Below, one piece after another: positions 1 through 64,000 of a stretch of DNA of 64,000 bases. The notes beneath the pieces are model-generated. The model was not told the DNA's origin, did not search any database, and worked only from the letters and a program-made list of their open reading frames with translations. Location of the stretch: assembly GCF_002846575.1 (NCBI RefSeq), contig NZ_PJND01000009.1:124001-188000 (forward strand). Direction: 5' to 3'. This DNA is from Flavobacterium lindanitolerans (GTDB taxonomy: Bacteria; Bacteroidota; Bacteroidia; Flavobacteriales; Flavobacteriaceae). The position numbers were made by a program, and so were the translations under genes. The first letter of the stretch is position 1. Each line of letters starts with the position of its first letter.

Positions 1-235
1 ATAGCCCGACCCCTGACCAACCAATAAACAACTGAAAAAAGGGCAGGGGACACGCCCAAACAATCCTCAATGTTGCTGAAATCCCGAATGTGATAAATAA
101 ACAAAATGTGCCTCACAAAATAATGTAGAGAAAGTATATAAAACTGAGTAGCACAATGAGTGGCGAAGCCACAAAGACTGGCAACCCCTAAAAAGATTTT
201 GAGCGTACCTTAATTAAAAGTTGAATAGAGAAATT
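1..235. other. Non-coding stretch downstream of hsdS
   Basis: I see no gene here. A short hairpin, GTGGC-gaa-GCCAC at 160-172, lies about 65 bp past the hsdS stop. It has no U-run on the hsdS strand, so it is at best a weak terminator. Confidence 0.5.
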
Positions 236-1408
236 TTATAATTCTCCTTTAAAAGCTTGATCTAGTAAACTACTTTTTAATGCTTTCATATTGTCTAACT
301 TTATCTTTAATTCTTTCGTCATTTTTTCATGTAAATTATATAATTTCTCAATTCTTGATACAGTTTGTTCTTGAACATCTAATGGTGGTAAAACCATCAT
401 TCTTTTTTCTATATTTCCTTTTGTAATATGAATCATTCCAACTCCTCGACCACCTTCTTCTTTAATTTTGTCAGTGTCCCTCTCTAATAGATAATATAAA
501 AATTTCTTTGAAACATTATCTGAAAGAGGAACAAGCTTCCATATATGATAATGATAAATTGATTTTTCACCATCCCATATTTTCGGACCAAAAGAAGCAG
601 ACCAAGCATATAATAAATCTCCTTTTTCACAATATTTATTTTCTTCCAGTTCCATATTTGAATAATACCATCCTCTATTGGAGAAAAAATTACCAACTCT
701 TAATATTGGGTATTTTCCTGCATTGAACATTTCACTTTGTTTATATGCACGCCCATTAATAACCGTAACAATTTCTGCAAGTGTTTTCTTCCTATATTTT
801 AATTCTAAGGCACTAAATTCTCCATCAAGAGAACTATTTATTAAAGCTTTAGAATAATTCAAATTATCTTCAAGTAGTGTAATTGAATTATCAATTTTTT
901 CAAATATAGTATCAAGTTTTTTAACAATTTTATTCTGTTCGGTAGGAGAGGGAACAAATATTGACCAATCTTCTATGAATTTTGTAGGTACCCTTTTTAA
1001 TCCTCCTGCCCCTGTCATACTTAATTTAGCTAAATGTATGAAAGAGCTTGTTTTAAGTGAATAATAGATCCATTTGGATGAAACAGTTTCTTTAGGTCTT
1101 AAAATATGAAATTCAGAAGATCCAAATCCAATATTATTTTCAAGATTTGTAGCAATTCCTAATTTTCCATTTTCAAAGCATGGTGTTACCTTTGCTAAAA
1201 CAACATCATTATTTTGAAAATAAGTATAACCTTTATATACTTCAATTAAAGGTTTAATTATGTTTGAACTAAAGTTTTGGTTATCTTCAATGAGCAAGTT
1301 CATTGGGACAAATGAAACTTTTAATTCGTTATTGAATTTCCCTAATTCTGATTTTTTAGGATTAATTATACAAACTTCACTAAGTTTTTTAATTTTTAAT
1401 TTATCCAT
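236..1408 (-). CDS. hsdS: Type I restriction-modification specificity subunit HsdS
   Basis: HsdS directs the type I methyltransferase/restriction complex to its bipartite DNA target. The 390-residue protein has the expected two-part layout. A first target-recognition half (about 1-175) ends in a coiled-coil spacer after a PTEQNKIV segment. A second half (about 205-390) starts with KKTLAEIV and ends with a second coil after VQEQTVSRIEKL. The length is normal for the family. The start overlaps the end of hsdM by 8 bp, so it is the last cistron of the hsdR-ATPase-hsdM-hsdS operon and probably translationally coupled. Recognition domains vary quickly, so the target cannot be predicted. I see no inverted repeats or duplicate hsdS pieces nearby that would suggest shuffling. 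Confidence 0.93.
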   Translation of the reverse strand: MDKLKIKKLSEVCIINPKKSELGKFNNELKVSFVPMNLLIEDNQNFSSNIIKPLIEVYKGYTYFQNNDVVLAKVTPCFENGKLGIATNLENNIGFGSSEFHILRPKETVSSKWIYYSLKTSSFIHLAKLSMTGAGGLKRVPTKFIEDWSIFVPSPTEQNKIVKKLDTIFEKIDNSITLLEDNLNYSKALINSSLDGEFSALELKYRKKTLAEIVTVINGRAYKQSEMFNAGKYPILRVGNFFSNRGWYYSNMELEENKYCEKGDLLYAWSASFGPKIWDGEKSIYHYHIWKLVPLSDNVSKKFLYYLLERDTDKIKEEGGRGVGMIHITKGNIEKRMMVLPPLDVQEQTVSRIEKLYNLHEKMTKELKIKLDNMKALKSSLLDQAFKGEL

Positions 1409-2903
1409 GTATCAAGGATTCTATTTGGTTTATAAAATCACTTATTTTCTTTTCATTATCTTTTATTTTTGATAATATCTTTTTGGGGGTTAAGTGTTCT
1501 ACTTCTATAATTTTGTGTGGATTTTTTGCACTGATATCATAATCTATTATATCTTCAACTGAAACCGTCCAATCATTACATCCCTCATAAGTTTTTTCAT
1601 TGGTTTGATTTCTCTTATTTGGATTTTTAAATAAATCAACAAACTCTTGCATATGCTCATAAGCAATAGGTTTATTTTTTGTCAGCTTATATGATGGATT
1701 TACTTCATAATACCAAATCTTGGAAGTAGAGCCTTTTCTATCAAAATAAAGAATATTGGTTTTTACTCCACTATAAGGTAGGAAAACACCGCTTGGTAAA
1801 CTCACAATTGTATGCACATTAAAGTTTTCTAAAAGATCTTGCTTTATTTTTTTAAAGGCATTGCTTGTTTGAAATAAAACACCTTCGGGAATTATAATAG
1901 AGGCTCTTCCTTCTAATTTCAGCATTTTCATAAAATGTTGAAGGAATAACATTTCCGTTGCATTTGTTTCTATTGGAAAATTTTGTTGAATTTGTGTCTT
2001 TTCTTTACCTCCAAAAGGTGGATTGGCTAGAATTACATTGTGTCGGTCTTTTTCTTGAAAATCTCTAATGTTTTGGGTTAGTGTATTTCCTTTATATACA
2101 TTTGGACTTTCAATGCCATGCAATATCATATTCATCATCCCCATTACATAACCTAATGAAGTCTTTTCTTGTCCGTAAAAAGTATCTGTTTGGATTGTTT
2201 CCCACCCAGATGCAGAAAGCTTTTTTTTCTTTTCGGGCAATGTCATGAATTCAAATGATTCAACTAGAAAGCCAGCACTACCAACAGCTCCATCATAAAT
2301 AGTTTCTCCTACTTGTGGGGCAACAGTTTCAACCATGGCTTTAATAATTGCCCTTGGAGTGTAAAATTCGCCTGAGTTTCCACCATCAGACCCCATACCT
2401 TTTAGCAAATTTTCATAAATATGCGATAGCTCAAATAGTTCATCAGAACTTTGAAAATCTAAACTGTCGATAATATCTAATACTTCTCTTAATGTATGCC
2501 CACTAACAATTCTGTTATCTAGAAATTCAAAAATTGCTCCTATTTTATACTTTATTGACTTTGGATTGTTATTATTATTTTTAAAATTTTGTAAATAATC
2601 AAATAAAGTTTTATTGACAAACTCAATTAGATCACTACCAGTCAGAGCCCGTTTAACATCTAATTTTCCATTTTCATCTTTAGGACATGCCCAATTTTCC
2701 CATCGTAAATCTTTGCGAATTACATATTCATATTCGTTACCATCAAGGTATGCCTCATCTGCCTTGTTGATTTCATAGTCATTTAAGAATTTCAGAAATA
2801 GAACCCAAGAGATTTGCTCTGTATAATGCATAGCACCACTAATTCCATCATCTCGTCTAAGTATATCCGTTATTCTATCTATCTTATTTTGTATGTCGCT
2901 CAT
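1401..2903 (-). CDS. hsdM: Type I restriction-modification methyltransferase HsdM
   Basis: HsdM is the N6-adenine methyltransferase subunit that, with HsdS, protects host sites using S-adenosylmethionine. The 500-residue protein starts with the HsdM N-terminal helical domain (about 8-130). It then has GEFYTPR (178-184), the SAM-binding motif DGAVGSAGF (204-212, a variant of the usual DPACGTGGF) and the catalytic NPPF (294-297), followed by a C-terminal tail that contacts HsdS. The length is normal. Its start codon overlaps the last base of the preceding ATPase gene, and its end overlaps hsdS. This is the cleanest assignment in the operon. Confidence 0.96.
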   Translation of the reverse strand: MSDIQNKIDRITDILRRDDGISGAMHYTEQISWVLFLKFLNDYEINKADEAYLDGNEYEYVIRKDLRWENWACPKDENGKLDVKRALTGSDLIEFVNKTLFDYLQNFKNNNNNPKSIKYKIGAIFEFLDNRIVSGHTLREVLDIIDSLDFQSSDELFELSHIYENLLKGMGSDGGNSGEFYTPRAIIKAMVETVAPQVGETIYDGAVGSAGFLVESFEFMTLPEKKKKLSASGWETIQTDTFYGQEKTSLGYVMGMMNMILHGIESPNVYKGNTLTQNIRDFQEKDRHNVILANPPFGGKEKTQIQQNFPIETNATEMLFLQHFMKMLKLEGRASIIIPEGVLFQTSNAFKKIKQDLLENFNVHTIVSLPSGVFLPYSGVKTNILYFDRKGSTSKIWYYEVNPSYKLTKNKPIAYEHMQEFVDLFKNPNKRNQTNEKTYEGCNDWTVSVEDIIDYDISAKNPHKIIEVEHLTPKKILSKIKDNEKKISDFINQIESLIHG

Positions 2904-4657
2904 TATGCAATTGTATCTCTTAAATAATTATATATTGTTTCAATATCATTTGAAATTTCATCCGCTTGAATATGGCTAATCATTTCGTCTAACATTTCTT
3001 CATTAAATCCTATTCCATCTAAATTATACATAGGTCTTAAAATAGTTTTAAAATCACCATTTCTAAAATCTGTTATGTTGTCTAAATTATCTCCAGTAGC
3101 ATAATTTGGTAAATTGTAAAGAGCATTTACTGCATCATTGCAATTCTTTACATCAAACAGAGTGGGGGACAATAAGTAATTTTCAATCTCTCTTCGCTTC
3201 CAAGATAGAAGATGTGTTTTTGTAAGATTATTATTGAATTTTTTAACTCTATCAAATTCTGCATGAATATTAACATTCAAGCTATTTGAAATTTGATTTT
3301 CTGGAAGCTCATCCTTATCACAAATTAGAAATATTTCTTTCGTGAGTATTTCTTTATTTAAATTTTCTTTTCTAAACTCATCAATAAAATAAAGTTTTTG
3401 TTTACCAAATATTTCGTTTGGATTATCATAACCAGAAGATTTGGCAATTGGTAAAAATTTATCGAGTGTTTCTAATATTCCATCTCCAAGTTTTTTTACA
3501 GCTAGTTTCTTAAAAATTGTCCAATCACTTACATTGTCCATGATTACAGGGTATAAAACTCTTGACAATATTTTAAACTGGTAGTTTTTCTGTCCTACTA
3601 TACTATCTAATCTTTTCGAAAGTTCTAAAAAAGTTAAACTTTCTTCGACTCTCCCATTTTCTATTACCTTAATATTCTCAATTTTATTATGTAATATGGA
3701 TTCTGAAATGTGAGTAGTAGTAATTATTATTCCTTCACAGTTATTTAGTTCTTTCCACATTTTACTCAAATTCTTGTAATATAAATGAGAATCTATTTCA
3801 TCAAAAAGAAATATAGTGCTTTCATTATCAAATAGATCTATTATTGCATAAGTGGATAAAATTTGATACTCACCATCGCTTAAATGTTTAAATTGGAGGT
3901 TGTTTTTAAATCTTAGATTGAATTCGGATAATTCGGAATTTGATAGCCAACCATTAGTTGCTAAAGCCCAAAAACTAAATAGTTTGTTTACATTTTTATG
4001 TGTAAATACTTCAAAACCTTTCCTTGAATCAAATGTTAACCATCTTTTAACTAAATTCTCATTATTTTGAAAATCAAAATCAATATCAAAAGCTTGGATG
4101 ATTTTTTCTAATGTTTCATGAAATTCAGTTTTTCTCAGCAAGTTTTCTTGTAATTCATATCCTTCATCATTTTCATTGTTTCCTAATTCTTCTCTTTCAA
4201 TTTCTTCTCTAATCTTAAATACATAGTTTTTTCTAATCCTAAATCTGAAGTCAAGTCTGCTAGAAATGTCATCACCTAGTTCATCAGTTTCAATATAACC
4301 TTTTTCTTTTAAGTAAGTTCTAACAAGTCCACTTTCTTTAAATATGGAAGACCAAAAAATCAATAACTTTATCCATTCATTATTAAAATAAAATGATTGA
4401 ATTGGCTCATTTCTTTCTCTTATATATTTTTGATTTGTTTGCTTATGTTTGTTAAAAAGTTCTGTAAAAAGTTCATTTTGTCCTGAACTGAAACAGATTA
4501 CTCTGAAATCATCATGTTCGATGTACTTTTCAAATATTGCTTCTAAAATTGATGATTTACCAGATCCATTACCACCAATAAAAGTAGTAATACCATTATT
4601 CACGCTAATTGTTTGAGGATGGTGTGAGATCTTACTTTTAAATTCTAATGTAGCCAT
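2903..4657 (-). CDS. AAA/ABC-type ATPase with TOPRIM-like C-terminus inside the hsd operon (OLD/RloA-like)
   Basis: This 584-residue protein is not a standard type I subunit. Its N-terminal half is an SMC/ABC-like ATPase: Walker A GGNGSGKSS (28-36), signature LSDGEYQ (259-265), Walker B IFLFDEID (282-289) and H-loop TTTH (313-316). The C-terminal part resembles the TOPRIM/DUF4435 module of OLD-type nucleases, with an acidic CDKDE (446-450) and REIENYLL (489-496). The usual first TOPRIM glutamate appears to be replaced in MDNVSDW (373-379), so nuclease activity is uncertain. One-base overlaps with hsdR upstream and hsdM downstream imply coupled translation. Restriction-linked ORFs (RloA, RloC, PrrC) are known in other hsd loci. 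I do not see the PrrC/RloC anticodon-nuclease motif. Being an accessory defence or alternative effector is inference. Confidence 0.8.
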   Translation of the reverse strand: MATLEFKSKISHHPQTISVNNGITTFIGGNGSGKSSILEAIFEKYIEHDDFRVICFSSGQNELFTELFNKHKQTNQKYIRERNEPIQSFYFNNEWIKLLIFWSSIFKESGLVRTYLKEKGYIETDELGDDISSRLDFRFRIRKNYVFKIREEIEREELGNNENDEGYELQENLLRKTEFHETLEKIIQAFDIDFDFQNNENLVKRWLTFDSRKGFEVFTHKNVNKLFSFWALATNGWLSNSELSEFNLRFKNNLQFKHLSDGEYQILSTYAIIDLFDNESTIFLFDEIDSHLYYKNLSKMWKELNNCEGIIITTTHISESILHNKIENIKVIENGRVEESLTFLELSKRLDSIVGQKNYQFKILSRVLYPVIMDNVSDWTIFKKLAVKKLGDGILETLDKFLPIAKSSGYDNPNEIFGKQKLYFIDEFRKENLNKEILTKEIFLICDKDELPENQISNSLNVNIHAEFDRVKKFNNNLTKTHLLSWKRREIENYLLSPTLFDVKNCNDAVNALYNLPNYATGDNLDNITDFRNGDFKTILRPMYNLDGIGFNEEMLDEMISHIQADEISNDIETIYNYLRDTIA

Positions 4658-6975
4658 TATACTGCTTGATAAATATGTTGTTGAAGTTGATAATATGCAC
4701 CTAATAAATTTTTCATGTCGCCAAAAACAACTTTTGCATCTTTTGGTGTTCCAAGTTTTAGTTTGACTAAATCGCCAAGTCTTTCTCGTTGTAATTCTTC
4801 GATCCCAAATTTTTCATAATGATTTAGAACATATTCTAAAAACTCCCTTGCTTTTAAATTTTGGTAAATGGTGAAGAAATTGTCATTACGAACAGCACTT
4901 GCTCTTTCTCTTCTTGTTTTTATATCTGAACTAAAAGAAATGTGAGATAAGACATCGAAAATATCACATTCGGGTGATGCAATCATGTCACGTAAGGCAT
5001 CTAACTGTTCTTTTTCAAAGCCTAGGGTTCCTAATTGAGCTAGGAGCTCTTTTCTTGTGTCTGGATTGGCCCATATTTTACGGAGATGATTTTCATCTTG
5101 GTAGATGGCTGGTAATTCTCCAACTAATTTTTCAAGAAATTCTCTAACAGTTAATGGTTTTCCATTTTCATCTATGTATCTTATATCAACATCAATAACT
5201 TTTAGAATTCTTCCGTTACTTAATTCTATAATTAATTTCTCTTTTCTTTCTCCATATTCTTCCTTCGGTTCTTGAATTGTAGTTACTGATGTTTTTTTTC
5301 TTATTTTTTCATCGTTAATTTCACCTGTTTCATATGTTTCAGTTTCATCTTCCGGGATTCCATCCCAGGCAGAATCATAAAATAAATCTGTTGCACCAGC
5401 AAAATCAATTATTGTAAAAAAATCTTTACCATCATAAACTCGTGTTCCTCTACCAATAATTTGTTTAAACTCAACTATTGAGCCTATAGGAGAGGTAAGG
5501 ACTATATTTCTAACATTTCTGGCATCAATACCAGTAGTCAGCATTTTTGACGATGTTAGAATTACAGGGATGTCTTTATCATTATCTTGAAACGCTTCTA
5601 AAAAATTTCTCCCAATTTTACCTTCATCAGATGTTACTCTGACGCAGTAATTAGAATCGGAAACAGTTTTGTGTTTGTTTATCATATCTCTTAATTCCAA
5701 GGCATGATCTTGATTTACGCAAAAGACAATTGTCTTTTCCATTTTTCCAATATTATTTAAGATTGCTCTTGCAATTAAATCTGTTCTTTTTGGGATTATT
5801 ATACTCTTGTCAAAGTCATTTATATCATATCTGTCCTTCTTTATTTCGCCTTGAATGACTTTGTTATCATTTGTATGAATATATTCGTCAATATTTGTTC
5901 TAATTCTTTTTACTTTATACGGAGTTAGAAAGCCATCGTTAATCCCATCACTTAGAGAATATTCATAAATTGGCTTTCCAAAATATTTATAAGTGTCAAC
6001 ATTGTCTTCTCTTTTTGGGGTTGCAGTTAATCCTAAATGAACCGCCTTATTAAAATGTGAGAGTATTGCTCTCCAAGAACCATCTTCATCTGCACTTCCA
6101 CGGTGACATTCATCAATAATAATTAAATCAAAAAAGTCAGCAGGATATGATTTGTAATAAGCTCCAATATTTTCTCGTTCTGCAATTGCTTGATAGATAG
6201 CAAAAAATATAAAAGCATTTGTTGGAACAACACCATTTCTGCTTTTGACTTCTTCACCATTGATCTTTACAAGATCTTTTTCGTATGGGTTAAAGGTGTT
6301 TATGGCTTGATCTGCCAAAACATTTCTATCTGCCAAAAATAAGATTCTTGGTCTTCTATTTTCTCCATCAATATTCCATTTTGCTTGAAAAAGCTTATGA
6401 ACTATTTGAAATGATATAAATGTTTTACCAGTTCCTGTTGCGAGGGTCAATAAAATTCTCTTCTTTTCTTCAGCAATATTCTCTAGAACTTTATTAACGG
6501 CAATTTCTTGATAGTATCTTGGACGCATTGCGCCGGTTAAATAAAATGGTATGTTATGTAATTTCTTTTTTAACTCAATGTTTTTTCCATAAAGTCGATT
6601 ATAAAGTTCTTGCGGAGTAGGGAACTTTTCAATATAATCTCCCTTTCCAACTGTTCTGTTAAACTCATATATCTGTTTACCATTTGTAGAATAAACGAAG
6701 TCTATTTTTAACTTTTCAGCATAGTCTATAGCCTGTTGAAGCCCTTTTGTTGGGTGTTCATCAGATCTTTTAGCTTCAATTAAGCCTAAATTAATATTGT
6801 TGAATTTTAAAAGATAATCAAGATATAATCTTTTCCCTCTTTGATTCCCAAGTAACTTTCTACCATCAGTGAAGTAATATTCTCTTTCAATATTATCAGA
6901 AGTCCAATCACTTTCAATAAGTTTTGGATCAATATAGTTAGCTCTTGTGTCAGCTTCAGAGATATTTTTTGTCAT
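4657..6975 (-). CDS. hsdR: Type I restriction enzyme R subunit HsdR (EcoEI-like)
   Basis: HsdR is the ATP-dependent translocase and nuclease subunit that cuts unmodified DNA away from the recognition site. The 772-residue protein opens with a PD-(D/E)XK-type nuclease region: D53, then E68-A-K70 in GLIEAKR. The superfamily 2 helicase motor follows, with motif I ATGTGKT (179-185), DECH (288-291), TATPKRED, and motif VI in GRGTRVYDG. The C-terminus looks like the EcoEI-type R subunit tail. It is first in the operon and overlaps the ATPase gene by one base. About 268 bp separate it from the XRE gene. No exact TAnnTTTG element was found upstream, only a TA-GAC-TTTG variant around 7154-7162. Confidence 0.94.
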   Translation of the reverse strand: MTKNISEADTRANYIDPKLIESDWTSDNIEREYYFTDGRKLLGNQRGKRLYLDYLLKFNNINLGLIEAKRSDEHPTKGLQQAIDYAEKLKIDFVYSTNGKQIYEFNRTVGKGDYIEKFPTPQELYNRLYGKNIELKKKLHNIPFYLTGAMRPRYYQEIAVNKVLENIAEEKKRILLTLATGTGKTFISFQIVHKLFQAKWNIDGENRRPRILFLADRNVLADQAINTFNPYEKDLVKINGEEVKSRNGVVPTNAFIFFAIYQAIAERENIGAYYKSYPADFFDLIIIDECHRGSADEDGSWRAILSHFNKAVHLGLTATPKREDNVDTYKYFGKPIYEYSLSDGINDGFLTPYKVKRIRTNIDEYIHTNDNKVIQGEIKKDRYDINDFDKSIIIPKRTDLIARAILNNIGKMEKTIVFCVNQDHALELRDMINKHKTVSDSNYCVRVTSDEGKIGRNFLEAFQDNDKDIPVILTSSKMLTTGIDARNVRNIVLTSPIGSIVEFKQIIGRGTRVYDGKDFFTIIDFAGATDLFYDSAWDGIPEDETETYETGEINDEKIRKKTSVTTIQEPKEEYGERKEKLIIELSNGRILKVIDVDIRYIDENGKPLTVREFLEKLVGELPAIYQDENHLRKIWANPDTRKELLAQLGTLGFEKEQLDALRDMIASPECDIFDVLSHISFSSDIKTRRERASAVRNDNFFTIYQNLKAREFLEYVLNHYEKFGIEELQRERLGDLVKLKLGTPKDAKVVFGDMKNLLGAYYQLQQHIYQAV

Positions 6976-7243
6976 AAATTAATCTTCTTTAAGCAGGTCT
7001 TTAACACTTACTTTTAAAGTCAGAATTTTATTAAGTACTTCAAGCTTAGGTTGTACAACAAGATTTGGAAATAATAATTAGTCACCTTTTGTCTAGCTAT
7101 TGCTATCCATATTATTTATACTATGCGAATTTACTGTAATTAGTAATGCAAACAAAGTCTAGCAATAGTAAAGACTATAATAAATACAAGCATAATAGTT
7201 ATGCTTTGCCATAATAGAACTTATATTGAAAGGTAACGATTGC
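6976..7243. promoter_or_regulatory. Upstream region of the hsd operon with a 9-bp inverted repeat
   Basis: This gene-free stretch carries CTATTGCTA at 7097-7105 and its complement TAGCAATAG at 7160-7168, 54 bp apart. GCTAGAC-type words lie next to both arms on the minus strand. They could be operator or recombinase sites for the hsd operon, but nothing here proves it. Confidence 0.3.
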
Positions 7244-7660
7244 TTACTTCCCCTCAATCAATTTCTCCAACCTCGCCATCATTTCATCCTTTTCCTTTAG
7301 CATACGCTCGTAGAGTGCAATTTTTTCATCATATAATTCGACTACTTTATCAATAGGATTGAAACTAGGTTGATTATTAAAAAAAGCAGGTTGTTGACAA
7401 TTGTCAAAAGAAGCAGTATTTGAGATAATGTTTACCGCCTGTTCCTCATCAAAATTCTCAATAGCCTCGGTAGGCACTTTTAGGATTTTAGCCACTTGTT
7501 CTAAAATATCCTTTTCTACGGACTCTTTTTGTTCCAGGAGAGAGATTTTCTTTTGGTTCCAGTCTTCGCCCAATTCGTAGGCTAGGGCGTCTTGCTTGAT
7601 GCCGAGCATTTCACGGAAACGCTTTATGTTTCGACCTTGGTGTATTTTCTTGTTTGGCAT
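7244..7660 (-). CDS. XRE-family helix-turn-helix regulator
   Basis: This is a small DNA-binding protein of about 138 residues. The N-terminal half is a typical XRE/Cro-C1 HTH (about 8-65: GRNIKRFREMLGIKQDALAYEL, read in two parts, then KISLLEQKE). The C-terminal half is a coiled coil rich in E, K and M (about 100-138). I chose the ATG at 7660 (MPNKK). A TTG reading could begin at 7684, but a TATATTTG -7 element on the minus strand (7689-7682) overlaps it and puts the transcript start near 7675. The gene lies between the hsd operon and a divergent SymE-like gene, so it may control either. Controller proteins of this fold are common beside restriction genes. That role is inferred. Confidence 0.82.
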   Translation of the reverse strand: MPNKKIHQGRNIKRFREMLGIKQDALAYELGEDWNQKKISLLEQKESVEKDILEQVAKILKVPTEAIENFDEEQAVNIISNTASFDNCQQPAFFNNQPSFNPIDKVVELYDEKIALYERMLKEKDEMMARLEKLIEGK

Positions 7661-7681
7661 ATCGGTATGTATCATAAATCT

Positions 7682-7689
7682 CAAATATA
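7682..7689 (-). promoter_or_regulatory. -7 promoter element (TATATTTG) of the XRE gene
   Basis: On the minus strand this matches the Bacteroidota -7 consensus TAnnTTTG exactly. It lies about 22 bp before the ATG at 7660, which supports that start over the TTG at 7684. Confidence 0.5.
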
Positions 7690-7827
7690 CTCTTTTTAGT
7701 TAAAATAATTAACAACTATTGGCAAATGAAGTTTCTAAATTATGCTTTTTTCAAGATAAAACATTCTGATTAGGAATTGATTACCCAAGTGGGCTTGTTT
7801 TACATCACGGCATAAAAGCACAATGAT

Positions 7828-8073
7828 ATGAAAAACGCCGAGAGTAACAAAGATAAGCCATTGGAAATACGCAAAATTACGGTTTGCCGTAAAGTATTTA
7901 GCTTCCATAATTACCATCCCATAATCACGATATGTGGCAAATTGTTAAAGAAAAGCGGATTCAGGGCAGGCGACAAGCTAGCTCTGAAAGTCTATGAAAA
8001 GAAAATCATCGTAGAAATCGAAATGCCGAGAGAGGAATTTTATAAGGAAAACCTGTGGAATATTAAGGATTAA
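7828..8073 (+). CDS. SymE-like type I toxin family protein
   Basis: This 81-residue protein matches the SymE family. Its core, about residues 12-70, has RKITVCRKV, a YHPIITICGKLLKKSGF segment and a closing strand KIIVEIE. That is the AbrB-like swapped-hairpin fold seen in SymE. In Escherichia coli, SymE is an SOS-induced nucleoid-condensing/RNA-affecting toxin held down by the antisense RNA SymR, and its gene also sits beside hsd genes. Here it lies 0.85 kb from hsdR and is divergent from an XRE regulator. The extra N-terminal residues (MKNAESNKDK) and the C-terminal REEFYKENLWNIKD tail are not part of the core. The family call rests on motif reading. Toxicity is not shown. Confidence 0.75.
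   Translation: MKNAESNKDKPLEIRKITVCRKVFSFHNYHPIITICGKLLKKSGFRAGDKLALKVYEKKIIVEIEMPREEFYKENLWNIKD
7848..7855 (-). promoter_or_regulatory. Candidate antisense promoter inside the symE-like gene
   Basis: On the minus strand this reads TATCTTTG, an exact TAnnTTTG -7 element, inside codons 7-10 of the SymE-like gene. A transcript from it would start near 7841 and run across the start codon at 7828 into the leader, as SymR does in Escherichia coli. A TTTG at 7875-7872 (minus) could be the -33 element, but the 16-bp spacing is a little short. Confidence 0.35.
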
Positions 8074-8244
8074 TAGAGCAGTGGAGTAGTACTATGATTT
8101 TATAAAATGCTGATTTATAACATTAAAACAAGCTTCTCTTGAAGCAGAATTTCTATACATTATGTTAAATAGAAACTCCGTTTGAAGCACACGCTCTGGC
8201 ATTGATGAATGAGCGTTTAAAAAACGGACGTAGCGAAGCGTTAA

Positions 8245-8284
8245 AAAATGTAAACTGTTTGAGCGCAGCGAGTTTTTACATTTT
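8245..8284. repeat. Hairpin AAAATGTAAA / TTTACATTTT
   Basis: Ten-base perfect arms at 8245-8254 and 8275-8284 enclose a loop made of GAGCGCAGCGAG-type sequence. It could be a terminator or part of an element end. Confidence 0.55.
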
Positions 8285-8334
8285 AGCGTAGCGCAGTCGG
8301 TTTTTAGCGAGGGCATCATAGCCTTGATTTTTTG

Positions 8335-8360
8335 GTTCTTTTGCATCAAGGCAAAAGAAC
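8335..8360. repeat. Perfect hairpin GTTCTTTTGC-atcaag-GCAAAAGAAC
   Basis: Ten-base arms with a six-base loop lie in non-coding DNA. There is no clear T-run, so it is more likely a repeat or protein site than a strong terminator. Confidence 0.6.
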
Positions 8361-8681
8361 AGATAATTAACGTCGTGAGCGCCAGCATAAAAAAATGCCC
8401 AAAGAAAGCCGACAGGCACATTGGCATTTTTTGTATGCCAGCGAACTCCACAAAATAAAATTTCGCTTTCCGAGCGTTGGCAAAAAAAATTAAATCGACA
8501 GGACGAGCGTCGGCAAATTGTGCAGCAAAAATTCAATGTGTAAATTTATTTCCAAACACATTTAATTTTTAGCAAACAAGCGCGTTGGCCGAGCGGCTAT
8601 TTCCGGAGGCTCCGAACATAATGACTAATTATAGGTCTAAATACTTCTGAAAGCCAAACATCCTTATGAAAGACACACCAA

Positions 8682-8760
8682 TTATTTTACATAATATTAT
8701 TATAGGGCAACCGAGCCTGCGAGGACTATTTTGACCTATAATTTATATTATGTAAAATAA
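8682..8760. repeat. 25-bp imperfect inverted repeat with nested second repeat
   Basis: The left arm, 8682-8706, runs from TTATTTTACATAATA to TTATAGG. The right arm, 8735-8760, is its reverse complement apart from a 2-to-3 base change in the middle. The 28-base loop is GC-richer. AATTATAGGTC at 8627-8637 is also complementary to GACCTATAATT at 8733-8743, so two mutually exclusive stems are possible. This could be a recombinase or transfer-origin site, or a switchable RNA. None of these is shown. Confidence 0.6.
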
Positions 8761-8800
8761 ACTTTTCCCAAATTAAACCAATCTTCTCCTTTATCACAAC

Positions 8801-8808
8801 TATATTTG
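8801..8808 (+). promoter_or_regulatory. -7 promoter element TATATTTG
   Basis: Exact TAnnTTTG match 17 bp before the ATG at 8826. It supports expression of the 24-codon gene that follows. Confidence 0.55.
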
Positions 8809-8825
8809 CATACAAAATCATATCA

Positions 8826-8900
8826 ATGGAATATTTATTTATACTGCTTGTTATCTTCTTATTATTCTACGTACCAAAATATTTTAAAAAGCGTAAATAA
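8826..8900 (+). CDS. Small membrane peptide (24 residues)
   Basis: This short gene reads MEYLFILLVIFLLFYVPKYF then KKRK and stop. It is one hydrophobic helix followed by a positively charged tail, as expected for a single-span inner-membrane peptide. A perfect TATATTTG -7 element lies at 8801-8808, giving a leader of about 12 bases. The stop is directly followed by the stop of the convergent CbpM-like gene. I do not recognise a family. A chance open frame of this length with such a composition and a matched promoter is less likely than a real gene, but there is no protein-level proof. Confidence 0.5.
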   Translation: MEYLFILLVIFLLFYVPKYFKKRK

Positions 8901-9188
8901 TTATTCGTGCAATCGTAATCGGTTTTTTAAATCCTGGATTTCTTGCTGGAGTTTTTTTTGTTTTTGAAGCAGATTTAAAATTGCATCGATTCCTTCCGGA
9001 TTGATGTGCAGTTCATAATACAATTGCCTGCAACGGTCTAAATCTTCTAATTTTTCAGAATCCATAAATTTTTCGTTATTCTTGTTTTCAAACGGAATGA
9101 TTCCCATTTCGTCCAGAATATCTATGAATGCCCTTTCAATTTTATAATGTTTGCAGTAATCTGATATAATGATTCTTTCGATTTTCAT
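8901..9188 (-). CDS. Chaperone modulator CbpM-like protein
   Basis: This 95-residue protein is probably the partner that binds and restrains the J-domain co-chaperone CbpA. It has a MerR-like winged helix at the N-terminus (RIIISDYCKHYKIERAFIDI, about 4-23), a central segment with DRCRQLYYELHINPEGIDAI, and a C-terminal coiled coil (LLQKQKKLQQEIQDLKNRL). These are the features of the CbpM family. It lies 11 bp downstream of the cbpA-like gene on the same strand, the usual pairing. It is very likely cotranscribed. Confidence 0.88.
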   Translation of the reverse strand: MKIERIIISDYCKHYKIERAFIDILDEMGIIPFENKNNEKFMDSEKLEDLDRCRQLYYELHINPEGIDAILNLLQKQKKLQQEIQDLKNRLRLHE

Positions 9189-9199
9189 CTCCTAATTTT

Positions 9200-10093
9200 T
9201 TAAAGTTTAGATAATTCCCTAAAAGCTTCTTTTTGTTTTTCAGTCAAGTTGGTTGGAATCTTAATGTCATACGTTATAATCAGATCACCAAATGAGCCTT
9301 CTTTTTTATAAACAGCCATTCCTTTGTTTTTAAGCCTGACTTTTGTTCCGTTCTGGGTTTCTGGCGGAACTTTCAGCTTAACCTTTCCATCTAAGGTTTC
9401 AACAGTGATTTCTCCTCCTAAAATTGCCGTAAACAAATCCAAACTTACGGTTTTGTATAAATCGTTATTAAGTCGTTTGTATTCCGCATCTTCTTCAATC
9501 CTAAATGTAATATACAAATCTCCTGCCGGTCCGTTATTGGCTCCCGGACCTCCATGTCCCTTTAGTTTTATAACTTGTCCGTCTGCTACACCTGCCGGAA
9601 CAGTAATCCTTAAATTTTTCCCGTTTACGGTAATGGTCTGCTTATGGGTTTGGGCAATATCGTGGAGTTTCAAATGCAGTTCGGCATTGTAATCCTGTCC
9701 TTTGAAACCGGCTTGCCTGCCACTACTTCGTCTGTCTCCAAACATGGATTCAAAAAAATCCGAGAAATCAGCATTGCCAAATGAAGCATCATCGCCAAAA
9801 TTGGAATAGGAACTGCCTGAATATTGCGATTGTGATTGAGATTGCCTTGCCTTTTCATATTCTTCTGCATGCTGCCAGTTTTCACCATAAGCATCATACT
9901 TTTTTCTTTTTTCAGGGTCGCTTAAGACTTCATTAGCTTCATTAATCTGCTGGAATTTTTTATTAGCCTCAGTATCATTCGGATTTAAATCCGGATGGTA
10001 TTTCCGGGCCAATTTCCGGTATGCTTTTTTTATTTCGTCAGTACTAGCCTTTTTGTCAACTTCTAAAACGCTGTAATAGTCTATAAATGCCAT
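9200..10093 (-). CDS. cbpA: DnaJ-class co-chaperone CbpA
   Basis: This is a J-domain co-chaperone that stimulates the DnaK ATPase and delivers substrates. Residues 1-70 form the J domain, with HPD in [12 protein letters not shown] flexible S/Q/G-rich linker follows (about 80-130), then two DnaJ C-terminal substrate-binding domains (about 135-297). The DnaJ zinc-finger cysteines are missing, as in CbpA. At 297 residues it is the normal length. A CbpM-like modulator gene follows 11 bp downstream. No heat-shock-type promoter or TAnnTTTG element was seen upstream. Confidence 0.92.
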
Positions 10094-10214
10094 GGTTATG
10101 ATTGTTGTTACACTATAAATTTAAAAAAATAATCAGTACTACACAACTGACATAAAATAAAAAACACTGCCCTTTACAGACAGTGCTTCATCTAAATTAA
10201 GTATTGAAGAAAAT

Positions 10215-10721
10215 CTATTTAATTTTTACAGGGATATCCCAGTTTTCCCAACTTAGGGTAATATTGTCCTTGTTGATTTTATAAACCAGCTTTTCAGTCA
10301 TTGAAGCTGATTTTTTAGGAGTTACTTTTACTCTTAACTGGTCCTGTTTGGCATCCATTTTATAAGCCCCCCATTGTTTCCACTCTTTGTTGAAAATAAT
10401 GGTTGCGGCATCTTTTTCCGGAATTACAAAGAAAGCATATTTTCCGGCAGGCAATTTTTTTCCTTCAACGGTAATTTCTTTATCGGTTTCAAAAGTTGTA
10501 GCCTCATTAGCTCCGGCTCGCCATACTTCTCCAAAAGGAACAAGTTCTCCCCAAATAGCTCTTCCTTTTACGGATGGGCTACCATAGTTGATAGTAATTG
10601 TTGCGCCATTAATTTTTCCGGTAACTGTTTCTGCCGGACTTGCCTTTTTATCCTGGGCATTCGCGAAAATAGTCATTACTAATGTCATCAGAAATATTCC
10701 GATTCTTTTTTGTAGTTTCAT
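10215..10721 (-). CDS. DUF2911 domain secreted protein
   Basis: A 168-residue exported protein. A signal peptide (about 1-22, ending IFANAQ) is followed by a DUF2911 domain with the family hallmarks NYGSPSVKGRAIWG, VPFGEVWRAGANEATTF and LPAGKYAFFVIP. The family is widespread in Bacteroidota and its biochemical role is unknown. The gene stands alone. Upstream, TATCTTTA on the minus strand differs from the -7 consensus at the last base. It is convergent with nothing and divergent from the DMT transporter. Confidence 0.9.
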   Translation of the reverse strand: MKLQKRIGIFLMTLVMTIFANAQDKKASPAETVTGKINGATITINYGSPSVKGRAIWGELVPFGEVWRAGANEATTFETDKEITVEGKKLPAGKYAFFVIPEKDAATIIFNKEWKQWGAYKMDAKQDQLRVKVTPKKSASMTEKLVYKINKDNITLSWENWDIPVKIK

Positions 10722-10847
10722 GTGATTTGTGTTGATTGTTAATTTGTTATGTTTTGGCTAGTAAAGATAATCAAGTGAATGTCTGTTGATTTTTTATTTA
10801 TAATTCTTTTAAGAATTTTAACACCAAAAATGAATGCGATTTTCAGT

Positions 10848-10855
10848 TACTTTTG
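10848..10855 (+). promoter_or_regulatory. -7 promoter element TACTTTTG
   Basis: Exact TAnnTTTG match ending 18 bp before the transporter ATG at 10874. Confidence 0.55.
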
Positions 10856-10873
10856 TAGTTAAAAGATTTTAAA

Positions 10874-11737
10874 ATGTTCTATATAGTCTTAAGCATAATT
10901 TGCAGTGTTTCGGTAGGAGCGCTTCTTAAATTTTCAAAAAGATATTCATTTGATATTATCCAGGTCATAGCTGTAAACTATATTTTGGCATTGGGTTTAT
11001 GTTATATTACCTTCCGGCCTGATGTTTCTGTAGTGAATAGCAGTTCGCCCTGGAAAATATATATAGGACTTGCCATTTTATTGCCTTCTGTGTTCTTATT
11101 ACTGGCTTCTTCTATAAAACACATTGGTATAGTTAAGACTGATATTGCCCAACGCCTATCCCTGTTTATTCCTATTCTGGCAGCTTATTTTATTTTTAAG
11201 GAAAACTTTACAACTTTAAAATTAATGGGGCTGATTGTTGGTTTTCCGGCAATTTTCCTTACGCTATCCAAAAAACAATCAGACACCCAGGAAAACAGAT
11301 GGATTTTTCCCGTGTTGGTACTATTAGGGTTTGGAATCATTGATATCTTATTTAAGCAGATTGCTCTGGAAAAAAGCATTCCTTACACCACTTCCCTATT
11401 TATAGTATTCTTTGGCGCTTTAGTATTGGCACTGTGTTTTACGATATACTCTGTTTTTGTAAAGAAGAATCCCATACAATGGAAAAACATTATTATAGGT
11501 TCCTTTTTAGGAATTTTAAACTTTGGAAATATCCTGTTTTATTTAAAAGCACATAAGGCTTTTTCAGAGAATCCTTCCACCGTTTTCGCGGCTATGAACC
11601 TGGGTGTAATTGTTTTGGGCAGTTTGGTTGGAATTATCGCTTTTAAAGAGAAAGTCACTTTAAAAAACTATATCGGAATTGTTCTTGCCCTTGGTTCTAT
11701 TGTACTGATTACTCTTTCACAAATTCAGGCAAAATAG
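10874..11737 (+). CDS. EamA/DMT-family membrane transporter
   Basis: A 287-residue inner-membrane protein with about ten hydrophobic segments in two EamA-like repeats. The first repeat ends around the FKENFTTLKLMGLIVGFPAIFLT stretch (read in parts). The second ends with IAFKEKVTLKNYIGIVLALGSI. The FKE...L..GIV signature at the end of each repeat is typical of drug/metabolite transporters. Substrate is unknown. It is driven by its own promoter and followed by the DUF294 gene 80 bp later. Confidence 0.85.
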   Translation: MFYIVLSIICSVSVGALLKFSKRYSFDIIQVIAVNYILALGLCYITFRPDVSVVNSSSPWKIYIGLAILLPSVFLLLASSIKHIGIVKTDIAQRLSLFIPILAAYFIFKENFTTLKLMGLIVGFPAIFLTLSKKQSDTQENRWIFPVLVLLGFGIIDILFKQIALEKSIPYTTSLFIVFFGALVLALCFTIYSVFVKKNPIQWKNIIIGSFLGILNFGNILFYLKAHKAFSENPSTVFAAMNLGVIVLGSLVGIIAFKEKVTLKNYIGIVLALGSIVLITLSQIQAK

Positions 11738-11817
11738 CGTGGAAGTATTTTTAAACTTCTTTTGCAAAGAATCAGAATAAATTTTATTTTTACTTATCAT
11801 CTAGCTAACAAGATTTT

Positions 11818-13734
11818 ATGAAAAACCCGATTGCGGAGAAGGTTGTTGATTTTCTCAAGAACTATCCGCCTTTCAACAGCTTAAATTACCAGGAATTACT
11901 GCATATTGCTTCTGAAGTTAAGGTACTTTATCTCGAAAAAGGTAAGATTCTTTTCCAGATTGGCGATGCCTGTCATGATAGCTTTTACATTGTGGCTTCC
12001 GGGGCTATTGGGTTATCCGTAACTTCTGATGCCGAAGAAACTTTAATTGACAAATGTGATGAAGGCGATATTTTAGGGCTTCGTCCGTTTTTTGCCAAAA
12101 ACAATTATCTGATGACGGCAAAAGCCCGTGAAGAGAGTATTGTTTATGCAATTCCGATACAGATTTTCCAACCCTATGTGTTTGCCAATCATGATGTAAT
12201 GAGTTTTATGCTGGAGAGCTTTGCCTCCAATACACGAAATCCATATGACAAAGAACATAGAGGAAAGCTGATTTCTGAAAATATTATCTATAAGGAACAA
12301 CAGGCCGATATACAATATTTCCAATCCATCCAGTATTCAAAAGAGCCAATAACAGCTTCTCCTGAAGCTATTGTTAGAGATATTGCCCAGATGATGACCG
12401 ACAAGCTGATTGGGAGTGTCATTATCACAAAAGATGATTTCCCGATTGGAATCGTAACTGATAAAGATTTACGTTCTAAGATTGCTACCGGTCACTTCCA
12501 AATCTCGACTACCGCAGCTAAAATCATGACTTCACCTGTAGTGACGGTACCTGAAGACCTTTCCCTGGCCGAAGCTCAGGTATATATGCTTAAATATAAT
12601 GTAGATTATCTCTGCGTTACGGAAGACGGCTCAGATAAATCTCGTGTAAGGGGAATTATTTCTGAAAATGATTTGGTGGTTGCACAAGCCAATAACCCTG
12701 GTGTATTGATTAAGGAAGTTAAACGTGCACAATCCGCCAAAGATTTGAAACGTATCCGTGAAAAATTATCAGAACTGATACAGACTTCAATTACAAAAGA
12801 TATTCCGGTTTCGCATATCATGAATATTTCAGGAGAAATTAACACCGCCATTACAAGACGGGCTATTGATTTGGCCATTCTTGAAATGGGCTCTCCTCCT
12901 GCCCGATTTGCATGGTTGAGTATTGGCAGCCAGGGCAGAAAAGAACAGTTATTGCTAACTGACCAGGATAGCTTTTTGGTTTTTGAAGATGTGCCTCAGG
13001 ACAAATACCGCGATGTAAAAGATTATTTCCTGCGTTTGGCCCGAAGAACAACTTCTACCCTTGAAAAGGTGGGTTATTTCTTAAGTCCGGATGGTTTTGT
13101 TTCAAGTAATATGATGTGGTGTAAATCACTGACAGACTGGATTAAACAATACGGAAATTGGATTAATACTCCAGGTGAAAACAGTGAAGTGATAAACACT
13201 ATTTTCTTTGACTATGAAATTGCTTTTGGCGAAACCTCTATCGAAGAAGCCCTTACAGAAATCATTTTCAAAAATGCAAAAGGAAACAAATTGTTTTTTG
13301 ACTATCTGGGCAATGACGCCTTGAGAAAACCACCGCCATTAGGATTCTTTCGCCAATTCCTGGTCGAAGAAGAAGGCGAAAATAAAGATATGTTTGACAT
13401 CAAAACAAGAGCCCTGACCCCGCTTATTGATGCTGGGCGTTTGTTAGTTTTGCATCAGAATATAAAAGGAATCAACAATACTTATATGCGTTTCAAACAG
13501 TTAGCAATTGCCGACCCTAGAAATTCAGAATTGTTCCTAAACTGTGCCGAAGCTTTCCTTACACTATCCGAATTCAGGACTGTAGAGGGTTTAAAAAATG
13601 ACAGCTCCGGACAATTTATTAATCTGGAGGAGCTTTCAAAAACTGATAAAGTCAAGCTAAAAAATTGCTTTATCCCGATAAAAGAAGTTCAGGAACTAAT
13701 CAAGAGCAGGTTTAAGCTCACCTATTTCTCATAA
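11818..13734 (+). CDS. Cyclic-nucleotide-binding/CBS/DUF294 nucleotidyltransferase-like protein
   Basis: A 638-residue cytosolic signalling protein with four parts: a cNMP-binding domain (about 10-140), paired CBS domains (about 175-290), a DUF294 nucleotidyltransferase fold with GSQGRKE (370-376) and TDQDS (381-385), and a DUF294 C-terminal helical domain (about 480-630). The domain order matches proteins found beside acetate-uptake and acs genes in many bacteria. An exonuclease-like gene follows with only a 3-bp gap, the same pairing as elsewhere. acs itself is about 15 kb away here. The reaction and target are unknown. By analogy with GlnD-type enzymes it may modify a protein in response to adenine nucleotides. 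Confidence 0.88.
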   Translation: MKNPIAEKVVDFLKNYPPFNSLNYQELLHIASEVKVLYLEKGKILFQIGDACHDSFYIVASGAIGLSVTSDAEETLIDKCDEGDILGLRPFFAKNNYLMTAKAREESIVYAIPIQIFQPYVFANHDVMSFMLESFASNTRNPYDKEHRGKLISENIIYKEQQADIQYFQSIQYSKEPITASPEAIVRDIAQMMTDKLIGSVIITKDDFPIGIVTDKDLRSKIATGHFQISTTAAKIMTSPVVTVPEDLSLAEAQVYMLKYNVDYLCVTEDGSDKSRVRGIISENDLVVAQANNPGVLIKEVKRAQSAKDLKRIREKLSELIQTSITKDIPVSHIMNISGEINTAITRRAIDLAILEMGSPPARFAWLSIGSQGRKEQLLLTDQDSFLVFEDVPQDKYRDVKDYFLRLARRTTSTLEKVGYFLSPDGFVSSNMMWCKSLTDWIKQYGNWINTPGENSEVINTIFFDYEIAFGETSIEEALTEIIFKNAKGNKLFFDYLGNDALRKPPPLGFFRQFLVEEEGENKDMFDIKTRALTPLIDAGRLLVLHQNIKGINNTYMRFKQLAIADPRNSELFLNCAEAFLTLSEFRTVEGLKNDSSGQFINLEELSKTDKVKLKNCFIPIKEVQELIKSRFKLTYFS

Positions 13735-13737
13735 ATC

Positions 13738-14331
13738 ATGCTGGATTGGCTAAAAATAAATAAAGATTACCCACAATTCTGGAAAGATTATCTCGGAAAG
13801 TTTGAGAACAAATCCAGAAGATTTGTGGCATTTAGTACTGAAACTACAGGCCTGGATGCCGAAAAAGATGTCATCCTGTCTATTGGTGCCGTAGCTATAG
13901 AAAACAATACTATTATTGTAAAAGATAGTTTTGAAGCACTTATTTTTCAGGAGAAATTTACTCCTGAAACAGCCTTAAAAACAGGTGTCATAAAAGGAGT
14001 TCCTGAGGAAAAACATTCCGAAAGTGAGGCCATAGAATCTTTTATTAACTATTTAGGCAATGCCGTTTTGATAGGGCACCGGATTCATTTTGATATTGCC
14101 ATGATTAATACTGCCTTAGAAAAATTACATTGTGGCAAACTTAAAAATGAGGCTTTGGACATTGAAGTAATGTTTAAGAAATGGAAACAACTACCTGAAG
14201 AAAAGCAGTTTAGCTTAGATGAATTAGGCGCTTACTTTAAGATATCGAAGAGTGACAGGCACACGGCTTCTAATGACGCTTTTACAATTTCACTCCTATT
14301 CCAAAGGTTAAAACAACGCCTTGGTTTATAA
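13738..14331 (+). CDS. DnaQ-like 3'-5' exonuclease fold protein, first catalytic Asp replaced by Ser
   Basis: A 197-residue RNase T/DnaQ-fold protein coupled to the DUF294 gene (3-bp gap). Motif I reads FSTETTGLD (32-40), so the metal-binding D of the D-x-E motif is Ser33, while Glu35 is kept. Motif II is GHRIHFD with Asp119. Motif III is RHTASNDA with His175 and Asp180. The family normally needs all four acidic residues for two-metal catalysis, so activity may be lost or altered. The sequence is otherwise intact and full length, which argues against a pseudogene. It may act as a nucleotide- or partner-binding protein. Confidence 0.85.
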   Translation: MLDWLKINKDYPQFWKDYLGKFENKSRRFVAFSTETTGLDAEKDVILSIGAVAIENNTIIVKDSFEALIFQEKFTPETALKTGVIKGVPEEKHSESEAIESFINYLGNAVLIGHRIHFDIAMINTALEKLHCGKLKNEALDIEVMFKKWKQLPEEKQFSLDELGAYFKISKSDRHTASNDAFTISLLFQRLKQRLGL

Positions 14332-14400
14332 CCCAAATCCAATTTTTTTTCACTTTTCTTAAAAAGAAGCAAATATTTTTTTGCAATTCTATTTAATAAG

Positions 14401-14408
14401 TAACTTTG
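14401..14408 (+). promoter_or_regulatory. -7 promoter element TAACTTTG
   Basis: Exact TAnnTTTG match 28 bp before the ATG at 14437. It is the likely promoter of the histidine kinase/response regulator pair. Confidence 0.5.
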
Positions 14409-14436
14409 CGGTCCACTATTTTATAAATTGGCAAAA

Positions 14437-15528
14437 ATGCTTGAAATATCAACAGAAGAAAAACTTAAGGAACGCATCAAGGAATTGAGCTGCCTATATG
14501 ATATTTCAAAGACCACGAGCATGAATGCAAACTGCTCTGAATCTGCCTTAAGGGAAATCTGTACTATTGTGAAAATTGCCTGGCGGTTTAGCGATGTTAG
14601 TATAGTGGAGCTCCAATGTAATGACTTTTATTTCACAACGTCAAAACTTCCGGAAGATACCCGTTTTCAGGTCAGTTGTATTTCTATTTTTGAAAAAGAA
14701 GCCGGTTATATTAAAGTACATTATCCAATAAGCAGCGGAGCTTTTTTTCTGATTGAGGAAGAACAACAACTGTTGGATAAAGTTGCCCTTGAAATTGGCA
14801 ATTATATTGAGAAAAATCATATCCGGGAAAGAGAAAAGCAGTTGCAAAGAAGTGTGGAACGCATTGACAGACTGTCAATTCTTGGTGAAATAACAGCCGG
14901 AATTGCCCATGAACTCAATACACCACTCGGAAATATACTTGGCTTTGCCGAATTGATAAACGAACAGAATATTGATAGACAGGTAGCCCAGGATGTTTCA
15001 AAAATCATCAATGCGGCCATTTATTCAAGGGAAATTGTAAAAAAACTGATGTTCTTTTCTTGTGAAATGCCACAAAATATGGAGATTGTTCCTATTAAAC
15101 CTATTGTAGTTGAGGCCTTATCACTCCTGGGACCTAATTTTAAAAAGGCACAGGTTTCTTATGAACTTATCTTTGACAATCCGGAACTAAAAGCCCAGAT
15201 AGACAATATCCAATTGACCCAGGTTCTGTTTAATATCCTTATAAATTCGATTTATGTAGCTCCTGAAAACAGTAGCATTACTGTTAAAGTTACTGACGAT
15301 TCCAATAATTTTTACATTGAGATTGCCGACGAAGGAAGTGGTATCCCGGAAGAAATCAAATCACGAATATTTGAACCATTCTTTACTACAAAACCCATTG
15401 GTGAAGGTTCCGGCTTAGGATTGAGCGTTGTGCATGGTATAGTAAAAAGTCATAAAGGTGACATTATAGCATTGGACAACCAACCAAAAGGTACAATTTT
15501 TCATGTAAGGCTCCCTTTAAACTCCTAA
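14437..15528 (+). CDS. Soluble sensor histidine kinase
   Basis: A cytosolic histidine kinase of 363 residues. The N-terminal sensor part (about 1-120) is preceded by a coiled coil (LKERIKELSCLYDIS) and has no membrane span. A linker helix then leads into the phospho-acceptor region GIAHELNTPLGN (His about 158). The HATPase domain shows an N box (LFNILINSIY), DEGSGIPEE and GSGLGLSVVHGIV. I chose the ATG at 14437. A TTG at 14428 would add three residues. The gene is followed after 3 bp by an NtrC-type regulator, which is its probable partner. The signal is unknown. Confidence 0.9.
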   Translation: MLEISTEEKLKERIKELSCLYDISKTTSMNANCSESALREICTIVKIAWRFSDVSIVELQCNDFYFTTSKLPEDTRFQVSCISIFEKEAGYIKVHYPISSGAFFLIEEEQQLLDKVALEIGNYIEKNHIREREKQLQRSVERIDRLSILGEITAGIAHELNTPLGNILGFAELINEQNIDRQVAQDVSKIINAAIYSREIVKKLMFFSCEMPQNMEIVPIKPIVVEALSLLGPNFKKAQVSYELIFDNPELKAQIDNIQLTQVLFNILINSIYVAPENSSITVKVTDDSNNFYIEIADEGSGIPEEIKSRIFEPFFTTKPIGEGSGLGLSVVHGIVKSHKGDIIALDNQPKGTIFHVRLPLNS

Positions 15529-15531
15529 AAA

Positions 15532-16863
15532 ATGCTGAAAAAAGAAAACATATTGATTGTTGATGACAATTATGATATGCTGGAATTGTTACAGCGTAAT
15601 TTAAAGGCGCAGAATTTCCATACCTATAAGGCTTCTTCGGTAATGGAAGCTATTGATATTCTTAAAGTTGTAGCTATCGATTTATTGATTACAGATTTGC
15701 AAATGCCCGGCCTGAACGGAATTGAGCTAATCAAATTTGCCGAAGAACATTTTCCTGAAATTCCTAAACTGGTTATTACCGGATTTCCTTCAGTTGATAC
15801 GGCTGTTAATGCTGTAAAATCCGGTGCTTTGGATTATCTCGTAAAACCATTTACCAGTGAAGAATTAAAAAAGGCGGTACAGAATTCGTTTGAAGGAAAA
15901 ATAGGTTCAAAGAAAAAAAGCTCTCCTACTCTTCCCAACTCTGACAAAAAGATAACAAACTATGCCGGAATTGTTGGTGATTCCGAACAATTTGAAAATT
16001 TAGTTGACGTTATTGAACGCGTCAAAAATAATAAGGCCACCGTTTTAATTCAGGGCGAAAGTGGTACCGGAAAAGAACTGATTGCCAGAGCCATTCATTT
16101 TAAGGGCTCTTTTGCATCAAACCCTTTTGTAGCTGTGAATTGTGGCGGAATTCCTGAAAACCTGATGGAATCGGAATTATTTGGTTATGAAAAGGGCGCC
16201 TTTACAGGTGCCAATGAAAGCAAGATTGGTTTATTCCAGGCAGCAAACGGCGGAACAATCTTTTTGGACGAGATTGGCACGGCACCATTAGCTGTACAAA
16301 CCAGACTGTTGAGGGTTTTACAGGAAAAGGAAGTCACAAGAATAGGCTCACAAAAAGCCCATAAAATAGACGTCAGGGTCATTTCTGCCACCAATAATGA
16401 CTTATATGAAATGGTACAAAAAGGAAACTTTCGCGAAGATTTGTATTACAGGTTAAATGTAGTAAGCATTGAAACGAAACCTTTGAGAGAAAGAAAGAAC
16501 GACATCCGTCCTTTAATTACTACCTTTATAAAAAAATACGGCATTGAATACGGAAAACCGAATTGTACGATTTCTGACAAGGCAATAGAAATCCTGCTAA
16601 GACATTCGTGGCCGGGAAATGTGAGAGAATTAGAAAACATTATACAGAGAATGATAATTATGTGTGATTACGCAATCGATATAGTTGACATTCCTGATTA
16701 TTTGAAATACCAACAACCTACCGAAGGAGAAACCCTAAAGCCCTTAAAAGATATTGAAAAAGACCACATACTAAAAGTACTGCATGCCGTTGGCGACAAT
16801 AAAACCAAAGCAGCAGAAATTCTACAGATAGACAGAAAAACATTAAGGCAAAAACTGCTTTAA
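15532..16863 (+). CDS. NtrC-type sigma-54-dependent response regulator
   Basis: A 443-residue enhancer-binding activator. The receiver domain (1-120) has acidic D11/D12, phosphorylatable Asp55 in LLITDLQMPG and Lys105. The AAA+ domain (about 145-375) has Walker A GESGTGKE (175-182) and the sigma-54 contact loop GAFTGA (222-227). A short Fis-type HTH (about 400-443) ends in DRKTLRQKLL. The family uses ATP hydrolysis to open sigma-54 holoenzyme complexes. It forms a two-component pair with the kinase before it. A sigma-54-like promoter lies only 120 bp downstream, ahead of the Cys-rich peptide and gdhA, and is the most obvious target. Confidence 0.94.
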   Translation: MLKKENILIVDDNYDMLELLQRNLKAQNFHTYKASSVMEAIDILKVVAIDLLITDLQMPGLNGIELIKFAEEHFPEIPKLVITGFPSVDTAVNAVKSGALDYLVKPFTSEELKKAVQNSFEGKIGSKKKSSPTLPNSDKKITNYAGIVGDSEQFENLVDVIERVKNNKATVLIQGESGTGKELIARAIHFKGSFASNPFVAVNCGGIPENLMESELFGYEKGAFTGANESKIGLFQAANGGTIFLDEIGTAPLAVQTRLLRVLQEKEVTRIGSQKAHKIDVRVISATNNDLYEMVQKGNFREDLYYRLNVVSIETKPLRERKNDIRPLITTFIKKYGIEYGKPNCTISDKAIEILLRHSWPGNVRELENIIQRMIIMCDYAIDIVDIPDYLKYQQPTEGETLKPLKDIEKDHILKVLHAVGDNKTKAAEILQIDRKTLRQKLL

Positions 16864-16981
16864 GATATCCGGGGAGTTTTTACCCGATTGGTACTTTTCT
16901 CTCCGGTATTTATTTAGATTATAAAATTGTTCAAAAAGTAATTAACTGATTATCAAATATTTTTAAAAATGTATCACACTA

Positions 16982-16997
16982 TGGCACACAGTTTGTT
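16982..16997 (+). promoter_or_regulatory. Candidate sigma-54 (-24/-12) promoter of the gdhA operon
   Basis: TGGCACACAGTTTGTT matches the -24/-12 consensus (TGGCAC, then TTGC) with correct spacing and one change: GT instead of GC at -12. The transcript would begin near 17008, in front of the ATG at 17032. It lies just past a sigma-54 activator gene. An imperfect inverted repeat (ATATCCGGGGAG around 16865 and CTCTCCGGTAT around 16900) sits 75-120 bp upstream. It could be the activator site or a terminator of the preceding gene. Confidence 0.55.
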
Positions 16998-17031
16998 TTA
17001 TGGCACGTCACCATAATTGAATAGAGTTATT

Positions 17032-17247
17032 ATGTCACAAAATTTACAGGAGCTTTCCTTTAAGAAATCTCCTCAAGCCCAGATTCCGATTATTGCTTGT
17101 ACCGAAAATATTTTTAATGGTATCAAATCATGCGGTTTAGAGATATTGCAACATCAGGTAAAAATAGGATTATGCATTAATTGTGAGAGGAACAATTATT
17201 GCGCCTGGAAAGAGAACAAAAAAATATACTGCGAACACTATCAATAA
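17032..17247 (+). CDS. Small cysteine-rich protein upstream of gdhA
   Basis: A 71-residue protein of no family I recognise. It has a conserved-looking C-terminal cluster, LCINCERNNYCAWKENKKIYC (read in parts), with CxxC followed by two more cysteines, which may bind zinc or an Fe-S cluster. Two further cysteines lie at about 24 and 34. I chose the ATG at 17032 (MSQNLQ). The alternative at 17017 leaves almost no leader after the predicted transcript start. It is the first gene after the sigma-54-like promoter and is followed 4 bp later by gdhA, so a role linked to nitrogen or redox status is possible but inferred. Confidence 0.7.
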   Translation: MSQNLQELSFKKSPQAQIPIIACTENIFNGIKSCGLEILQHQVKIGLCINCERNNYCAWKENKKIYCEHYQ

Positions 17248-17251
17248 AATT

Positions 17252-18532
17252 ATGATTACTGCAAAAGAACCTGCTAAAAAAAGCATGTATGAAAATGTAA
17301 TGGAACAGTTTAATAAAACTGCTGACATTATGAATTTGAATCCTGATATCAGGAAGATTTTATCAATTACAAATAATGAAATCCTTGTTCATTTTCCTGT
17401 GAAAATGGATAACGGACAAGTAGAAGTATTTACTGGCTACAGAGTTCAGCATAACAACGCTCTTGGACCATACAAAGGAGGTTTAAGATTCCACCCTACT
17501 ATGGACGGAGATGATGCCAAGGCTTTGGCAATGTGGATGACATGGAAAACTTCATTGGCAGGATTGCCTTATGGCGGTGCTAAAGGTGGTATCCAGATTA
17601 ATCCAAGAGATTATTCGCTTTCTGAATTAGAGCGAATCACAAGAAGATTTACTTTCGCTTTGGGCGATAATATTGGTCCGGAATTGGATATTCCTGCTCC
17701 GGACGTAAATACAAACGAGCAAACAATGGCTTGGATTGCTGACACTTATATGTCAACAAAATCTCCATCTGAAAGGTCAAACAACAAACACGTAGTAACA
17801 GGAAAACCTGTTGGTTCCGGTGGATTAGAAGGTCGTGACCGTGCTACAGGATTTGGTGTTTACCTGACTCTAAAACTTTTCTTCGAAAACAAAAATGAAA
17901 CATTAGCCGGTAAAAAATACATCGTTCAAGGATTTGGAAACGTGGGTTACTGGGTTTCTTACTTCATGGAAAAAGATGGAGCTAAATTATTAGCTGTTCA
18001 GGATGCTCACGCTACAATTATCAATGAAAATGGAATTTCTGTTAATGATTTGTACGAGCATTCAAAACCAAGAAAAGGTTCCATCCAGGGATTCACAGGT
18101 GCTAAAGAAATGGAACCTAAAGATTTCTTCGCTTTAGACTGTGATTTTGTAATCCCGGCTGCTTTGGGTAACCAAATTACTGCTGCTAATGCTTATGATA
18201 TCAAAGCAAAAGTAGTAGCAGAAGGTGCTAACGGACCAACAGATAACGAAGGAGAAAGAATTCTTTTGGAAAGGGGAATAACTATTATCCCGGATATCTT
18301 ATGTAACTCAGGTGGTGTTATTGGTAGCTACTTTGAGTGGTTGCAAAACCGTAATGGTGAATTATGGCCATTGGATGAAGTTATGGCTAAAATCGAAAAG
18401 AAACTTACTGAAAACTACAAAAAAGTGCAAAATATCGTAAATGAAAAGCAGGTAGACTGGAGAACGGCTGCCTACATTCTGGCTATTTCCAGAATTGAAA
18501 CTGCTTATATACAACGTGGTATTTTCCCTTAA
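17252..18532 (+). CDS. gdhA: Glutamate dehydrogenase (Glu/Leu/Phe/Val family)
   Basis: Interconverts glutamate and 2-oxoglutarate plus ammonium, linking carbon and nitrogen metabolism in the cytosol. It has 426 residues from the ATG at 17252, the usual length of the small hexameric class. An upstream in-frame extension to 17183 overlaps the preceding gene and is rejected. The substrate-binding region has GPYKGGLRFHP and PYGGAKGGI, with the catalytic lysines. The nucleotide fold has VQGFGNVGYW (a GxGxxG variant). NAD or NADP preference cannot be decided with confidence; the length and sequence resemble the NAD-type class. It sits behind a sigma-54-like promoter, with a GreA/Rnk-like gene 16 bp downstream. 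Confidence 0.93.
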   Translation: MITAKEPAKKSMYENVMEQFNKTADIMNLNPDIRKILSITNNEILVHFPVKMDNGQVEVFTGYRVQHNNALGPYKGGLRFHPTMDGDDAKALAMWMTWKTSLAGLPYGGAKGGIQINPRDYSLSELERITRRFTFALGDNIGPELDIPAPDVNTNEQTMAWIADTYMSTKSPSERSNNKHVVTGKPVGSGGLEGRDRATGFGVYLTLKLFFENKNETLAGKKYIVQGFGNVGYWVSYFMEKDGAKLLAVQDAHATIINENGISVNDLYEHSKPRKGSIQGFTGAKEMEPKDFFALDCDFVIPAALGNQITAANAYDIKAKVVAEGANGPTDNEGERILLERGITIIPDILCNSGGVIGSYFEWLQNRNGELWPLDEVMAKIEKKLTENYKKVQNIVNEKQVDWRTAAYILAISRIETAYIQRGIFP

Positions 18533-18548
18533 TTAATTGTAGTGAATC

Positions 18549-18947
18549 ATGAAAGAAATAATCATCGAGAAAAGAGAATATGAAATGCTGCGACAGATTA
18601 TCTCTAATGCAGGTCATAATGTAGACAAAACTTACAAGGCTTCTATTGAAAAGCTGGCTAATGAGCTTAAATCGGCAACGATTATGGACAAGGAAAGCAT
18701 GCCGGAAGAGATTGTAAGGTTTAATTCTATAGTAACAGTACAGATGCCTTTTGGTGACCCGAAAAGCTTCCAGATTGTTACACCCGAAAAAAGCGATATT
18801 TCACAAAACAGATTGTCAATTCTGGCTCCTATGGGACTGGCCTTATTTGGCTATGCTGTTTCAGATGAAATTATGTGGCAATTCCCATCCGGAATGAATG
18901 CCATAAAAATTCTGAATGTAGAACAACCGGACGCTTTACAAAAATAA
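18549..18947 (+). CDS. GreA/GreB C-terminal-domain protein (Rnk-like)
   Basis: A 132-residue protein. The N-terminal helical part (about 1-45) is shorter than the GreA coiled coil. It is followed by a GreA/GreB C-terminal FKBP-like domain (about 52-125: NSIVTVQMPF, FQIVTPEKSD, SILAPMGLALFGYAV). This resembles Rnk, which binds RNA polymerase without cleavage-stimulating acidic tips. It lies 16 bp after gdhA and overlaps the next start (TAATG). The target gene set is unknown. Confidence 0.85.
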   Translation: MKEIIIEKREYEMLRQIISNAGHNVDKTYKASIEKLANELKSATIMDKESMPEEIVRFNSIVTVQMPFGDPKSFQIVTPEKSDISQNRLSILAPMGLALFGYAVSDEIMWQFPSGMNAIKILNVEQPDALQK

Positions 18948-19339
18948 TGACCATGAAAAAAGAGGTAATCAAGATACATCAGGACCAGGATGACTTGCAA
19001 AAGTTTTTCATCAACAGGGATGTTGACCGCTGGAAAGATGAAGTGGCTATCATTGAAGAAGAAATCATTTTGTTTTCCAATTTATTGGGAGCTAAAAATG
19101 ACAAGTCTTATTCAAATATCTTGGAAAAGATGAAGGTTTTCAAGGTTCAGAATTCTGAAATTCAAGAAGAATTAATCAATTATGACCGAAAATTAGAGGT
19201 ATTGAAAGAATGTGAAGACCTTCAATGTGAAACCTTTTTCTTGAATTCTCATAACGATTTCAAGGAAAAGATTGAAGTACATTTTTACCAGTACCGAAAT
19301 TTCAAGAAGAATGTTTTTTCTGTAATCAATAATAAATAA
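18947..19339 (+). CDS. Hypothetical coiled-coil protein
   Basis: A 130-residue, charged, mostly helical protein of unknown function, with a likely coiled coil through VAIIEEEIILF and IQEELINYDRKLEVLKECED (read in parts). I chose the ATG at 18947, which overlaps the previous stop (TAATG) and implies coupled translation. The ATG at 18953 is equally possible. It is the last gene before a strong terminator. No signal peptide or membrane span is present. Confidence 0.7.
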   Translation: MTMKKEVIKIHQDQDDLQKFFINRDVDRWKDEVAIIEEEIILFSNLLGAKNDKSYSNILEKMKVFKVQNSEIQEELINYDRKLEVLKECEDLQCETFFLNSHNDFKEKIEVHFYQYRNFKKNVFSVINNK

Positions 19340-19413
19340 TTAATTGTACCCAAAAAGTAATTGAGAATATACCATGATTATTAAGTAGATTCGTTTGAGA
19401 CAGTTACTTTTAA

Positions 19414-19442
19414 AACACCGGTTTACGCCGGTGTTTTTTTTT
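19414..19442 (+). terminator. Rho-independent terminator of the gdhA operon
   Basis: AACACCGG-tttacg-CCGGTGTT is followed by a run of T. It is a textbook intrinsic terminator 75 bp after the last gene. Confidence 0.9.
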
Positions 19443-19562
19443 AATTATTTTGATAAAGATGATTGGCTGACTTCGAGTGCAATTGTATTTTAGCCACGGA
19501 TAGGATGATTACGCAGATTTTATGTTTATTTGATGAACCGAATTATATTAAATATAAAAACT

Positions 19563-20471
19563 CTATAGATTAGCAGCCCATACATAAATATCGACCTTTT
19601 CGTTAATATTATATTTTCTCCTGATTCTGTACTTTTTCCCCTCTATGCTTCTAATGCTGGAATTGGTAAACTTAGCTATTTCTTTTGTGGTAAAACCCAG
19701 TTTTATATAGGCACAGAATTCCTGTTCGCTTGCCACGACATTAGGTTGAATTTCAATCAGCCTTTCGCAGAAGTAAGGATACAGTTCCTTAAATTTTGGA
19801 AAGAAATGACTACTGTTCTGTACAGCCATATCTATAACTTCTTTTAATTTGTCTATATCAATTTCTGCTTCTCTTTTCCATATTCCAACCCTCTTTTTAT
19901 AATATTTTATGGATATGGCTTGTTTTCTTATGATAAAACAGACAAGCCAAAATACAAGTCCAATTGAACCCAGCAATGATTCGAAAAAAATCATATCGTT
20001 TACCGGATGTTTAACTGAATTTGTCTTTATATCTAAAAACATCATGAAAAAAAGGAAAAAGCATATTAATACTATTGCCTTTTTATTTCTACTGATTTTA
20101 AAAAAAACAGGCAATGATAGAATCAACGGAATGTAATAGAAATAAATTCCCGACCCCAGCCCTATGTGAGAAGATATATAAAAAAAAATAAAACTCAATA
20201 ACAGATATGTAAAGGTTTGGGCAAGGGCATTAAATTTTAAATCTGTGAATATCGTATAAAAGAAGAGAATGGACAGAAGAAAGAAGCAATACGAAATTAA
20301 AGATGATATATAAATAAAATCATATACAGAAATAGCAAAAAATAAAAGCGAGAGCGAAAGGAAACTTTTATTCCATAATTTAATATGTTCCACTTCCATT
20401 TTTTGCGTATACTTTTCGGTTCCAACTTCAATTAATTTGCAATAAAAACCTGAAATGCTTTCTAAAACCAT
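19563..20471 (-). CDS. Membrane-anchored LuxR-type transcriptional regulator
   Basis: A 302-residue one-component regulator. An N-terminal membrane domain has about six hydrophobic segments (about 30-190, for example FLSLSLLFFAISVYDFIYI). A soluble linker follows, then a C-terminal LuxR/GerE HTH (about 238-300: EFCAYIKLGFTTKEIAKFTN, then SIRSIEGKKYRIRRKYNI). This architecture is common in Flavobacteriia. The signal and targets are unknown. It is divergent from the TPR-AraC gene, with a 265-bp AT-rich gap that holds the palindrome ACATGCATGT (20539-20548). Confidence 0.85.
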   Translation of the reverse strand: MVLESISGFYCKLIEVGTEKYTQKMEVEHIKLWNKSFLSLSLLFFAISVYDFIYISSLISYCFFLLSILFFYTIFTDLKFNALAQTFTYLLLSFIFFYISSHIGLGSGIYFYYIPLILSLPVFFKISRNKKAIVLICFFLFFMMFLDIKTNSVKHPVNDMIFFESLLGSIGLVFWLVCFIIRKQAISIKYYKKRVGIWKREAEIDIDKLKEVIDMAVQNSSHFFPKFKELYPYFCERLIEIQPNVVASEQEFCAYIKLGFTTKEIAKFTNSSIRSIEGKKYRIRRKYNINEKVDIYVWAANL

Positions 20472-20705
20472 AGTAGTTTGTAATTAAAAAATAAAGCCTG
20501 AAATTCAATGCAATTTTAAGCCAAAAAACTACGCAAGTACATGCATGTGTGTAATCATTTCGGAATATATCACATTAAATACATTAAACAAACAAATGAT
20601 TTTCAATAAATTAGATAACAAAATACGATATTGAAGTTTTCATATATGTCTTTTAAATACAGTAATTAAAATAATCTTAATAGTAAGACGTATATTACAA
20701 ATAAT

Positions 20706-20713
20706 TAAATTTG
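20706..20713 (+). promoter_or_regulatory. -7 promoter element TAAATTTG
   Basis: Exact TAnnTTTG match 23 bp before the ATG of the TPR-AraC regulator. Confidence 0.55.
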
Positions 20714-20736
20714 CAGTACCCACAAAATAAAAATTT

Positions 20737-22362
20737 ATGAACAGAATATTTTCGGCCTTACTCCTTCTCTGCTTGTTTTCTTCGCTACTCAATGCCCAAT
20801 CAAATAAAGAGGATATCGACAAATTATTAAAGGATGCGGGATACACTTTGGATTTTGTTGATAATCAGAAAGGCTTAAAAATTATACTAAAGGCAAGAGA
20901 AGCCTCCAAACGAATCGGATATAAGGAAGGATTACTAAAAAGCGGAAGCATGTTAACCGTTTTTTATATGCGTGAAGATAATTATAAAAAAGTGATTGAA
21001 ACCAGTCGGGAAATGGAACCCCTTGCACTGGAACTCAAAAATTATATAGCACTCACAGATTTATACAGGATGATGGCACTTGCGCACGGTCAATTGGGAT
21101 TGAGCAAACCAAGCTATGAAAAATACCAGGCTGCCTTAAAAGCTTCCAAAAAAATTCAGCAGAAAAATACGCGCCATTATAAAACGTCACTCATTTATGG
21201 GAATATGATAACCTATTTTGATCGTATGGACGACAATTATTCCCAGGATAGTATTTTACATTACCTGAAAAAAAGTTTAGAAGAAATAAAACAAATTGAT
21301 GACAATAGCCCGGATACAAAGCTTAATGACAAATATGATATACTTGCCGGTACTAACTCCAATATTGGCATGTTCTATATAAATCAGCATAAACCACAAA
21401 GAGTAGATCTCGCCGAAAAGTATTTTATGGATGCAATAGCCATATACGATAATAAAAAATACAAGCTTATGGCCATAAACAGAGTGTTACTATCAAACTC
21501 TTTTGGCCGTTTCTTCCAAGCAAAAAAAGACTATAATAACACCATAAAATATGCTACTAATGCTTTAGAATTAGAAAGAAAAGCGAATTCACCTTATATG
21601 CGAAAAGAGTCTTATGAAATGCTGGCAGACTCTTATCTTGAATTAGACAACAAAGCTCTGTCAAAAAAGTATATGCAATTGTATACAAGTATAAACGACA
21701 GTATTACGGCAGCGCAAAATGCAAGTATTGAAGCGCCTGTAAACCAAATCGTTTCACAGGAAAAAAAGAAGCATACAACGATAATAGTTATTATTTCCGG
21801 TTGTATTCTTGTCATTATGGCTTTTATTGTAAGGCTATTCTGGAAAAGAAAGAACAGGATTTTACATGAAAACTATGAAAGCTTAATTGAAAAACTAAAG
21901 TCAGAAAAAAAACCAGGCAGACTTACTGAAGAAGAAAATTATGGTAAGATCTCGTCAGATAAATCGTTTACTATTATAGAAGAAACTACTGATGCCCTAC
22001 TCTTGAAACTGGAAAAATTTGAAAAATCTAAAAATGTGATTAAAAAGGAAGTTAGCCTTACCTGGCTGGCTAATCATCTGAATACCAACACGCGATATCT
22101 TTCTGAAGTTATAAAAAAATATAAGGGCAAATCATTTAATAATTACATCAATGGCTTAAGGATAAACTATATTGTAGAATTACTTTATGAAGAACCCAAA
22201 CACAGAGAATATAAAATAAGTTATCTTGCTGAATTATGCGGCTTTTCGTCAAGAGAGGTATTTACAACGATATTTAAAAAAGAAACAGGCATCTCTCCCT
22301 CCTATTTTATTGATAATTTAAAAAATAAGGATATTTCTTCAGGAACAGAAAATAAAGAATAG
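20737..22362 (+). CDS. TPR-repeat membrane regulator with AraC-type HTH
   Basis: A 541-residue protein built as sensor plus DNA-binding domain in one chain. A signal peptide (about 1-20, ending LLNAQ) is followed by a periplasmic TPR region (about 25-335), one membrane span (about 348-366: TTIIVIISGCILVIMAFIV), a cytosolic linker and a C-terminal AraC HTH (about 430-530: LTWLANHLNTNTRYLSEVIK and YLAELCGFSSREVFTTIFKK). This is a known Bacteroidota design, but ligand and target genes are unknown. It has its own TAAATTTG promoter element and ends 27 bp before a convergent histidine kinase gene. Confidence 0.9.
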   Translation: MNRIFSALLLLCLFSSLLNAQSNKEDIDKLLKDAGYTLDFVDNQKGLKIILKAREASKRIGYKEGLLKSGSMLTVFYMREDNYKKVIETSREMEPLALELKNYIALTDLYRMMALAHGQLGLSKPSYEKYQAALKASKKIQQKNTRHYKTSLIYGNMITYFDRMDDNYSQDSILHYLKKSLEEIKQIDDNSPDTKLNDKYDILAGTNSNIGMFYINQHKPQRVDLAEKYFMDAIAIYDNKKYKLMAINRVLLSNSFGRFFQAKKDYNNTIKYATNALELERKANSPYMRKESYEMLADSYLELDNKALSKKYMQLYTSINDSITAAQNASIEAPVNQIVSQEKKKHTTIIVIISGCILVIMAFIVRLFWKRKNRILHENYESLIEKLKSEKKPGRLTEEENYGKISSDKSFTIIEETTDALLLKLEKFEKSKNVIKKEVSLTWLANHLNTNTRYLSEVIKKYKGKSFNNYINGLRINYIVELLYEEPKHREYKISYLAELCGFSSREVFTTIFKKETGISPSYFIDNLKNKDISSGTENKE

Positions 22363-22389
22363 TGTTTTTATTTGTTCTTTCTGTAATGA

Positions 22390-23568
22390 TTAAGCCACAA
22401 TCTTGGCGGTGGTTCTTTCCCTATTAATTGAGCCGGATGGAACGCCATAGCTGAAAATGATACCACCTGTATTGCGATTTTCAGCCCAAATTCTTCCGCC
22501 AAGTTTTACTATAAAATCTTTACTAAACGAAAGTGCAATACCTGCGCCATCACGTGTTGAACCTCCTTTACTGCTTATGGAAAACAGTTTTTTCATTTGA
22601 TTATCGGATAGTCCTGGTCCTTCATCTTTTACAGAAATTATAATTTCCTTCCCTGTTTTGAGGGCATCTATAGCAATAGTTTTGCCTTTAGGAGAAAATT
22701 TTAATGCATTCGATAACAGGTTTCTGTTTACGAATTGCAGCATTTCCCGGTCAGATGTAGTTAAAATGCCTTCAGGCACATTATTAATAACGGTTATACT
22801 TTTTTCATTAAGTTGTGCCTTGTAACCACTAATGGCTTCATTAAGCAACGAACGGATATTTACGGTTTCAAAATTGATTTTAAATTCTCCAAGCTGGTGT
22901 TTAATCCATTGCAGGGTAGCATCAAAATTTTCCAGCGTTAATGAAATATCGTTGCTTACAGCCAGATAAAAAGATTCCTTTTCTGATTTGGTAAGTAATT
23001 CCGAATTTCTTTCTAACAATCGCATCATATAAAGCATTGAAATAAGAGGTGAACGGAAATCATGAGCCAATATGGAAACCAGGTTAGATTTAATTGTATC
23101 TGCTTCAGATAAAGAACTGATTTTATTTTCGAGGAGCTCACATAATGCAACCTTCCTTCTATAATTGTTTCTGATTTTTTTATATGCACGTAACAGCAGC
23201 AATAACAGAATAGCACAGGTTATTGAAAAGAAAATCAATATCATGACGGTCTGTCGTAATGCTTTTTGCGATAGTTGGAGATTTCCAGTGCTTTCCAATA
23301 ATTGATTATAATCTCTCCCATAACCTCCTGCATTATCGGAAGTGGTTACTTTGTCAGAAACAGACAGGCTGTTGGTATTATCTTTTTTTGTAATAGCTGT
23401 TGTGCCGGTATGAGTTGCCTGAGAAAGCAAAATACCTTTGTTATTAGCAACGGCCTCTAACCGGATAGAATTATCAGACATTCCGGTTCTAATTCCAACC
23501 TCTCCATAAGCCCCACAGGCTCCCATAGCAAATAATAAGGTTAGAAATTTGTAGTTCATCACTGACAT
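22390..23568 (-). CDS. Membrane sensor histidine kinase with an adhesin-like N-terminal segment
   Basis: A 392-residue kinase. An N-terminal signal segment (about 1-22) leads into a short extracytoplasmic region. That region holds GEVGIRTGMSDNSIRLEAVA and NNKGILLSQ (about 22-51), which resemble the VGIGT...L-V...NKG motif of flavobacterial surface proteins. One membrane span (about 107-127) follows. The acceptor region is AHDFRSPLISML, and the ATPase domain has NRNLLSNALKF, DEGPGLSDN and GAGIALSFSKDFI. No response regulator gene is adjacent, so its partner is elsewhere. The resemblance to the surface-protein motif is my reading and may be coincidence. Confidence 0.87.
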   Translation of the reverse strand: MSVMNYKFLTLLFAMGACGAYGEVGIRTGMSDNSIRLEAVANNKGILLSQATHTGTTAITKKDNTNSLSVSDKVTTSDNAGGYGRDYNQLLESTGNLQLSQKALRQTVMILIFFSITCAILLLLLLRAYKKIRNNYRRKVALCELLENKISSLSEADTIKSNLVSILAHDFRSPLISMLYMMRLLERNSELLTKSEKESFYLAVSNDISLTLENFDATLQWIKHQLGEFKINFETVNIRSLLNEAISGYKAQLNEKSITVINNVPEGILTTSDREMLQFVNRNLLSNALKFSPKGKTIAIDALKTGKEIIISVKDEGPGLSDNQMKKLFSISSKGGSTRDGAGIALSFSKDFIVKLGGRIWAENRNTGGIIFSYGVPSGSINRERTTAKIVA

Positions 23569-23720
23569 TTTAAGGTTAAGTTTGTTCTATTTATAAATCT
23601 CTAACAACAATTAACAATAAGGTTGTTTAGAAAAACATTCAAAACAACAAGATGATAAGACTGATGGGGTAAGTATAAAAAAAGGCGAACTAAAAAATAA
23701 AAACTGTGGGAGACAGTACT

Positions 23721-24155
23721 TTAAATAGCAGTTGCCCAAAAAGCCCTAAGTTTAACTAGTGCTTCCTCTATCTGAAACATTTCTGCAGTTGTATATCCAA
23801 TTTTACGGCTGGCAGCAACAGCTTTAAGTTCCAATATTGTTATAGGCGAAATAGTTATATATATAGCACATGAGTTAGCTTCAATGTGAGATGTTTCCGT
23901 CCATATGGACAGTTTGGGTCCTGCTATGGAATGTACATAGCCATATTCTTCGAAAATTCTGTATACATCAGTAACACTGACCTTAAAATCAAAACAGGTA
24001 TCAAATACACTATTGATCAATTTGGTGATATAAGTCAGTTCAATGGCATGGTTTTGAATCAAACTGTCATTTTTTTCGACCAGAAATTGTTTTATAAAGC
24101 TCTTTAATATCCGGTGCTCTTCAACTGCTAAATTATGTCCCATATTCAAAATCAT
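23721..24155 (-). CDS. Hypothetical protein
   Basis: A 144-residue protein of no family I recognise. It has no signal peptide or membrane span, is rich in I, E and A, and is probably mixed alpha/beta. A second ATG at 24143 (MGHNLAVEE) could be the true start. It is a single gene between the histidine kinase and a 490-bp gap. No exact -7 element was found. Confidence 0.6.
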   Translation of the reverse strand: MILNMGHNLAVEEHRILKSFIKQFLVEKNDSLIQNHAIELTYITKLINSVFDTCFDFKVSVTDVYRIFEEYGYVHSIAGPKLSIWTETSHIEANSCAIYITISPITILELKAVAASRKIGYTTAEMFQIEEALVKLRAFWATAI

Positions 24156-24642
24156 TCATTAATCTATTAGTTCCATACAGTTCTAATTAAGCAAGAAACC
24201 TCTATTAGCCCTTGCCCACTTTATACAAATAACATAGGATAAATATGCTTTGGCAATAGACAATAGCTGTCATTACAAAGAAAAAAAACAAGGTGAATAA
24301 AAAGCAAAAACAACTAACGCATATATACACGTGTATAGTTATTTTTTTATAAAAAACTGATAATGATTTATTTAAATAAAATCATATGATAGTAAAAACT
24401 ATATAAATCAAATACTATTTGAAAATAAAAAGTATTTTTAAGTAGGCACGTGTAGTTAAAAATTTACTTTTTCATCCGGGGTAACAATCAATATAAAGCA
24501 GTGTGGGAATGCCTCAGATTTAGTAATTCAGGTGCAATTAATATTATTTTATCAGATTTTAATCTGTACCAAACAAAAATCCCAGCCTAAAAAAGCCGGG
24601 ATTTTATTTTTGTATTAATGATGTAAGATTTAACCGGTAAGC
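24156..24642. other. 490-bp gap with CACGTG-centred palindrome
   Basis: I see no gene. It holds the 14-bp perfect palindrome TATACACGTGTATA (24324-24337) and a related CACGTGTAGTTA near 24446; the first copy reads CACGTGTATAGTTA. These may be operator copies. A terminator for the convergent oxidoreductase gene closes the gap. Confidence 0.45.
24577..24605 (-). terminator. Intrinsic terminator of the LLM oxidoreductase gene
   Basis: AAATCCCAGCC-taaaaaa-GCCGGGATTTT is a stem with T-runs on both sides. It lies about 40 bp after the minus-strand stop at 24643. Confidence 0.8.
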
Positions 24643-25665
24643 CTAACGCCATCCCAATCCCGGTGCCACATGATCCAAAATAGATGACAATACATGCACG
24701 TTGTAATCAACACCTAATGTATTGGGAATAGTCAAAAGCAAGGTGTCGGCTTCCTGAATTGCTTCGTCTTCGGCCAATTCTTTTATCAGTTTATCCGGTT
24801 CTGCGGCATAGCTCCGTCCAAAAATGGCATTTCTGCCGGGTTCAATCATTCCAATCTGGTCTACTCTATTGGCTTCCTGACCAAAATAAAGTCGGTCCTG
24901 GTCATTTACCAAAGCAAAGATAGAACGACTCACAGACACTCTTGGTTCTCCCGGATGTCCTGCTTTTTTCCAGGCTTCCTTATACAATCGGATTTGTTCG
25001 GCTTGCTGTACATGAAAAGGCTTGCCGCTTTCATCAAATTTCAGGGTTGAACTTTGGAGGTGCATTCTGTTTTCTGCTGCCCAAACTGCTGTTGCATTCG
25101 AAGCGGCTCCCCACCAGATACGTTCACGCAATCCTTTTGAGTAAGGTTCCAAACGCAGTAAACCCGGCGGATTAGGAAACATCGGAGTTGGATTAGGTTG
25201 GGCAAAACCAACACCATCCAGTCTTTGTAAAAATTCCATGGCCTTACTGCGCCCCATATCGGCATCGTTTTCTCCTTCTTTTGGTTCATATCCAAAATAG
25301 CGCCAGCCTTCAATGACCTGTTCCGGCGAACCTCTGCTTATTCCTAATTGCAATCGTCCTTCTGAAATCAGGTCGGCTGCTCCGGCATCTTCCACCATAT
25401 AGAGCGGATTTTCATAACGCATGTCAATCACTCCCGTACCTATTTCTATCTTACTTGTTTTGGCTCCAATAGCCGAAAGTAAAGGAAATGGTGAGGCTAA
25501 CTGCGCTGCAAAATGATGTACGCGAAAATAAGCGCCATCTATACCAATCTCTTCGGCTGCAACAGCAAGGTCAATAGATTGGAGTAACGTATCGCTAGCC
25601 GTACGCGTTTTATAAGCCGGATGATTGGCCCAATGCCCAAACGATAAAAATCCTATTTTCTTCAT
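24643..25665 (-). CDS. LLM-class (luciferase-like) flavin-dependent oxidoreductase
   Basis: A 340-residue TIM-barrel flavoenzyme of the bacterial-luciferase superfamily. It opens with MKKIGFLSFGHW, and has VAAEEIGIDGAYFRVHHFA, EIGTGVIDMRYENPLYMVED (both family-typical) and RLQLGISRGSPEQV. These enzymes use reduced FMN to oxidise small substrates, and the exact substrate cannot be read from sequence. It lies on the same strand just upstream (by map) of the azoreductase gene, and may form a redox group with it and the HxlR regulator. TATCTTTA before the start is a one-mismatch -7 element. Confidence 0.88.
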   Translation of the reverse strand: MKKIGFLSFGHWANHPAYKTRTASDTLLQSIDLAVAAEEIGIDGAYFRVHHFAAQLASPFPLLSAIGAKTSKIEIGTGVIDMRYENPLYMVEDAGAADLISEGRLQLGISRGSPEQVIEGWRYFGYEPKEGENDADMGRSKAMEFLQRLDGVGFAQPNPTPMFPNPPGLLRLEPYSKGLRERIWWGAASNATAVWAAENRMHLQSSTLKFDESGKPFHVQQAEQIRLYKEAWKKAGHPGEPRVSVSRSIFALVNDQDRLYFGQEANRVDQIGMIEPGRNAIFGRSYAAEPDKLIKELAEDEAIQEADTLLLTIPNTLGVDYNVHVLSSILDHVAPGLGWR

Positions 25666-25756
25666 TATTTGGTCTTAATTTTGTCTCTTGTAAAGATAAA
25701 GATTTTCTGTCGGAAAATTGACAGGCTGCTAACCTATATCCCAATTGTTTCTGTCT

Positions 25757-26362
25757 TTATAAACTATAGGCGGCTACAGACTGCAGTGCTTTTGGTAAAG
25801 CTTCATCCTTAAATTGAGGAATTGCAGAGCCTTCAACCCTAAAAACAGTTATGTCTGTAATACCCAGAAAACCTAATACATTCCGCATGTATTTTTCAGT
25901 AAGGTCAAATTCCTTTAATGGTCCTTCAGAAAAAATTCCTCCGCTTGCTATTGCCAGGAATACCTTTTTATCCTTCAGTAATCCCTCTGCTCCATTTTCT
26001 GAATAACGAAAAGTTATACCAACCCTAACGATATGGTCTATCCATGCTTTAAGTGATGAAGGAATGCTCAAATTATACATGGGCACATCTATGACCAGTA
26101 TATCTGCCGGTAACAGTTCTTCTAAAGCATCATTTGAATAAGATATTGCATCCTTCAGTTCAGCAGAAAGGTTCTGTGCAGGTGTCATAAATGAATTGAA
26201 ATGGAGTTCGTTAAGATGTGGGATTTCATCTTTTGTTAGATTTCGTATAACAGTATCTATTTCCGGGTGTTGAGTTTTAATTTTTTCTACAATTGCATTT
26301 CCCAATTGAAAACTCATGGATTCCTTTCCTTTGAAGCTGGTTATTACTCTTAATAATTTCAT
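25757..26362 (-). CDS. azoR: FMN-dependent NADH-azoreductase
   Basis: A 201-residue flavodoxin-fold quinone/azo reductase. It opens with KLLRVITSFKGKESMSFQL, where the phosphate-binding loop lies. It has PADILVIDVPMYNLSIPSSL, KAWIDHIVRVGITFRYSENG and ASGGIFSEG, the standard AzoR signature regions and FMN contacts. It reduces quinones and azo dyes with NADH, mainly as electrophile or thiol-stress defence. It is divergent from an HxlR-type regulator across a 98-bp gap with repeated motifs, the usual arrangement for regulation of such genes. Confidence 0.92.
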   Translation of the reverse strand: MKLLRVITSFKGKESMSFQLGNAIVEKIKTQHPEIDTVIRNLTKDEIPHLNELHFNSFMTPAQNLSAELKDAISYSNDALEELLPADILVIDVPMYNLSIPSSLKAWIDHIVRVGITFRYSENGAEGLLKDKKVFLAIASGGIFSEGPLKEFDLTEKYMRNVLGFLGITDITVFRVEGSAIPQFKDEALPKALQSVAAYSL

Positions 26363-26405
26363 CTTTTTTTATTTTTAAATTGTTATCACAAATTTTAAAA
26401 GAATT

Positions 26406-26459
26406 ACTATACATTTGTTATCTGTTACAAAAAGGATAGTAGTTACAAAAAGAATAGTA
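26406..26459. promoter_or_regulatory. Probable HxlR operator: tandem 18-bp repeats plus inverted third copy
   Basis: GTTACAAAAAGGATAGTA (26424-26441) is repeated directly as GTTACAAAAAGAATAGTA (26442-26459), ending one base before the regulator's ATG. TACTATACATTTGTTA at 26406-26421 is an approximate inverted copy. The set lies between the azoreductase and HxlR genes, where an autoregulatory operator would be expected. Confidence 0.65.
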
Positions 26460-26460
26460 T

Positions 26461-26805
26461 ATGGAAATACATACAGAAGATAGATGTGCTAAAGCTAAAC
26501 TAGCCATCCGAGATACATTAGATGTGGTAGGCGGGAAATGGAAACTGGTCCTTCTTTCTGTTTTAAGAAATGGAAAAAGAGGGTTTAATGAATTATCCCG
26601 AGAAGCCGGAATTTCGCCCCGGATTTTGTCAAAAGAGCTTCAAGAACTGGAAATGAATGGTCTTGTGAGTAGAGAAGTCTGTAATACGAAACCTGTCACA
26701 GTGCAATACGCACTGACAGAGTATAGCAAAACTTTGGAAGAAGTATTAATTGCAATGGAAAAATGGGGAAACCTGCATAGACAGAAAGTAATTTCGGGAA
26801 ACTGA
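26461..26805 (+). CDS. HxlR-family transcriptional regulator
   Basis: A 114-residue winged-helix regulator. The HxlR core spans about 8-105, with CAKAKLAIRDTLDVVGGKWK, LVLLSVLRNGKRGFNELSRE, ISPRILSKELQELEMNGLV and TVQYALTEYSKTL. A single Cys at position 9 precedes the domain, as in thiol-sensing members, and a second lies near 79. It is divergent from azoR and overlies its own repeated operator, so it probably senses quinones or other electrophiles. The sensing role is inferred. Confidence 0.93.
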   Translation: MEIHTEDRCAKAKLAIRDTLDVVGGKWKLVLLSVLRNGKRGFNELSREAGISPRILSKELQELEMNGLVSREVCNTKPVTVQYALTEYSKTLEEVLIAMEKWGNLHRQKVISGN

Positions 26806-26808
26806 TTC

Positions 26809-27336
26809 CTATTCCATCTCTCCTAAAAAAAGACTCCAGACTTCTTTCTTTTTATTTCCAAACGTTTTTGCTTCCGGGTAGAAATAAATCCTTTGGGATA
26901 TATTTTTTTGTAAAGTTTCCGTATCTCTTTGAATAGTCAGTATATAGGATGCAGTCCAGTAATTGCCAAACGTTTTCATTTTCCGGATATTTTTTATCTC
27001 AAATTTGAGTTCTTTGGAGGCTACTTTCTCCAGTAATCTGTCTACACTTATTTTATCTGAAGTAAAAAAGTCTGAAACCAAAGTGTTTTCCTTATACAAA
27101 GTATTAATTCTTTCTTCTAATTGTTTTTTTAAAGTATTGGGAGTGTTTTTAGCAGAATATATTTCTAAAAGCTCATAAAAATCTTCCAGTTTTGAAAAAG
27201 AATTCTCTTCATAAGCTTCAAGTACTTTTACAGAAAAGTTGGCTTTTATACTGTTTGCTGCAATAGCATGGTTGGCTTCCTGCGCAAAAGTGCAGTTGTA
27301 AAAAAGGAATACTATGACTGTAAAATACTTTATCAT
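26809..27336 (-). CDS. Hypothetical secreted protein
   Basis: A 175-residue protein with a signal peptide (about 1-18, ending CTFAQ). The mature part is charged, with helices in the first half and beta strands later (YWTASYILTIQRDTETLQ). I recognise no family. Its start overlaps the stop of the gene upstream on the same strand by 4 bp, so the two are coupled and likely act together. Confidence 0.75.
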   Translation of the reverse strand: MIKYFTVIVFLFYNCTFAQEANHAIAANSIKANFSVKVLEAYEENSFSKLEDFYELLEIYSAKNTPNTLKKQLEERINTLYKENTLVSDFFTSDKISVDRLLEKVASKELKFEIKNIRKMKTFGNYWTASYILTIQRDTETLQKNISQRIYFYPEAKTFGNKKKEVWSLFLGEME

Positions 27337-28238
27337 TGTTTGATTCTTATAAATTCAATTTTTCCTTCATTGTTGTTTTTAATTTCCAGAATCTGCATTC
27401 GCTTTACTGATTCGGTAGGAATAATCAGTTTTTCCGAAAACTCATTTTTATTGAAATATTCGGCTCCCAAATCATTTTTAAGCATCACAATGACTTCCAG
27501 ATTATCCGATAAGATTTTATTGAGCTGTATTTTTCGGGTTTCCCAATCTTTAATATCCGATTTCATAAAGGCTTTAAGCATCATGGCATAATCATCGGGC
27601 TGTAATAAGATTTCAGTCTTTTCTGAAGTCTTGTTTACTTTTATCTCCTGTTTTTTATAGTAAGGGCTCTGAATGACAACTTTTGCATTTTCATCTTTCA
27701 GCGCCACTTCTATTTCAGAATTACGAATGGGTATTTCAATTTTTTTATCATCCTCAATAGTATAGGCTTTTACTTCTTTTGCCTGAATGGTATCATTTGT
27801 AAATTCATTCTTCAGTTGCAATTTCTGTGTCTGTTTCTTTCCAGAGTAAGCAAAAAAGAGAATAGCAACCATTAAAACAGCTAAAAAACCAATAACAACA
27901 AAATGTCTTTTATTCTTTTGGGAATGGTTTTCTTTTTGCCCAATAACCACTTCCCTATTGGTAAAGACAAATTCATCCCAACCTGAACATCCGGAAAATT
28001 GGCTTAAAATATCAAGCATGTCTTTTCTTGGCAGTTTGGAATTGGTTTCGGCTTTAAGATGTGTGTAAATCCATTTTTCACTAATTCCCTGTCTGGTTTT
28101 CTCTTCAACCAATTCGATAAGATTCTGAATATCCTGTGAAGAAAAACTTTTCCAGTTTCCTTGAAAATAAGGATACTGCTTCTGGTAAGTCACAAGCACT
28201 TCCTGTTTTAAAAGTTGGAAAAAGTCTAATTCGGTCAT
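27333..28238 (-). CDS. Hypothetical single-span membrane protein
   Basis: Just over 300 residues from the ATG at 28238 (MTELDFF). A second ATG at 28256 is less likely, because the -7 element overlaps it. The N-terminal helical cytosolic part (about 1-110) has SGCSGWDEFV, one membrane span (about 118-138: HFVVIGFLAVLMVAILFFAY), and an extracytoplasmic C-terminal part with beta-rich segments (EVALKDENAKVVIQSPYYKK). No known family was recognised. It is coupled to the secreted-protein gene after it and divergent from a SIMPL-domain gene. Confidence 0.75.
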   Translation of the reverse strand: MTELDFFQLLKQEVLVTYQKQYPYFQGNWKSFSSQDIQNLIELVEEKTRQGISEKWIYTHLKAETNSKLPRKDMLDILSQFSGCSGWDEFVFTNREVVIGQKENHSQKNKRHFVVIGFLAVLMVAILFFAYSGKKQTQKLQLKNEFTNDTIQAKEVKAYTIEDDKKIEIPIRNSEIEVALKDENAKVVIQSPYYKKQEIKVNKTSEKTEILLQPDDYAMMLKAFMKSDIKDWETRKIQLNKILSDNLEVIVMLKNDLGAEYFNKNEFSEKLIIPTESVKRMQILEIKNNNEGKIEFIRIKQ

Positions 28239-28253
28239 CAACAAAAATGAGTT

Positions 28254-28261
28254 CAAAAGTA
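28254..28261 (-). promoter_or_regulatory. -7 promoter element TACTTTTG
   Basis: Exact TAnnTTTG on the minus strand, placing the transcript start near 28247. This fits the ATG at 28238. Confidence 0.55.
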
Positions 28262-28401
28262 GCCCGAAAGGTATAAAAAACTGTTGTAAATCTGCTGTAA
28301 AACTACTGTAAAAAGGTTACAGCCAAAGGAAAGCGGTTTTACCGGGCTCAATTTTGAATGGCAACGTAATCTTGCATCATTAATCAATAACAAAAATCAA
28401 G

Positions 28402-29388
28402 ATGAAATTAAAATTCACAATTGCAGGTATTTTATTCTTTGGTATGGCTTACGCCCAACATGGCGCCAACCAGGTGTATAACAATCAGAATAATCCGTAT
28501 AACTATAAAAATGCGGGCTTATTTCAAAACGCAGAAAAGGTTAACTATACAGAGGACGGTATTAATTTCAGGATTGCAATTTTAAACAATGTAAAACCGG
28601 ATTCCTATGTGGTCACTTTGGGGCTAAACGAAGAAGGATTGTCTGTAAAAGACTGCAATGCCAAAATCAATAAACGTTTGGATGGTTTCAAAAATGCGTT
28701 GAAAAAAACGGGAATCCGGGAAGAAGAGATTTTTGTTGATTTTATTTCACAGACTAAAATTTATGACTATAAATCAACTTCTACCTCCAGTCAGGTTAAT
28801 ATAACTCAGGAAGATAAAGGATTTGAGATAAAAAAGAATATTATTGTCAAACTAAAAGATGTCAGCTTGTTCGACAAACTGATTGATATGGCTTCGGAAT
28901 ATGAAATCTACAACATCATCAAAGTCGATTATAAAAAAGCTGATACCGAAAAAATCTATGATGAAATGTTGGCGGAAGCTAATGAGGTTTTAAAATCCAG
29001 AAGTAAAATTTATGATAAATACGGAAAAAGAGATTTTGAATCGGAGCCACAGCTATTAATAAATTTCTACAGTATCCAACCGGGTAAACAGTATAAAAAC
29101 TTTACTGCCTTTGAAAGTTCAGATGCCGTTTATAATGATTATTACAATTCCAATAAGGTGTTGGTACGAAAAGAACAAAGGAAAAATAAGACTTTTTATT
29201 ATGACGGTATAGACCCGGATTCTTTTGACAAGATTATGAATTCTGATTCTCCGGCTGTAGGCATTCAATATGTAATGGAATTCAGTATTTCTTACAAGAC
29301 AAAGAAAAAACCAAAAGAAGAAACCAAAAAATTATATCATATTATAACTCCTAACGGAGACGTAAGAACATTGGATCTTAAGAACTAA
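28402..29388 (+). CDS. SIMPL (DUF541) domain secreted protein
   Basis: A 328-residue exported protein. A signal peptide (about 1-18, ending MAYAQ) is followed by an Asn/Tyr-rich linker and a SIMPL-like domain (about 60-225), with SVKDCNAKINKRLDGFKNAL, KKTGIREEEI, and later VDYKKADTEKIYDEMLAEAN and EVLKSRSKIY. This family contains periplasmic or outer-membrane oligomers with unclear roles. Two non-SIMPL segments (tail 226-328) are specific to this protein. It is convergent with acs, with a shared bidirectional terminator. Confidence 0.8.
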   Translation: MKLKFTIAGILFFGMAYAQHGANQVYNNQNNPYNYKNAGLFQNAEKVNYTEDGINFRIAILNNVKPDSYVVTLGLNEEGLSVKDCNAKINKRLDGFKNALKKTGIREEEIFVDFISQTKIYDYKSTSTSSQVNITQEDKGFEIKKNIIVKLKDVSLFDKLIDMASEYEIYNIIKVDYKKADTEKIYDEMLAEANEVLKSRSKIYDKYGKRDFESEPQLLINFYSIQPGKQYKNFTAFESSDAVYNDYYNSNKVLVRKEQRKNKTFYYDGIDPDSFDKIMNSDSPAVGIQYVMEFSISYKTKKKPKEETKKLYHIITPNGDVRTLDLKN

Positions 29389-29393
29389 AAAAG

Positions 29394-29427
29394 AAACAGC
29401 TTCAAGCACTTGTCTTGAAGCTGTTTT
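29394..29427. terminator. Bidirectional terminator between the SIMPL gene and acs
   Basis: A 13-bp stem, AAACAGCTTCAAG / CTTGAAGCTGTTT, with A-runs before and T-runs after. It can serve both converging genes. Confidence 0.88.
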
Positions 29428-29448
29428 TATAATTTAACTCAATACATT

Positions 29449-31356
29449 TTATACTCTTCCGTTTTTGATTTCCTCAACAATTTCCGGATTCAATAACGTT
29501 GTTGTATCTCCAAAATTAGAGAAATCGCCTTCTGCAATTTTTCTAAGGATTCTTCTCATAATTTTACCGGAACGTGTTTTTGGCAATCCGGAAACAAACT
29601 GAATTTTATCCAGTTTTGCAATTGGTCCAATATGACCGGAAATGTGCTGGTTGATTTCGTTTGCCAAATTTGCCCTGTCTCTGGATTCGCCATATTCTTT
29701 AAGAATAATAAAGCCATACAAAGCATTTCCTTTAATATCATGAGGGAAACCAACAATTGCCGATTCAGCCACAGCAGGGTGTTCGTTAATAGCATCTTCA
29801 ATAGGAGCTGTTCCCAGATTATGTCCGGAAACAATTACCACATCGTCTACACGACCCGTGATTCTGTAATAGCCTACTTCATCACGCAATGCGCCATCAC
29901 CCGTGAAATATTTGCCTGGAAAAGCCGTAAAATAAGTCTCTTTAAATCGTTGGTGGTCACCCCAAATGGTTCGTGCCATTCCCGGCCATGGAAATTTAAT
30001 GCAAAGGCTTCCTACAATTTGGTTTTCTTCAATTTCATTTCGTTTTTCATCCATCAAAACGGCCTGGATTCCTGGTAAAGGAAAAGTTGCATAAGTTGGT
30101 TTTGTTGGTGTTATAAAAGGTAGCGGTGAAATCATGATTCCTCCGGTTTCTGTCTGCCACCAGGTATCTACAATCGGGCATCTTTTTTTACCCACGTGGT
30201 TGTTATACCAATGCCATGCTTCTTCATTAATCGGTTCTCCTACAGAGCCAATGACTTTTAATGTTGACAGGTCATACTTTTCAACCCACTCGCTGTTTTC
30301 TTTAGCCAAAGAACGGATGGCTGTTGGAGCCGTATAAAATTGAGTAACCTTATGTTTGTCGATGACTTCCCAAAATCTTCCAAAATCAGGATAAGACGGA
30401 ACTCCTTCAAAAATTACGGTTGTGGCACCATTTAGCAACGGACCGTATAATATATAGGAATGTCCTGTAATCCACCCTATGTCGGCAGTACACCAATAGA
30501 TGTCGTTTTCTTCGTAATTGAATATATTTTTAAACGTATAGGCTGCAAAAACCATATAACCTGCCGTAGTGTGAAGCATCCCTTTAGGTTTTCCTGTAGA
30601 ACCCGAAGTATAAAGAATAAACAATGGGTCTTCAGCATCCATAATTTCAGCTACATTATTTGGAATTGCAGCTTCCAACAGCGGCTGTAACCACAAATCG
30701 CGGCCTGTTTTCATGTTGATTTCTGCATTTGTTCTTTTAACAACCAGGACTTTTTCTACAGAAGGGCATTTTTCCAGAGCCTCATCAATAATACCTTTAA
30801 GGTCAATTGATTTGTTTCCTCTATAGGCGCCATCAGATGTGATAACCATTTTGCATTGCGAATCATTTACTCTAGTAGTTACTGCCGAAGCCGAAAATCC
30901 GGCAAAAATAACCGAGTGAACTGCTCCTATTCGGGCACATGCTAAAACGGCAATAGCCAATTCAGGAATCATGGGCAGGTAAATACATACTCTGTCGCCT
31001 TTCTTTATTCCTTGCTCCCTAAGAACATTGGCCATTTTTGCTACCCTGTCGTATAGTTCATTGTAGGTAATATGCTGTGCTTCTTCTTTTGGGTCATTTG
31101 GCTCAAAAATAATAGCCGTTTTGTTTCCTCTTTTAGCCAGATGCCTGTCTATACAGTTTTTGGTAATATTAACTTTAGCATTTAAAAACCACTTGACATC
31201 AGCCTCCTGCATATCGAATTCAACAACCTTATCCCATTTTTGATACCATGTAAAATTCTCATCAGCAATTTTGTCCCAAAATTTTCTGGGTTCTCGTATG
31301 GATTTGTTATAATGTTTAAAGTATTGTTCCAGACTCTTGACTTGGTAATAGCTCAT
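29449..31356 (-). CDS. acs: Acetyl-CoA synthetase
   Basis: Activates acetate to acetyl-CoA through acetyl-AMP. It has 635 residues from the ATG at 31356 (MSYYQVKSLEQYF), the usual length; a longer reading to 31443 adds 29 residues without homology. Motifs: EPNDPKEEAQHITYNEL, LYTSGSTGKPKG (P-loop-like A3 motif), WWQTETGG, YFTGDGALRDEVGYY and the catalytic-lysine tail KTRSGKIMRRIL. That lysine is the usual target of acetylation control. TATATTTA upstream is a one-mismatch -7 element. A DUF294 protein of the kind often linked to acs lies 15 kb away. Confidence 0.95.
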   Translation of the reverse strand: MSYYQVKSLEQYFKHYNKSIREPRKFWDKIADENFTWYQKWDKVVEFDMQEADVKWFLNAKVNITKNCIDRHLAKRGNKTAIIFEPNDPKEEAQHITYNELYDRVAKMANVLREQGIKKGDRVCIYLPMIPELAIAVLACARIGAVHSVIFAGFSASAVTTRVNDSQCKMVITSDGAYRGNKSIDLKGIIDEALEKCPSVEKVLVVKRTNAEINMKTGRDLWLQPLLEAAIPNNVAEIMDAEDPLFILYTSGSTGKPKGMLHTTAGYMVFAAYTFKNIFNYEENDIYWCTADIGWITGHSYILYGPLLNGATTVIFEGVPSYPDFGRFWEVIDKHKVTQFYTAPTAIRSLAKENSEWVEKYDLSTLKVIGSVGEPINEEAWHWYNNHVGKKRCPIVDTWWQTETGGIMISPLPFITPTKPTYATFPLPGIQAVLMDEKRNEIEENQIVGSLCIKFPWPGMARTIWGDHQRFKETYFTAFPGKYFTGDGALRDEVGYYRITGRVDDVVIVSGHNLGTAPIEDAINEHPAVAESAIVGFPHDIKGNALYGFIILKEYGESRDRANLANEINQHISGHIGPIAKLDKIQFVSGLPKTRSGKIMRRILRKIAEGDFSNFGDTTTLLNPEIVEEIKNGRV

Positions 31357-31705
31357 AATTGTATTAATTATAGATGGATTGAATGATGGTAAATATACTA
31401 AACATTGCCTTAAATGGGTATCTGCAGACATTTTTTTTCTCAAATTTTATGAACCTGAGACTTATTTAAAAACGTTAAATTAAAAGTAAAAACCATCTGA
31501 TGAACTATCTTTGCATGAATCCTGAAAATAAGATGTGAATTAGTAAAAAACTGCTTGGGCTAAAATGGCTTAAGCTTGCTCTTGCAGCAGTGCCGGTAGT
31601 TTTTTTTGAACTTTATGTAATTTATTTTTATGTTTCTTTAGTTTCTAAATATGTAGCCCAAAGCTTTGCCCATTATTGTATATACCTACACAAAACAACC
31701 GCCTA
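31357..31705. other. Gap between acs and the HPP gene
   Basis: No gene was found. TATCTTTG at 31506-31513 is an exact plus-strand -7 element, but it lies about 190 bp before the HPP start. It therefore implies a long leader or an unrecognised short transcript. Confidence 0.4.
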
Positions 31706-32290
31706 ATGCCAATCAAAAAGATACATCGCACCTACCGTAAAACCAGATATGTTCTTTATAAAGAAACACTTGTTGATTTCAGAGAGCATTTTTGGGCATT
31801 TATTGGTTCATTTGTTGGAATGGGACTCATTGCTTATTTGCAGTTTGGGTCGTTCAATGAAAATGATTTTGTATTTCTGATAGGTTCCTTTGGAGCTTCC
31901 TGTGTTTTGGTCTATGGTGTAATTCAAAGTCCATTGGCGCAACCCCGTAATCTGATAGGAGGCCATGTCGTTTCGGCACTAATTGGCGTTACGGTACAAA
32001 AACTGGTTCCGGATGTTTTATGGATAGCTGCTCCACTTGCCGTTTCGTTATCTATCGTATTGATGCAAATCACTAAAACATTGCATCCGCCTGGTGGTGC
32101 AACGGCATTGATTGCGGTTACTGGCGGTCCGCAAATAAAAGCACTTGGATATGGCTATGTTATCTTCCCTGTGCTAAGTGGCGCTCTTATTTTGTTGTTT
32201 ATTGCCTTAATTTTTAACAACCTGACTCCAAAACGAAAATATCCTTCTGCTCCTATTTTGAGAAAAAAGAAAAGAAAAAAGCATCCATAA
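31706..32290 (+). CDS. HPP-family integral membrane protein
   Basis: A 194-residue protein with four or more membrane segments and the family signature HPPGGATALIAVTGG. The N-terminus is basic (IKKIHRTYRKTRY) and the C-terminus is a KKKRKKHP-type tail, both likely cytosolic. Some members of the family carry nitrite into chloroplasts or cyanobacteria; the bacterial role here is unknown. I chose the ATG at 31706. An upstream reading at 31676 lacks family sequence. A terminator follows immediately. Confidence 0.85.
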   Translation: MPIKKIHRTYRKTRYVLYKETLVDFREHFWAFIGSFVGMGLIAYLQFGSFNENDFVFLIGSFGASCVLVYGVIQSPLAQPRNLIGGHVVSALIGVTVQKLVPDVLWIAAPLAVSLSIVLMQITKTLHPPGGATALIAVTGGPQIKALGYGYVIFPVLSGALILLFIALIFNNLTPKRKYPSAPILRKKKRKKHP

Positions 32291-32293
32291 AAA

Positions 32294-32319
32294 AGCTCCC
32301 GTTTGGGAGCCTTTTTTTT
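32294..32319. terminator. Bidirectional terminator after HPP
   Basis: AGCTCCC-gttt-GGGAGCC with a T-run. It is shared with the convergent DUF2147 gene. Confidence 0.85.
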
Positions 32320-32752
32320 ATTTTTCAACGCGGGTCCAATATTGCGTTCTTCCCAGTAGAGAAAAGCCAATATAACCGCGGACTTTTAGTTTGTCTTTAT
32401 TTTCAAGATTGATATGGCATTTGTATTCTTTCCCGTTTTTTGGATCCAAAATAGTGCCGCCTTCCCAGGTATCATCATTTTTAGACAATCCTTCAATAAT
32501 CACCAATCCTTTTATTGGTTTGTCTTTTTTGCTGCCTTTGCATTTTTCGCAGGTCTTGTCTTCTTTTCCTTTTTCAAGTATTTCAACTACTTTGCCGTAA
32601 AGCTTGTCGTTCTTTTCATAAATTTCGACAATAGACTTGGCAGCTCCGGTTTCATCATCAAAGGTTTTCCACCGTCCGGTAACAGATTGTGCCTGTCCTG
32701 TCTGTATTCCTGCAAAAAGCAGAACGATACAATATGCAACTAGCTTTTTCAT
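32318..32752 (-). CDS. DUF2147 domain secreted protein
   Basis: A 144-residue exported protein. A signal peptide (about 1-21, ending GQAQ) is followed by a DUF2147 domain: VTGRWKTFDDETGAAKSIVE, KLYGKVVEI, a CEKCKG pair of cysteines and LRVRGYIGFSLLGRTQYW-like ending (seen as KVRGYIGFSLLGRTQYW). The function of the family is unknown. Its start overlaps the end of the beta-barrel gene by 4 bp. Confidence 0.9.
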   Translation of the reverse strand: MKKLVAYCIVLLFAGIQTGQAQSVTGRWKTFDDETGAAKSIVEIYEKNDKLYGKVVEILEKGKEDKTCEKCKGSKKDKPIKGLVIIEGLSKNDDTWEGGTILDPKNGKEYKCHINLENKDKLKVRGYIGFSLLGRTQYWTRVEK

Positions 32753-33651
32753 TTTCCGAAACTATAACGTATACCTATGTTTACTCCTATTCCACTGGCA
32801 TTTACATACTGTGTTGGCAATCTGCGTGGAGAATCAGGGTCTGCCGGTCCTTGTGTATAACTGTCTGAAAAAACGAATTTCTTTTCATTTACAGGAAGGT
32901 CTGCCAATTGCTGTCCCGGAACCAATACGGCATTTCCGTTAGTAACCGCCGTAGTTCTGTATTCTGTAATTTCTGCCGATTTACTCTTGATGCTCAAATT
33001 TTTAAACTCTACTTCGCCAAAAACCTGCAATCTTGGTGCAACAGGATAGGTAACACCTAATGCACCTACAAAACCAACACTAAATTTCGATTCTACCTCT
33101 GATTTGGCTTCTACGTGAATGTCGGTTCCCTGACCGCCACCATCAGTTTGATTGGCCGTAGTTTCAATAAAAAGTTTTCCGGCTGTGGGTATAATGGCTC
33201 CAATTCTTGCGTACGGATTCAATTTGCTCAAACCCGGAGTAATATAAATGGCGGGGATAATGTCCAACCCTCTTAAATAGGCTACTTCTTCCGACTGGAG
33301 CTGCGGACTGGTTAATTTTCCTATAGTTTTATCATAGCCTGAAAAGTAATTGAAACCTATTTCGGCTCCTATATAGTTATTAAACATATATCCTGCCGTA
33401 ATATTTCCTTTAAATCCACCTCCCAAAGTTCCATTCAGAGATTTTATCCTCATGGTTCCATCAGGATTTACGGTAATATCGGTAGATTGCTGAATCATTG
33501 TCAGCCCATTCGGGTCGGCATTGTTAAATTCTGTTTTTCCTGATTCGGTAACAAAACCTAAGCCACCCCGGATATAAAATTCCTGTGCCTGGCTTTTTGT
33601 GCCAATTAAGGCGAAACATATCGTGCAAATTATAAGGCTTGCCTTTTTCAT
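32749..33651 (-). CDS. Outer-membrane beta-barrel protein
   Basis: A 300-residue exported protein. A signal peptide (about 1-22, ending SQAQ) is followed by an OmpA-like barrel pattern: FYIRGGLGFVT, GNITAGYMFNNYIGAEIGFN, ARIGAIIPTAGKLFIET, FSVGFVGALGVTYP and a C-terminal strand GVNIGIRYSFGK ending in an aromatic-basic pair. The alternating polar and hydrophobic strands and terminal signature indicate outer-membrane insertion. Ligand is unknown. It is coupled to DUF2147 downstream. Confidence 0.85.
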   Translation of the reverse strand: MKKASLIICTICFALIGTKSQAQEFYIRGGLGFVTESGKTEFNNADPNGLTMIQQSTDITVNPDGTMRIKSLNGTLGGGFKGNITAGYMFNNYIGAEIGFNYFSGYDKTIGKLTSPQLQSEEVAYLRGLDIIPAIYITPGLSKLNPYARIGAIIPTAGKLFIETTANQTDGGGQGTDIHVEAKSEVESKFSVGFVGALGVTYPVAPRLQVFGEVEFKNLSIKSKSAEITEYRTTAVTNGNAVLVPGQQLADLPVNEKKFVFSDSYTQGPADPDSPRRLPTQYVNASGIGVNIGIRYSFGK

Positions 33652-33914
33652 AATTTAGATTTTAAAGTTTAAAGTAATCAGTTATGCATCCTTTTTTCAA
33701 GTGTTTCGTTCAGGTTGCATATTAAAGTTAGCCATTTTCCGCTAGACATTAACCGATTTTAGCATACCTTAACAGTTGGTCTTTCTTCGATAAATTGAAA
33801 AAATCCATTCTTTAAAATTGTCCATTGCTAACTTTTAAGTTATTTTGTAAAGTATAAATAAGGACTATTTTGACACTTCAGGCAACCCATACTGTTTTTA
33901 ACAGCAGGCTGAAA

Positions 33915-34700
33915 ATGAGAACTGTTTTCACGGCCTGTTTAGTCTTGTTTATCACTGTAAACGTGCTTATAGATTACCTGTCTACACTATCCCAAAACAG
34001 CGCGTTCTACCTGTCAGAATCGTTACTGTTCAGTTCCTATTGGATTTTGTTCCTTCCTTTGCTGACATTATTTTTAAAACTGACCGAAAAGAAAGATAAA
34101 ATCGCAATTAAAATATTACTTATTGGCGGGGCAATTGCATTTCACCTGCTATCATATCCTGCCTTGATTTGGATTGTCTCAAAAATATTCTATTCCCATA
34201 CGTTTTCGTATTGGCAGACTTTTAATTTTGGTATATCGGCCTATTTGATAAAAACGATTATTATTTATGGGTTTATGCTAATAGCTTTCTCTTTATCGAA
34301 TCAGAAAATCCAAACTGCACCATTATCTCCATCAAATGAGAAAAAAGCTTATATCAATTCTATTTTAATTTCAGACAGCACTAACAGAAAAACAGTAGTG
34401 GCAGTAAACGATATATTATATTTTTCTGCCAATTCTCCTTATGTCAACATTTATCAGCTTTCCAAAAAACATCTGTATAGCGGAACCTTAAAATCTTTGG
34501 AAGTACAATTAGACAACAAACAGTTTGTACGTATACACAAATCATATATAGTGAACATAAATAAGATTATATCTGTCCGGTCAAGACAAAACGGTGATTA
34601 TGATATTACCCTCACAGATGATACTGTTTTGAGGTTGAGCCGTAATTATGCCAAGAATTTTAAACTTCACTTTTCAGCACATCAGCTTAGCTTAAAATAA
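33915..34700 (+). CDS. Membrane-bound LytTR-type transcriptional regulator
   Basis: About 261 residues from the ATG at 33915; a TTG at 33870 would add 15. Four hydrophobic segments (about 1-135) are followed by a LytTR DNA-binding domain (about 155-255: VAVNDILYFSANSPYVNIYQ, then LEVQLDNKQFVRIHKSYIVN and RSRQNGDYDITLTD). It is a one-component regulator that binds direct repeats in target promoters. No target can be read from sequence. It lies upstream of the intradiol-dioxygenase-like lipoprotein gene, which it may control. Confidence 0.87.
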   Translation: MRTVFTACLVLFITVNVLIDYLSTLSQNSAFYLSESLLFSSYWILFLPLLTLFLKLTEKKDKIAIKILLIGGAIAFHLLSYPALIWIVSKIFYSHTFSYWQTFNFGISAYLIKTIIIYGFMLIAFSLSNQKIQTAPLSPSNEKKAYINSILISDSTNRKTVVAVNDILYFSANSPYVNIYQLSKKHLYSGTLKSLEVQLDNKQFVRIHKSYIVNINKIISVRSRQNGDYDITLTDDTVLRLSRNYAKNFKLHFSAHQLSLK

Positions 34701-34768
34701 ACTCCGCTTACACTATTTTAGTTGGAAATCAAATGTTTTCATTATCATTTTGCATAAAATATTTGATT

Positions 34769-35434
34769 ATGAAAAAACGAATTTTCTTTAAACTGATTTT
34801 TTTGCAACTGGTGTTTATGAGTTGTAACGGACAACAGGCGAATGAAAAATTACTCCCTAAAAACAATCCCATTGTTGGCGGTGGTTGTGATGGTTGCGAA
34901 CTGATGTATATAGGAATACCCAAAGAATTGCATGCTACAGATACAAGCTCCGGGTGGAATGAAAAGGGCCAAAAACTGATTGTCAGCGGAACTGTTTTTC
35001 AATTGGACCAAAAGACACCGGCCCCAAATGTTATTCTCTACTACTGGCAGACTGATAATGCCGGATATTATTCGCCTACACAAAAAATGGATGAAAGAGT
35101 AAAACGCCACGGCCATATTCGGGGTTGGGTGAAAACCGATAAAAACGGAAAATATACTATCAAAACGATACGTCCTGCCCCCTATCCAAATGATGTTTTG
35201 CCGGCACATATCCATCTGTCTATAAAGGAACCGGATGTTGCTAATGAATATTATACCGATGAAATCAATTTTGAGGATGACAAATTATTGACTGCTCATT
35301 TTAAAAAATATCCTCAGGAAAAGCGTGGCGGTAGCGGTGTTGTAAAAATTAAGGTTAAAGATGGTGTGCAAATTACTACGCATAATATTGTTTTGGGGTT
35401 GAATATTCCTAACTATCCTAAGAAATTTAGATAA
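34769..35434 (+). CDS. Intradiol ring-cleavage dioxygenase-like lipoprotein
   Basis: A 221-residue protein. A lipoprotein signal (lipobox LVFMSC, Cys about 17) is followed by an intradiol dioxygenase-like domain: LIVSGTVFQLDQKTPAPNVI, YYWQTDNAGYYSP, HGHIRGWVKTDKNGKY and RPAPYPNDVLPAHIHLSIK. The candidate iron ligands (Tyr in GYYSP, Tyr in APYPN, His in RHGHI and the HIH pair) are present. The cellular location in the membrane is unusual compared with cytosolic catechol dioxygenases, so substrate is open. I chose the ATG at 34769; 34733 gives an extra N-terminus that disrupts the signal. Confidence 0.82.
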   Translation: MKKRIFFKLIFLQLVFMSCNGQQANEKLLPKNNPIVGGGCDGCELMYIGIPKELHATDTSSGWNEKGQKLIVSGTVFQLDQKTPAPNVILYYWQTDNAGYYSPTQKMDERVKRHGHIRGWVKTDKNGKYTIKTIRPAPYPNDVLPAHIHLSIKEPDVANEYYTDEINFEDDKLLTAHFKKYPQEKRGGSGVVKIKVKDGVQITTHNIVLGLNIPNYPKKFR

Positions 35435-35470
35435 AATTCGATATTAATTTAGTTTATGGTCCGTTATTTA

Positions 35471-35492
35471 TCACGCAAAGACGCTAAGTCGC
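35471..35492. repeat. Dispersed CGCAAAGACGC-type repeat, copy 1
   Basis: The words ACGCAAAGACGC and AAGTCGC occur here. The same pattern recurs at 39894-39919, and a diverged, inverted form at 51003-51059. Confidence 0.5.
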
Positions 35493-35509
35493 TATGTTTG
35501 CAACAGCAA

Positions 35510-36487
35510 TTACCTCAAAACATTCTCTGACTTAAAATAAGTTACAGCATCGTGTATGGCAGCATCTATAGGTTTGTATTTTATTCCAAGTTCCTGAACT
35601 GATTTTTTATTTATAAAGAAATTATTCTGGCAAAGAATACGCATATTGGTCAGGCTTATACTTGTTTCCAACCCGAAGAATCTTGCGCAATTGCCGCCAT
35701 AACCTAACAGATGAAGTAACCATTTGGACAGCGGTATCATTATTGGGCGTTGGTTGGAATATTGTTGAAGTAATTCAAAAAATGCCTTATAAGAGAGGTT
35801 ACTATTTGCTAAAAGGTATTTTTCTCCGTTTTTTCCTTTCTCAATACCGGCTATAATACCTCTTGCCACGTCTTTTACGTCCACAAAGTTTTTACCACCC
35901 GGTGGATAAAACAGTATTTGTTTTTTCCATGCCATCAGTATTATTTTACCGGAACTGGGTTTGGTATCATAAGCACCAAGCATAAATGTTGGGTTTACAA
36001 TAATCACATCCATACTGTCTTTGTTTTGTAAGAGGAAATTTTCGGCTTCCAGTTTGCTTTTGGCATAATACGAATCTTTAAACGGATAACGCACAGCCTT
36101 ATCTTCTGAACCCAATTCAAACAAATCACTGTGTCCTAACGTGTTTGCAGAACTTACAAAAACAAATTTTTTAACAGAACCCGATACAAGCGCAGACCGG
36201 AACAGGCTTATGGTAGCATTACAGTTTATTTTTTGATAATCGGAATAACGTAAGAGATGCTGTCTGGTTTCGGCAGCAATATGAATAACTACTTCACATG
36301 CATCCATATGTGTGCATAGGTCTTCTTGCAAGTCGCCTTTTATCAATTCCAAATGGGAATGTTCTGCTCCTTTAAAGCTATCCGGATTGCGTACTAATGC
36401 CTTAACCTGCCAGCCTAGTGCCAGCATTTCATGAACTAAATTTGTTCCTAGCAGTCCATTCGCTCCCGTGACAAAAACTGTTTTCAT
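35510..36487 (-). CDS. NAD(P)-dependent epimerase/dehydratase family protein (extended SDR)
   Basis: A 325-residue Rossmann-fold enzyme. The nucleotide motif is TGANGLLG (7-14), the catalytic region has SSANTLG and YYAKSKLEAE (YxxxK), and a C-terminal segment resembles dihydroflavonol-4-reductase-like enzymes. Substrate is unknown. It starts within the stop of the SDR gene upstream (4-bp overlap), so the two form an operon and may act on the same compound. Confidence 0.85.
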   Translation of the reverse strand: MKTVFVTGANGLLGTNLVHEMLALGWQVKALVRNPDSFKGAEHSHLELIKGDLQEDLCTHMDACEVVIHIAAETRQHLLRYSDYQKINCNATISLFRSALVSGSVKKFVFVSSANTLGHSDLFELGSEDKAVRYPFKDSYYAKSKLEAENFLLQNKDSMDVIIVNPTFMLGAYDTKPSSGKIILMAWKKQILFYPPGGKNFVDVKDVARGIIAGIEKGKNGEKYLLANSNLSYKAFFELLQQYSNQRPIMIPLSKWLLHLLGYGGNCARFFGLETSISLTNMRILCQNNFFINKKSVQELGIKYKPIDAAIHDAVTYFKSENVLR

Positions 36488-37305
36488 ACTTCCGGATTTA
36501 GCTCTCTTTTTATAGACCGTGTCAATAACGGTAGTTTTATCCAGATTGGAAGCATGACAAGCATTAGCCAGCTCATACGGTTAACCATGATTACCGTATC
36601 CCGTTTTAGGAGTTGACGGATACAATATCTTGCTACAGCGTCCGGATTGAGTAACGTTAGTTTTCCTAAAAAGCCTTGTTTTTCGATTCGGCGTGTGATT
36701 TCCGGACTTGTTTTCATAGCACCCGGATTTACAACGCTGACAAAAACGCTAGTGTGTTTTAGTTCTTCATACAATCCTCTGGAGAAAGAATGTACGAATG
36801 CCTTAGAAGCCGGATAAACCGTTTTGTAGCCAATAGGGCAAAATGCTGCCATGCTCGATACGTTTAGAATATAAGCCTTTTCCTTTTTTTTCAGATTGGG
36901 CAGTAATTGATGGGTTAGCAATGAGGTTGCCATTACATTTACCTCAATGATTTTGCTGATATATTCTGCTGTAGCCTCATCAAATTTTTGGGTTCCGCCG
37001 GTTCCGGCATTGTTTATCAGCATAAATACTGAAAAGTTTGCATTGACCCAGGCTGCAAAATCCAATACATTTTTTTTGACGGAAAGGTCGGTTTCGTAAA
37101 AAAATACCTTTACCCCATATCGTTCAGAAATTTCTGAAGACAATTCCGAAAGTTCCTGTCCCGGCAGACTCATCAAAATCAGCGGTATATTATTTTTAGC
37201 CAGTTCATAGGCAAATGCCCTGCCCAAGCCTTGGCTGGCTCCGGTAACAACAGCATATCCGGTTTCATTTCCAGATGCAACTGTCTCGTCATTTTTTCGT
37301 AGCAT
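36484..37305 (-). CDS. SDR-family oxidoreductase
   Basis: A 273-residue classical short-chain dehydrogenase. The TGASQGLGRAFA cofactor motif (about 18-29), NNAGTGG, NVSSMAAFCPIGYKTVYPAS (catalytic Ser) and YPASKAF (Tyr-x-x-x-Lys) are present. The substrate may be a long-chain or fatty acyl compound, as in similar proteins with a hydrophobic C-terminus (VNRMSWLMLVMLPIWIKLPL). An exact -7 element lies 17 bp before the start. It is first of two genes. Confidence 0.88.
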   Translation of the reverse strand: MLRKNDETVASGNETGYAVVTGASQGLGRAFAYELAKNNIPLILMSLPGQELSELSSEISERYGVKVFFYETDLSVKKNVLDFAAWVNANFSVFMLINNAGTGGTQKFDEATAEYISKIIEVNVMATSLLTHQLLPNLKKKEKAYILNVSSMAAFCPIGYKTVYPASKAFVHSFSRGLYEELKHTSVFVSVVNPGAMKTSPEITRRIEKQGFLGKLTLLNPDAVARYCIRQLLKRDTVIMVNRMSWLMLVMLPIWIKLPLLTRSIKRELNPEV

Positions 37306-37321
37306 GATTCACTTTTTATTC

Positions 37322-37329
37322 CAAAAGTA
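37322..37329 (-). promoter_or_regulatory. -7 promoter element TACTTTTG
   Basis: Exact TAnnTTTG on the minus strand. It gives a 10-base leader for the SDR pair. Confidence 0.55.
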
Positions 37330-37433
37330 TACTCTTGCCCTTATAAAAATGTTTGGATTTATAGAAACGAACTCTTTTTGAACACCCTATAATCAACTGT
37401 AAAATAAGCAGTTGAAAAATAAAAAGTTCCATT

Positions 37434-38546
37434 TTATAAATCAGAACTCTTTTTTCTGAATTCTGAAGGTGTGAGGTCCGTAAATTTTTTAAAAGTAATA
37501 TTAAATGAGGTCTTGGAATTAAATCCCGATTCAAAGGCAATGCCTAAAATTGACAGGTTATTATTCCTGTTATCGGCTAACAATTCCTTTGCCTTTTCAA
37601 TTCTGTATTTATTGATAAACTGAAAAAAGTTTTCATTAAATCCGGTGTTGATAACATACGAAAGCTGATGTGGTGTTACTTCCATCAATTGTGCAAGTTT
37701 TATCAAATTCAAATCACCATCAAGATAAGGAGCTTCAGATTGCATAACTCCTAACAAACGTTGTTTTATGAGTTCGGTTTCTTCATTGCCAAGCAGCTTG
37801 ATTTTTGGGCCTTCATTAGTTTTGCTTTCTTCCTGAAATGAAAAAACAGTATCAGCCTGTTGTGTTCCTACCGGATACACTTCCTGCTGTTTTAAAGAAT
37901 AGTAGGCTATAAAATAAATTGCTATAAGGAAAGCAAGGTTCAGATAAGTGCCCGGCCTTTCTGCAATAAATATAATATTGTATACCGTGATTATAATTCC
38001 GGAAGCCAATATGGTATAGGCAATGTATTTAAGCCAGTTTAGACTGATTGGGTAAGTATCTGAAGAAAATTGCTGGATTTTCCTTTGATGCCTGTTGATT
38101 ATCTCACAGGAATACAGAGCATAGAATAAACTTTGTACCAGCATAATTACGGTTAACCACGCCCTCAGGATGTCTTTATCTGCCTTGTCATAAAAGTACG
38201 ATAACGATAACAAGGCCAGGAACAGACCGGCCAACGGTAAATGTCTCAATTCTTTTAAGGAAAAAGAAAATCCAGGATTTGTAAAATGAACCGCACTATA
38301 ATAAAATGTCAACGGAGTAAAAAACTGCAGGAAATTCAAAACAAATAAAAAAGGCTTGCCAATGGATGCTATTCCCAAAATCTCGGCAGCTTCATCTATC
38401 CAGAAAGTTCCCCACAAAAACAAAAATAATCCCAGCCATACATTCGCTTTCCTGTTGACTTTTAACGGATTGAAAATAACAAGCATAGTTAGCATGGCAA
38501 AGCCTCCTAACAGAAAAATTACAATCAATCGGTCAATATATATCAT
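37434..38546 (-). CDS. Membrane-anchored AraC-family regulator
   Basis: A 370-residue one-component regulator. Seven or so hydrophobic segments fill residues 1-215, and an AraC HTH lies at about 265-368 (LIKLAQLMEVTPHQLSYVIN, LGIAFESGFNSKTSFNITFK and FKKFTDLTPSEFRKK). Proteins of this 7TM-AraC type are common in Flavobacteriia and sense unknown signals. It is followed downstream by the two SDR genes, which are plausible targets. Confidence 0.9.
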   Translation of the reverse strand: MIYIDRLIVIFLLGGFAMLTMLVIFNPLKVNRKANVWLGLFLFLWGTFWIDEAAEILGIASIGKPFLFVLNFLQFFTPLTFYYSAVHFTNPGFSFSLKELRHLPLAGLFLALLSLSYFYDKADKDILRAWLTVIMLVQSLFYALYSCEIINRHQRKIQQFSSDTYPISLNWLKYIAYTILASGIIITVYNIIFIAERPGTYLNLAFLIAIYFIAYYSLKQQEVYPVGTQQADTVFSFQEESKTNEGPKIKLLGNEETELIKQRLLGVMQSEAPYLDGDLNLIKLAQLMEVTPHQLSYVINTGFNENFFQFINKYRIEKAKELLADNRNNNLSILGIAFESGFNSKTSFNITFKKFTDLTPSEFRKKSSDL

Positions 38547-38584
38547 GGATAGTCAAAGCAATTATTTTTGTTTATGCATAAAAC

Positions 38585-39784
38585 TCAAGTTTTCCAATCG
38601 TTTATGCCATCATTATATCTTATGTGTCCAAAGGTTGGCAACAGCTCATTTTCTCTGGTTATCGAGTATTCTATTGGCTGGTTAGGTATTTTACCTTCTT
38701 TCCAGCCCGCATAACATTCTTCCAGTTTTTGGATTTCTTCGTCTTTTGTCAGATTCATGTCCATACGATACAGCGTATTCAGCAATTCTTCCATTTCGGG
38801 AAGCGTATTTTTATCGGTATGAATCATAGGCGAAAGTCTTATAAACCGTTTTAATGCAGCGGCGTCTAATCCTTCTTTATAATCTTCCCCAAATAAAAAC
38901 ATAAAAGCTACATAGTTGGACCAGTCAGGCGGTTCATACAATATGGTTTTTGCCTGATTTACAATCGACATTTTAAAAAACTGCAATTGCGGCTTCCACA
39001 GCCAGAATTTATATTTTTTTCGGCGCTGTTTGATAGTTGTCTGTTTGATGTCATAAAACGTCTTTTTATCGTCATTCGACATCGATTTATTGGAAGTTCC
39101 TAAAGAAACCAGGGTTATAGAATCTCTTGGCACACCTGATTTTATGGCTTCAATGACTCCGGCAGCAATAGGGTTATTAAATCCACCTAAAGCGCCATCC
39201 CATAATTCAAAAAAGACTCCGGAATTCTTTGCTTTGAAACGGGCCGGAAAATCGAAATACTGTATTGGCGCATTTGAAGAACCGTGAATGGCCTGTGTGA
39301 GCTTTACCGAATCATAATAAGGACCGCCGCCATATGACCTGAAAAATTTCGCCCGATTATTTAAGGCGTCATAAGTACAGACGATTAGCTTTAAATCGGG
39401 TTTGCCAATAAAATCAGGAAGTTCGTTCATTTGTCTTTTGGCAGATTCCGTAAACAGTTCGCGAAACGCCTTTCCTTTTCTTTTGGAACTGTATTTTGGG
39501 CCTATACTTTTGATATAGTCTACGGGAAAAAAACGTTCCCAAAACGAATTTTTGCTAAAAATTTTTTCTCTGATTTTTTGGTCCTTGAAGAGTGCAATAG
39601 CCTTGTCTAAAGGCCAGTCTTCTACCAAAGCCGCAAGAATAATACTGCCTCCGGAATTAGCTATCACCATATCAAATTCTTTGAGAATTGCATGGCCAGT
39701 CTTGTCGGGATATCTGTCTTTTAAGGTGAGTAACTGTAGTAATGACCAGCTTCCGCCTCCGTCAAGCGATAGTATTTTATACAT
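38585..39784 (-). CDS. Patatin-like phospholipase
   Basis: A 399-residue lipid acyl hydrolase. It has the oxyanion loop DGGGSWS (8-14), the nucleophile region IANSGGS (Ser in the place of GxSxG, here A-N-S-G-G) and the dyad Asp region WDGALGGFNNP. The first glycine of the GxSxG elbow is alanine, which may be normal in this subfamily or a change. The C-terminal part (about 250-399) has no domain I recognise. It stands alone between the AraC regulator and a GDPD gene. Signal peptide absent, so probably cytosolic or peripheral. Confidence 0.85.
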   Translation of the reverse strand: MYKILSLDGGGSWSLLQLLTLKDRYPDKTGHAILKEFDMVIANSGGSIILAALVEDWPLDKAIALFKDQKIREKIFSKNSFWERFFPVDYIKSIGPKYSSKRKGKAFRELFTESAKRQMNELPDFIGKPDLKLIVCTYDALNNRAKFFRSYGGGPYYDSVKLTQAIHGSSNAPIQYFDFPARFKAKNSGVFFELWDGALGGFNNPIAAGVIEAIKSGVPRDSITLVSLGTSNKSMSNDDKKTFYDIKQTTIKQRRKKYKFWLWKPQLQFFKMSIVNQAKTILYEPPDWSNYVAFMFLFGEDYKEGLDAAALKRFIRLSPMIHTDKNTLPEMEELLNTLYRMDMNLTKDEEIQKLEECYAGWKEGKIPNQPIEYSITRENELLPTFGHIRYNDGINDWKT

Positions 39785-39893
39785 CTTGCTAATTTATGAG
39801 CTTCTAATTTAGTTATAAAAATAAGTGCTTTTGTGCTGGTATCAAAAAATAGCGGAAAAATAATGATGCTTGTTGTGCTAAGGAGAATTATTT

Positions 39894-39919
39894 TCACGCA
39901 AAGACGCAACGTCGCAAAG
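39894..39919. repeat. Dispersed CGCAAAGACGC-type repeat, copy 2
   Basis: TCACGCAAAGACGCAACG followed by TCGCAAAG lies in the gap between the patatin and GDPD genes. It matches copy 1 in most positions. Confidence 0.5.
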
Positions 39920-40012
39920 TATTAAATCTATTAGCTTTATAAGTTTATTAGAAATTTTTAAATCAAATACAATTATTATGTTTCTGAAAATAAAATAATT
40001 GATTAAGTTTAT

Positions 40013-40918
40013 TTAAAGTCTTTTAATAACCTTTTCCGGATAATCTGTAATGATGCCATCAACCTTTAATTCAATCATTTTGTCGATGTCTTTTTCGTCA
40101 TTTACAGTCCACGGGATTAATCTCATATTAAGTTTCCTGACTGAATCAACCAAAGCTTGATTGACTTGTCCGTAATGCGGACTATATATCTGCGGCTTGA
40201 AATCCAATTTTGACAAATTCTTTGTAAGTCCCTTATCGCCCGCTAAAATCGCGATAGTCACATCAGGATATTTTTTATGCAAAGCATTTAGTATGGCCGG
40301 GTCAAAAGACTGGATATTACTTCTGTTTTGTATTTCTTTTTTCTTAACAATTTCCATCACCATTGCAACAAATACGTCCGGTTGCGGTTGGGATTTGTCG
40401 TATTGGTCTGCCCCTGACTTGATTTCAATATTATAACGAATGGGTTTGCCTGGTCTGTGTTTAGCTGTATAGGCTTCCATATCGTCAATCAGTTCTGAAA
40501 ACAATGGCTTATAGGCCTTGAATTTTTGCTGTTCCGGAAAATGCGTATTTCCTTTGGAACCAATATCAAACTTACGAATACTGTCATAAGGCATCTGATA
40601 TAAATTATAAGACCTTTCCTTTTCACGGGTAACAGGCATCCCGTTAGGGAGCGATACATATTCGGAAGACATAAAAGGTTCATGAGAAACCACCACCTTT
40701 TTATCTCCGGAAATAACAACATCAAGTTCAATTACGTCAGCGCCTTTGTCAATAGCACTACGAAAAGCTTCCAGGCTGTTTTCAGGAAAATGCCCTCTGT
40801 CTCCACGATGGCCCTGAACTTCGATGTGTGATAATTTTGCAGTAGCAGTATTATGGGCTATGTTGCAAGAGGTAGCTGCCCAACAGGCAACCAAAAGAAA
40901 AGCGGGATATTTTTTCAT
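40013..40918 (-). CDS. Glycerophosphodiester phosphodiesterase family lipoprotein
   Basis: A 301-residue exported enzyme. A lipoprotein signal (WAATSCN, Cys about 18) is followed by a GDPD TIM barrel: QGHRGDRGHFPENSLEAFRS (catalytic His, Glu), GADVIELDVVIS and VVSHEPF. The metal ligands are in place, and the C-terminal half has WTVNDEKDIDKMIELKVDGI. It would hydrolyse glycerophosphodiesters at the cell surface or periplasm. An exact -7 element (40970-40963, minus) gives a 38-base leader. Confidence 0.92.
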   Translation of the reverse strand: MKKYPAFLLVACWAATSCNIAHNTATAKLSHIEVQGHRGDRGHFPENSLEAFRSAIDKGADVIELDVVISGDKKVVVSHEPFMSSEYVSLPNGMPVTREKERSYNLYQMPYDSIRKFDIGSKGNTHFPEQQKFKAYKPLFSELIDDMEAYTAKHRPGKPIRYNIEIKSGADQYDKSQPQPDVFVAMVMEIVKKKEIQNRSNIQSFDPAILNALHKKYPDVTIAILAGDKGLTKNLSKLDFKPQIYSPHYGQVNQALVDSVRKLNMRLIPWTVNDEKDIDKMIELKVDGIITDYPEKVIKRL

Positions 40919-40962
40919 TATTCAGTAGGTAATTGATTGGAAAAAGACAAATCCTTTCCGAA

Positions 40963-40970
40963 CAAATATA
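40963..40970 (-). promoter_or_regulatory. -7 promoter element TATATTTG
   Basis: Exact TAnnTTTG for the GDPD gene on the minus strand. Confidence 0.5.
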
Positions 40971-40994
40971 CAACATTCCCCCTACTTTGACTGG

Positions 40995-43784
40995 TTAGTA
41001 TTTTACAAACTTAGCCGTTGCAGTTCCTTCATCAGAATAAATCCTGATAACATAATTTCCTGAAGCCAGATTAGATATGTCCAATACTTTGGTGTCGAAA
41101 GTGCTACTGAACGTCCTTACCGGTTGCCCCATTATATTATATACAGTCACAGATTTTATCAAAATTTCATCCTTATTTGTAATAGTTATAAAATCACTTG
41201 AAGGATTTGGAAAAATCATAAAACGGTTTGAAAATTCATAATCCTTGTCACTAAGCGATTCGATTCTGGTGGTTACTCTTTCTGTCATAACCGGCAAATT
41301 AAAATCAAAATAAATACTGGCGGCATTGCTAAAACTATCGCCCGGAGCCAAAGACGGCTTAGTCTTAATTTTAAAAGCAATATAACCATCATTAATATGG
41401 TCATAAAAAGGGAGATTGATGTCTTTAAAAACAAATTCAATCTTATTGGTATTGCTAATCTTGGTACTAAAATTATGGCTGCTTTCTATGGTTGAAAGGG
41501 TACTTATATCAAAACGTTCCGTATCGATAAGGTCTTTTACTACAATATCTTTTGCAACAAAATTGCCGGTGTTCTCAAAGCGTATAATATAATGCACATA
41601 TTGCCCAATTATGGAAGAAGAAACCGAAAGTCCCTGAAGACAGGTTTTGTCATTAGGGTCAAAAGAATTAACTACTTTCTGGCGTAAGACAATCGTATTG
41701 TCTTCTGGCACAGCGTCTAATGAAGGTGTGATTATTGTAACTTTATAGTTAAGAATGTCTCCGCTATTAAGAGAAGGATTATCCGTTGGCCTATTCAATA
41801 TAAAACGCAGTGCAATAGTACGCGATTCAAAAGGTTTTAAATTAGAAAAAGACCATATCAAACGTCCAGGATTCTGTGCTGTTGATGTGGTTATTTCAGG
41901 GTGAATTATTGTAGCATCGAATTCCAATTGAATATTTCCGGATTGTGTTCTGGTACCTTTATTTCTATATGAAATAGCGTAATTGGCTACATTCCCAGGC
42001 ACTGCATCATTTAAAGGCAATAAGGTGATTTCAACGTCAGGATATTCTCCTTTTGATTTCAGGCAAAAAAGCTGCTCTAAAGAACCTGAGGGTTGGTCAG
42101 GAAATGAATACGTCATACTTGGTGGCGAAACATCAAAATAATCCGGGTTAGCGAGAAGAGGAATAATGGTTGTGTTGCCATCCAGCAATGGTAAATTATA
42201 TTGCCCGCTCCTATCTGAAAAATATACCGTTTCAGTTGTTCCGCGAATTAATTTATAACCGGCAAAGGAAACAACGGTATCTTCTGCATCACAGCCATTC
42301 ATGTCATCATCAAAAGTTGTACTGCTCTTCACGACATTATAATTACCACCCGGTGTAAAAGAGCAGTAAGAATTGACTCCGCATTCAAGACCAGGCAGTG
42401 CTGCCAACCATGCTTCTATCATATCTATCTCATCTTCATCGGCACAGATATAGCGAAGACGGGGCACAGTGGATAATGAATGCTCAAAAAAAGCTGTATT
42501 ATCCTTTCCGTTTTTTATAAAAAGCGAAGTAAGTAATGGGTTGGAACCAAACTCCAACACTTCAACACCCGGACATTGGGTAATATCCAAAGATGACAGC
42601 CTGTTACCGTCAAAACTAGCCGACCTTAGTTCCTTATCTGCAAGAACCGTTAATGCACCGCTAAGTCCGTAATTACTGCATGGTAAAGAATCAAGCCGTT
42701 CAAATCCTCGTAAATCTAAAGTGGCCAATGGATTACTTCTAAAGTTAAGCCTCCCGATACTCAGCTCCGGACAACCATAAACCTTTAAATATTCTAACTG
42801 GTTGTTCGCAAGACTTAGCTCTGTTATTGCCGGACCGGAAACTGTCAGCGACAACAGTTTATTATTGTCTGCAATTACACTAACCAATTCCGGATAGTCA
42901 ACCAGATTGCTGAGCGAAACCAATCGATTATTATGCAGCAACAGCCGTTTTAATTTAGTAAGTCCTGTAAAATCTAAAGCAGTCAGGACGTTATTAGAGC
43001 AATTGAGTTCTTCTAACGTTGTTTGGGCCGATAGGTCCAATTGTGCCAATCGGTTGTTATGGCAATAAAGTTTTTTGATAAAGTTTCCGGCTAATTGTAA
43101 GATTGCCAGTTGATTATTCTGACATTCCAAATCACGTAGCCTGGCCAGTCCGGTTAGATTAAGAATACTCAATCGGTTAAAAGAGCATTCCAAATCGCGA
43201 AGACGACTGTTCACTGAAAGATTCAAATCCGTTAGGGAATTATAAGAACAATACAGATACTCAAGGTTAGGAGAATTGTTTATATTTAGCGAAATCAAAG
43301 CGTTATGCCGGCAGTCAATAAAATTCAGCCCTGGATTATTCAGCACCAGGCTTTCGAGTTTGTTGTTGGCACAGGAAAGACTGTATAGTTTTGAGCAGGC
43401 TGATAAGTCTAATGAAACAATTTTGTTGTTTGCACATTGCAATGATGTCAATGAAGGTAAATCTGAGGTTGGAACAGAACTTAATTGGTTATCATTGCAT
43501 AGTAAGGTAGTGATTGCCGTAAAATATTCAATTCCCTTTAAATTGGCAATTGAAGAAGACGATACATTGATATAACTAACTGCCAAAGCTTCTGCTGCTT
43601 CAATCTCACCATTTTCATTACTATCAATACGGAAGTATTGTCCCTGCCTGTTTTTGGCAATCTCATTCCCGGCATCAGCAGCCAGCAGTTTTGCCTTAAA
43701 ATTAGCATCGGGAATATATAGCCCTTGACCCTTCATGCTTTGCCAAAAGCAAAACACCAAGAGGGCGTAATATAGTTTTTTCAT
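40995..43784 (-). CDS. Leucine-rich-repeat surface protein with T9SS sorting domain
   Basis: A 929-residue secreted protein. A signal peptide (about 1-19) is followed by about 16 short leucine-rich repeats (60-440), with the pattern L-x-C-x-x-N-x-L seen as LECSFNRLSILNL and LYCHNNRLAQLDL. After a Cys-containing linker come two beta-sandwich stretches and a DUF7619-type segment (SFDPNDKTCLQG to YFDFNLPVMTERV). The C-terminus (about 855-929) is a T9SS type A sorting domain: FMIFPNPSSDFITI, YNIMGQPVR and LASGNYVIRI. It would be exported by T9SS and attached to the surface or released. Role is probably adhesion or binding. Confidence 0.9.
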   Translation of the reverse strand: MKKLYYALLVFCFWQSMKGQGLYIPDANFKAKLLAADAGNEIAKNRQGQYFRIDSNENGEIEAAEALAVSYINVSSSSIANLKGIEYFTAITTLLCNDNQLSSVPTSDLPSLTSLQCANNKIVSLDLSACSKLYSLSCANNKLESLVLNNPGLNFIDCRHNALISLNINNSPNLEYLYCSYNSLTDLNLSVNSRLRDLECSFNRLSILNLTGLARLRDLECQNNQLAILQLAGNFIKKLYCHNNRLAQLDLSAQTTLEELNCSNNVLTALDFTGLTKLKRLLLHNNRLVSLSNLVDYPELVSVIADNNKLLSLTVSGPAITELSLANNQLEYLKVYGCPELSIGRLNFRSNPLATLDLRGFERLDSLPCSNYGLSGALTVLADKELRSASFDGNRLSSLDITQCPGVEVLEFGSNPLLTSLFIKNGKDNTAFFEHSLSTVPRLRYICADEDEIDMIEAWLAALPGLECGVNSYCSFTPGGNYNVVKSSTTFDDDMNGCDAEDTVVSFAGYKLIRGTTETVYFSDRSGQYNLPLLDGNTTIIPLLANPDYFDVSPPSMTYSFPDQPSGSLEQLFCLKSKGEYPDVEITLLPLNDAVPGNVANYAISYRNKGTRTQSGNIQLEFDATIIHPEITTSTAQNPGRLIWSFSNLKPFESRTIALRFILNRPTDNPSLNSGDILNYKVTIITPSLDAVPEDNTIVLRQKVVNSFDPNDKTCLQGLSVSSSIIGQYVHYIIRFENTGNFVAKDIVVKDLIDTERFDISTLSTIESSHNFSTKISNTNKIEFVFKDINLPFYDHINDGYIAFKIKTKPSLAPGDSFSNAASIYFDFNLPVMTERVTTRIESLSDKDYEFSNRFMIFPNPSSDFITITNKDEILIKSVTVYNIMGQPVRTFSSTFDTKVLDISNLASGNYVIRIYSDEGTATAKFVKY

Positions 43785-43908
43785 GGGGGTATATTTACAA
43801 AGCGTAAATATATCTTAAAAAAATCATAAAAACCCACTTTTTGGGAAGTTAATTTAAAGAATCCTTATTAAATCATTCAATATGCAATCATTTCAATTTC
43901 AAAGCAGT

Positions 43909-44883
43909 TTATTCTTTTCCAAATAAACTATTAATACGTTTAGGTGCTTTAAAACGATATCCAATATAAAATTCCAAGAACTGCTGTTGGTCTGCTACAT
44001 GTATTTGGGCATCAGAGTTGTATGAAAATGAATTCAGGCTTGTAGCGGCTCCGGCAAAAAAACGTTCCGTATTATAACCCAATGTTAATCTAAACAGTGT
44101 TTGAAAAGAAAGACCATCTATAACTTCATCGGGTTTATTGTCATTGTAAACCGTTCTTGTGCTATTAAATCCCAACCCCGCATAGGCACCTGCTGATACA
44201 AGCCATTTGTTGCGTATAATCCAATTATAATAATATCCAGGACCAACAGCTATATCAAAAATATGGTCTTTGCTGGGTTCGTTGTTTTTAATTTGCGTAA
44301 AATAGTAACTAATGCTGGGCACAAAACTGCCCGCGCTTTTTTGCTGCCATTCACTTTGTAGAAAAATTGTCCGAAACGAAAAATCCGGATTAAAGACATA
44401 AGAGGTGCTTCCTCCTATCTTTTGTACTTGAAAATGAGGAAACAGTATATTATTTTCTATTCCAATATCTTTCCTGTCTATATAAAACCCTTTAGTTTTT
44501 ACATATTGTAACTCTTGCATCCAGGAACCAAAATAGAGTCGTGTTCCAAAATTATAAAACTTCGTATGTCCTCTAAGAGCGTCATCTTTATTGAAGCGAA
44601 GAAACTCTGGCGTATAGCCCAAATCTATTTCAATAAACTTATAAATTAGCGTTAGTGTTGAACGCAGCCGTTGATTGGGTGACAAAGTAAAATCCAGATG
44701 ATTTGTTCTGTCTTTCACACGAAACGAATTAAAACTATTACTGAGTCCAAGACGTAGTTTGATATGGTTGTCATATTTTTCTATACGCTTTTCAGGCTTT
44801 TGCACAGCAACAGTATCTCCTATTTGCGCCTGACAAATAGTGGCATAAAAAACGATAAAAAACAGGGCATATTTTTTTACCAT
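43909..44883 (-). CDS. DUF4421 domain outer-membrane-type protein
   Basis: A 324-residue exported protein. A signal peptide (about 1-19, ending ICQAQ) is followed by a DUF4421 beta-rich domain: HIKLRLGLSNSFNSF, IDLGYTPEFLRFN, FYNFGTRLYFGSWMQELQYV and a C-terminal FLEFYIGYRFKAPKRI. It is probably a barrel in the outer membrane with unknown role. It stands alone and is divergent from DUF2200. Confidence 0.85.
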   Translation of the reverse strand: MVKKYALFFIVFYATICQAQIGDTVAVQKPEKRIEKYDNHIKLRLGLSNSFNSFRVKDRTNHLDFTLSPNQRLRSTLTLIYKFIEIDLGYTPEFLRFNKDDALRGHTKFYNFGTRLYFGSWMQELQYVKTKGFYIDRKDIGIENNILFPHFQVQKIGGSTSYVFNPDFSFRTIFLQSEWQQKSAGSFVPSISYYFTQIKNNEPSKDHIFDIAVGPGYYYNWIIRNKWLVSAGAYAGLGFNSTRTVYNDNKPDEVIDGLSFQTLFRLTLGYNTERFFAGAATSLNSFSYNSDAQIHVADQQQFLEFYIGYRFKAPKRINSLFGKE

Positions 44884-44992
44884 CTCGTATTCCTATTCTT
44901 TTATGCAAGATACAAATTAACACTTTAAAATAAGATGGAGTTATATAATATTGGCATTTTTGTAATTTGCATACAACTCAAAATAACTAAGT

Positions 44993-45343
44993 ATGAACAA
45001 TACAAGAATATATAAAATGTCATTTGCAAGCGTTTATCCGCACTATATTCAAAAAGTTGAGAAAAAAGGACACACCAAAGAAGAATTAGACACTATTATT
45101 TTTTGGCTGACGGGATATGACGAAAAAAGTCTCCAACAAGTAATCGAACAAAAGACAGATTTTGAAACTTTTTTTGCCAAAGCTCCACAAATCAACCCTA
45201 ACGTTTCAAAAATCACAGGAGTCATCTGCGGTTACCTTGTTGAAGATATCGAAGATAAACTGATGCAACAAATTCGTTATCTGGACAAGCTGGTCGATGA
45301 ATTGGCCAAAGGAAAAGCAATGGAAAAGATTTTAAGGCAATAA
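44993..45343 (+). CDS. DUF2200 domain protein
   Basis: A 116-residue cytosolic protein of a conserved family, with [20 protein letters not shown], the [19 protein letters not shown] motif and [20 protein letters not shown]. Function of the family is unknown. It matches the family length and stands alone before an 800-bp gap. Confidence 0.92.
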
Positions 45344-45433
45344 CGAACACAATAAGTCATTATTGCTTTTCAACTATAGACTTTCGACTTTCGACTATCA
45401 ACTAAAAAACTACTAACATTCTTTAAGTTTTTC

Positions 45434-45532
45434 ATGATGAAAAAAATTAAAGAATTAGTAAGGCTGTTTTACGTAAAAGGTTTTTATTTTGTTTTAGAAA
45501 ATAAATCAAGAAAAGTGCACTTCAACCATTAA
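45434..45532 (+). CDS. Possible 32-residue peptide
   Basis: The frame reads MMKKIKELVRLFYVKGFYFV then a basic end ENKSRKVHFNH. It is basic and hydrophobic, with no clear promoter and no family. It is included as a weak candidate only. Confidence 0.2.
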   Translation: MMKKIKELVRLFYVKGFYFVLENKSRKVHFNH

Positions 45533-45609
45533 TAATATCTGTTAATCGATATTTTATAACATATTGTGGATTTTACACCCTAACTTAAGCCAAAATAAAA
45601 TTTATTTGT

Positions 45610-45617
45610 TAGTTTTG
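45610..45617 (+). promoter_or_regulatory. -7 promoter element TAGTTTTG
   Basis: Exact TAnnTTTG. If used, it gives a leader of about 510 bases before the gene at 46139. Confidence 0.35.
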
Positions 45618-46138
45618 CAATATATAATAAAAAAGAATACATAAATAGTATTCCGCACGTTAGCAACGACAATATAACCTTTGCTTAACAAAACAGGTAA
45701 GAATACCAAAACTTGTATGCTGATTTGGCCGAACAACACTCCCACCAGGTCTTATCTAAAGCATGACAAACAGACTATTTTTTAATTACTAGCTGATAAT
45801 GCAGATGTCAAACCCGATATCAGGCTATAAATTAACAGTTTATTCTCACATGCCTAACGTATTCTAACGGCATAGAAGAAGCAACGCTGATATTATAGTT
45901 AGATGTTCAGGTTATTTCCGATATCACAGAATCAGATGTAATCGCTATTCTCAGATCCTGGAGCAGGAACTTGCGAATACCCTAATATGTCATATTCCTC
46001 CCTGTATTTGAATTTTGTTTGCAACACATTTTATTAGCATACCAAATAATTACTCCTGAAAAAAGCCTAAGCCAATCAATTCATTTTACGCCGTACCTGT
46101 TAATTAATTTCAATGGTTAAACCGTTAAAACTAAAAAC

Positions 46139-46951
46139 ATGAACATTCAAAACGCTTGTTTAATATTATTGTTTATGAGTCTTAGCCTTAATGGCTTTGC
46201 ACAACAAACGGGTATAAATACTAAAAATCCGCAAGGCACATTACATGTTGATCCGGCCATGAACAACTCTCTCACCGGATTACCAACAATTGCACAACAG
46301 ACAGACGATTTTATAATTACGAATACGGGTAATGTAGGTATTGGCACGATAACTCCCAATACCAGATTACACATTAACAGTACTACCTCTGGTGCATTGC
46401 GTATTGAGGATGGCACACAGGCTGCCAACAGGTTATTGGTTAGTGATGTCAATGGAAGAGGTATATGGATTACTCCTGCTGTTACAAAAGATGTGACGAT
46501 GTGTAATTTTCCCTCTCCTGCTCAAACAATAACTTTGACAGGAACAAATAATGGAGGAACTGCCAATCCTGTATATTCCAATCTCTATTTGGATCTTGAG
46601 CCTGGCAGATGGATAGTAAATGCCGGTATTACGCTGGAAAATTTACCAACAGGCACAATACAGGGCTGGGGGCATGCGTGGCTTTCTACAAATAACTCTG
46701 GCGCTCCGGCACAAAATGGTTTTACTCATTTAGGAGCGGCCGGCAACAATACTTCTTATGCAGGCGTACTGCAGGGTGCTTTTTTAACCTATACGCCTGC
46801 AACGCCAAAAGTGGCTTTTATATCCGGCACCTCGATCATACAGGTTAACGGCACATCAACCTTGCGTATTTTTCTTATGCTGGAGAGATTTAGCTATACC
46901 TACAGGACAAATGCACCGCAAAATTATTTTTATGCTGTGCCCGTTAACTAA
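46139..46951 (+). CDS. Secreted VGIGT-motif protein, paralogue 1
   Basis: A 270-residue exported protein. A signal peptide (about 1-21, ending GFAQ) is followed by the repeat-like segment TGINTKNPQGTLHVD (about 24-38), TGNVGIGTITPNTRLHI (about 63-79) and GALRIEDGTQ. A C-terminal beta-rich domain (about 130-270) has WIVNAGITLENL, FTHLGAAGNNTSYAG, ISGTSIIQV and a final NYFYAVPVN. The N-terminal motifs resemble the head/neck segments of flavobacterial adhesin-like or tail-spike-like proteins, and the C-terminal domain has a C1q-like strand pattern. Two paralogues follow directly. I do not know a proven function. Confidence 0.8.
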   Translation: MNIQNACLILLFMSLSLNGFAQQTGINTKNPQGTLHVDPAMNNSLTGLPTIAQQTDDFIITNTGNVGIGTITPNTRLHINSTTSGALRIEDGTQAANRLLVSDVNGRGIWITPAVTKDVTMCNFPSPAQTITLTGTNNGGTANPVYSNLYLDLEPGRWIVNAGITLENLPTGTIQGWGHAWLSTNNSGAPAQNGFTHLGAAGNNTSYAGVLQGAFLTYTPATPKVAFISGTSIIQVNGTSTLRIFLMLERFSYTYRTNAPQNYFYAVPVN

Positions 46952-47009
46952 TTACGACAAAACATCCGGCACTATTTATAACTAATACTTAAATATGAAA
47001 ATTAAAGAC

Positions 47010-47816
47010 ATGAAAATACTAAACATTTGCTTATGGTTGCTATTCATTGGTTTTAGTTTTAATAGCTTTGCACAAACCGGCATTAATACCAAAAACCCTT
47101 GGGGTACATTACATGTTGATCCGGCAAAAAACACTCCTGCTACCGGAACAGTTACAACGCAACAAACTGATGATTTTATTGTTGATGACAATACAGGAAA
47201 TGTAGGTATTGGTACAGTTTCACCTATTACTAAACTGCATATTAATAACGGAACCCCCAATCCGTCTATCACTATAACCGATGGTACCCAAGGTGTTGAC
47301 AAAATACTCACTTCTGATGCCAATGGTGTAGCCACCTGGGTTATGCCTCCGCTTATCACATCAGCAGTATTAGGCACTTTTCCAAGTATCAGTTTACCGG
47401 TAACACCAACCGGAGCAACAGACCCCCCTATTTTCTCAACGCTAAGGATTGCTTTAAAACCCGGAAAATGGATAGTCAATGTAGGTTTGGTTTTTGATAC
47501 TCTAGGTAGTGTAACATTCCTGCAAAACGCTTATTTGTCTACATCCTTGACAGGTGCAGTAACACAAACTAACTTTAGTCATTCAGGGCCAGGTGGTTCC
47601 AACACCTCTTATGTTGGTGTGATTACAGGCTCAGTAACTTATACGCCAAATACCGCAAGCGACAGAAAAAGCTATATCACAGGCAGCTCAATTATTCAGG
47701 TTACAGGTTCACCAATTAGTGTTATCAATCTAAGATTACAGAACCAACCAGCAGGATACTATAGATTTGACCCTTATGCCCCTGAAAATTATTTTTATGC
47801 CATTCCTATTAACTAG
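47010..47816 (+). CDS. Secreted VGIGT-motif protein, paralogue 2
   Basis: A 268-residue paralogue of the gene before it, from the ATG at 47010 (MKILNICLWLL); 46995 gives five extra residues. It has a signal peptide (ending SFAQ), TGINTKNPWGTLHVD, TGNVGIGTVSPITKLHI, a variable middle (about 105-140) and a C-terminal domain with WIVNVGLVFDTL, FSHSGPGGSNTSYVGV, ITGSSIIQV and NYFYAIPIN. The N-terminal 90 residues and the C-terminal end are close to those of paralogues 1 and 3, and the middle differs most. It probably shares their export route and role. Confidence 0.8.
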   Translation: MKILNICLWLLFIGFSFNSFAQTGINTKNPWGTLHVDPAKNTPATGTVTTQQTDDFIVDDNTGNVGIGTVSPITKLHINNGTPNPSITITDGTQGVDKILTSDANGVATWVMPPLITSAVLGTFPSISLPVTPTGATDPPIFSTLRIALKPGKWIVNVGLVFDTLGSVTFLQNAYLSTSLTGAVTQTNFSHSGPGGSNTSYVGVITGSVTYTPNTASDRKSYITGSSIIQVTGSPISVINLRLQNQPAGYYRFDPYAPENYFYAIPIN

Positions 47817-47892
47817 AATCTATCCGTTGGTTTCGCTATAAAATAATATAATTACCATCGTCCAAATATTCTGGCAGCAAAAAAAATAGAAA

Positions 47893-48723
47893 ATGAGTAC
47901 ACGACAGATCTTTTTAATAGCATTGTTTATAGGCTTTAGCCTTAATAACTTTGCACAACAAACCGGGATAAATACTAAAAATTCCCAGGGAACACTGCAT
48001 GTTGATGCGGCTCATAACAACCCGGTAACAGGAACACCCACAACACAACAAACAGACGATTTTATTGTTGACGAAACCACGGGCAATGTAGGTATAGGTA
48101 CTATCTCTCCTAGTACTAAATTACACGTCATTAGCAGTACACCTGGCGCGCTGACCATTGCAGATGGTACTCAAGACGATAACAATGTATTGTTGAGCGA
48201 TGCTGCAGGCAACGGAAAATGGGTAAGCCATCCTATTATGAGACCTAATGTCAGAGGCAAAGCCATAGCAACCGATATATATTCTGATGGTAATCCTGCA
48301 ACACCTTACCGCTATACCGGTTTCAGCATCATCCTAACCGAAGGCGATTGGATAGTAAATGCCGGCCTTACATTTACCGAACTGGGAAGAAAAAGAGATG
48401 TCAGCCCGAATGTAAGTACGAATGTCGCTTTTTGGCAAAGAGCCTACCTTTCATCAACCAATAGCAGCACGGCGCTATCGCAGACCAACTTCAGCCATTT
48501 GGGACCCGCAGGCAACAATACCTGTTATGGCGGTCCAATGTATGGCCTTAATAATCGTGGTGTCTATGAAATCGGATATATTACCGGGAGTTCAGTAATC
48601 AGAGTACCCGCCAACACAAAGGCTACAATTTTTTTAATGATTGAAAACCAGCCGGTTTGGTATTACAGATACAATTCAGCTTATTATGAAAACTATTTTT
48701 ATGCCATACCTATTACACAGTAA
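47893..48723 (+). CDS. Secreted VGIGT-motif protein, paralogue 3
   Basis: A 276-residue third copy. It has a signal peptide (ending NFAQ), TGINTKNSQGTLHVD, TGNVGIGTISPSTKLHV, GALTIADGTQ, then WIVNAGLTFTELG, FSHLGPAGNNTCYGG, ITGSSVIRV and NYFYAIPITQ. It carries a longer insertion (about 175-195) than its paralogues. The three genes lie on one strand with gaps of about 40-80 bp, so they may be cotranscribed. Tandem duplication with variable centres fits surface proteins under diversifying pressure, but this is inference. Confidence 0.8.
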   Translation: MSTRQIFLIALFIGFSLNNFAQQTGINTKNSQGTLHVDAAHNNPVTGTPTTQQTDDFIVDETTGNVGIGTISPSTKLHVISSTPGALTIADGTQDDNNVLLSDAAGNGKWVSHPIMRPNVRGKAIATDIYSDGNPATPYRYTGFSIILTEGDWIVNAGLTFTELGRKRDVSPNVSTNVAFWQRAYLSSTNSSTALSQTNFSHLGPAGNNTCYGGPMYGLNNRGVYEIGYITGSSVIRVPANTKATIFLMIENQPVWYYRYNSAYYENYFYAIPITQ

Positions 48724-48809
48724 TAAGAAAAACAGCAACAGTTTTTTAAGCGCAACAAATAAAACCTGGCATAGTTTGTGCCATTTCGATAAAAAAATAA
48801 ATCTTAAAA

Positions 48810-49829
48810 ATGAAAAAAATGAAATTACAGTTTGCAATACTTTTTTTGAGCATCAGTGCGTTATCCTTCGCTCAAAAAACCGTTACAATGAAGATAAAAG
48901 AAAATACCGTTCCTTGTGAAGGTGTAGCTCCTATGAATTGTATGCAGGTAAAAGAAGGAACTGCCAAAGAATGGAGTAACTTTTATAGTACCATAGAAGG
49001 TTTTGATTATCAGCCCGGATATGAATATAAGTTAAAGGTAATCAAAACCAAAAGACAGGGCAACATTCCTGCTGATGCTTCTGCCTATACTTACAGTTTA
49101 AAAAAACTGGTTTACAAGAAACAGATCAAAACTGCCAATGAAAGCTATTTAGACAAGAAAATGATTTTAAGCCAAATAAACGGCAAAAACATTAATAAGG
49201 GCAAAGTATACCTGACTATCGATAAGGCTAAAAATGCTATTTATGGCAAAAGTGGCTGTAACCGTTTCAATGCAGGCTACCAACTAAAAGGCAACCAAAT
49301 ACAAATAAATCTGTTAATGGGTACCTTAATGGCTTGTGACCCGGAAAGCATGCAACTGGAACAGGAATTTAAAACCGCTATGGAAAACAAAAAATTTGAA
49401 ATCCACACACAAGGTACTGCAGTACATTTTAAGGATCCGAAAACAAAAAAGGTTATCCTGGCTTTTACGATTCCTACGGAAGATGAAATTTGGGCAGCTA
49501 TTGACGGTAAAAAATGGAAACTGATACAAATGGATAATGTGGGAAAGGACTATGGAAAAGCAGGGCTTCAATTTGATGCAAAAAGCAAAAAAATAACCGG
49601 AAATAGTGGTTGTAACAATTTCTTTGGTACTTTTAGTACTGTGAAAGACCAGATTACTTTTTCAGCTTTAGCCGGAACAAAAATGGCATGCATAGATAAA
49701 GATGCTGCAGCTACTGAAACAAAAATGCGACACTATCTTTCTGAAACAACATTACGATTTGATGTTGCAGAAGAGACACTCAATTTTTATAAAGATGACA
49801 AATTAGTCTTAGTATTTGTTAAACAATAA
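48810..49829 (+). CDS. DUF4377 plus two META domains, secreted protein
   Basis: A 339-residue exported protein. A signal peptide (about 1-21, ending LSFAQ) is followed by a DUF4377 domain (about 25-90, with VKEGTAKEWSNFYSTIEGF and a CEG/NCM cysteine pair) and two META/HslJ-like domains (about 115-220 and 230-335), each with SGCNRFNAGYQLKG or SGCNNFFGTFSTV and a TLMAC or TKMAC motif. HslJ-like proteins are linked to envelope stress or drug resistance, but the mechanism is not known. It follows the triple paralogues on the same strand after an 86-bp gap. Confidence 0.87.
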   Translation: MKKMKLQFAILFLSISALSFAQKTVTMKIKENTVPCEGVAPMNCMQVKEGTAKEWSNFYSTIEGFDYQPGYEYKLKVIKTKRQGNIPADASAYTYSLKKLVYKKQIKTANESYLDKKMILSQINGKNINKGKVYLTIDKAKNAIYGKSGCNRFNAGYQLKGNQIQINLLMGTLMACDPESMQLEQEFKTAMENKKFEIHTQGTAVHFKDPKTKKVILAFTIPTEDEIWAAIDGKKWKLIQMDNVGKDYGKAGLQFDAKSKKITGNSGCNNFFGTFSTVKDQITFSALAGTKMACIDKDAAATETKMRHYLSETTLRFDVAEETLNFYKDDKLVLVFVKQ

Positions 49830-49877
49830 AGTTCCTTGCCAATAAAAACAATTTAAATAGTAATTAATAACAGCCTA

Positions 49878-50894
49878 ATGAAAATCGATTTAAGAAGCGA
49901 TACGCTTACACTACCTACTCCACAAATGCAAGAAGCAATGAATAAAGCTCCTTTAGGGGATGATGTCTATGGAGAAGACCCGTCAGTAAATGCCTTAGAA
50001 GAAAAAGCCGCAAAGATGTTTGGAATGGAAGCTGCTTTGTTTTGTCCAACAGGCACCATGACCAACCAACTGGCAATAAAAGTGCATACGCGCCCGGGCG
50101 ATGAGGTAATTTGTGATAAACTTTCCCACATCTATTTGTATGAAGGTGGCGGTATAGCCATGAATGCATTCTCTTCTGTCAGACCTTTGGAAGGTGATCT
50201 GGGAAGGATAACCGCTAAAATGGTAGAAGAAAACATCAATAATGCCAATGATGTACACCAACCCATTACACGAATGGTATCTCTTGAAAACACTGTAAAT
50301 AAAGGAGGTGGAAGCATTTATGATTTTAATGAAATCAAAAAAATCAAGGAAGTATGTCATGCTAATGGCATTATCTTACATTTAGACGGGGCAAGACTCT
50401 TCAATGCCCTGATAGAAACCGATCAAACTCCGTTAGACTACGGAAAAACTTTTGACAGCATTTCTATATGTCTTTCAAAAGGACTTGGTTGCCCTGTAGG
50501 TTCATTTCTATTGGGTAAAAAAACTTTTATTGACCAGGCCAGACGTTATCGAAAAGCCATGGGTGGTGGCTGGAGACAAGCCGGAGCATTGGCTGCAGCA
50601 GGTATTTATGCGCTTGATAATCATATCACCTTATTAAAAGATGACCATCGCAGAGCAAAGGAAATAGGGAAAATGTTAGCTGCAAATTCCTGGGTTGAGA
50701 AAGTCTATCCCGTAAGCACAAATATTATTCTGGCACAATTGCCTCAAAATATTACTTCTACTGATTTTGTAGAAAAACTGAAGCAAAATGAAGTGTATTG
50801 TGTATCGTTTGGCAAACATTTAGTGCGTTTTGTAACCCATATTGATTTTACGGATGAGCAATTGGAGGTGTTAAGGACAAGATTAGCATTTTAA
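49878..50894 (+). CDS. ltaE: Low-specificity L-threonine aldolase
   Basis: A 338-residue PLP-dependent enzyme that splits threonine/allothreonine into glycine and acetaldehyde. It opens with IDLRSDTLTLPTPQM and has MNKAPLGDDVYGEDPSVNAL, the GTMTNQLA region, a His-containing CDKLSHIYLYEGGG and the DGARLFNA motif. The PLP lysine is in SICLSKGLGCPVGS. Length and fold are normal. It stands alone, followed by a strong terminator. Confidence 0.93.
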   Translation: MKIDLRSDTLTLPTPQMQEAMNKAPLGDDVYGEDPSVNALEEKAAKMFGMEAALFCPTGTMTNQLAIKVHTRPGDEVICDKLSHIYLYEGGGIAMNAFSSVRPLEGDLGRITAKMVEENINNANDVHQPITRMVSLENTVNKGGGSIYDFNEIKKIKEVCHANGIILHLDGARLFNALIETDQTPLDYGKTFDSISICLSKGLGCPVGSFLLGKKTFIDQARRYRKAMGGGWRQAGALAAAGIYALDNHITLLKDDHRRAKEIGKMLAANSWVEKVYPVSTNIILAQLPQNITSTDFVEKLKQNEVYCVSFGKHLVRFVTHIDFTDEQLEVLRTRLAF

Positions 50895-50915
50895 ATAATA
50901 AGCATATACATTGAC

Positions 50916-50948
50916 AACCGTCTCAAGATTGAGACGGTTTTTTATTTA
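50916..50948 (+). terminator. Rho-independent terminator after ltaE
   Basis: AACCGTCTC-aagatt-GAGACGGTT followed by a T-run. Confidence 0.9.
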
Positions 50949-51002
50949 TTTATTCTTTAATGGTATTCTAAACAAAATACAATAAATTTTATTTTTTTCT
51001 TG

Positions 51003-51059
51003 CTTAGCGGCTCTGCGCCTGTGTGTGAAATTTTTACTCACAAAGATGCATAGCCGCAA
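51003..51059. repeat. Dispersed CGCAAAGACGC-type repeat, inverted and diverged
   Basis: TTAGCGGCTCTGCG and ACTCACAAAGATGCATAG then CCGC form a loose inverted pair related to the 35.5 and 39.9 kb repeats. Confidence 0.35.
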
Positions 51060-51111
51060 ATTCATAATAATTAAATCTGGTATAGACTTCCCGGTAGTTT
51101 TTTTAAATTAT

Positions 51112-52944
51112 CTAATCCTTCTTAAATTTATTTACGAACGACGAAAGATTAGTAGCATAACCTACCATTATTTGTGGATAAAAGTCTTTTGAACCCAAGT
51201 GATAGAAACCTCCTAATCGGGCATAAATTCCATCATTGGAATTACGAGGATCAATCTTGCTATATAAATTAAGCTGTATTCTTACAACGCTTTTATCATC
51301 CATATTGGAATTCTTAGAATAGACAATTGGTATATTCTTTAATGAGCCTCTGGCATTGAGCCAATTAAACCCAAGATTTATATCGGCGCCAAAATTCAGT
51401 TCAGGACGTATCTCGAAATTAGTGCTAATTTCATGTGTAAGGGCATTCAGTTGGTACTTCCTTTCTTCGTCTGCATCTGCTTTTTGGATCATATAGCGAG
51501 CCCCTGCTCTGTAATAACGAACCCCATAACCGAAACTCCACTCCGTAGAAAGTGGTTTCAATTCGATATTTAGAAAATCCAACCCTATTCCTGCATTAAT
51601 ATTATTATACTTTATATAATCAAAAATATTAATCTCAAGTGTAGATAACTCATTCGGACTTACACCGTTTGGAGCATTGACCGGTGTCATAAATCTGGAA
51701 CTGTCATCAAAGCCATTATAAATTGTTGCATTAATATCTGCCCGCAAGGCACTAAAAGCAGACCAGATACTTACATTTGAAATCCATAACGGTACCTTTA
51801 ATCTTCCTTCTGCCAAAAGTAGGGAATTGGCATTTTCAGAATTAAGTCCTAAAAAATCAGAAAAAATAACAGCCGTAAAATAATCTGCCAATCTACGTTG
51901 CTCAACTTTTACTGAATCTCCTGCCTTTATCCTATAATCATTATTTCTTACAGAAAAATTGAAAGTTCTTTCAGAAGGGTAATAGTGGAATAAGTCATTG
52001 TAATTCAGAAAATATCCATCTGCGTCATCATCGTTTGGAGAAATTTTTACATATTGTGTCGAATTGATAAACCCTCTGAGCGGAATACTATGTCGTATAT
52101 TTCTAGTTACAAATTCTCTGTTTTTTTTAGATTCCTTGTGTTTAAGCATGCCTATTACTTCTATATCTTTAGCCTTATTATTAAAAAACCTCACAGTAGC
52201 ATAATTTGGAACAAAAACAGCATCTTCATCTAATCCAATAGAATCATTTTTAAAAATTCTCGATGTTATTTTATAAATCCTCACGCCTTCTTTGTTCAAC
52301 TTTAAAATTCCTGAGTATTGAGGTTCCAGATTCTCTATCTTTTTTAATAGTGTAGAAATCGAATCGTTGAATTTTTTTGAAACTTCTTTAGTAATTGCGT
52401 CTTCATTAAATTTTTTACAATAATCATATATTAAACGGTAATCATAATCTGTAAAACCTGATTCACTATGTTTTGTTAATAAATAGCCCTTAAACTGAGA
52501 TTTAAAATCAGCATATTCTATTTTAAATTCCATTTTATGTGTGGTTGAACATGTTGGTATAGCAGTATTGCAAACCCTTATATTAAAAAAATTCTTCCTT
52601 ATATTAGGTTTTACACTAACTTCATAATTTTTACCTGTTGCAACCACATTTTTTATAAAATCGTAATCATCTTCACCTTTATTTTTTTTCAAAAAATCTT
52701 CAAGATTAACCCTGTCATTAACTTTAAATCCTGCTTTGATCATTGCAGCATGCTCCTCTGTTGTCAAAAACAGTTTCATTAATTCGTCATCAGCATTTTC
52801 TTTTTCATAAAAGTCTTCATAAAAAGTTGCCTCATCAGAAACATCTATGATCTCTTCTTCATTCTTAAATAATTTAATTCCAACTGAACCGTTCTCTGCA
52901 TTTTTTTTCGATTTGAACAGAAAAAGTTTGCTGTTTTCAAACAA
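51112..52944 (-). pseudogene. Outer-membrane-type protein, 3' part of a gene split by in-frame TAG
   Basis: A 610-codon frame starting with TTG at 52944; no ATG lies between it and the TAG at 52984-52986. The N-terminal third is charged and helical. From about 380 to the end it has alternating beta strands typical of an outer-membrane barrel (FGYGVRYYRAGARYMI, GADINLGFNWLNARGSL, YPQIMVGYATNLSSF), yet it has no signal peptide. The preceding frame (52984-53400) has one and is in the same reading frame. They are separated only by TAG plus 13 sense codons. Either the gene carries a nonsense mutation, or the stop is read through, or AAGGAG at 52958-52953 (minus) serves the TTG. A two-part reading is the best single explanation. 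Confidence 0.6.
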
Positions 52945-52983
52945 ATCTTTGTCTCCTTCTTTGGATATTTCCGAAATGTATTC

Positions 52984-53400
52984 CTAAAAGGATACCTTAC
53001 TCTTTATATAAACAATTTTTGTTTTAATAAGTTTTAAAAACTCTTCTTTAGGAAGGGTTTGCATAGCATCTAAAAAATTATCATAGGCAATCGTATCTTT
53101 CGGAAGAGTTATGGTAAGATCATTATTTATTATAAACTTATAATTCTTAATAAGTCCATCAAGTTTACTGTGAATAGTTTCTATAAAAGATGATACAGCC
53201 GTATCGTTTGGAAGAATTACTTTTTTTGAAATATTATCATTCGTAAGGTTTGTAATATGAACATCAAAATCGTCAACATCATTCCTTCCCATTTTTATTT
53301 CTATATCGTTACCCATATAGGTAAATTTAAATGTATTGTTTTGGGCGAATATCGAATAGCCAATAAAAAAAAACGCAGTACTTATAAGTATATTTTTCAT
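52984..53400 (-). CDS. Secreted N-terminal fragment preceding an in-frame TAG
   Basis: A 138-residue frame with a signal peptide (about 1-19, ending SIFAQ) and a beta-rich part (FKFTYMGNDIEIKMGRNDVD, then LTITLPKDTIAYDNF). I recognise no family. Its stop TAG is in frame with a 610-codon barrel-like region that follows after 13 codons. It is therefore probably the export signal and N-terminal domain of one longer protein. No TAnnTTTG element was found upstream. Confidence 0.6.
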   Translation of the reverse strand: MKNILISTAFFFIGYSIFAQNNTFKFTYMGNDIEIKMGRNDVDDFDVHITNLTNDNISKKVILPNDTAVSSFIETIHSKLDGLIKNYKFIINNDLTITLPKDTIAYDNFLDAMQTLPKEEFLKLIKTKIVYIKSKVSF

Positions 53401-53711
53401 CTTTTATAAATATTAAAAAAATAAACAATATGTTAACTAAAAAAATAAATTATGAAGCAATAAATTGATATTTTAAATAAATAAAAACAATTAATTAACT
53501 ATATTTAACAAAAATAAACCATTTAAAAAAAACACCTTTACGGTTTTCCTCATCCCTATAAAAAAATTAATCTTACATTAAAATTTCCTTTTAAAAAGTA
53601 ATAGTTCTTACTTCCTAATTTTTACACTATTCCTAATTTTACCCTCTTAAAAATACATACCCTAAAAAATAATTCTAAAAATTTCCTTTAATTTGTACAA
53701 ACGCAAATAAA
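53401..53711. promoter_or_regulatory. AT-rich upstream region of the aromatic operon
   Basis: A 311-bp gap with no gene. TTCCTAATTTTTAC (about 53612-53625) and TTCCTAATTTTACC (about 53630-53643) form a direct repeat that could bind a regulator. TTAATTTGTAC near 53692 is close to the -7 consensus but has one base too few. Confidence 0.35.
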
Positions 53712-54317
53712 ATGGAATTCAATCCTGACGAACTCGATCAAAAAGCCATCTACAAACTCATCAGCGGAGCTGTTATTCCGAGGCCTATCGGATGGATTTC
53801 AACCATTAGCAAAGATGGTATTAATAATCTGGCTCCCTTTTCATTTTTTAATGTTGTTGGAGACGACCCACCCCATGTCATGTTTGCAACGGCCCACTCC
53901 AACCAGCAGAAAAAAGATACCCTTGCCAATACGTTAGCTACCGGAGAATTTGTTGTAAATCTGGTTACTGAAGATATTGTTGAGGCCATGAATACTACCG
54001 CGCAGACTGTACACGCAGATATTGATGAATTTGAACTGGCCGGCCTTACTCCTGTTCCTTCTGTTAAAGTAAGTCCACCAAGAGTCAAGGAAAGCCCCAT
54101 TTCTTTTGAATGCAGGCTTGTTCACCATTATTCTCTTGAAGGACACAAATATGGCGGCGCTACAGTTGTTATAGGCAGGGTCGTAATGTTTCATTTTGAC
54201 GAAAAGGTATTGCTTGACGACTATAAGATTAATATGGAAAACTACAAACCTGTAGCAAGGCTCGCCGGATCGAACTACTCAAAACTGGGAGAAATATTCG
54301 CAATTAAAAGACAGTAA
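53712..54317 (+). CDS. Flavin reductase family protein
   Basis: A 201-residue FMN-binding protein of the flavin-reductase-like family. Landmarks are AIYKLISGAVIPRPIGWIST, NLAPFSFFNVVGDDPPHVMF, TGEFVVNLV and HKYGGATVVIGRVVMFHF. It may supply reduced flavin to the hydroxylase or, as in related proteins, bind FMN and act on a CoA-linked intermediate. It is first in the operon and 71 bp before the hydroxylase gene, in a gap that holds a REP palindrome. Confidence 0.87.
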   Translation: MEFNPDELDQKAIYKLISGAVIPRPIGWISTISKDGINNLAPFSFFNVVGDDPPHVMFATAHSNQQKKDTLANTLATGEFVVNLVTEDIVEAMNTTAQTVHADIDEFELAGLTPVPSVKVSPPRVKESPISFECRLVHHYSLEGHKYGGATVVIGRVVMFHFDEKVLLDDYKINMENYKPVARLAGSNYSKLGEIFAIKRQ

Positions 54318-54335
54318 CAAAACAAAACGAAATCT

Positions 54336-54365
54336 ACCCTGCCAGGGTTGGAACCCTGGCAGGGT
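54336..54365. repeat. REP-type palindrome, copy 1
   Basis: Two 14-bp arms, ACCCTGCCAGGGTT and AACCCTGGCAGGGT, separated by GG. The same unit flanks the transposase gene at 61.5-62.3 kb. Confidence 0.8.
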
Positions 54366-54388
54366 GATACTAAAAATATATACATAAA

Positions 54389-56686
54389 ATGAAAATATCC
54401 GTAATAGGTGGCGGTCCCGGAGGACTCTACTTTTCTATATTAGCCAAAAAGGCCAATCCGGAATTTCAAATAGACGTCTATGAACGTAACAAGGCAGATG
54501 ATGCTTTTGGTTTTGGTGTAGTGTTTTCAGACGAAACTCTAAGTGAATTTCTGTCGCGAGACCCTAAATCCTATGAATTGATTCGAAGCCGGTTTGCCTA
54601 TTGGGACGATTTGGATATTGCACGCGACGGCCAAAAAATACGTATTACAGGAAATGGATTCTGTGGCTGTTCCAGAAAAACATTATTGCAGCTATTGCAG
54701 CAAAGATGCCGGGAAGAAGGCGTTATTTTACATTTTGAACATGTAGTAGAAGATTTGGCCGCATTTAAAGACTCTGATGTAATTGTAGCCAGCGATGGCA
54801 TTAACAGCCTATTTCGCGACAAGCAGGCTACTGATTTCGGAACCACTTCCTCACTACAAAAAAATAAATTTGTATGGATGGGCTCTACCCGTCCGTTAGA
54901 TGCTTTTACTTATTTTTTCCGAAATACACCCTATGGTCCTATTGTAGCCCATACCTATCAGTATGAAGAAGGAAAAAGTACCTGGATATTTGAAACTTCG
55001 CCTGAAACATGGGAAAAAGCAGGTTTCGTGACAGAAGATGAAGAAGGCACCATACAAAAGCTTTCTGAACTTTTCAAAGAAGAATTGGACGGACATGGGC
55101 TGATTTCAAATCGTTCGCATTGGAGAAATTTTCCGATTATTACCAATACTGTCTGGCATAAAGATAATATCGTGCTCCTTGGCGATGCCAAAGCTACTGC
55201 CCACTATTCCATTGGTTCAGGAACCAAATTGGCAATGGAATGTGCTATTGCCCTGGCCGATGCCATTACCGCTCATCCAAAAGATATTCCGCAAGCTTTC
55301 GAAATGTACGAACAAAGTCGCCGCAAACGCGTGGAAATGATACAGCATGCAGCCAAGGTATCGTTAGAATGGTTTGAAGACATGGACAGACATATTCAAC
55401 AGGATTTTCTTCCTTTTGCCTTTGGTGTTATGACTCGTTCTAAGAAAGTTACTCTGGAAAATCTTGCTATAAGAGATGCTTCTTTTACGGACGCTGTTTT
55501 AAAAGATTTTAATAAATCTATTGGTAATGCTGAAACTAAAACACCACCGGCATTTACTCCGTATCAACTTCGCCAAATGCAACTGCAAAACAGAATAGTC
55601 ATGGCACCTATGGAACAATATGCTGCCAAGGACGGATTGGTTTCTGACTGGCATCTGGTGCATTATGGCAGCCGTGCGACAGGTGGTGTGGGACTTGTTC
55701 TAACAGAATGCGTTGCTGTAAGTGAAGAAGGAAAAATTACTTTAGGTTGTCCGCTTATAAGTTCTCAACAACAAATAGATAGCTGGAAAAAAATAACTGA
55801 TTTTATTCATCAGAACAGCAAAAGTAAAATAGGAATACAACTCGGTCACTCTGGTCGAAGAGGTGCTGTAAAACGCCCTTGGGAAGGTCATGATGAACCA
55901 ATTGAAACTCCATGGAAACTCCTCGCTCCTTCTGCTATACCTTACAACAGTAAGATGCCGGTGCCAAAAGAAATGGACAGGCAGGATATGGAAAATGTCA
56001 TTATGCAGTTCCGCAATGCAGCAAAAAATGCAGAACTGGCCGGATTTGATATGATAGAATTACAGGCCAACCATGGCTACCTGTTAGCCTCATTTCTCTC
56101 ACCGCTAACCAATAACCGCAAAGATGAATATGGCGGAACCGTAACCAATAGGTTAAAATTTCCATTAGAAGTATTCAAAACTGTAAGAGAAAACTTTGAT
56201 AAAAACCGTCCTATTTCTGTAAGGATTTCAGCTAACGACTGGGCTTATGGCGGTATTACACCGGAAGACGTGTTGGAAATAGCAAAAGCATTTCAACAAG
56301 CCGGAGCCGATTGTATTGACGTGTCCTCGGGATATACCGTGAGTCATCAAAAACCCGCCTATGGAAGAATGTACCAGACCCCATTTTCTGACGCTGTGAG
56401 AAACTCTACAGGAATTCCGGTAATTACTGCCGGAACCATACAGGATATCGACCAAATTAATACCATCATACTCAACAGAAGGGCTGATTTGGTTGCTTTG
56501 GGAAGACCACTCCTACTCGACCCGGGTTTTGTAAGGAACGCCCAGGCCTATGAACAATATCCTGCCGGAGATATTCCCAAGGCCTATGAAGCGGGAATCT
56601 CACATCTTTATCCTTATAAATTAAGTGAAAGAAAAGCTGTGGAAGGAATGAAGAAAGCGTTAAAACCGGAAAGCCATAAAAAATAG
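54389..56686 (+). CDS. Bifunctional salicylyl-CoA 5-hydroxylase / OYE-type oxidoreductase (2-aminobenzoyl-CoA monooxygenase/reductase family)
   Basis: A 765-residue fusion. The N-terminal half (about 1-375) is a group A flavin monooxygenase: FAD motif VIGGGPGG (5-12), the middle DG region VASDGINSLFR, and GDAKATAHYSIGSGTKLAME. The C-terminal half (about 388-745) is an OYE-type FMN barrel: NRIVMAPMEQYAAKDG, IGIQLGHSGRRG, and NHGYLLASFLSPLTNNRKDE. The first of the usual paired substrate-binding residues is Gln559 (IELQANHGYL), with His562 kept. Relatives hydroxylate salicylyl-CoA or 2-aminobenzoyl-CoA at C5, and in the latter case also reduce the ring. With gentisate dioxygenase downstream, 5-hydroxylation to gentisyl-CoA (or its amino analogue) is the best reading. 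Confidence 0.88.
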   Translation: MKISVIGGGPGGLYFSILAKKANPEFQIDVYERNKADDAFGFGVVFSDETLSEFLSRDPKSYELIRSRFAYWDDLDIARDGQKIRITGNGFCGCSRKTLLQLLQQRCREEGVILHFEHVVEDLAAFKDSDVIVASDGINSLFRDKQATDFGTTSSLQKNKFVWMGSTRPLDAFTYFFRNTPYGPIVAHTYQYEEGKSTWIFETSPETWEKAGFVTEDEEGTIQKLSELFKEELDGHGLISNRSHWRNFPIITNTVWHKDNIVLLGDAKATAHYSIGSGTKLAMECAIALADAITAHPKDIPQAFEMYEQSRRKRVEMIQHAAKVSLEWFEDMDRHIQQDFLPFAFGVMTRSKKVTLENLAIRDASFTDAVLKDFNKSIGNAETKTPPAFTPYQLRQMQLQNRIVMAPMEQYAAKDGLVSDWHLVHYGSRATGGVGLVLTECVAVSEEGKITLGCPLISSQQQIDSWKKITDFIHQNSKSKIGIQLGHSGRRGAVKRPWEGHDEPIETPWKLLAPSAIPYNSKMPVPKEMDRQDMENVIMQFRNAAKNAELAGFDMIELQANHGYLLASFLSPLTNNRKDEYGGTVTNRLKFPLEVFKTVRENFDKNRPISVRISANDWAYGGITPEDVLEIAKAFQQAGADCIDVSSGYTVSHQKPAYGRMYQTPFSDAVRNSTGIPVITAGTIQDIDQINTIILNRRADLVALGRPLLLDPGFVRNAQAYEQYPAGDIPKAYEAGISHLYPYKLSERKAVEGMKKALKPESHKK

Positions 56687-56727
56687 TTGATAATTGATAG
56701 TTGATAATTTGAAAATTGTAATTAAAA

Positions 56728-58341
56728 ATGTTTCAAGATAATTTCGCACAAAAGCACCTGCCATCACAAAAACTGCAACCGGATTATATTTACAATCATC
56801 CGGATTTTCAGCTCCCGGAAGCACTTAACTGCGTAGATAGATTATTGGATTCGCATGTCAGAGAAGGTCGTGGCCATCATATTGCCATGCGCACTTTTGA
56901 AAAAAACTGGACATATCAGGATTTATATGAAAAAGCGAACCAGATTGCACATGTGCTGGTTGACGATTTGGGTTTGGTTTCAGGCAATCGTGTACTGATA
57001 CGTTCTGCCAACAATCCAATGTTTGTGGCTTGCTGGTTTGCCGTGCTCAAGGCTGGCGGTATCGTGGTCGCAACAATGCCTTTGCTGCGTGAAAAAGAAC
57101 TTGAAGTCATGATTGACAGTGCCGAAATATCACATGCTTTTTGCGATTATCGTTTGGAAGAAGCATTAGCTTCAGTAAAATCTACTTTTCTCAAACAGGT
57201 CATCACGTTTGACGGCACAGAACAAAGCCTGTCAAAGCTTGAAACACTAATGCATAACAAACCTAAGGAATTTGAGAATTTCCCAACAAAAGCAGATTCG
57301 GTTGCCCTAATTGGTTTTACGTCCGGCACTACCGGAAACCCGAAAATGACCTCGCATTATCACAAAGACATACTCCTTATCTGTGAAGCTTTCCCAAAAT
57401 ATTCCTTACAACCCGTTCCGGAAGATATTTTTACCGGTAGTCCGCCTTTGGGGTTTACTTTTGGTTTGGGAGGACTTGTTCTTTTCCCATTTTATTTCGG
57501 AGCATCCACATTCCTGATTGAAAAACCGAGTCCGGAACTATTACTGGAAGCCATACAAAACCATAAGGTTTCTATTGTATTCACGGCACCAACAGCCTGG
57601 AGAGTATTGGCCACTAAAGTCAAAGACTACAATATTTCATCACTACGCAAATGTGTATCAGCAGGCGAAACTTTGCCTGAAAAAGTCTGGGAAGACTGGT
57701 ATGAAGCAACCGGCCTGAAAATTATTGACGGCATTGGCGCAACAGAAATGCTGCACATTTTCATTTCTTCTAACGAAGAAAATATGAAAAAAGGTGCTAC
57801 AGGATTGCCAATACGAGGTTATGAAGCCCGTATCGTAGACCGTAAAGGCAACGAATTAGAAATCAATGAACCGGGAAGATTAGCCGTAAGAGGAATTACC
57901 GGATGTAAATACCTGAACCGTACCGACAAGCAAAAAGAATACGTACAGGATGGCTGGAACCTTACCGGTGACATTTTCCGTAAAGACGAAGATGGCTACT
58001 ATTGGTTTGTAGCCCGCGGCGATGACATGATTATTTCTTCAGGTTACAACATTGCGGCTATAGAAGTTGAAAGTGTATTGCTGAAACATGAGGATATCTC
58101 AGAATGTGCAGTAGTAGGGCTACCTGATGAAAACCGCGGTATGCTGGTATGTGCCTATGTTGTTTTAGCCGATAAATCCAAGGCTTGCGATGAGTATGTC
58201 AGGAGCTTACAGGACTGGTTTAAAGAAAATGCCGCACCTTATAAATACCCAAGAGAAATCCGTTTTCTGGAACAGCTACCAAAGACAGAAACAGGAAAAA
58301 TCCAACGATACAAATTAAAGGCTTTTGGCAAGGGAAATTGA
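56728..58341 (+). CDS. Aryl-CoA ligase (benzoate/2-aminobenzoate/salicylate-CoA ligase family)
   Basis: A 537-residue acyl-adenylating enzyme. The core motif is GFTSGTTGNPKM, followed by GATEMLHIFISS, DGWNLTGDIFRKDEDGYYW and the catalytic lysine in KTETGKIQRYKL. The sequence resembles benzoate- and anthranilate-CoA ligases. The substrate is probably salicylate or anthranilate given its neighbours, but it cannot be fixed from sequence. It follows the hydroxylase by 41 bp and would form the CoA thioester that the hydroxylase needs. Confidence 0.9.
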   Translation: MFQDNFAQKHLPSQKLQPDYIYNHPDFQLPEALNCVDRLLDSHVREGRGHHIAMRTFEKNWTYQDLYEKANQIAHVLVDDLGLVSGNRVLIRSANNPMFVACWFAVLKAGGIVVATMPLLREKELEVMIDSAEISHAFCDYRLEEALASVKSTFLKQVITFDGTEQSLSKLETLMHNKPKEFENFPTKADSVALIGFTSGTTGNPKMTSHYHKDILLICEAFPKYSLQPVPEDIFTGSPPLGFTFGLGGLVLFPFYFGASTFLIEKPSPELLLEAIQNHKVSIVFTAPTAWRVLATKVKDYNISSLRKCVSAGETLPEKVWEDWYEATGLKIIDGIGATEMLHIFISSNEENMKKGATGLPIRGYEARIVDRKGNELEINEPGRLAVRGITGCKYLNRTDKQKEYVQDGWNLTGDIFRKDEDGYYWFVARGDDMIISSGYNIAAIEVESVLLKHEDISECAVVGLPDENRGMLVCAYVVLADKSKACDEYVRSLQDWFKENAAPYKYPREIRFLEQLPKTETGKIQRYKLKAFGKGN

Positions 58342-58395
58342 GGAAAATTCACTAATATTATCCTTGATAATTTCTTTTAAAAACAAACAAAACTA

Positions 58396-59976
58396 ATGAG
58401 AAAAGCATTTGTAGTATTAAGCATCACGGTATTGGCCATTATCGGTATAATGACCTATATCAACTGGAAAGCCAGCTTCCTATTGCTAATATTCATCCCT
58501 TTGATTATCATGGGATTGTATGACATGTTCCAATCTAAAAAAACAATCCGCAGAAACTTTCCACTTGTTGGAAGAATGCGCTATCTTTTGGAATCTCTGG
58601 GTCCGGGTGTTCGCCAATACTTTATTGAAAAAGACCTGGACGGAAAGCCATTCAACCGTTTGGAAAGAAGCCTTGTTTACCAGCGAAGCAAAAAAGAGAC
58701 AGACTCCAACCCTTTTGGTACCCAATTAGATATCTACGAAGTAGGTTACCAATGGATTAACCATAGCATCAAGGCTATTCCTTTCTCAAAGGTCGATAGT
58801 AATCCAAGAATCAGAATCGGGTCTTCACAATGTGAAAAGCCTTACGATGCCAGTTTATACAATATCAGCGCCATGAGTTTTGGCTCCCTAAGCCGTAACG
58901 CGATACAGGCACTTAATGCCGGTGCCAAACAAGGCGGATTTTATCATAACACTGGTGAAGGTGGCCTTTCTCCATATCATTTGGAAGGCGGCGATGTAGT
59001 TTGGAATATCGGGACAGGTTATTTCAGTTGCCGTGACGACGATGGTAATTTCTCTTACGAACAATATGCCAAAAGAGCCGTTCTTGATAATGTGAAAATG
59101 ATTGAAATTAAATTCTCTCAAGGTGCCAAACCGGGACATGGAGGGATATTGCCAAAAGAAAAAGTAACCGATGAAATTGCGGCCATACGTTTGGTAAGCA
59201 AAGGAAAAGACATCATTTCGCCTCCTACGCACTCTGCTTTTTCAACACCCTTGGAATTGATGGATTTCATCAAACTACTGCGAAAAGGTTCTGGCGGAAA
59301 GCCAATTGGTATGAAAATCTGTATTGGAAACAAATCAGAATTTATCGCTATCTGTAAAGCCATGGTAGAAACGGAAACTTATTTTGATTTTATTACAGTT
59401 GATGGCGGCGAAGGTGGAACCGGTGCAGCTCCTCAGGAATATTCTGACCACGTAGGTATGCCTTTAAGAGACGCATTGGCCTTTGTGTATGATTGTCTCG
59501 TTGGATTCGGTATTAAAAACCAAATTAAAATCATATGCAGCGGTAAGATAATTACAGGTTTTGACATCATCAAGACATTAGCAACAGGTGCAGACCTTTG
59601 CAACTCAGCCAGAGGGATGATGTTCGCCTTAGGCTGTATTCAGGCTTTGGAATGCCACGCTAATACCTGTCCTACCGGAGTCGCTACTCAAGACCCGAGA
59701 CTCGTTAAAGGATTGGTACCCGAAGAAAAGAGTATTCGAGTAGCTCGTTTTCAGCATGAAACGGTAAAAAGCGCTATGGAACTCATGGCTTCTGCAGGAA
59801 TCTGCCATCCGGATGAAGTTGACCGACATGTAGTCAGCATGAGAGTTGACAGAACCAAAATTCAGACATTTGCAGAAACCTATCCGGAACTGGAAAATGG
59901 CTGTCTGTTAAATGAAAATACGGTACCGGAAAATTTCCGTTCTTTTTGGAAAAAAGCGGCTGCCGCAAGCTTTTAA
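58396..59976 (+). CDS. FMN-binding glutamate synthase-like membrane protein
   Basis: A 526-residue protein. Two hydrophobic segments (about 5-20 and 28-45) tether the N-terminus to the membrane. A glutamate synthase alpha-subunit FMN barrel follows (about 130-480: YNISAMSFGSLSRNAIQALN, AGAKQGGFYHNTGEGG, SQGAKPGHGG, VDGGEGGTGAAP and CPTGVATQDPR with cysteines for an Fe-S cluster). It lacks the glutaminase and nucleotide domains of full glutamate synthases. Its reaction is not known here. Sitting in a catabolic operon suggests ammonium capture or redox chemistry on the pathway, but this is inference. Confidence 0.87.
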   Translation: MRKAFVVLSITVLAIIGIMTYINWKASFLLLIFIPLIIMGLYDMFQSKKTIRRNFPLVGRMRYLLESLGPGVRQYFIEKDLDGKPFNRLERSLVYQRSKKETDSNPFGTQLDIYEVGYQWINHSIKAIPFSKVDSNPRIRIGSSQCEKPYDASLYNISAMSFGSLSRNAIQALNAGAKQGGFYHNTGEGGLSPYHLEGGDVVWNIGTGYFSCRDDDGNFSYEQYAKRAVLDNVKMIEIKFSQGAKPGHGGILPKEKVTDEIAAIRLVSKGKDIISPPTHSAFSTPLELMDFIKLLRKGSGGKPIGMKICIGNKSEFIAICKAMVETETYFDFITVDGGEGGTGAAPQEYSDHVGMPLRDALAFVYDCLVGFGIKNQIKIICSGKIITGFDIIKTLATGADLCNSARGMMFALGCIQALECHANTCPTGVATQDPRLVKGLVPEEKSIRVARFQHETVKSAMELMASAGICHPDEVDRHVVSMRVDRTKIQTFAETYPELENGCLLNENTVPENFRSFWKKAAAASF

Positions 59977-60000
59977 AAATACCTTAAAGCCATTTTAATT

Positions 60001-60429
60001 ATGAGCAATTATTTTATTAAAGAGGAAAAAATACGTTTTCAGCATGTTGATTATGCAGGAATAGTCTTTTATCCTCGTTTTCTCGAAATGCTGAACGCCT
60101 TAGTCGAAGATTGGTTTGAAGAAGCTTTGGAACGTCCGTTTGCTACCATACACGAAACCAATGGTATTCCAACAGTCGATTTAAAAGTACAATTCAGGAA
60201 AGCAGCCCGATTGGGAGAAATTTTGAAAAAATATCTATGGGTAAAAAATCTGGGCAGTGCTTCAATGGTTTGCGGATTCCGTTTTGAAGATCAACAGGGA
60301 AAAACCTGTCTTGAAGGCGAAGTTACACTTGTGAATGTAGCTATTAGTACCAATAGGGAAAACATCAAATCTGAACCTTTTACTGAAGACATGAAACAAA
60401 AAATAACTCCTTTTTTGTCTGAACGCTAA
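60001..60429 (+). CDS. Acyl-CoA thioesterase (4HBT family)
   Basis: A 142-residue hotdog-fold thioesterase. IRFQHVDYAGIVFYPRFLEM is the family's active-site segment, with catalytic Asp in HVDYAG. It would release CoA from gentisyl-CoA (or a related hydroxybenzoyl-CoA) to give the free acid for ring cleavage. It lies 24 bp after the glutamate-synthase-like gene. The length is normal. Confidence 0.9.
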   Translation: MSNYFIKEEKIRFQHVDYAGIVFYPRFLEMLNALVEDWFEEALERPFATIHETNGIPTVDLKVQFRKAARLGEILKKYLWVKNLGSASMVCGFRFEDQQGKTCLEGEVTLVNVAISTNRENIKSEPFTEDMKQKITPFLSER

Positions 60430-60491
60430 GATTCAAAATCAGAAATCAGAAAATAGATAATAGAAAATAGATATATAGACTATTTAAGCCA

Positions 60492-60526
60492 AAATCATAA
60501 ATCATAAATCATAAATCATAAATCAT
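60492..60526. repeat. Tandem repeat: five copies of AAATCAT
   Basis: Five perfect 7-bp units lie in the 112-bp gap between thioesterase and nitrilase, just before the nitrilase start at 60542. Copy number could vary by slippage. Confidence 0.8.
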
Positions 60527-60541
60527 AAATTCATCAATAAA

Positions 60542-61522
60542 ATGGAATTTCCAAAATTTAAAGCCGCTGCAGTACAAACCGCCCCGGTATTCCTAAATGC
60601 ACAGGCCACGACAGATAAAGCCATAGCATTCATTAAGGAAGCTGCAGGAAAGGGAGCCTCTCTTGTTGCTTTTCCTGAAGTTTTTATTGCCGGCTATCCG
60701 TATTGGAATTGGATTATGACTCCTGTACAAGGCAGTAAGTGGTATGAAGTTTTATACAAATGCTCCATAACAACAGATGGCCCCGAAGTACAACAGCTAT
60801 GTCAGGCTGCCAAAGAACACAACGTGCATGTTGTAATTGGAATCAACGAAAGAGGAAACAGCTACGGAGAAATTTATAACACCAACCTGATTATAGACAA
60901 TAATGGAATACTTATTGGGAGACACCGTAAACTCGTACCTACCTGGGCTGAAAAACTTACATGGACAAGCGGTGATGGTTCTTCTTTAAAAGTATATCCT
61001 ACTGAAATAGGTCCAATCGGGACATTGGCCTGTGGAGAAAATACAAATACTTTGGCTCGATTTACTTTACTTTCGCAAGGCGAATTGATTCACATAGCCA
61101 ATTACATTTCACTTCCTGTTGCTCCACCCGATTATAATATGGCCGAAGCAATAAAGATACGTGCTGCCGCCCACTCCTTTGAAGGAAAATTATTTACGAT
61201 TGTTTCCTGTTCTACAATTTCTCAGGAAATAATGGATGCCTTGAAAGAAGATGTACCCAATGTTCAGGAATTGCTTACCAGAAAAAACTCTGCCTTCTCT
61301 GGCATAATAGGCCCTAATGGGGCCGTTGTTGGTGAGCCGCTAATTGACGAAGAAGGAATCGTCTATGCTGATATTGACCTATCCAAATGCATCCAGCCAA
61401 AACAAATGCACGACATATTGGGACATTACAACCGTTTCGATATTTTCGACCTTAGGGTAAATGTTACTCCAACAAGAAAGATTACCTTTATAGATAACCA
61501 TGAAGAGTTTTCTAAAAAATAA
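60542..61522 (+). CDS. Nitrilase (carbon-nitrogen hydrolase family)
   Basis: A 326-residue enzyme of the true nitrilase branch. The catalytic triad is visible: Glu46 in VAFPEVFIAGYPYW, Lys130 in RHRKLVPT and Cys164 in LACGENTNTLARF. The GENTN sequence after the cysteine and the length fit nitrilases that turn a nitrile into an acid plus ammonia, rather than amidases. An aromatic nitrile feeding this pathway, such as a salicylo- or anthranilo-nitrile, is a reasonable guess but not shown. It follows an AAATCAT tandem repeat and precedes a REP transposase. Confidence 0.9.
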   Translation: MEFPKFKAAAVQTAPVFLNAQATTDKAIAFIKEAAGKGASLVAFPEVFIAGYPYWNWIMTPVQGSKWYEVLYKCSITTDGPEVQQLCQAAKEHNVHVVIGINERGNSYGEIYNTNLIIDNNGILIGRHRKLVPTWAEKLTWTSGDGSSLKVYPTEIGPIGTLACGENTNTLARFTLLSQGELIHIANYISLPVAPPDYNMAEAIKIRAAAHSFEGKLFTIVSCSTISQEIMDALKEDVPNVQELLTRKNSAFSGIIGPNGAVVGEPLIDEEGIVYADIDLSKCIQPKQMHDILGHYNRFDIFDLRVNVTPTRKITFIDNHEEFSKK

Positions 61523-61533
61523 ACTTTAACCCT

Positions 61534-61565
61534 AACCTGCCAGGGTTTAAAACCCTGCCAGGGTT
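61534..61565. repeat. REP-type element, copy 2 (left of transposase)
   Basis: AACCTGCCAGGGTT, then TAAA, then ACCCTGCCAGGGTT. The two half-sites are near-palindromes in direct order, unlike copies 1 and 3. It starts 12 bp after the nitrilase stop. Confidence 0.75.
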
Positions 61566-61592
61566 GAAGAAAAAAAATAAACGCCATACAAC

Positions 61593-62201
61593 ATGAAAAT
61601 ACAGCCATTAGAACATGAAAAGTTCTATCACATTTTTAATCGTGGAAATAATGGTATCAATCTCTTTTATGATGCTGATTGTTATTATCATTTCCTAAGA
61701 CTATATGAAAAATATATAGAGCCTGTAGCTGAAACCTATGCCTGGTGCCTGCTAAAAAATCATTTCCATCTTTTGGTTTATATAAAATCACAAAATGAGA
61801 TTGATAATCGCAAGCTAAAATATTCAACCGTTGAAAAACCAAGAATAATAAGCGCATCTAAACAGTTCTCGCATCTGTTTAATGCATATACACAGGCAAT
61901 AAACAAACGTTTCAAAAGAACGGGAAGCTTATTTGAAAAACCGTTTCACAGGAAATTAGTAGCATCAAATGATTATTTTCAGAAATTGGTTGTTTACATT
62001 CACAATAACCCTGTACATCATGGTTTTTGCAAAAATATAAACGATTACCCATGGTCTTCTTACGGAAGTATTATTTCTGAGAAACCAACTAAAATAAAAA
62101 GAAAAGAAGTTATTGATGTCTTTTATAATTTAGATAATTTTATAGCGTATCATAATCAAAATCAGGATTTTTTTGATATTGACGATTTGATAATAGAATA
62201 A
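61593..62201 (+). mobile_element. REP-associated tyrosine transposase (RAYT, IS200/Y1 family)
   Basis: A 202-residue Y1-type HUH transposase. It opens with HIFNRGNNGINLFYDADCYY, has the HUH motif NHFHLL (His57-Phe-His59), a KRTGSLFEKPFHRK segment and the catalytic Tyr135 in VVYIHNNPVHHGF, followed by DYPWSSYGS. RAYTs act on REP palindromes in single-stranded DNA. The gene is bracketed by REP elements at 61534-61565 and 62218-62264, and a third lies at 54336. It interrupts the catabolic operon between nitrilase and gentisate dioxygenase but in the same direction. No IS inverted repeats or target duplications were found, consistent with a domesticated single-copy enzyme. Confidence 0.9.
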
Positions 62202-62217
62202 AAAACTCTTTATTTCT

Positions 62218-62264
62218 TTTATCCAACCCTGCCAGGGTTTAAAACCCTGGCAGGGTTGGATAAA
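62218..62264. repeat. REP-type palindrome, copy 3 (right of transposase)
   Basis: A 47-bp near-perfect palindrome built on ACCCTGCCAGGGT and ACCCTGGCAGGGT, extended outward through TTTATCCA / TGGATAAA. It lies 16 bp after the RAYT stop and 21 bp before the dioxygenase start. Confidence 0.85.
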
Positions 62265-62285
62265 GAAGACGAAAAATAAACAAAT

Positions 62286-63398
62286 ATGGAATCAAAATTC
62301 AACGACGACGTAATTGGAAGAGCCCGGGTTAAGGATACTCCCGAACTTGAGGCCTATTATAAAGAATTAGAAACCCTGGGAGCCGGCGCCTTATGGACCG
62401 TAGCTAATGATATTGAACCTTGGGAGCCGCGTACTTCCTCTGTTCCTATGCTCTGGAAATATGAAAACCTAAGAGAACTGGCACTTAAATCATCAGAATT
62501 GGTGACTCCGGAACAAGCCGGGCGTCGTGTGGTTTATCTTGTAAATGACAAGCGAAAGGATGTAAGCGCTGCCGTTGGCTGGTTGTATACCGGAATACAG
62601 GTTACCCGTCCGGGAGAAAGCACATCGGCACATCGTCATAAAGCTTCTGCCCTACGTTTTATTATGGAAGGTGAAGGTGGCTATACGGTGGTTGATGGCA
62701 ATAAGATTACATTTGAAGTCAATGATTTTGTAATTACACCCAACAGCACATGGCATGAACATGGTGTTGCAGAAGGCGGAAAAACCTGTATCTGGCAGGA
62801 CGGTCTGGATATTCCTTTGGTAAATGCGCTGGAAGCTAATGACTATGCTGTTTATGATGGAAAACAGGAATTAAAGTATCCGGTTAATTTTTCACCTCTA
62901 ACTTATGGAGGTTCAGGATTATTACCCGCTGACAAGGTATGGGATAAACCCTATTCTCCTCTATTCAAATATTCCTGGAAGAATGTTTATCCTTCCTTAT
63001 TAGAAGCTGCTCAGGTAAATGAGGGCTCACCTTATGATGGCATATTGATGCATTATTCCAATCCTGTTACCGGAGGCCATGTCATGCAGACCATGGGAGC
63101 ATCCATGCAATTACTAAGAGCTGGTGAACATACAAAAGCACACCAACACACCGGTTCATTTGTTTATCAATGTGCCAAGGGCAAAGGTTATTCTGTCATT
63201 AACGGAAAACGTTATGACTGGAAAGAAAGAGATATTTTTTGTGTTCCTTCGTGGGCCGTACATGAACACGTAAATCTTTCAGAAACAGAAGACGCCTGCC
63301 TGTTCTCTTTTAACGACCTTCCGGTTATTGAATCTTTAGGGCTATATCAGGAAAGAGCCTATGAAGAAAACGGAGGATTCCAGATAGTTAATAGCTAA
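62286..63398 (+). CDS. Gentisate 1,2-dioxygenase
   Basis: A 370-residue bicupin that opens the ring of gentisate (2,5-dihydroxybenzoate) to maleylpyruvate. The first cupin (about 100-170) holds the iron ligands His116, His118 (HRHKASALRFIMEGEGGY) and a distal His in TWHEHG (157-159). The TCIWQDGLDIPLVN segment is typical of gentisate dioxygenase. A second cupin (about 270-360) keeps HQHTGSFVYQ and HEHVN. Relatives include 1-hydroxy-2-naphthoate and salicylate dioxygenases, so exact substrate is inferred from context. It is followed 56 bp later by an FAH-family hydrolase. Confidence 0.93.
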   Translation: MESKFNDDVIGRARVKDTPELEAYYKELETLGAGALWTVANDIEPWEPRTSSVPMLWKYENLRELALKSSELVTPEQAGRRVVYLVNDKRKDVSAAVGWLYTGIQVTRPGESTSAHRHKASALRFIMEGEGGYTVVDGNKITFEVNDFVITPNSTWHEHGVAEGGKTCIWQDGLDIPLVNALEANDYAVYDGKQELKYPVNFSPLTYGGSGLLPADKVWDKPYSPLFKYSWKNVYPSLLEAAQVNEGSPYDGILMHYSNPVTGGHVMQTMGASMQLLRAGEHTKAHQHTGSFVYQCAKGKGYSVINGKRYDWKERDIFCVPSWAVHEHVNLSETEDACLFSFNDLPVIESLGLYQERAYEENGGFQIVNS

Positions 63399-63454
63399 AA
63401 GTCAAAAAAGAGAAAAGTAAATACAACCATAAAAACCATACTTATAACGAAAAA

Positions 63455-64000
63455 ATGAAATTAGTTACTTTCACGCATAAAAATTCAGAACCAAAGCTTG
63501 GAATTTTCAACAATGACACAGTTCTTGACCTGGAAGCGTTTGCACACAAACACAATGAAGAATTTCCAAGAACCATGTTGGAACTGATTGACCTTGGATT
63601 GGAAGAAGTTAGCAGAATTGCTGAAATCCTGAAAACCTCTTCAGAAAGTGCCATCGCAGCAGCTTCGCTTCCTTTAAACGAAATAAAGCTTTTGGCTCCA
63701 ATTACTAAACCAAGAAAAAATATTATCGGTATTGGACTGAATTATACGGAACATGTAGCAGAATCAGCCAGAACACTAGATACGTCAAAAGATTTACCGC
63801 AACAGCCGGTTATCTTCTCAAAACCACCAACTGCAGTGATTGGTAACGATGAAGCTATCCTTCACAACACAAAACTGACGCAACAACTGGATTGGGAAGT
63901 TGAATTGGCAGTAATAATCAGCAAAAAAGGAAAATACATTGCTAAAGAAAATGCTATGGATTATGTTTTTGGCTACACTGTTATCAATGATATCAGCGCC
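63455..64000 (+). CDS. Fumarylacetoacetate hydrolase family protein, 3' end outside the window
   Basis: A partial gene: 182 codons are seen from the ATG at 63455. It has KPRKNIIGIGLNYTEHVAES (the FAH-family metal-site entry), PVIFSKPPTAVIGNDEAI, and DWEVELAVIISKKG then GYTVINDIS, all hallmark FAH motifs including the acidic ligands in DWEVELAV. Next to gentisate dioxygenase it is most likely a fumarylpyruvate or maleylpyruvate hydrolase that ends the gentisate pathway. The 5' part of the gene is complete. Confidence 0.92.
   Translation, partial: MKLVTFTHKNSEPKLGIFNNDTVLDLEAFAHKHNEEFPRTMLELIDLGLEEVSRIAEILKTSSESAIAAASLPLNEIKLLAPITKPRKNIIGIGLNYTEHVAESARTLDTSKDLPQQPVIFSKPPTAVIGNDEAILHNTKLTQQLDWEVELAVIISKKGKYIAKENAMDYVFGYTVINDISA

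Follow-up and report, generated by a model that had tools for sequence, protein, structure and literature searches.

The type I restriction operon of the window (the whole 64-kb stretch of DNA that was analysed) carries, between hsdR and hsdM, a gene for a single-chain ABC ATPase-TOPRIM protein of 584 amino acids, here termed AT. We propose that AT acts together with the methyltransferase-specificity (M/S) part of the operon as a back-up, or guard, effector of type I restriction, a proposal that we regard as about evenly balanced between right and wrong. This model rests on the architecture of the protein, its active-site residues, its place before an hsdM-family gene, the exchange of the gene as a cassette, and a clade in which the M-S partner of AT is predicted to be catalytically dead. 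Guardians of restriction such as PrrC and PARIS are known, but there are few cases in which it is understood how a cell links the loss of a type I enzyme to a suicide effector.

All genes of the operon lie on the reverse strand. The first, hsdR (4657..6975), encodes an EcoAI/FtnUII-type restriction subunit of 772 amino acids that scores 882 bits against NF046051 (cut-off 550); in Pfam, its ResIII and EcoEI_R_C domains exceed their cut-offs and HSDR_N falls slightly under. It is followed by AT (2903..4657) and then by hsdM (1401..2903), which encodes an N6 methyltransferase of 500 amino acids with Pfam matches to HsdM_N and N6_Mtase (209 bits) and with motif IV NPPF (2013-2024) readable in both translation and DNA. 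After hsdM comes hsdS (236..1408), encoding a 390-residue specificity subunit with a Methylase_S domain (Pfam). With R, M and S subunits and the NPPF motif in M, by which type I RM systems are recognized, this is a complete EcoAI-type operon. The gene for AT is joined to hsdR and to hsdM by 1-nt TAATG overlaps (4655-4659 and 2901-2905), exactly as the original prediction described; the span then given, 2903..6975, does contain AT, but its remainder beyond 4657 is hsdR. AT is not a chance open reading frame, since 811 homologues were found at E<=0.001 among 7996 scored candidates. Ahead of the operon on the same strand is an HTH-like gene (7244..7684; 146 amino acids), one of three paralogues within the island, with a weak HTH_19 match (0.0071, under the cut-off), that may have a regulatory role.

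The head of AT is a Rad50/OLD-type ABC ATPase, joined to a C-terminal TOPRIM-like domain. Its AAA_21 match reaches 38 bits (cut-off 27), and the Walker A, signature, Walker B and H-loop elements noticed in the original reading are all there. In an alignment of 51 relatives, two of which (L007 and L085) come from one genome, full conservation (51/51) was seen for K34 of Walker A (GGNGSGKSS, residues 28-36, 4550..4576, reverse strand), for S260, D261, G262, E263 and Q265 of the ABC signature (LSDGEYQ, residues 259-265, 3863..3883, reverse strand), for D286, E287 and D289 of Walker B (IFLFDEID, residues 282-289, 3791..3814, reverse strand), and for H316.

The TOPRIM-like nature of the tail was likewise confirmed by its predicted structure. 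The model of residues 356-584 has a pLDDT of 94, and of its ten best matches by VIA-align, nine are TOPRIM proteins, from PARIS, retron Eco2, OLD or Gabija; the other is PH0156. Foldseek matches of AT include TsOLD, GajA and retron Eco8, which together with the models and VIA-align bears out an OLD-like ATPase-TOPRIM architecture; a Foldseek search with the tail alone gave no match at E<=0.001. The nearest solved folds to the tail are AriB of PARIS and retron Eco2, whose TOPRIM proteins are RNases.

The first TOPRIM acidic residue had been thought missing, and from this it had been supposed that AT might have a signalling or DNA-binding role instead of cutting. The residue is not lost, because Glu is replaced by Asp: motif 1 is D374...D378 (3524..3538, reverse strand), a Glu-to-Asp variant of EGxxD that comes after a beta strand in the models, with D in 47 and E in 4 of the 51 relatives at position 374 and D378 in all 51. 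In AT the motif reads VIMDNVSDW, and the family form is lvDDedDW, as against lvEGxxDw in other TOPRIMs. The DxD motif, D447-K-D449 (3311..3319, reverse strand), was read directly from the DNA and is present in 51/51 relatives. The premise for a non-cutting role therefore fails, since the putative metal-site acids appear from the alignment to be conserved, with the Glu-to-Asp change at the first. A further motif, KRREIENYL (residues 487-495, 3173..3199, reverse strand), whose E490 is found in 50/50 relatives with a letter there, resembles the IENYL motif of DUF4435 proteins and is the sole patch aligned to them. The proposed profile search of the tail for DUF4435 and OLD families was negative: among 47 AT tails there was no match to PF14491 (DUF4435) at E<=10, a search in which the HMMER filters drop most matches above 0.1, and none to PF20469 (OLD-like_TOPRIM), which also has no match at E<=1e-6 in the genome of the window. 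An hhalign comparison with six DUF4435 proteins gave 2.3%.

Several known systems resemble AT in part. PARIS also combines an OLD-type ABC ATPase with a TOPRIM domain, its rule asks for an AAA_15/AAA_21 ATPase (PMC9122126, in excerpt) such as AT has, PADLOC ranks AriA first for AT of the window (2.1e-12), the tail has AriB chains among its top structural matches, and PARIS is linked to an anti-restriction logic of the kind proposed here by analogy for AT. PARIS responds to an anti-restriction protein, Ocr, and its activated form cuts tRNA. Despite AriB as top structural neighbour, membership in PARIS was rejected on the failed DUF4435 test. Moreover, AT is found in type I operons, ahead of hsdM, whereas PARIS gives protection in the absence of a type I system, according to the same excerpt. 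The best reading is that AT might be PARIS-like in logic while failing the DUF4435 test. Used as a genome search, the PADLOC AriAB profile was of no help, as it matched in 109/119 genomes and in 14/14 controls.

The OLD family has the ABC ATPase and TOPRIM domain in one chain, as AT does, and differs in the first metal residue, which is Asp for Glu in AT. The contexts of OLD classes 1-4 are solo, gajB, retron and PARIS with separate AriA and AriB (PMC10568477, in excerpt), and one solo OLD protein is described as independent of RM (PMC6945700, in excerpt). AT fits none of these contexts, because an hsdM-family gene lies directly behind it in 47 of 50 usable loci. PrrC, like RloC, is an ABC-ATPase nuclease of hsd operons, and PrrC is a guardian released upon restriction inhibition (PMC3874165 and PMC2610378, both in excerpt). 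However, PrrC has an anticodon-nuclease domain and occurs in type IC loci, whereas AT has a TOPRIM-like tail and its locus here is EcoAI-type, with the gene flanked by hsdR and hsdM. RloA of Campylobacter is also an ATPase gene within an hsd region (PMC2928727, in excerpt). The label 'RloA-like' was nevertheless rejected: RloA comes with a separate RloB, as in the AAA_21+RloB pair that occupies the R-M slot of locus L096, whereas AT is a single chain with its own TOPRIM-like tail, RloB (PF13707) matches none of the 47 AT tails, and the window has no gene between AT and hsdM.

Among other models, the restriction system-associated AAA ATPase TIGR04435, RM-linked by name, matches AT weakly at 33.6 bits and three relatives at 34.2, 39.9 and 23.9 bits, all under the curated cut-off of 300. 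Of the MADS models, in a comparison limited to mad2, mad3 and mad5, the ATPase-like mad3 matches AT of the window (1.7e-11) and is the best model for two relatives (L032 and L041), although its 374 positions span the ATPase part only; the methyltransferase mad2 matches M and the specificity model mad5 matches S. No Pfam or NCBIfam model covers AT whole above its cut-off, and the PADLOC match is partial. The family is not described in the literature searched; Krishnan et al. 2020, reportedly a classification of TOPRIM-linked OLD ABC ATPases, may touch on it.

Membership of AT in the restriction operon extends to other genomes, with hsdR directly before and an hsdM-family gene directly after it in 41/50 usable loci. 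The original prediction had named absence from other homologous hsd loci as a refutation of the defence role, and such absence was in part observed. AT is common in one hsdR lineage, but it is absent from the R-M slot of 16/16 more distant hsdR regions. In a second class, 18 of 369 genomes yielded an hsdR (R 46-51% identical to the query), and AT was seen at none of these 18 in flanks of up to ~1.5 kb. Viral contigs gave one distant match among those listed (25%, residues 22-183). It is improbable, in our estimate, that AT is an autonomous sensor that detects a phage protein directly, as AriA does, with M/S no partner and its hsd location a matter of hitch-hiking. The protection by PARIS without a type I system and the hypervariable interior of AT among relatives speak for such a sensor, as does the other cargo of the R-M slot in hsd loci elsewhere (PDDEXK_4, RloAB, Schlafen AlbA and GmrSD_N). 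Hitch-hiking alone hardly accounts for the strict place before an hsdM-family gene with different R types, or for the pairing with a dead M-S fusion.

AT can be only 38-49% identical where the flanking hsdR and hsdM are 95-99% identical, and, as in hsdS, DNA identity collapses within the gene. As judged from these alignments, AT is an exchangeable cassette swapped between strains, a second hypervariable module in hsd operons besides hsdS. Its variation shows no significant correlation with S, R or M, and a structural or specificity-linked subunit is therefore disfavoured. That AT regulates or chaperones the restriction enzyme, in assembly order or restriction alleviation and without nuclease action, is very unlikely: the ATPase motifs are intact and the start and stop codons that overlap with those of hsdR and hsdM point to coupled translation, but conserved metal-site acids and such divergent alleles between near-identical R and M speak against it. 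So do the absence of AT from many related hsdR loci and its replacement by an unrelated PD-(D/E)XK protein in a close relative (L082, 75-78% R/M identity).

The partner of AT in certain bacteria, most of them marine, is an HsdM-HsdS fusion (that of L032 is one) that has lost the catalytic NPPF, which is kept in 0/120 homologues of this fusion. The recognition domain of the fusion is conserved, while hsdS varies. The fusion is thus predicted to be a dead methyltransferase with one conserved specificity domain, and looks like a decoy. The cassette-like exchange of AT and its pairing with this fusion hint that AT is a back-up sensor of viruses able to disarm the first defence. Matches to it occur in 5/227 genomes of its genus at E<=1e-60; in the class sample, the 3/369 genomes matching at E<=1e-50 are the source genome and two with ordinary hsdM, and plasmids gave none at E<=1e-40.

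That AT is instead an alternative restriction effector, in place of or beside HsdR, recruited to cut DNA when M/S or an M-S fusion finds unmethylated foreign sites, is unlikely. In its favour, NPPF is kept in the M-S fusions of nine loci (L005, L006, L010, L014, L029, L030, L031, L034 and L047) and of E. coli; L030 has AT and the fusion with no R-sized ORF within 10 kb, and E. coli has them beside a separate, convergent RM system. The fusions of L014 and L034 have a recognition domain similar to the hsdS next to them, and the OLD and GajA TOPRIMs cut DNA (PMC10568477, in excerpt). Such recruitment cannot hold as such for the dead clade, with its conserved recognition domain beside variable hsdS, and it sits poorly with the lack of co-variation between AT and S and with the nearest TOPRIM folds being RNases.

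A second effector, as in the original prediction, is plausible. Under the guard model, we infer the following sequence. At rest, the ATPase head dimer would be held inactive, probably touching M/S. The trigger would be a phage or plasmid protein, such as a DNA-mimic anti-restriction protein, that disables or engages M/S. The ATPase would then change state in an ATP-dependent step and free the TOPRIM domain, which would cut nucleic acid, most likely host RNA or tRNA as AriB does, and so stop the infected cell. A more tentative possibility is an M/S-guard immune module with AT as its effector: AT would watch a live methyltransferase in the window and read a dead M-S bait in the mostly marine clade. 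This bait would be a retired HsdM copy fused to half an HsdS, its catalytic motif lost and its DNA-binding surface kept to attract phage anti-restriction proteins. If true, restriction operons hold an integrated decoy receptor whose sensor is swapped as freely as hsdS specificity.

As an ATPase-TOPRIM companion of HsdM, the AT family is widespread, and two of its features look new, the cassette-like exchange and the dead HsdM-HsdS partner. Because that partner is naturally and catalytically dead in one clade, the decoy or guard idea is directly testable, E. coli included, since E. coli carries a version of the AT/M-S pair. It is found in 100/5426 complete E. coli genomes, with a live NPPF motif; in L144 the pair spans 13947-17578. 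A count of broken AT against broken M-S, meant to probe restraint, says little on it: in the 60 records listed of these 100, by annotation, an intact AT is missing in two (H41 and H84), and M and S are apart in three (H42, H74 and H84).

The gene between hsdR and hsdM encodes AT, a 584-aa single-chain ABC ATPase-TOPRIM protein (4657-2903, minus strand). The operon comprises hsdR (6975-4657, minus strand; EcoAI/FtnUII model, 882 bits against a cut-off of 550), the AT gene, hsdM (2903-1401, minus strand; Pfam N6_Mtase and HsdM_N, with an NPPF motif), and hsdS (1408-236, minus strand; Pfam Methylase_S). Read directly, the DNA is TAATG at both AT junctions, with one base shared at each. The genome carries a single AT copy, and relatives in Kaistella are 85-87% identical. 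That an ABC-ATPase nuclease can form a second line in an hsd operon is already known in general. For the AT family, its cassette exchange and its predicted inactive partner, which may be new, no description was found in the largely open-access literature searched.

Pfam detects the ATPase part of AT only (AAA_21, 38 bits; SMC_N, 42 bits), and the top NCBIfam model, TIGR04435 'restriction system-associated AAA family ATPase', whose cut-off is 300 bits, scores 33.6. The top PADLOC model is AriA of the PARIS defence system (2.1e-12), with residues 456-500 forming the best stretch of the fused AriAB match (8.2e-7), while mad3, a model from MADS, ranks first for the AT relatives in comparison loci L032 and L041. 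A first alignment combined the window protein with 49 of the 120 homologues listed among 811 found. Residue counts come from 51 aligned proteins, namely that of the window and 50 from comparison loci (L007 and L085 represent one genome). Residues K34, S260, D261, E263, D286, E287, H316, D378, W379, D447, and D449 are invariant in all 51, and E490 is kept in all 50 that have a letter at that position. The original prediction held that the first TOPRIM acidic residue is apparently missing. Instead, it has undergone a conserved Glu-to-Asp change, because AT VIMDNVSDW aligns with lvEGxxDw of other TOPRIM proteins (e.g. L124-L133) such that D374 occupies the glutamate position, held by Asp in 47 and by Glu in four of the 51 proteins. 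The retron Eco2 site comprises E374/D378 and the DxD residues D460/D462 (PMC12405507), and E26A inactivates AriB (PMC12409363).

A pattern scan of one genome per species (84,980 species) yielded 51 AT loci, of which 50 are usable after exclusion of L051, which is without an AT ORF of 80 aa. In 47 of the 50, the distance from the AT end to the start of an hsdM-family gene is -14 to +6 nt. The remaining three are L011, where hsdS and an inserted gene come first; L046, with broken frames; and L052, which meets a contig end and has hsdM upstream. A gene labelled hsdR lies directly upstream in 42, and both neighbours adjoin AT in 41. An unlabelled ORF of ~1090 aa that ends 81-90 nt upstream of AT in L014 and L034 is probably another R type. 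The loci span Bacteroidota, gammaproteobacteria, Neisseriaceae, Desulfovibrio, Epulonipiscium, Cloacimonadota, and Gracilibacteria, among others. All four plasmid records with an AT match carry hsdR-AT-hsdM-hsdS, adjoined in three by PIN, Shedu or SIR2 genes.

AT is not universal. Within the window's taxonomic family it occurs in four of 199 genomes, window included (E<=1e-10), and window-type hsdR occurs in 25, likewise counted, at 26 places (E<=1e-100). Among 20 regions compared from the 25 places other than the window's, AT is present in three of the four with R 75-77% identical. In the fourth, L082, a 417-aa PDDEXK_4 protein (96 bits) fills the exact AT slot between a 75% identical R and a 78% identical M. 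AT occupies the slot in none of the 16 regions with more distant R, where M and S precede R (eight), R directly precedes M (four), or the slot holds other cargo (four: AAA_21+RloB; Schlafen AlbA_2; a 187-aa protein; GmrSD_N+AlbA_2). In L093, which belongs to these 16, an ATPase with weak similarity to AT (25% over 120 aa) lies beyond hsdM. Likewise, 369 genomes of another class yielded 18 hsdR loci (46-51% identical), and their flanks, covered for up to ~1.5 kb, showed no AT. AT thus belongs to particular hsd lineages, and the gap between R and M acts as a slot for cargo. GmrSD_N-type proteins lie inside type I operons at L037:2233-4380 (by N-terminal sequence) and L101:5339-7480 (by Pfam match).

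Across 37 R-AT-M triples, median identities are 71 for R, 74 for M, and 40 for AT, with a correlation of 0.96 for R-M and 0.73 for R-AT. In pairs that their record titles place in different genera, for example, R, M, and AT identities are 99, 98, and 49% (L017-L041) and 98, 97, and 38% (L036-L041). DNA identity was profiled along the operon for five discordant pairs in 150-nt windows (30 nt at the AT start). Identity is 74-99% in hsdR, remains at 63-100% over roughly the opening 120 nt of AT, which end just beyond Walker A, falls to 19-73% in the AT interior (mostly 30-65%; one late L026-L045 window reaches 85%), recovers in the last 60 nt to 90-100% in four pairs (60-87% in L036-L041), stays at 76-99% across hsdM, and declines once more in hsdS. 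In control pairs, AT is 88-99% identical throughout (L041-L042) or near 100% save at the 3ˊ end (73-89%, L017-L016). Between two allelic groups (7 versus 12 loci), protein identity is 84% for residues 1-42, only 18-32% for 43-245, 62% for 246-300, 84% for 481-500, and 91% for 561-584. Among 22 gammaproteobacterial loci, one-sided Mantel tests give no significant correlation of AT identity with that of S (p 0.20), R (p 0.15) or M (p 0.08), whereas R and M are correlated with each other (p 0.001). The collapse of identity within the gene and the lack of significant correlation with S thus indicate that the operon has in AT a second module that recombines, independent of DNA specificity. Its variable region may be a sensing face.

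In some loci the gene behind AT encodes HsdM fused to one specificity domain (M-S; 621-716 aa; METHYLTRANSFERASE partner, from alignment). These are L014, L020, L029, L030, L031, L032, L034, L035, L037, and L047, as well as L005, L006, and L010 from Bacteroidota; Pfam finds N6_Mtase and Methylase_S in the fusions of L014, L030, and L032. L029, L032, and L035 share R at 98.7-98.8%, yet their AT/M-S pairs differ. Motif IV NPPF is replaced by SG[IVL]PF in the fusions of L020, L032, L035, L037, and L141, which we call dead M-S. None of 120 aligned homologues of L032 M-S (120 listed of 178) keeps [NDS]PP[FYW], and one retains the Asn (NVPF); motif I is still DPA[ML]GTG-like in most. Because NPPF is lost throughout this set, the loss looks old rather than a recent decay. 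The recognition domain of dead M-S is as conserved as its methyltransferase part, with medians of 83.9 versus 82.3% among the 35 closest homologues (correlation 0.36) and 51.7 versus 48.7% among all 120 (correlation 0.89). No recognition domain falls below 60 in 230 pairs with methyltransferase identity >85.

By contrast, the hsdS genes of L032 and L035 differ (34% identical). The adjoining hsdS gives no significant match to the fusion recognition domain at L029 or at the dead-M loci, whereas at L014 and L034, which have live motifs, the two match at 35% and 25%. These comparisons therefore indicate that dead M-S does not follow the operon's specificity and that live fusions may. The AT partners of dead M-S in L020, L032, L035, and L037 keep the conserved residues. 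At L141:10344-12160, AT ahead of a dead M-S occupies two ORFs (246 and 359 aa) with a 4-nt overlap near the signature motif, which could reflect a genuinely split gene, a frameshift or an error of assembly. Two consecutive hsdM genes precede hsdS and hsdR beside AT/M-S pairs in L029, L032 (499 and 494 aa), L035, and L144 (E. coli), and likewise in L142 with one ORF in between; these paired genes possibly encode heterodimeric methyltransferases.

The E. coli AT/M-S pair, in which NPPF is kept, and a separate M-M-S-R operon are convergently oriented near fim/nan; the pair is found in 100 of 5426 E. coli genomes at 95-100% identity. In one E. coli (L145, NZ_CP095529.1 636294-639924), AT is annotated in two pieces and the M-S behind it as intact, and the adjoining sialate O-acetylesterase gene is incomplete.

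In EcoKI, the anti-restriction protein Ocr binds to the M2S core. PrrC, the nuclease of type IC loci, is held sequestered in its enzyme and set free upon inhibition (PMC3874165, PMC2610378), and in PARIS the detection of Ocr by AriA frees AriB, which degrades tRNA-Lys (PMC12707154; PMC12409363). PARIS works without a type I enzyme (PMC9122126), and OLD-ABC/TOPRIM modules have been proposed as BREX back-up effectors (PMC12839542). When the PrrC, PARIS, and BREX precedents and Ocr-M2S binding are taken together with the features observed for AT (its architecture and conserved sites, its close association with hsdM-family genes, its exchange, and its dead partner), a guard would be the likeliest mechanism. 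AT would be in contact with M/S, would notice anti-restriction proteins engaging M/S, and would then fire its TOPRIM nuclease. We give even chances to AT being an M/S-partnered back-up effector, and regard as rather less probable the stronger decoy form, in which dead M-S would be bait read by AT. The two nearest folds (AriB and retron Eco2) suggest RNA as a candidate substrate.

An HTH-like gene (window 7244-7684; G000:C9:131247-131684 in the window's genome) lies ahead of the hsd operon, and the genome-wide matches (E<=0.001) comprise it and two paralogues, at G000:C9:116732-117148 (L164:6729-7148) and G000:C9:122313-122729 (L164:12310-12729). The three share 88-97% DNA identity over alignable parts, with similarity reaching past the genes. 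Each is located just ahead of its own module: one is HNH/Vsr/C5-methyltransferase, another combines an HATPase protein, DarT and a macro-domain gene, and the third is the hsd operon. These paralogues may provide shared control or act as recombination anchors for loading defence genes. The DarT gene (PF14487, 143 bits) and the macro-domain gene that follows form a DarTG-like pair (L164:8430-10147), located ~4 kb from hsdS.
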